A DNA stretch of 10,309 nt from Candidatus Parcubacteria bacterium (lineage in GTDB: Bacteria > Patescibacteriota > Patescibacteriia > PEXW01). The stretch spans positions 1 to 10,309 of the forward strand of contig QZJU01000003.1 in the NCBI GenBank assembly GCA_003597955.1. Reading direction: 5' to 3'. The notes beneath the pieces are model-generated. The model was not told the origin of the DNA and ran no database searches. It worked only from the letters and a program-made list of their open reading frames with translations. A program made the translations under genes and the position numbers. Each line of letters begins with the position of its first letter. Within the stretch, counting starts at the first letter, position 1. This document shows positions 1 to 10,309 of the stretch, piece by piece.

Positions 1-25
1 GCCTGGCAAGAGAGGTTCCATTCAT

Positions 26-78
26 CCCCGCACTTAAAGCGGCTAAAAGACTACTCCTGACGCCGCTTCCGTGCGGGG
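26..78. other. Two-tier stem-loop at window edge, possible end of a structured RNA
   Basis: CCCCGCAC (26-33) pairs with GTGCGGGG (71-78), and inside it AAGCGGC (37-43) pairs with GCCGCTT (62-68), leaving an 18-nt loop. Fifteen mostly G-C pairs in two collinear tiers suggest a structured RNA rather than chance. A terminator-like hairpin starts 17 nt later, so this could be the 3' part of a plus-strand RNA that begins outside the window. I do not recognise the family; no tmRNA, RNase P or SRP signature is visible. Confidence 0.4.
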
Positions 79-95
79 TTTCCTGGATTAGAAAA

Positions 96-131
96 AATAA
101 AAGCAGGATCGTTTAAAATCCTGCTTTTATT
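96..131 (-). terminator. Perfect 14-bp hairpin terminator, probably bidirectional
   Basis: AATAAAAGCAGGAT (96-109) pairs perfectly with ATCCTGCTTTTATT (118-131) around an 8-nt loop. On the minus strand the stem runs into six or more T residues (complement of the A run at 92-97), so it should end transcripts coming from the tRNA genes. On the plus strand the right arm is itself T-rich, so it may also end transcripts from the left edge. Confidence 0.75.
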
Positions 132-180
132 ATGCTTCTTTTGAAAATCTTAATAGGTGGACCAAAGAGGACTTGCCACG

Positions 181-211
181 CCCGCCTGGCTGCCGCACGG
201 CAGTCGGGCGG
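181..211. repeat. GC-rich palindrome (REP-like)
   Basis: CCCGCC (181-186) pairs with GGGCGG (206-211), and inside it CTGCC (190-194) pairs with GGCAG (199-203) around a 4-nt loop. It lies directly against the duplicated tRNA fragment. Its composition is much richer in GC than the AT-rich surroundings and resembles the GC-rich stretch at 351-437. It may be a dispersed intergenic palindrome, but a single window cannot show that. Confidence 0.5.
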
Positions 212-241
212 GAACCCCTGACCCCTTCCATGCCATGGAAG
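212..241 (-). pseudogene. Duplicated fragment of tRNA-Ala(GGC)
   Basis: These 30 nt are identical to 285-314, nucleotides 27-56 of the intact tRNA-Ala, and sit 73 bp away in the same orientation. The copy has the anticodon arm, variable loop and first half of the T arm, but no acceptor or D arm, so it cannot form a tRNA. It lies downstream of the real tRNA on the minus strand and would be part of its precursor if transcription continues to the hairpin at 96-131. It is not a standard att remnant, because it stops short of the tRNA 3' end. Confidence 0.7.
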
Positions 242-264
242 AGCCTGGCCTGCTTGCATTTGCT

Positions 265-340
265 TGGTGGAGATGAGGGGATTTGAACCCCTGACCCCTT
301 CCATGCCATGGAAGTGCTCTACCAGCTGAGCTACATCCCC
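265..340 (-). tRNA. tRNA-Ala (anticodon GGC), CCA encoded
   Basis: The 76-nt cloverleaf reads from 340 down to 265. The acceptor GGGGATG pairs with CATCTCC with one G-U, followed by discriminator A and a genomic CCA. The D arm is AGCTCAGCTGGTAGAGC, the anticodon stem CTTCC/GGAAG encloses loop ATGGCAT (anticodon GGC), and the T loop is TTCAAAT. It reads GCC/GCU alanine codons. The leader (GGCC, TGCTTGC) and trailer (GCAAGCA, GGCC) are complementary, so the precursor can extend its acceptor stem, a likely aid to end processing. Confidence 0.97.
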
Positions 341-350
341 AGCAAGCAAA

Positions 351-437
351 GGCCGGCAGGTCTATCAGCTGCCTGCCCGCTCGCCGACCTGCCCGCCAAT
401 GCTTGACGAGAGCGAGGATTGCGAGGCAGACGGGAGC
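351..437. repeat. GC-rich spacer with short palindromic segments
   Basis: This stretch contrasts with the AT-rich DNA that follows. It repeats units such as CTGCC, GGCAGG, CTGCCTGCC and CCTGCCCGCC, and GGCAG (356-360) can pair with CTGCC around 370-375. I see no ORF or RNA family. Similar GC-rich blocks next to tRNA genes are seen in many CPR assemblies (recollection, not a search), so this may be a dispersed non-coding repeat. Confidence 0.35.
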
Positions 438-521
438 TATTGGCCCAATGAATATCTAAAGTTTAAACCTTTTTACATAATAAACTCAAATTTTGGCTAA
501 TTATAGCGGTTTTTACTTAAA

Positions 522-537
522 TGTTCCACGTGGAACA
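522..537. other. parS: parS-type ParB binding site 1
   Basis: TGTTCCACGTGGAACA is a perfect 16-bp palindrome (18 bp with the flanking A and T). It has the conserved chromosomal parS layout TGTT-N-CACGTG-N-AACA recognised by ParB helix-turn-helix proteins, and matches the form of the Pseudomonas-type site. It lies in AT-rich non-coding DNA between tRNA-Ala genes, and a near-identical site occurs 523 bp away. ParB is not encoded in this window. Confidence 0.85.
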
Positions 538-604
538 TTTTTCACTTTTTGCAGATCTTCCATCATGCATAATGTAAAAAATAAGTAGAGCGTGAAAAAA
601 TCTT

Positions 605-770
605 CAATTAAAACCTATATTCTGTAAAAAAAGGACTAGAGGGCAAACTCCTGAAGCCCATAACAGATAAGCGTGTATTTCTTCGAGCAGTAAGTTAAGT
701 AAGGAGCGATGACCAGTGTTTAACCGTGCCTCGCATAAACAGTAGAGCGGCTTTACTTAGGATGAATCAA
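605..770. other. Gene-free stretch with possible RNA structure
   Basis: No credible ORF is present between the tRNA-Ala genes. Complementary segments suggest a folded RNA: TAAGTAA (696-702) with TTACTTA (753-759), GGGC (641-644) with GCCC (656-659), and, read on the minus strand, TGTTTA with TAAACA. An A run at 626-632 would be a T tract on the minus strand but sits 8 nt from the nearest stem. No known RNA family was recognised. It may be a leader or spacer in a long minus-strand tRNA precursor, or simply nothing. Confidence 0.25.
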
Positions 771-845
771 TATTTTAATGCTTGATTGGCTGTACTTGGT
801 AGACCTAGGCGGAATCCCTGCTCAACATACTTATTTTGATAGGCA

Positions 846-859
846 GGCGGGGAACCGCC
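846..859. repeat. Short GC hairpin downstream of tRNA-Ala(CGC)
   Basis: GGCGG (846-850) pairs with CCGCC (855-859) around the loop GGAA. It lies about 30 nt past the 3' end of tRNA-Ala(CGC) on the minus strand, with no T tract next to it. It is more like a processing or spacer hairpin than an intrinsic terminator. Confidence 0.4.
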
Positions 860-887
860 ATTGCTTGAACCTTTCCGTCGAACGGGC

Positions 888-963
888 TGGTGGACCGTGC
901 CGGATTTGAACCGGCGACCTCTGCAATGCGAATGCAGCGCTCTGCCAGCTGAGCTAACGGCCC
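888..963 (-). tRNA. tRNA-Ala (anticodon CGC), CCA encoded
   Basis: The cloverleaf is 76 nt. The acceptor GGGCCGT pairs with ACGGTCC with one G-U, followed by discriminator A and genomic CCA. The D arm is AGCTCAGCTGGCAGAGC, the anticodon stem CTGCA/TGCAG encloses loop TTCGCAT (anticodon CGC, reading GCG), and the T loop is TTCAAAT. The 5' end is set at 963 because starting one base earlier would put a G-G mismatch in the acceptor stem. It is the second alanine isoacceptor in this cluster. Confidence 0.97.
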
Positions 964-1044
964 CTACTTCGTGCGGCGGGTGCGAATGCCGTGTTATACC
1001 ACTCAACCAAAAGCCAAGATAATGATTTTAATGTTTTTTGGGAA

Positions 1045-1060
1045 TGTTCCAAGTGGAACA
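1045..1060. other. parS: parS-type ParB binding site 2 (one mismatch)
   Basis: TGTTCCAAGTGGAACA equals the site at 522-537 except for one base in the core (CAAGTG in place of CACGTG). Both 7-bp arms are intact. It lies between tRNA-Ala(CGC) and tRNA-Arg(CCT). A mismatch in the central CACGTG would be expected to weaken ParB binding, so it may be a secondary or decaying site. Two sites this close are unlikely by chance. Confidence 0.7.
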
Positions 1061-1214
1061 ATTTAAAATAACCTCGTTTTTGGGAAAATCCTTTATTTGT
1101 CGTCTGGGTTTCTACAGAAAAACAGAATCGAGCCAATCGCCATTTGCAGAGTTAAGCAATATGTCTACAAAACCAAAATAAAGGCTTTAAAAAAAATACA
1201 ACGAGCAAGGAGGC

Positions 1215-1290
1215 TGGTGCCCCCACCAGGAGTTGAACCTGGATTTACCCCTTAGGACGGGGTCGTTCTATCCAATTGAACTATTGGGGC
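1215..1290 (-). tRNA. tRNA-Arg (anticodon CCT), CCA encoded
   Basis: The cloverleaf is 76 nt. The acceptor GCCCCAA faces TGGGGGC with one A-G mismatch at the sixth pair, followed by discriminator A and genomic CCA. The D arm is GTTC-AATTGGATA-GAAC, the anticodon stem ACCCC/GGGGT encloses loop GTCCTAA (anticodon CCT, reading AGG), and the T arm is CCAGG-TTCAACT-CCTGG. It starts 43 bp after the stop codon of the small membrane protein on the same strand, so the two may share a transcript. Confidence 0.96.
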
Positions 1291-1333
1291 TAAATACTAA
1301 CAGCAAGGATTTAAAAATTACCTAAATTTAGCA

Positions 1334-1504
1334 CTAATTTAGTGTCGTAAAATGAATTTTTGATGTAGTCTTCTCTACTAAACCGATATTTTTATCAAGA
1401 AAATACAGTCCTACAAAAACAATGACAATAAAAATCAAAAGCCAAGCTAGAACTTTTAGGTCTTTTTTGGTTTGAAAGGCGTGGTTAGTTAGCTCTTCAT
1501 TCAT
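1334..1504 (-). CDS. Small single-pass membrane protein, 56 aa, unknown
   Basis: The ORF starts with ATG at 1504 and ends with TAG at 1334-1336. The first 18 residues are polar and charged (MNEELTNHAFQTKKDLKV), followed by a hydrophobic helix at about residues 19-36 (LAWLLIFIVIVFVGLYFL), then a short tail starting DKN and rich in K, T and S. A basic patch before the helix and no signal cleavage site suggest a membrane-anchored peptide with its N-terminus inside. No Shine-Dalgarno is seen, as for most genes here. It faces away from the bactofilin gene and lies just upstream of tRNA-Arg. I do not recognise the family. The clean membrane-protein pattern and intact frame argue that it is real. 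Confidence 0.55.
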   Translation of the reverse strand: MNEELTNHAFQTKKDLKVLAWLLIFIVIVFVGLYFLDKNIGLVEKTTSKIHFTTLN

Positions 1505-1564
1505 ATTTTCAGCTTTAAGAATTCGAATGTTAGTTTAACTTAATTTCCTTTTTTCGTATACTTT

Positions 1565-1593
1565 TTGACCTTTATTTTCGACTAAAGTACAAT
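1565..1593 (+). promoter_or_regulatory. Sigma-70-type promoter for the bactofilin unit
   Basis: The -35 box TTGACC (1565-1570) and -10 box TACAAT (1588-1593) are separated by exactly 17 nt. Transcription would start near 1600, giving a leader of about 33 nt before the bactofilin ATG at 1633. Confidence 0.75.
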
Positions 1594-1632
1594 CCTGTTA
1601 GACAGTCTTTTTATTATTAAAACTCACTAAAT

Positions 1633-2016
1633 ATGGCTATTTTTAAGCAGGAGATGTCAAATTCCAAGCAAAATGAAACTATAATTGGTTCTTCGGTAAA
1701 AGTCGAGGGAACATTTGTGGGTGAAGGCAATGTGATCATCGAGGGCCAATTGCAGGGGAATTTAAAAACCAAACACAACATCAACGTGGGACCGAGCGCA
1801 AAACTCAAGGCAAATATCGAAGGCCAGGATGTTTATATTGCTGGAACTTTGCATGGCAATGTTAAAGCTTTGGGTAAGCTGCAGATGACTTCAACGGCGA
1901 AAATCGTGGGTAATGTTGAAGCTGCGGCTTTAAATGTGGAAACCGGCGCGATTTTGAACGGCAAATGCAATATGCTGGCTGAAACGACCTTGCCCGAAAA
2001 ACCAGAAAAAAAATAA
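1633..2016 (+). CDS. Bactofilin family cytoskeletal protein
   Basis: At 127 residues it fits the usual bactofilin size. The core, about residues 17-112, is a right-handed beta-helix made of short repeating strands with turn glycines: SSVKVEGTFVGEGNVIIEG, LQGNLKTKHNINVG, AKLKANIEGQDVYIAG, LHGNVKALGKLQMTS, and onward to AILNGKC. Flanking tails are polar and disordered, and the C-terminus ends in a PEKPEKK stretch. Bactofilins polymerise without nucleotide into filaments at the membrane that scaffold cell-shape or envelope functions. ATG 1633 is chosen because it follows the promoter by about 33 nt; the inner ATG at 1654 has an AGGAG directly against it, too close to act as a ribosome site. It is first in its transcription unit, 18 nt before the DAGK-like gene. 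Confidence 0.9.
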   Translation: MAIFKQEMSNSKQNETIIGSSVKVEGTFVGEGNVIIEGQLQGNLKTKHNINVGPSAKLKANIEGQDVYIAGTLHGNVKALGKLQMTSTAKIVGNVEAAALNVETGAILNGKCNMLAETTLPEKPEKK

Positions 2017-2034
2017 TTATTTTAATCTTTCCAA

Positions 2035-2781
2035 ATGTACACCTATATTGTTGAAGCGGAAATAAATTCCAAAAAATTCGAAAACGAGTTGGCTAGAATT
2101 GAAGCCCGACTCATTGAGCTTGAAGTCGCGGGCCGCATTGAAAAACTAACGATCTTAAAAAGTTTGCCTGAGACCATTAAGGACGCGGTTCGCGACCACG
2201 CGGAAACAATTGTACTTATTGGCACTGACAAATTAATTAATTCCGCCATTTCCACTTTGGCTGAATTTAAAGCCACAATTGGCATAATTCCTTTAGGTGA
2301 ACCAACCTTGATCGCCGAATCACTGGGCATTCCTTACGGCCTGACGGCCTGCGATACGCTTTCGGCCCGAATCACCACTAGCTTGGATTTAGGCAAGATC
2401 AACAATCGTTACTTTCTTTCCACCGTGCATGTCCCGGATTGCCGGACTTTGACTTTGGATTGCGACAATCAATTCAAAGTTTCCACCATAACCCCGGCGA
2501 CGATTGATATCACGAATTTCGGCGAGACCAGCAATCCTCATGACGGCCGATTGGAGGTTATCGTCAAGCCGGAAGTCCAAAAGTCTTTTTTCGGCTTTAT
2601 GAAGCCCCGGCACTTTGACCGCCGCAGCGTATTCCCTTTTAAAAAATTAACAATTAAAAGCACGGGCGATTGCCTGCCGATTGTTTCTGACGGCGAAACC
2701 ATCATAAAAACCCCGGCGACCATAGAAGTCGCGCCCAAAAAAGTTAGGATTATTGTCGGCAAAAAAAGAAGTTTTCGCTAA
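2035..2781 (+). CDS. Diacylglycerol-kinase-like protein (YegS/LCB5 fold), active-site loop degenerate
   Basis: At 248 residues it is shorter than typical lipid kinases of this family (about 290-300). Residues 57-100 align by eye with the DAGK catalytic core: ETIVLIGTDKLINSAI sits where the nucleotide-binding GGDGT-(I/L)-NE motif belongs, and IGIIPLG followed by ESLGIP matches the GIIPxGTGNDFARxLGIP motif. The C-terminal half has the family's second domain, ending with VFPFKKLTIKS, LPIVSDGE and TPATIEVAPKKVRIIVG. The second glycine of the loop is retained, but GGDGT has become GTDKL, and the GTGND segment reads GEPTL, so ordinary kinase activity is doubtful. The usual N-terminal strand (xNPxSG) is replaced by a YIVEAEINSKK segment. 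It lies 18 nt after bactofilin with no promoter, so it is co-transcribed. Possibly a lipid-binding or regulatory homologue. Confidence 0.75.
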   Translation: MYTYIVEAEINSKKFENELARIEARLIELEVAGRIEKLTILKSLPETIKDAVRDHAETIVLIGTDKLINSAISTLAEFKATIGIIPLGEPTLIAESLGIPYGLTACDTLSARITTSLDLGKINNRYFLSTVHVPDCRTLTLDCDNQFKVSTITPATIDITNFGETSNPHDGRLEVIVKPEVQKSFFGFMKPRHFDRRSVFPFKKLTIKSTGDCLPIVSDGETIIKTPATIEVAPKKVRIIVGKKRSFR

Positions 2782-2832
2782 CAACCGTTTAAATAAGAAG
2801 GCTAAAATGCCTAAAGCCAGGCGCTAATTACG

Positions 2833-2937
2833 GTGTATCTCACCGGATTTTGCGGCCTCATTATCGGCGTTATTATTTCTTTGGTACAAAACAGAAAAAC
2901 CAGAAGGAGGGAACCTGAAAATCTCAAAGAGTCATAG
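2833..2937 (+). CDS. Possible 34-aa membrane peptide, GTG start
   Basis: A GTG at 2833 opens a short frame ending in TAG at 2935-2937. It encodes a hydrophobic segment at about residues 2-18 (YLTGFCGLIIGVIISLV), then a basic block (QNRKTRRR) and an acidic tail. That order is typical of small inner-membrane peptides. Against it: short length, no clear Shine-Dalgarno, and a hairpin (CGGTG/CACCG) across the start. It overlaps the next candidate frame. I do not recognise it. Confidence 0.25.
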   Translation: MYLTGFCGLIIGVIISLVQNRKTRRREPENLKES

Positions 2938-3085
2938 CGGTTCGCGTGATCGGAAAATGCAAAAAATCATCCGTTCGCTAACTCGGCGTATCGTTGAAGT
3001 TGATGATTCGCCCAAAACTGACTGGCAAATCCTCAAAAGCAAGCGCCCAGCTTTATTTGCGCATTTCTGCCGGTCGCTCGCTTAA
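2915..3085 (+). CDS. Possible small basic protein with non-ATG start; ATG at 2957 is the alternative
   Basis: This frame is open from about 2829 to the TAA at 3083-3085. A strong AGGAGG lies at 2905-2910, and the first plausible initiator after it is CTG at 2915, giving 56 residues; the only ATG (2957) gives 42. The product would be basic (SRDRKMQKIIRSLTRRIVEVD) with no recognised domain. Its stop codon lies inside the terminator stem, the usual distance for a last gene in a unit. The non-ATG start and lack of homology keep confidence low. It may instead be a decayed gene or an untranslated 3' region. Confidence 0.25.
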   Translation: MKISKSHSGSRDRKMQKIIRSLTRRIVEVDDSPKTDWQILKSKRPALFAHFCRSLA

Positions 3086-3127
3086 GCCCTTTTCCGCCCC
3101 TTTTCTCAATTAAGAAAGGGCTTTTTT
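3084..3127 (+). terminator. Intrinsic terminator ending the bactofilin unit
   Basis: AAGCCCTTT (3084-3092) pairs with AAAGGGCTT (3115-3123), and the T run continues to 3127. The infB promoter starts at 3129, so terminator and promoter are back to back. This separates infB from the upstream genes. Confidence 0.85.
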
Positions 3128-3128
3128 A

Positions 3129-3157
3129 TTGACGAAAATCTTAAAATTTATTAGAAT
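3129..3157 (+). promoter_or_regulatory. infB promoter, giving a nearly leaderless mRNA
   Basis: TTGACG (3129-3134) and TAGAAT (3152-3157) are exactly 17 nt apart. The expected start is near 3164, about 4 nt before the ATG at 3168. The -35 box opens with TTG in frame with infB, so a simple ORF call would place the start codon here, upstream of the mRNA. Confidence 0.8.
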
Positions 3158-3167
3158 TCACGCACTT

Positions 3168-5234
3168 ATGAATGTCACTGAACTCGCGCGCCGATTGCGA
3201 ATCCCGGTCCAAGATTTAAGGCAAGCCTTACCGCGCTTGGGTTTTGGTATTGGTTCCAAAGCTCACAAGGTTTCTGATGTCGTCGCTCAGGGAATTATTA
3301 AAAAATTCAAAGAAACTCCGGAATTGTTTGAACCAAAAAAAGAAGAGGATGAAATCGCCAAGGCGGAAACCGCGGGTCCGGTTGGTGAGATTGAAATCCC
3401 TTCACGCCTTTCGGTTCGGGAATTCGCCGCTCGTTTGAACAAGCCCGCGCCATTAGTAATTTCGCACTTGATGAAAAACGGGGTCTTGGTAACTTTAAAC
3501 GAAGAGATAGATTTTGAAACCGCCGCAATCGTGGGTTCGGATTTTGGCGCCGAAGTCAAGCTTCAGAAAGAAAAAACCACGGCCGAAAGGGAAAGCGATT
3601 TGGCCACAAAGGTTTCCGATATAATTTCCGAAGATAAAAACCGCACCACGCCGCGCCCACCGGTGGTGGTGGTGATGGGCCATGTTGATCATGGCAAAAC
3701 CAGCCTTTTGGACGCGATCCGCAAAACCAATATCGCGGAAAAAGAACACGGCGGCATCACCCAGCACATTGGCGCATATCAGTTGGTTGTTCCGACAAAG
3801 GAGAAACAATCAACTCAACCCCGCGCTGGCGAGGAAGGGAACTCTCGCAAGACCCGGGATTATCGCGCGGGACGTGCAATCACTTTCATTGATACGCCTG
3901 GCCATGAAGCTTTCACCGCCATGCGTTCGCGCGGCGCCAATATCGCCGATGTCTGCATATTAGTAATCGCCGCGGATGACGGCATTAAGCCACAGACCCG
4001 GGAAGCATTGAATATAATTGAAAGAACCAAGATTCCTTTTGTGGTGGCGATCAACAAAATTGATAAGCCGGGCGCCAGCGGGGAAAAAGTCAAAGCCGAA
4101 CTTGCCGCCATAAACCTGCAACCCGAAGACTGGGGCGGCAAAGTGATTACCGTTGAAGTTTCAGCCAAAACCGGCCAAGGCCTTGATCAGCTTTTGGAAG
4201 CAATTTTATTGGTCGCGGACATGGAAAAAGATTTGCTATTGGCCAACCCGCAAGGCAAACTAGTCGGCACCGTAATTGAGTCCCATATCGACCCGGGCGA
4301 AGGTCCAGTGGCGACCCTATTGATCCAAAATGGCACTTTAAAGGTCGGGGATTTCGTGGTCGCCGGTCCGGTTATTGGAAAAGTTAGGAGTCTCAAAAGC
4401 TGGGACGGTAAGGCCGTGAAAACCGCTGAACCGGCCATGCCCGTGGTGATTTTGGGCCTGAAGGCGGCACCGGCCGTGGGCGATATTCTGGAAGCGCCAA
4501 CCGATGAAAAAGCCGCTCGAAAATTAATGAAACAGCAAGAAGCGACCTTGCGGCTAATGCAAATGAAAGCCCGCGAAACCGCCAAAACCGCTTCTGTCAT
4601 CGCCGGCAAAACCGAAGTCGCCGCCAAAAAACTCCCGCTGTTTTTAAAAGCGGATAAAGTGGGTTCTTTAGAAGCGATTTTGGAAAGCTTGAAAACTTTC
4701 ACTTACAAAGAAATCCGACCGGAAGTGGTTGGCCAGGCTTTGGGCGACATCAACGAAGCCGATATCTTGCGCGCGGAACAGGCCGGCGCATGGCTTTTGG
4801 GTTTTAATGTCACAGCCAGCTCTAAGGCCATCGCCAATGCCAAAACCAAAGTTAAAACTTATTCAGTGATATACGATTTGTTAGACGACATTAAATCCGG
4901 TCTGGAGGAAAAGCTAGGCGCGAATATCGTCGAATCGGCAATCGGACAAGCCAGGATTTTAAAAATCTTTCGAACTGAAGGGAAAACCACAATTCTAGGC
5001 GCCAAAGTTTCCGAGGGTGTTGCCAAAGCCAAAACAAAAGTCCGGATTTTCCGAAATGACAAGGTTTTGGGCCAGGCGAACCTGGATCAATTGCAAAAAA
5101 ATAAGCAAAATGTCGGTGAGGTCGGTTTAAATGACGAGTGCGGTTTGAAATTACTCGGCATCAACGGCTTGCAAATTGGCGATACTTTGGTTTTTGTGGA
5201 AGAAAAATTAGTCCCCAGGAAGTTAGGGAATTAG
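3168..5234 (+). CDS. infB: Translation initiation factor IF-2
   Basis: This GTPase delivers initiator fMet-tRNA to the 30S subunit and promotes 50S joining. Counted from ATG 3168 it has 688 residues, short because the long N-terminal linker of E. coli IF-2 is absent. An IF2_N helical domain (MNVTELARRLRIPVQDL) opens the protein and a second similar module follows at about residues 80-130. The GTPase domain carries G1 GHVDHGKT (171-178), switch I GGITQHIGA (195-203), G3 DTPGHE (242-247), G4 NKID (296-299) and G5 SAK (332-334). A charged insert of about 27 residues (209-235, Q/R/E/G-rich) sits between switch I and G3. Domains II, III and the fMet-binding C-terminal domain follow. ATG 3168 is preferred to the in-frame TTG at 3129, which belongs to the -35 box. 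No Shine-Dalgarno is present. Confidence 0.97.
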   Translation: MNVTELARRLRIPVQDLRQALPRLGFGIGSKAHKVSDVVAQGIIKKFKETPELFEPKKEEDEIAKAETAGPVGEIEIPSRLSVREFAARLNKPAPLVISHLMKNGVLVTLNEEIDFETAAIVGSDFGAEVKLQKEKTTAERESDLATKVSDIISEDKNRTTPRPPVVVVMGHVDHGKTSLLDAIRKTNIAEKEHGGITQHIGAYQLVVPTKEKQSTQPRAGEEGNSRKTRDYRAGRAITFIDTPGHEAFTAMRSRGANIADVCILVIAADDGIKPQTREALNIIERTKIPFVVAINKIDKPGASGEKVKAELAAINLQPEDWGGKVITVEVSAKTGQGLDQLLEAILLVADMEKDLLLANPQGKLVGTVIESHIDPGEGPVATLLIQNGTLKVGDFVVAGPVIGKVRSLKSWDGKAVKTAEPAMPVVILGLKAAPAVGDILEAPTDEKAARKLMKQQEATLRLMQMKARETAKTASVIAGKTEVAAKKLPLFLKADKVGSLEAILESLKTFTYKEIRPEVVGQALGDINEADILRAEQAGAWLLGFNVTASSKAIANAKTKVKTYSVIYDLLDDIKSGLEEKLGANIVESAIGQARILKIFRTEGKTTILGAKVSEGVAKAKTKVRIFRNDKVLGQANLDQLQKNKQNVGEVGLNDECGLKLLGINGLQIGDTLVFVEEKLVPRKLGN

Positions 5235-5246
5235 GTTTGGTTTTTA

Positions 5247-5334
5247 GGTGTAGAACTCCGTATCGTTAAGGGGTAAAGTCTTACGGCATAATTAGTCGAC
5301 AACCTGTAACAACAACGATACAGGGCTCCACACC
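5247..5334. other. Long imperfect inverted repeat between infB and rbfA
   Basis: Arms 5247-5267 and 5314-5334 (21 nt each) can pair at 17 positions plus one G-U in a plus-strand RNA, with three A-C mismatches. On the minus strand those three become G-U pairs, so the fold is better there. An outer AGGTTTGG (5233-5240) can also pair with CCAAACCT (5334-5341). No T tract follows on either side, so it is not an intrinsic terminator. It may be an RNA-processing or stability element between the two genes, or a small minus-strand RNA. No family was recognised. Confidence 0.5.
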
Positions 5335-5356
5335 CAAACCTAAAACTCTCGATTTC

Positions 5357-5710
5357 ATGTCCTCCAAAAGAATAAATCAAATTAATTCACTTCTTCATCA
5401 AAAACTTGGGGAAATTTTTTTATCCGAATTCAACTTTCCGGCTGGAGCCTTGGTGAGCATCACCCGGGCGGAAACTACGGGCGATTTAAGGCATGCCAAA
5501 ATCTATTTATCCGTAATTCCGGATAAATTTTCCGGCGGAGTCTTGGCGCTTATAAACAAACGCCTGCCTTTTTTACACCACGAACTAATGAAACAGCTGG
5601 TTTTACAGCGCATTCCGACTTTGCATTTTGTCATTGATGAACGCGAAAAAAAGGCCTTAAAAATCGAGGCGCTGTTGGATAGGGTTAAAAGGGAAGAGCC
5701 GGGCGCCTAG
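5357..5710 (+). CDS. rbfA: Ribosome-binding factor A
   Basis: RbfA binds the 30S subunit near the 5' helix of 16S rRNA and helps late maturation. The 117-residue length matches the family. The KH-like fold is seen as an N-terminal helix (SSKRINQINSLLHQKLGEIF), the strand-turn VSITRAETTGDLRHAKIYLSV (usual form: VT.V..s.DL..AkVyvSv), a central helix (LPFLHHELMKQLVL) and the final strand IPTLHFVIDE, the family's (L/P)ELxFxxD segment. It follows infB, the classical infB-rbfA order, but across a 122-nt gap holding a long hairpin. No strong promoter was found directly before it, so it is probably read from the infB promoter. No Shine-Dalgarno is visible before ATG 5357. Confidence 0.95.
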   Translation: MSSKRINQINSLLHQKLGEIFLSEFNFPAGALVSITRAETTGDLRHAKIYLSVIPDKFSGGVLALINKRLPFLHHELMKQLVLQRIPTLHFVIDEREKKALKIEALLDRVKREEPGA

Positions 5711-5726
5711 CAATTCCTAACAGCCC

Positions 5727-5758
5727 TTGACAGATTTTTCGTTTTGTTGCGCTAAGAT
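5727..5758 (+). promoter_or_regulatory. Candidate promoter of the structured RNA
   Basis: A perfect -35 hexamer TTGACA lies at 5727-5732. The best -10 candidate, TAAGAT (5753-5758), is 20 nt away, longer than the usual 16-18. If used, transcription would start near 5765, right at the closing stem of the RNA at 5767. Confidence 0.4.
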
Positions 5759-5766
5759 AATTTTTC

Positions 5767-5975
5767 GCTTGTGATGTAATGGTTATTTGGACCTTTCGTT
5801 GTCCTAACCGGAGAAAAAAATAAAAAACTCTCAGGAAGGGATGTAATCGACTTGCTTATAGCAACCTTTGTGCAGGTTGTAAGGAGGCCAGCGATCCAAC
5901 TCCGCTCTGAGGCGTCACAAGCAAAAAGCTCCCCTCTGGTTACATTTTTGCACAAACCATGGGAGCTCTTTTTTT
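5767..5975 (+). ncRNA. Structured RNA of unknown family with its own terminator
   Basis: GCTTGTGA (5767-5774) pairs with TCACAAGC (5915-5922) and closes a multi-helix fold. Inside are GGTTA/TAACC (5781-5785/5805-5809) capped by GGAC/GTCC (5789-5792/5801-5804); CTCAG/CTGAG (5830-5834/5907-5911); CAACCT/AGGTTG (5862-5867/5874-5879); and GGAG/CTCC (5883-5886/5899-5902). An intrinsic terminator follows at once (5927-5975). The compact closed domain, a promoter-like box before it and a terminator after it argue for an independent small RNA of about 210 nt. A leader controlling the DHH gene is less likely, because that gene has its own promoter further on. I saw no conserved core of tmRNA, RNase P, SRP, T-box or the common riboswitches. 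Confidence 0.6.
5927..5975 (+). terminator. Intrinsic terminator of the structured RNA
   Basis: AGCTCCC (5927-5933) pairs with GGGAGCT (5961-5967), strengthened by an inner TGGTT/AACCA stem (5937-5941/5955-5959), followed by seven T residues (5969-5975). It ends the RNA at 5767 and also any read-through from rbfA. Confidence 0.85.
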
Positions 5976-6022
5976 ATTGCGTTAAAATCGTCTAGAAATA
6001 AAAAGGCCATCAAGCTTTAGCC

Positions 6023-6051
6023 TTGACGCAGTGAGCCGGCTAACTTATAAT
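6023..6051 (+). promoter_or_regulatory. Promoter of the DHH phosphoesterase gene
   Basis: TTGACG (6023-6028), a 17-nt spacer, and a consensus -10 TATAAT (6046-6051). The start near 6058 leaves a leader of about 10 nt before ATG 6068, too short for a normal Shine-Dalgarno. Confidence 0.85.
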
Positions 6052-6067
6052 AGTCGGTTATCTAGCT

Positions 6068-7042
6068 ATGACTGAAAATCCTCAAATATTCAAACAAATT
6101 CACCAGGCAATTGAAAAAGCCAACGAAATCTTGCTGATTGCACACCAAAAACCCGACGGCGACACTTTAGGGGCCAACCTGGCAATGGCGAATTGGCTAA
6201 AAAGCTTGGGCAAGCATTTTCATATTTTTTGCCTGCATCCCGTGCCTCAACATTTGCGTTACCTGCCGCTATGGGAACATGTGCAGTACACGGATACGGA
6301 AATTTCCCGCATTCCATTCGAAGCTGTGATCTTTATTGATTCTTCGAATGTCGCTTACGCTGGCGCCGGAGCAATTCTGGAAAAACTAAAAAACCATGCC
6401 ACGATTATTAACATTGACCACCATGCCAGCAATCCTGGCTTCGGCGATTTAAATTATGTTGACCCCGACGCCTCTTCGGCCTCGGAAATGATTTACCGTT
6501 TCTTTAACTACCACCAAATTCAAATCAACCGTGACATTGCCACCTGCTTGCTAACCGGCATTTTGACTGACACAGGCGGCTTTTCCAATCTGGCTACCAC
6601 CCAAAGTTCCATGAAGATCGCTGGCAAACTTTTGGGTTATGGCGCCAAATTCCGCACTATCACCAATCACACTGTAAAAAATAAAACCGTCAACACCTTA
6701 AAACTCTGGGGCCGGGCTTTGGACCGTTTGACCCGCCACGCAGACGGCATTGTCAGCACGGTAATTACCCAAGCGGATCTGCAGGAATACGAAGTCACGG
6801 ATGAAGACCTGGAAGGCATTGCGAACTTTTTAAACGCCCTGCAGGACGCTCGTATAATCATGGTTTTAAAAGAAGACCCGACAGGTTTTGTCAAAGTCAG
6901 TTTGCGGACCACCCAAGACGGAGTGGATGTGACTGAATTGGCGAATAAATTTGGCGGGGGCGGGCACCAAAAAGCCGCCGGTTTTAGCCTGCCGGGCAAG
7001 CTCATCCGCACGCCCACTGGCTGGCGGATTGAAGCGGTTTGA
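6068..7042 (+). CDS. DHH/DHHA1 phosphoesterase, NrnA-like (nano-RNase / pAp phosphatase)
   Basis: The 324 residues match bacterial NrnA proteins, which degrade very short RNAs and, in some cases, pAp or cyclic-dinucleotide products (pApA). The DHH domain carries all metal ligands: H26, D30 and D32 in AHQKPDGD, D91 in FIDSS, the signature DHH at 117-119, and D168 in LTDTGGF. The C-terminal DHHA1 domain ends in the substrate-binding glycine loop GGGGHQKAAGF (296-306). It therefore looks fully active with Mn2+. Which substrate it prefers cannot be read from sequence. It has its own promoter and a nearly leaderless start, and lies in an RNA/translation neighbourhood after infB and rbfA; nrnA next to rbfA is a common gene order. 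It lacks the extra RecJ domains, so recJ is unlikely. Confidence 0.9.
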   Translation: MTENPQIFKQIHQAIEKANEILLIAHQKPDGDTLGANLAMANWLKSLGKHFHIFCLHPVPQHLRYLPLWEHVQYTDTEISRIPFEAVIFIDSSNVAYAGAGAILEKLKNHATIINIDHHASNPGFGDLNYVDPDASSASEMIYRFFNYHQIQINRDIATCLLTGILTDTGGFSNLATTQSSMKIAGKLLGYGAKFRTITNHTVKNKTVNTLKLWGRALDRLTRHADGIVSTVITQADLQEYEVTDEDLEGIANFLNALQDARIIMVLKEDPTGFVKVSLRTTQDGVDVTELANKFGGGGHQKAAGFSLPGKLIRTPTGWRIEAV

Positions 7043-7067
7043 CGAACTTTTTACCTCGAGATATTAT
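7039..7067 (+). promoter_or_regulatory. Promoter of the coiled-coil gene, overlapping the upstream stop codon
   Basis: TTGACG (7039-7044), a 17-nt spacer, and TATTAT (7062-7067). The TGA stop of the DHH gene (7040-7042) is inside the -35 box. The start near 7074 is only about 5 nt from ATG 7079. Confidence 0.75.
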
Positions 7068-7078
7068 TACTTTTACCT

Positions 7079-7342
7079 ATGTCAGAATTAAATTCTAACT
7101 ATCTTGACGAAAAACTTAGGCTGACGCAGACCGCTATACTGGAAGCGGTTAATCAGGGCTTTTCTGAGCAATATCAGCGTATTTCTAAGATTGAAGAAGA
7201 TTTGTCAGCGTTGACAACTTCGGTTGATAGATTTGCTAAAATCTTCACTGACTTGAACCAAGAAGTGATCGTTCTGCGTCAGCAACTTAGAGATGCGGAG
7301 ATTAAACTTGAAAAATTAGTCCCGCAGAACAAAGCTGCCTAA
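7079..7342 (+). CDS. Small coiled-coil protein, 87 aa, unknown
   Basis: It has no signal peptide or membrane segment. Residues 12-80 show a heptad-like pattern of hydrophobic residues (LRLTQTAILEAVNQ, ISKIEEDLSALTTSVDRFAKIF, LNQEVIVLRQQLRDAEIKLEKL) and should form long amphipathic helices. Small coiled-coil proteins of this type, with a DRFAK segment followed by a leucine-rich helix, are frequent in Parcubacteria and have no assigned function. A dedicated near-leaderless promoter and clean start suggest a real, expressed gene. It lies between the DHH gene and the broken avd, but nothing links it to the DGR beyond position. Confidence 0.75.
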   Translation: MSELNSNYLDEKLRLTQTAILEAVNQGFSEQYQRISKIEEDLSALTTSVDRFAKIFTDLNQEVIVLRQQLRDAEIKLEKLVPQNKAA

Positions 7343-7384
7343 CAGATTAAATAAATTAGCAAATCCTATGTATGCCGAGCTATT

Positions 7385-7549
7385 CAGAAAACGGATACGC
7401 TAAAAATACCACTTCTTATCTTGTGGGAAACGAAATCACTGGATAACAAAAAGTACATCGCCTTATCGGTGAAAATAGACGAAATCGGCAAAATGCTGGG
7501 TGGTTGGAATGGACAACTAACAAAACAAAACTCTCCTAACAGATATTAG
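7385..7549 (+). pseudogene. avd: Remnant of avd-like four-helix-bundle gene (DGR accessory)
   Basis: This frame is open with no usable start codon and gives the last helix and tail of a four-helix-bundle protein of the S23/bAvd type found with DGRs: residues TDTLK, ETKSLDNKKYIALS and KIDEIGKMLGGW, then QLTKQNSP before the TAG at 7547-7549. CPR members typically end in this ...EIGxMLGGW... pattern (from memory of the family). Helices one to three are absent; the preceding sequence reaches the coiled-coil gene in about 40 nt. Avd is a pentameric partner that brings template RNA to the DGR reverse transcriptase. It runs opposite to the TR, and its stop codon is inside the TR terminator hairpin. 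Confidence 0.65.
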
Positions 7550-7554
7550 GAGAG
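7519..7554 (-). terminator. Terminator of the template-repeat RNA
   Basis: CTCTCCTAA (7531-7539) pairs perfectly with TTAGGAGAG (7546-7554). Read on the minus strand the stem is followed by a T-rich tract (TTTTGTTTTGTT, 7519-7530). It lies 12 nt past the TR on that strand, so it would give the TR transcript a defined 3' end. It could also serve as the hairpin sometimes found beside DGR repeats. Confidence 0.7.
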
Positions 7555-7566
7555 AAATGAAGTGAG

Positions 7567-7701
7567 TTGCGGGAACCAAGAACACGAAGCCGATCTCACG
7601 ATTCCACCTGTTGTCAGGATTGCCGTTGTACGTGTTCAGCCAACGACCATCGTCATTGCGGTTGACGCCGAGCATGTTCAGGTTGCCATCCGAATCGGTT
7701 A
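7567..7701 (-). other. DGR template repeat (TR), 135 nt
   Basis: The 135 bp align without gaps to 8067-8201 at a constant offset of 500 bp. All 12 differences fall on adenines of this copy (minus strand), out of 33 adenines, changing to G (9) or T (3) in the other copy. That is the signature of DGR mutagenic retrohoming, and it identifies this copy as the template. If translated, it would read GNLNMLGVNRNDDGRWLNTY and on, rich in AAC/AAT codons, the codon choice that lets adenine mutation reach many amino acids. The open frame of 82 residues through it (7517-7765) is probably a by-product: its ATG lies inside the predicted -10 box. Confidence 0.92.
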
Positions 7702-7763
7702 CGTATAGCGGGCCATCCATACCACCACCCTTTGATAACTCTCGGGGTTGTATCGTATCCGAC

Positions 7764-7792
7764 ATATTAAATGCCCTAGCACGCTATACCAA
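7764..7792 (-). promoter_or_regulatory. Candidate promoter of the TR RNA
   Basis: On the minus strand TTGGTA (7792-7787) and TAATAT (7769-7764) are 17 nt apart. Transcription from about 7757 to the terminator at 7519-7554 would make an RNA of about 230 nt with the TR in its middle. Confidence 0.45.
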
Positions 7793-7934
7793 GTAGCTTC
7801 ATTTTTAAGTATGTACACTTCGCGCTATCCCAGACCGTGATCTGAAGATATTCTGGAATGTATAAATACTGGATTCGGTAGCGGAAAGCCTTGACCGTCC
7901 GCGTATTCACCTACTACCATTGTTATTTTATCAG
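7793..7934. other. Spacer between TR unit and target-gene terminator; no gene seen
   Basis: No ORF of convincing composition or RT-like motif is present on either strand here. A short minus-strand frame starting MVVGEYADGQGF and ending in GLG is open for about 32 codons, but I do not recognise it. This is where a DGR reverse transcriptase or its remnant might be expected, and none is recognisable. Confidence 0.4.
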
Positions 7935-7989
7935 AAAAAAAGAAACCCTGCATCCATCATTCACATGTTGCGAAGACGAGATGCAGGGT
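7935..7989 (-). terminator. Terminator of the DGR target gene
   Basis: ACCCTGCATC (7945-7954) pairs perfectly with GATGCAGGGT (7980-7989). On the minus strand the stem is followed by TTTCTTTTTTT (complement of 7934-7944). It lies about 70 nt past the target gene's stop codon. Confidence 0.85.
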
Positions 7990-8018
7990 CATACGTTTGT
8001 CCAAGGGCTAAAGCCAAG

Positions 8019-8032
8019 GGTCTAAGAAGACC
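8019..8032 (-). other. Small hairpin just past the variable repeat
   Basis: GGTCT (8019-8023) and AGACC (8028-8032) flank a 4-nt loop, 34 bp beyond the VR end at 8067. In the Bordetella phage DGR a short 4-nt-loop hairpin just past the VR is needed for efficient retrohoming; this one has the same position and loop size but a shorter stem. A second small stem, GGCT/AGCC, lies beside it at about 8006-8014. Confidence 0.4.
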
Positions 8033-8055
8033 AAAGGTTTGAAGCCCAAAAGGAC

Positions 8056-8682
8056 TTATTTGCTACTTGCGGGAACCAAGAACACGAAGCCGATCTCACG
8101 ATCCCACCTGAAGTCAGGATTGCCGCCGCACGCGACCAGCCAACGACCATCGTCATTGCGGTCGACGCCGAGCATGTTCAGGCCGCCATCCGAATCGGTT
8201 ATAGGCTCGTGCACGAGAATGAGCGCCCAGAGGTCCATCTTTTTGAGATCTTCATCTGAGAACATCTCTCGTAAGTAGGGACCTAATTCGACGGTCGGAT
8301 CAGCAAGCCCGCGAGCGTGAGCGACTTCTCTGATGTTCTTGTTTGTCCGGTCATCATCCTCGAACTCGTCGCCCATGATGACGGCGAGTTTGTAGGTGGT
8401 GCCGTTAGTGGCAACAAACTTCACATTGCGAAGCAGTTGCTTCGCATAGTCGCCGACTCGGAAGTTGTTCTTTTCGAGATCGGCGATGCACTGCTCACCA
8501 GAACGACCGTTGGTCGTCACATCGAAAGTTGGAGGAATGCCCCAGGGCTGTTGCCCACGGAGCATCTTTTTGAGAGCGTTAAGCCACATCTTGCCATTGG
8601 GGCCAGCGAGCTTTTCTTCCAAATCTTTCCTCGGTCCCTGGATCTCAGAGAGCGAGAGATTACCGAGCATACCTTCCGGCAT
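8056..8682 (-). CDS. DGR target protein with variable C-terminal domain
   Basis: The protein has 208 residues and no signal peptide or membrane helix, so it is probably cytoplasmic. The N-terminal two thirds are conserved-looking: LSLSEIQGPRKDLEEKLAGPNGKMWLNALKKML (9-41), a middle mixed region with TYKLAVIMGDEFED (96-109), and helix DEDLKKMDLWAL (144-154). The C-terminal 45 residues carry the VR and resemble the C-type-lectin/FGE-like ends of CPR DGR targets (DGRWL...GNPD.RW....GFVFLVP). Positions changed from the template are G167, D174, V183, A184, C185, G186, F191 and D194. ATG 8682 has a strong AAGGAGG (8695-8689) with good spacing, unlike the nearly leaderless housekeeping genes. A promoter and a structured leader of about 170 nt lie upstream. 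The ligand is unknown. Confidence 0.88.
   Translation of the reverse strand: MPEGMLGNLSLSEIQGPRKDLEEKLAGPNGKMWLNALKKMLRGQQPWGIPPTFDVTTNGRSGEQCIADLEKNNFRVGDYAKQLLRNVKFVATNGTTYKLAVIMGDEFEDDDRTNKNIREVAHARGLADPTVELGPYLREMFSDEDLKKMDLWALILVHEPITDSDGGLNMLGVDRNDDGRWLVACGGNPDFRWDREIGFVFLVPASSK
8067..8201 (-). other. DGR variable repeat (VR), 135 nt
   Basis: This is the partner of the TR at 7567-7701, covering codons for about residues 162-205 of the target. Its 12 differences from the TR change eight codons, all to a different amino acid: N to G, N to D, N to V, T to A, Y to C, N to G, N to F and N to D. Between the changed codons the DNA is identical, including third positions. The two repeats also end together at both sides, so the homology is set by retrohoming and not by gene duplication. 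Confidence 0.92.
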
Positions 8683-8731
8683 GGTCAGCCTCCTTCGGTT
8701 TATGGGTTTTTGCTAACAGACTGCCGCCTTG

Positions 8732-8816
8732 GTAGTCATAGCCAGAAAGTACACATGCAGTTATACCCTTGATTCGATTGTGGATCTGATAATGAGTGCC
8801 TTTTGGCTATGACTAC
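8732..8816 (-). promoter_or_regulatory. Long-range hairpin in the leader of the DGR target mRNA
   Basis: GTAGTCATAGCCA (8732-8744) and TGGCTATGACTAC (8804-8816) are perfect 13-bp inverted repeats separated by 59 nt. They lie between the target gene's promoter and its Shine-Dalgarno, in a leader of about 170 nt. The stem closes an AT-balanced internal region with no clear known riboswitch core. It may be a regulatory or stability element, or a protein operator on DNA. Confidence 0.6.
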
Positions 8817-8859
8817 TTTTCTACCCAGTAGCTTTTTAAGGTACAAAATAACGACTTAC

Positions 8860-8886
8860 ATTATCATAGGATAGCGGTTTTGTCAA
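8860..8886 (-). promoter_or_regulatory. Promoter of the DGR target gene
   Basis: On the minus strand a perfect TTGACA (8886-8881) is followed by a TGATAATGT stretch. GATAAT (8865-8860) gives a 15-nt spacer and TAATGT, two bases on, gives 17. Expected start is around 8850-8853. Confidence 0.65.
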
Positions 8887-8939
8887 TGGCTTGCCTTGAC
8901 TTTCTTCAAATTTCCCAGTATACCTCTTTACACAGGGTG

Positions 8940-8968
8940 TTTTGCTTTAGCCTATAAATTAATAATAT
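8940..8968 (+). promoter_or_regulatory. Weak candidate promoter of clpP
   Basis: TTTTGC (8940-8945), a 17-nt spacer and TAATAT (8963-8968) would start transcription right at the ATG at 8976. An alternative -10 is TATAAA (8953-8958). Neither has a good -35, so this is the least certain of the promoters listed. Confidence 0.35.
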
Positions 8969-8975
8969 TTCGCTT

Positions 8976-9560
8976 ATGTATTTAGTGCCAACAGTAATCG
9001 AAAAATCCAATTTCGGCGAACGGGCTTATGACATTTATTCCCGGCTTTTAAAAGACCGAATAATTTTTTTGGGCGATATGATTGATGACGCCGTGGCCAA
9101 CACGGTCATTGCCCAGCTTTTATTGCTGGAAAATCAGGATAAGGAAAAAGACATAAAACTTTACATCAATACGCCCGGCGGTTCGGTGACGGCCGGAATG
9201 GCGATTTATGACACCATGCAATATGTCAAACCCGATGTCAGCACTATTTGTGTGGGTATGGCTGCCAGCATGGGCGCTGTGCTTTTGGCCGGCGGCGCCA
9301 AAGGCAAACGGTTTGCCTTGCCGAATTCCGAAATTTTAATCCACCAAGTCATGGGCGGCACCGAAGGCCAGGCTTCGGACATCAAAATCCGCGCCGAGCA
9401 CATTTTGAAAATCAAAGACCGCATAAACCAGATCTTGGCTCACCACACCGGGCAAACAATCAAAAAAATCGAAGAAGACAGCGATCGCGACAAGTTTATG
9501 TCAGCGGAGGAGGCCAAAAAATACGGGATTATCGATAAGATAATCAGCAAGGCGAGCTAG
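8976..9560 (+). CDS. clpP: ATP-dependent Clp protease proteolytic subunit
   Basis: ClpP forms a double-ring, 14-subunit serine protease chamber fed by ClpX, ClpC or ClpA in the cytoplasm. The 194-residue length is standard. The catalytic triad is complete with family spacing: S98 in GMAASMGA, H123 in ILIHQVMGG and D172 in DSDRDKFMS. The oxyanion/strand motif [19 protein letters not shown] (63-81) and start VPTVIEK are typical; there is little or no propeptide before LVPTVIEK. Start ATG 8976 fits the family N-terminus, and no Shine-Dalgarno is visible. It stands alone here: the DGR target lies divergently upstream and no clpX follows. Confidence 0.97.
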
Positions 9561-9882
9561 GCTCAAGCGGAAATTCAGCTTTTATTGCCGAGGGCGTCGT
9601 GAAGGAAGTTCGAACCTGGTGCAAGAACAATCTGCATAAACCCGAATGGCAATTCTGGGGTTCCAGCACCACGGTCGACAACCAACCTAGGGCGATGAAA
9701 AGAGAGCGAGAATAACACGCGATGTGTTCGACCTTTAATGACCGGCAAGAGAAAACATCAAGGAATTCTACATGACCGTCCCGCCCCTTTTCATCGAGAG
9801 TAGTGTATCGACATACCAAAATCTATGGAACGGCTGAAAAGTTGCCTGAAACGGCAATGGCTGTGGATTAGGTTGTGAAGAA
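9561..9882. other. No recognisable gene or element
   Basis: Open frames here are short and have no family resemblance. TTGCC (9842-9846) and GGCAA (9853-9857) form a small hairpin without a T tract. A GTTCGAACC near 9608 resembles a tRNA T loop, but no cloverleaf can be built around it. The stretch may hold decayed coding sequence downstream of the truncated response regulator. Confidence 0.4.
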
Positions 9883-10269
9883 TCATCCCCTAACATTCTG
9901 CTCCAAAAGCCGGTGCACCCGGTCAAGCACCTGGTTTGGCTGGTAGTGGGCTTTGACCCAGTAGTCGAGCGCGCCCATTTGTTTAGCGCGTTCGGGGTAC
10001 CCTTTGGTGCGCTCATCCAGATTCGTGAAAATCACTATAGGAATGTTCTTGGTTTTTGGATGCACTTTAAGCGTCTCCAGGATGTGAAACCCTACTTCTT
10101 CATTCAAGCGCCCGAATCGCTTGTCCGTTTTCGGCATGACAAGGTCAAGCAGAATGAGACCGGGGTGCTCGGCCAATGCCATTTCCAGTCCCTGTCCGGG
10201 CGTTAGCGCGGTGTCAAGACCCCCAAAATTAAGACACTTTTTCGACGAGTGGGAGCAGCCGTTGGGCAA
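9883..10269 (-). pseudogene. N-terminally truncated response-regulator receiver domain
   Basis: From about residue 18 on, this is a CheY-like receiver: DTALTPGQGLEMALAEH, the phospho-acceptor strand LILLDLVMP with D42, GFHILETLK, the switch strand IPIVIFTNL with T82, and K106 in DYWVKAHY, followed by the last helix. The part that should precede it, the first strand with the acidic Mg2+ pocket (usually (V/I)xEDD) and first helix, is missing. The residues in its place, MPNGCSHSSKKCLNFGG, are unrelated, and no other frame restores it. Without the acidic pair it should not be phosphorylated normally. No kinase or DNA-binding output domain is present. It may be a deletion product or start at a cryptic codon. 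If intact, it would have been a stand-alone receiver of about 125-130 residues. Confidence 0.6.
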
Positions 10270-10309
10270 ACAATACCGGCGGCATTTTCAGTACCGAATG
10301 AATACGGGT
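10229..10309 (-). CDS. Possible C-terminal end of an upstream gene, cut by the window
   Basis: One minus-strand frame runs in from the edge and ends with TAA at 10229-10231, giving 26 residues (ending MPPVLFAQRLLPLVEKVS). Composition is protein-like, but the fragment is too short to assign. It overlaps the false N-terminus of the truncated receiver, which fits the idea that the receiver's own start has been lost and fused to foreign DNA. Confidence 0.2.
   Translation of the reverse strand, partial: TRIHSVLKMPPVLFAQRLLPLVEKVS

Follow-up and report, generated by a model that had tools for sequence, protein, structure and literature searches.

The locus analysed here is very probably a recently inactivated diversity-generating retroelement (DGR), which has left behind a fixed protein that is under purifying selection and whose structural model resembles C-type lectins; the element itself is most likely an inactive remnant. 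The window, i.e. the whole stretch of DNA analysed (10,309 bp), comprises the entire contig C18 of a 989,930-bp draft genome (G000), assembled in 21 contigs and 98.5% complete. In a DGR, a reverse transcriptase (RT) together with Avd reverse-transcribes the RNA of a template repeat (TR) with errors at adenines, and the cDNA is written into the variable repeat (VR) of a target gene.

Two direct repeats of 135 nt were found at 7567-7701 and 8067-8201; they are gapless, 91% identical and start 500 bp apart, so the coordinates confirm the geometry given in an earlier note on this DNA. On the minus strand, the first copy is the TR (peptide TDSDGNLNMLGVNRNDDGRWLNTYNGNPDNRWNREIGFVFLVPA) and the second, located at the 3' end of the target gene, is the VR. 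A recount gave the same 12 differences that had been reported, all 12 located at adenines of the TR (9 A>G, 3 A>T and 0 A>C, with 33 adenines among the 135 TR positions). The chance of such a pattern, put previously at near 5 in 10^8, was recomputed as 4.6e-8 with the formula used then and as 7.7e-9 with the hypergeometric distribution. Eight codons are affected and all of them change the amino acid (N167G, N174D, N183V, T184A, Y185C, N186G, N191F and N194D); as had been claimed, they cluster in the C-terminal part of the protein, all within the final 42 residues of the 208-aa product. The identity of TR and VR, the template assignment and the adenine rule are also borne out by homologous pairs in relatives: in 37 such pairs 562 of 647 differences (87%) fall at TR adenines, which supports the proposal that this lineage has diversified the target protein. 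No further TR or VR copy was found in the G000 genome. The earlier note had left out that the RT is absent from the window, and its naming of the locus as a DGR holds for the TR/VR pair, which is real, but not for the machinery, since the RT and most of avd have been deleted and neither a DGR RT nor another Avd was found in the genome.

The target gene (8056-8682, minus strand) encodes 208 aa in an intact ORF with the VR at its 3' end, and its relatives are present in 66 of the 380 genomes of the class. The conserved domain of the protein covers approximately residues 50-208. No match was obtained in Pfam, NCBIfam, PADLOC or PHROG. The structure model has a mean pLDDT of 83.5, with values of about 90 across most of residues 51-208, and the eight variable residues map in this model to strands E170-174 and E181-185, their surroundings and the subsequent loop. 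In VIA-align the best Z was 6.1 and the top rows were nearly all C-type lectins or FGE-like proteins; Foldseek gave no significant structure match (E of 1.5 at best). The model suggests a C-type-lectin-like fold for the C-terminal domain, which would be expected to bind a ligand. In comparison with the nearest sequenced relative, Candidatus Kerfeldbacteria CG08_land_8_20_14_0_20_43_14 of the same genus (G001, locus L135), dN/dS was 0.13 in the scaffold before the VR vs 1.2 in the VR; the scaffold is under purifying selection and the VR is not. Another target-type gene, distant and belonging to a different subfamily, lies elsewhere in the same genome (G000 C2:18442-18843; L009:5074-5850), with no TR or RT nearby.

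The closest complete cassette was found in Candidatus Buchananbacteria RIFCSPHIGHO2_01_FULL_44_11 (G263, locus L134), where the target gene with its VR is followed by the TR (~490 bp on), an antisense avd and a DGR-type RT, whose motif is GNLTSQ. Positions 7365-8824 of the window are collinear with this cassette over ~1.35 kb at 71-72% identity, and the TR peptides are 84% identical. The match ends inside avd, at 7365, which defines the deletion junction (7343-7366); beyond it, both the RT and the first half of avd are lacking. What remains of avd is a C-terminal half with no start codon (7355-7549, plus strand, antisense to TR and VR), of which 7367-7549 (+) corresponds to the last 60 codons, with an in-frame stop at 7352 immediately upstream. 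Where the G263 homology ends, the plus strand reads YVCRAIQKTDTLKIPLLILWETKSLDNKKYIALSVKIDEIGKMLGGWNGQLTKQNSPNRY, then a stop, which is the C-terminal half of Avd; 7367-7537 shows 81% identity to residues 58-114 of the Avd of G093. The Pfam family bAvd (PF22296) also matches the relic, with an E of 3.6e-5 that lies under the family cut-off because the relic is truncated. The relic is the sole Avd found in the G000 genome. The place expected for the RT and the 5' half of avd is occupied by a small coiled-coil gene and then by a DHH/DHHA1 phosphoesterase gene (6068-7042, +). The coiled-coil gene (7079-7342) was considered as a part of the cassette and rejected, as no homologue was present in any other locus compared.

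An avd relic without a start, together with an intact homologous cassette, shows that the loss happened at this locus, and the relics in the window speak for loss and not for an ancestral target-only state. The ancestral cassette would have had the order target with VR, TR, antisense avd and RT. A deletion, visible at the junction, then took the RT and the 5' half of avd, and with these gone the last diversified VR would have been frozen within an ordinary gene. The TR would remain as a leftover without coding function, in which drift has yet to set in, while the element would no longer diversify and the protein would keep binding the ligand of its last variant. None of the 102 non-adenine positions differs between TR and VR, whereas the TRs of the window and of G263 differ at 15 of 96, which indicates that the loss is recent; zero changes in 102 positions correspond, by a rule-of-three estimate, to a 95% upper bound of ~3% divergence.

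A DGR RT was not found in the window, nor in the 98.5%-complete genome, with RVT_1 and a DGR-RT profile. The profile built from the DGR RTs of relatives gave nothing in G000 up to E 10, and the same profile was positive at 1e-30 in 153 of the 380 genomes of the class (40%). A DGR RT was thus sought in cis, in trans and on contig C10, and the three search routes turned up a retron-like RT alone, encoded on C10. This RT gene (G000 C10:7801-8694; L008) adjoins the genes of ribosomal proteins L7/L12 and L10.

A DGR RT may lie on an unassembled piece of the 21-contig draft, and the first alternative to inactivation is that the TR/VR pair is still active, with RT and Avd supplied in trans from such a piece. 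Remote targets are known (PMC8144416, PMC7517822) and DGR RTs occur in 40% of the class. Among 31 genomes with a target at E <=1e-30, the DGR RT was adjacent in 13, elsewhere in 8 and not found in 10, so that 8 of the 18 that lack an RT beside their close target carry one at another place; the absence of non-adenine changes in the pair is also what an active, trans-served element would show. Supply in trans is nevertheless unlikely, as neither a DGR RT nor an intact Avd is present in a 98.5%-complete assembly and the avd relic indicates that the local machine was destroyed.

Even less credit can be given to an assembly artefact in which the RT and avd, present in the organism, were dropped or misjoined at 7343-7366. 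The assembly is a draft with a repeat nearby, and the junction lies 23 bp past a small gene that is missing at the same place in G001. On the other side, the junction is in unique sequence outside the TR/VR repeat, no other contig carries the RT, and an independent locus, L144, is in the same state. The flanks, moreover, are syntenic neighbours in relatives: the DHH gene and clpP (8976-9560, + in the window) lie beside each other, 90 to 150 bp apart, in G263, G166 and G009, where the insert is lacking, and in G001 they flank a different 2.3-kb insert with a gene for a 518-aa membrane-protein-like product. A misjoin of distant pieces is therefore unlikely. In G008 (C7:75317-79829; L130) a different DGR, with RT and avd, sits inside the same DHH-clpP gap, which for this reason looks like an insertion hot spot. 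Three minus-strand tRNA genes (Ala-GGC, Ala-CGC and Arg-CCT) were observed at 206-1290 of the window, the first being partly repeated at 206-260.

It is highly improbable that the C10 RT, although it is the sole RT (RVT_1 protein) found in the genome, took over and mutates the VR from the TR of the window. Its best PADLOC matches are retron RTs (6.7e-33), yet it stays below the NCBIfam retron cut-offs; it carries VVGAPASP instead of the DGR motif (I/V/L)GxxxSQ (PMC3521204), DGR RT queries miss it, and it is unlinked to the locus and has no Avd. A duplication by chance or gene conversion with adenine-biased change, in favour of which only the missing RT could be quoted, has P ~8e-9 against it and is refuted by the homology to complete DGR cassettes.

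Several structured elements accompany the repeats. Directly 3' of the TR a hairpin was found (7531-7554, minus strand; CTCTCCTAAT...GTTAGGAGAG, then TTTTGTTTTG), which, with its T-run, keeps its position in nearly all relatives' loci and overlaps the antisense 3' end of avd. At the hairpin the last avd codons show a codon identity of 0.84 vs 0.61 expected. This hairpin may mark where the TR RNA ends, form its structured tail, or act as a shared terminator. An RNA overlapping all of avd was rejected, as the raised codon conservation is confined to the last codons, beside the TR. A second, stable and nested hairpin lies just after the VR and the stop codon (7999-8055, minus strand), at the position of the DGR target-recognition hairpin, which helps copying into the VR (PMC3240598); it shows modest covariation in relatives and its loop does not fit the GRNA known from phage DGRs. 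Ahead of the target gene there is an inverted repeat with arms at 8732-8756 and 8792-8816 (GTAGTCATAGCC / GGCTATGACTAC). The arms, ~50 bp before the target start and variable in spacing, are kept in G000, G001 and G263 (L098, L110) although the target genes of these three genomes sit at different genomic places, and the outer arm (8824) is also where the match to the G263 cassette stops.

The family was surveyed from the target gene, with one genome per species, which gave 80 named loci, and a viral collection, which gave 2. Among the 69 loci with at least 2.2 kb downstream, 27 were complete, 9 partial and 33 target-only (no TR, avd or RT), counts that are not rates because the loci were picked via the target gene. 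In 27/27 complete cassettes avd is antisense, lies between TR and RT and faces the RT head to head (e.g. avd at L134:5139-5477(-)); transcripts running from TR to RT would be antisense to avd. Locus L144 (JAUPWA010000074.1) retains a TR and a 27-residue avd relic with no RT, the same state as the window. In L160 (4456-4708) the target gene leads directly into the sequence flanking the TR on its 3' side and then into avd, which is the product that VR-TR recombination would give and another route of cassette decay. The RT matches of L166, L167, L171 and L202 are shortened, and some of these may be frameshifts or sequencing errors. In G093 (L138) the 'TR' (L031:6137-6274) has 16 A only and looks diversified, with 4 of 17 differences at its adenines; a VR-like copy may have been written over this template.

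On the scaffold tree, in which few branches are well supported, the locus states are interleaved and require 16 to 18 changes; the window sits in a starred clade of six, three of which are complete cassettes. Loss of this kind seems to be frequent among the patescibacterial relatives. Target-only genes could in principle be ancestral. A viral origin of the target family was rejected, since two target-only loci alone were found among 2.9 million viral contigs.

RT-less DGR fossils are already known from archaea and cyanobacteria, and the window is an unusually clear case with better evidence for loss. In Nanoarchaeota, VR/TR fragments without RT were described as 'fossils' or as remotely targeted (Paul et al. 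2015, PMC4372165). They share with the window an adenine-specific TR/VR history with no RT on site, but the choice between fossil and remote targeting is open there, whereas for the window the loss is attested by a relic of avd and by a homologous cassette that is still intact, and RT was sought throughout the genome. Nostoc all3226 has remnant TR-VR homology and no RT (Vallota-Eastman et al. 2020, PMC7517822), and it was suggested that the machinery was removed once a good variant had been found (PMC7517822). There, too, the variable-protein gene is retained and the diversification parts are gone; the gene is, however, cyanobacterial and was described as paralogous to other variable proteins of that genome, and no avd relic was described. 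Schillinger et al. 2012 (PMC3521204) took a clean adenine-only VR/TR pair to mean that the RT had been inactivated very recently, which is how the clean pair of the window is read here, but in their DGRs the RT was hit by a stop, frameshift or insertion and in the window the RT and half of avd are deleted.

The DGRs of Patescibacteria (CPR) are known to form an RT clade of their own; their measured activity is lower and their targets lack membrane anchors (PMC8144416). The family described here resembles this DGR clade 2 (Roux et al. 2021, PMC8144416) in its host group, in the RT, TR and VR of the relatives, and in a target without a recognised domain or membrane anchor and with a C-terminal VR; the window differs in having lost RT and most of avd. 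The Bordetella phage BPP-1 DGR (mtd-avd-TR-brt) likewise has VR, TR and RT in this order on one strand, an Avd and a hairpin after the VR, but the window's family has its avd on the opposite strand, placed between TR and RT.

The survey of Roux et al. (PMC8144416) required an RT beside the VR, hence remnants like the window were not counted; as DGR surveys begin with the RT, genes that went through diversification and later lost the machinery go uncounted. In the present set of 69 loci the target-only genes (33) outnumber complete cassettes (27). It can tentatively be proposed that these genes form a 'diversify, then fix' family, in which Patescibacteria repeatedly keep the machine for as long as a useful variant is being sought, then drop it and so build up a large store of fixed binders, the window having been caught very soon after the loss. 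If target-only genes were once DGR targets, what targeted hypermutation has yielded in these very small bacteria would in large part be frozen protein as opposed to continuing variation, and the selected ligands would be apparent from the fixed variants.
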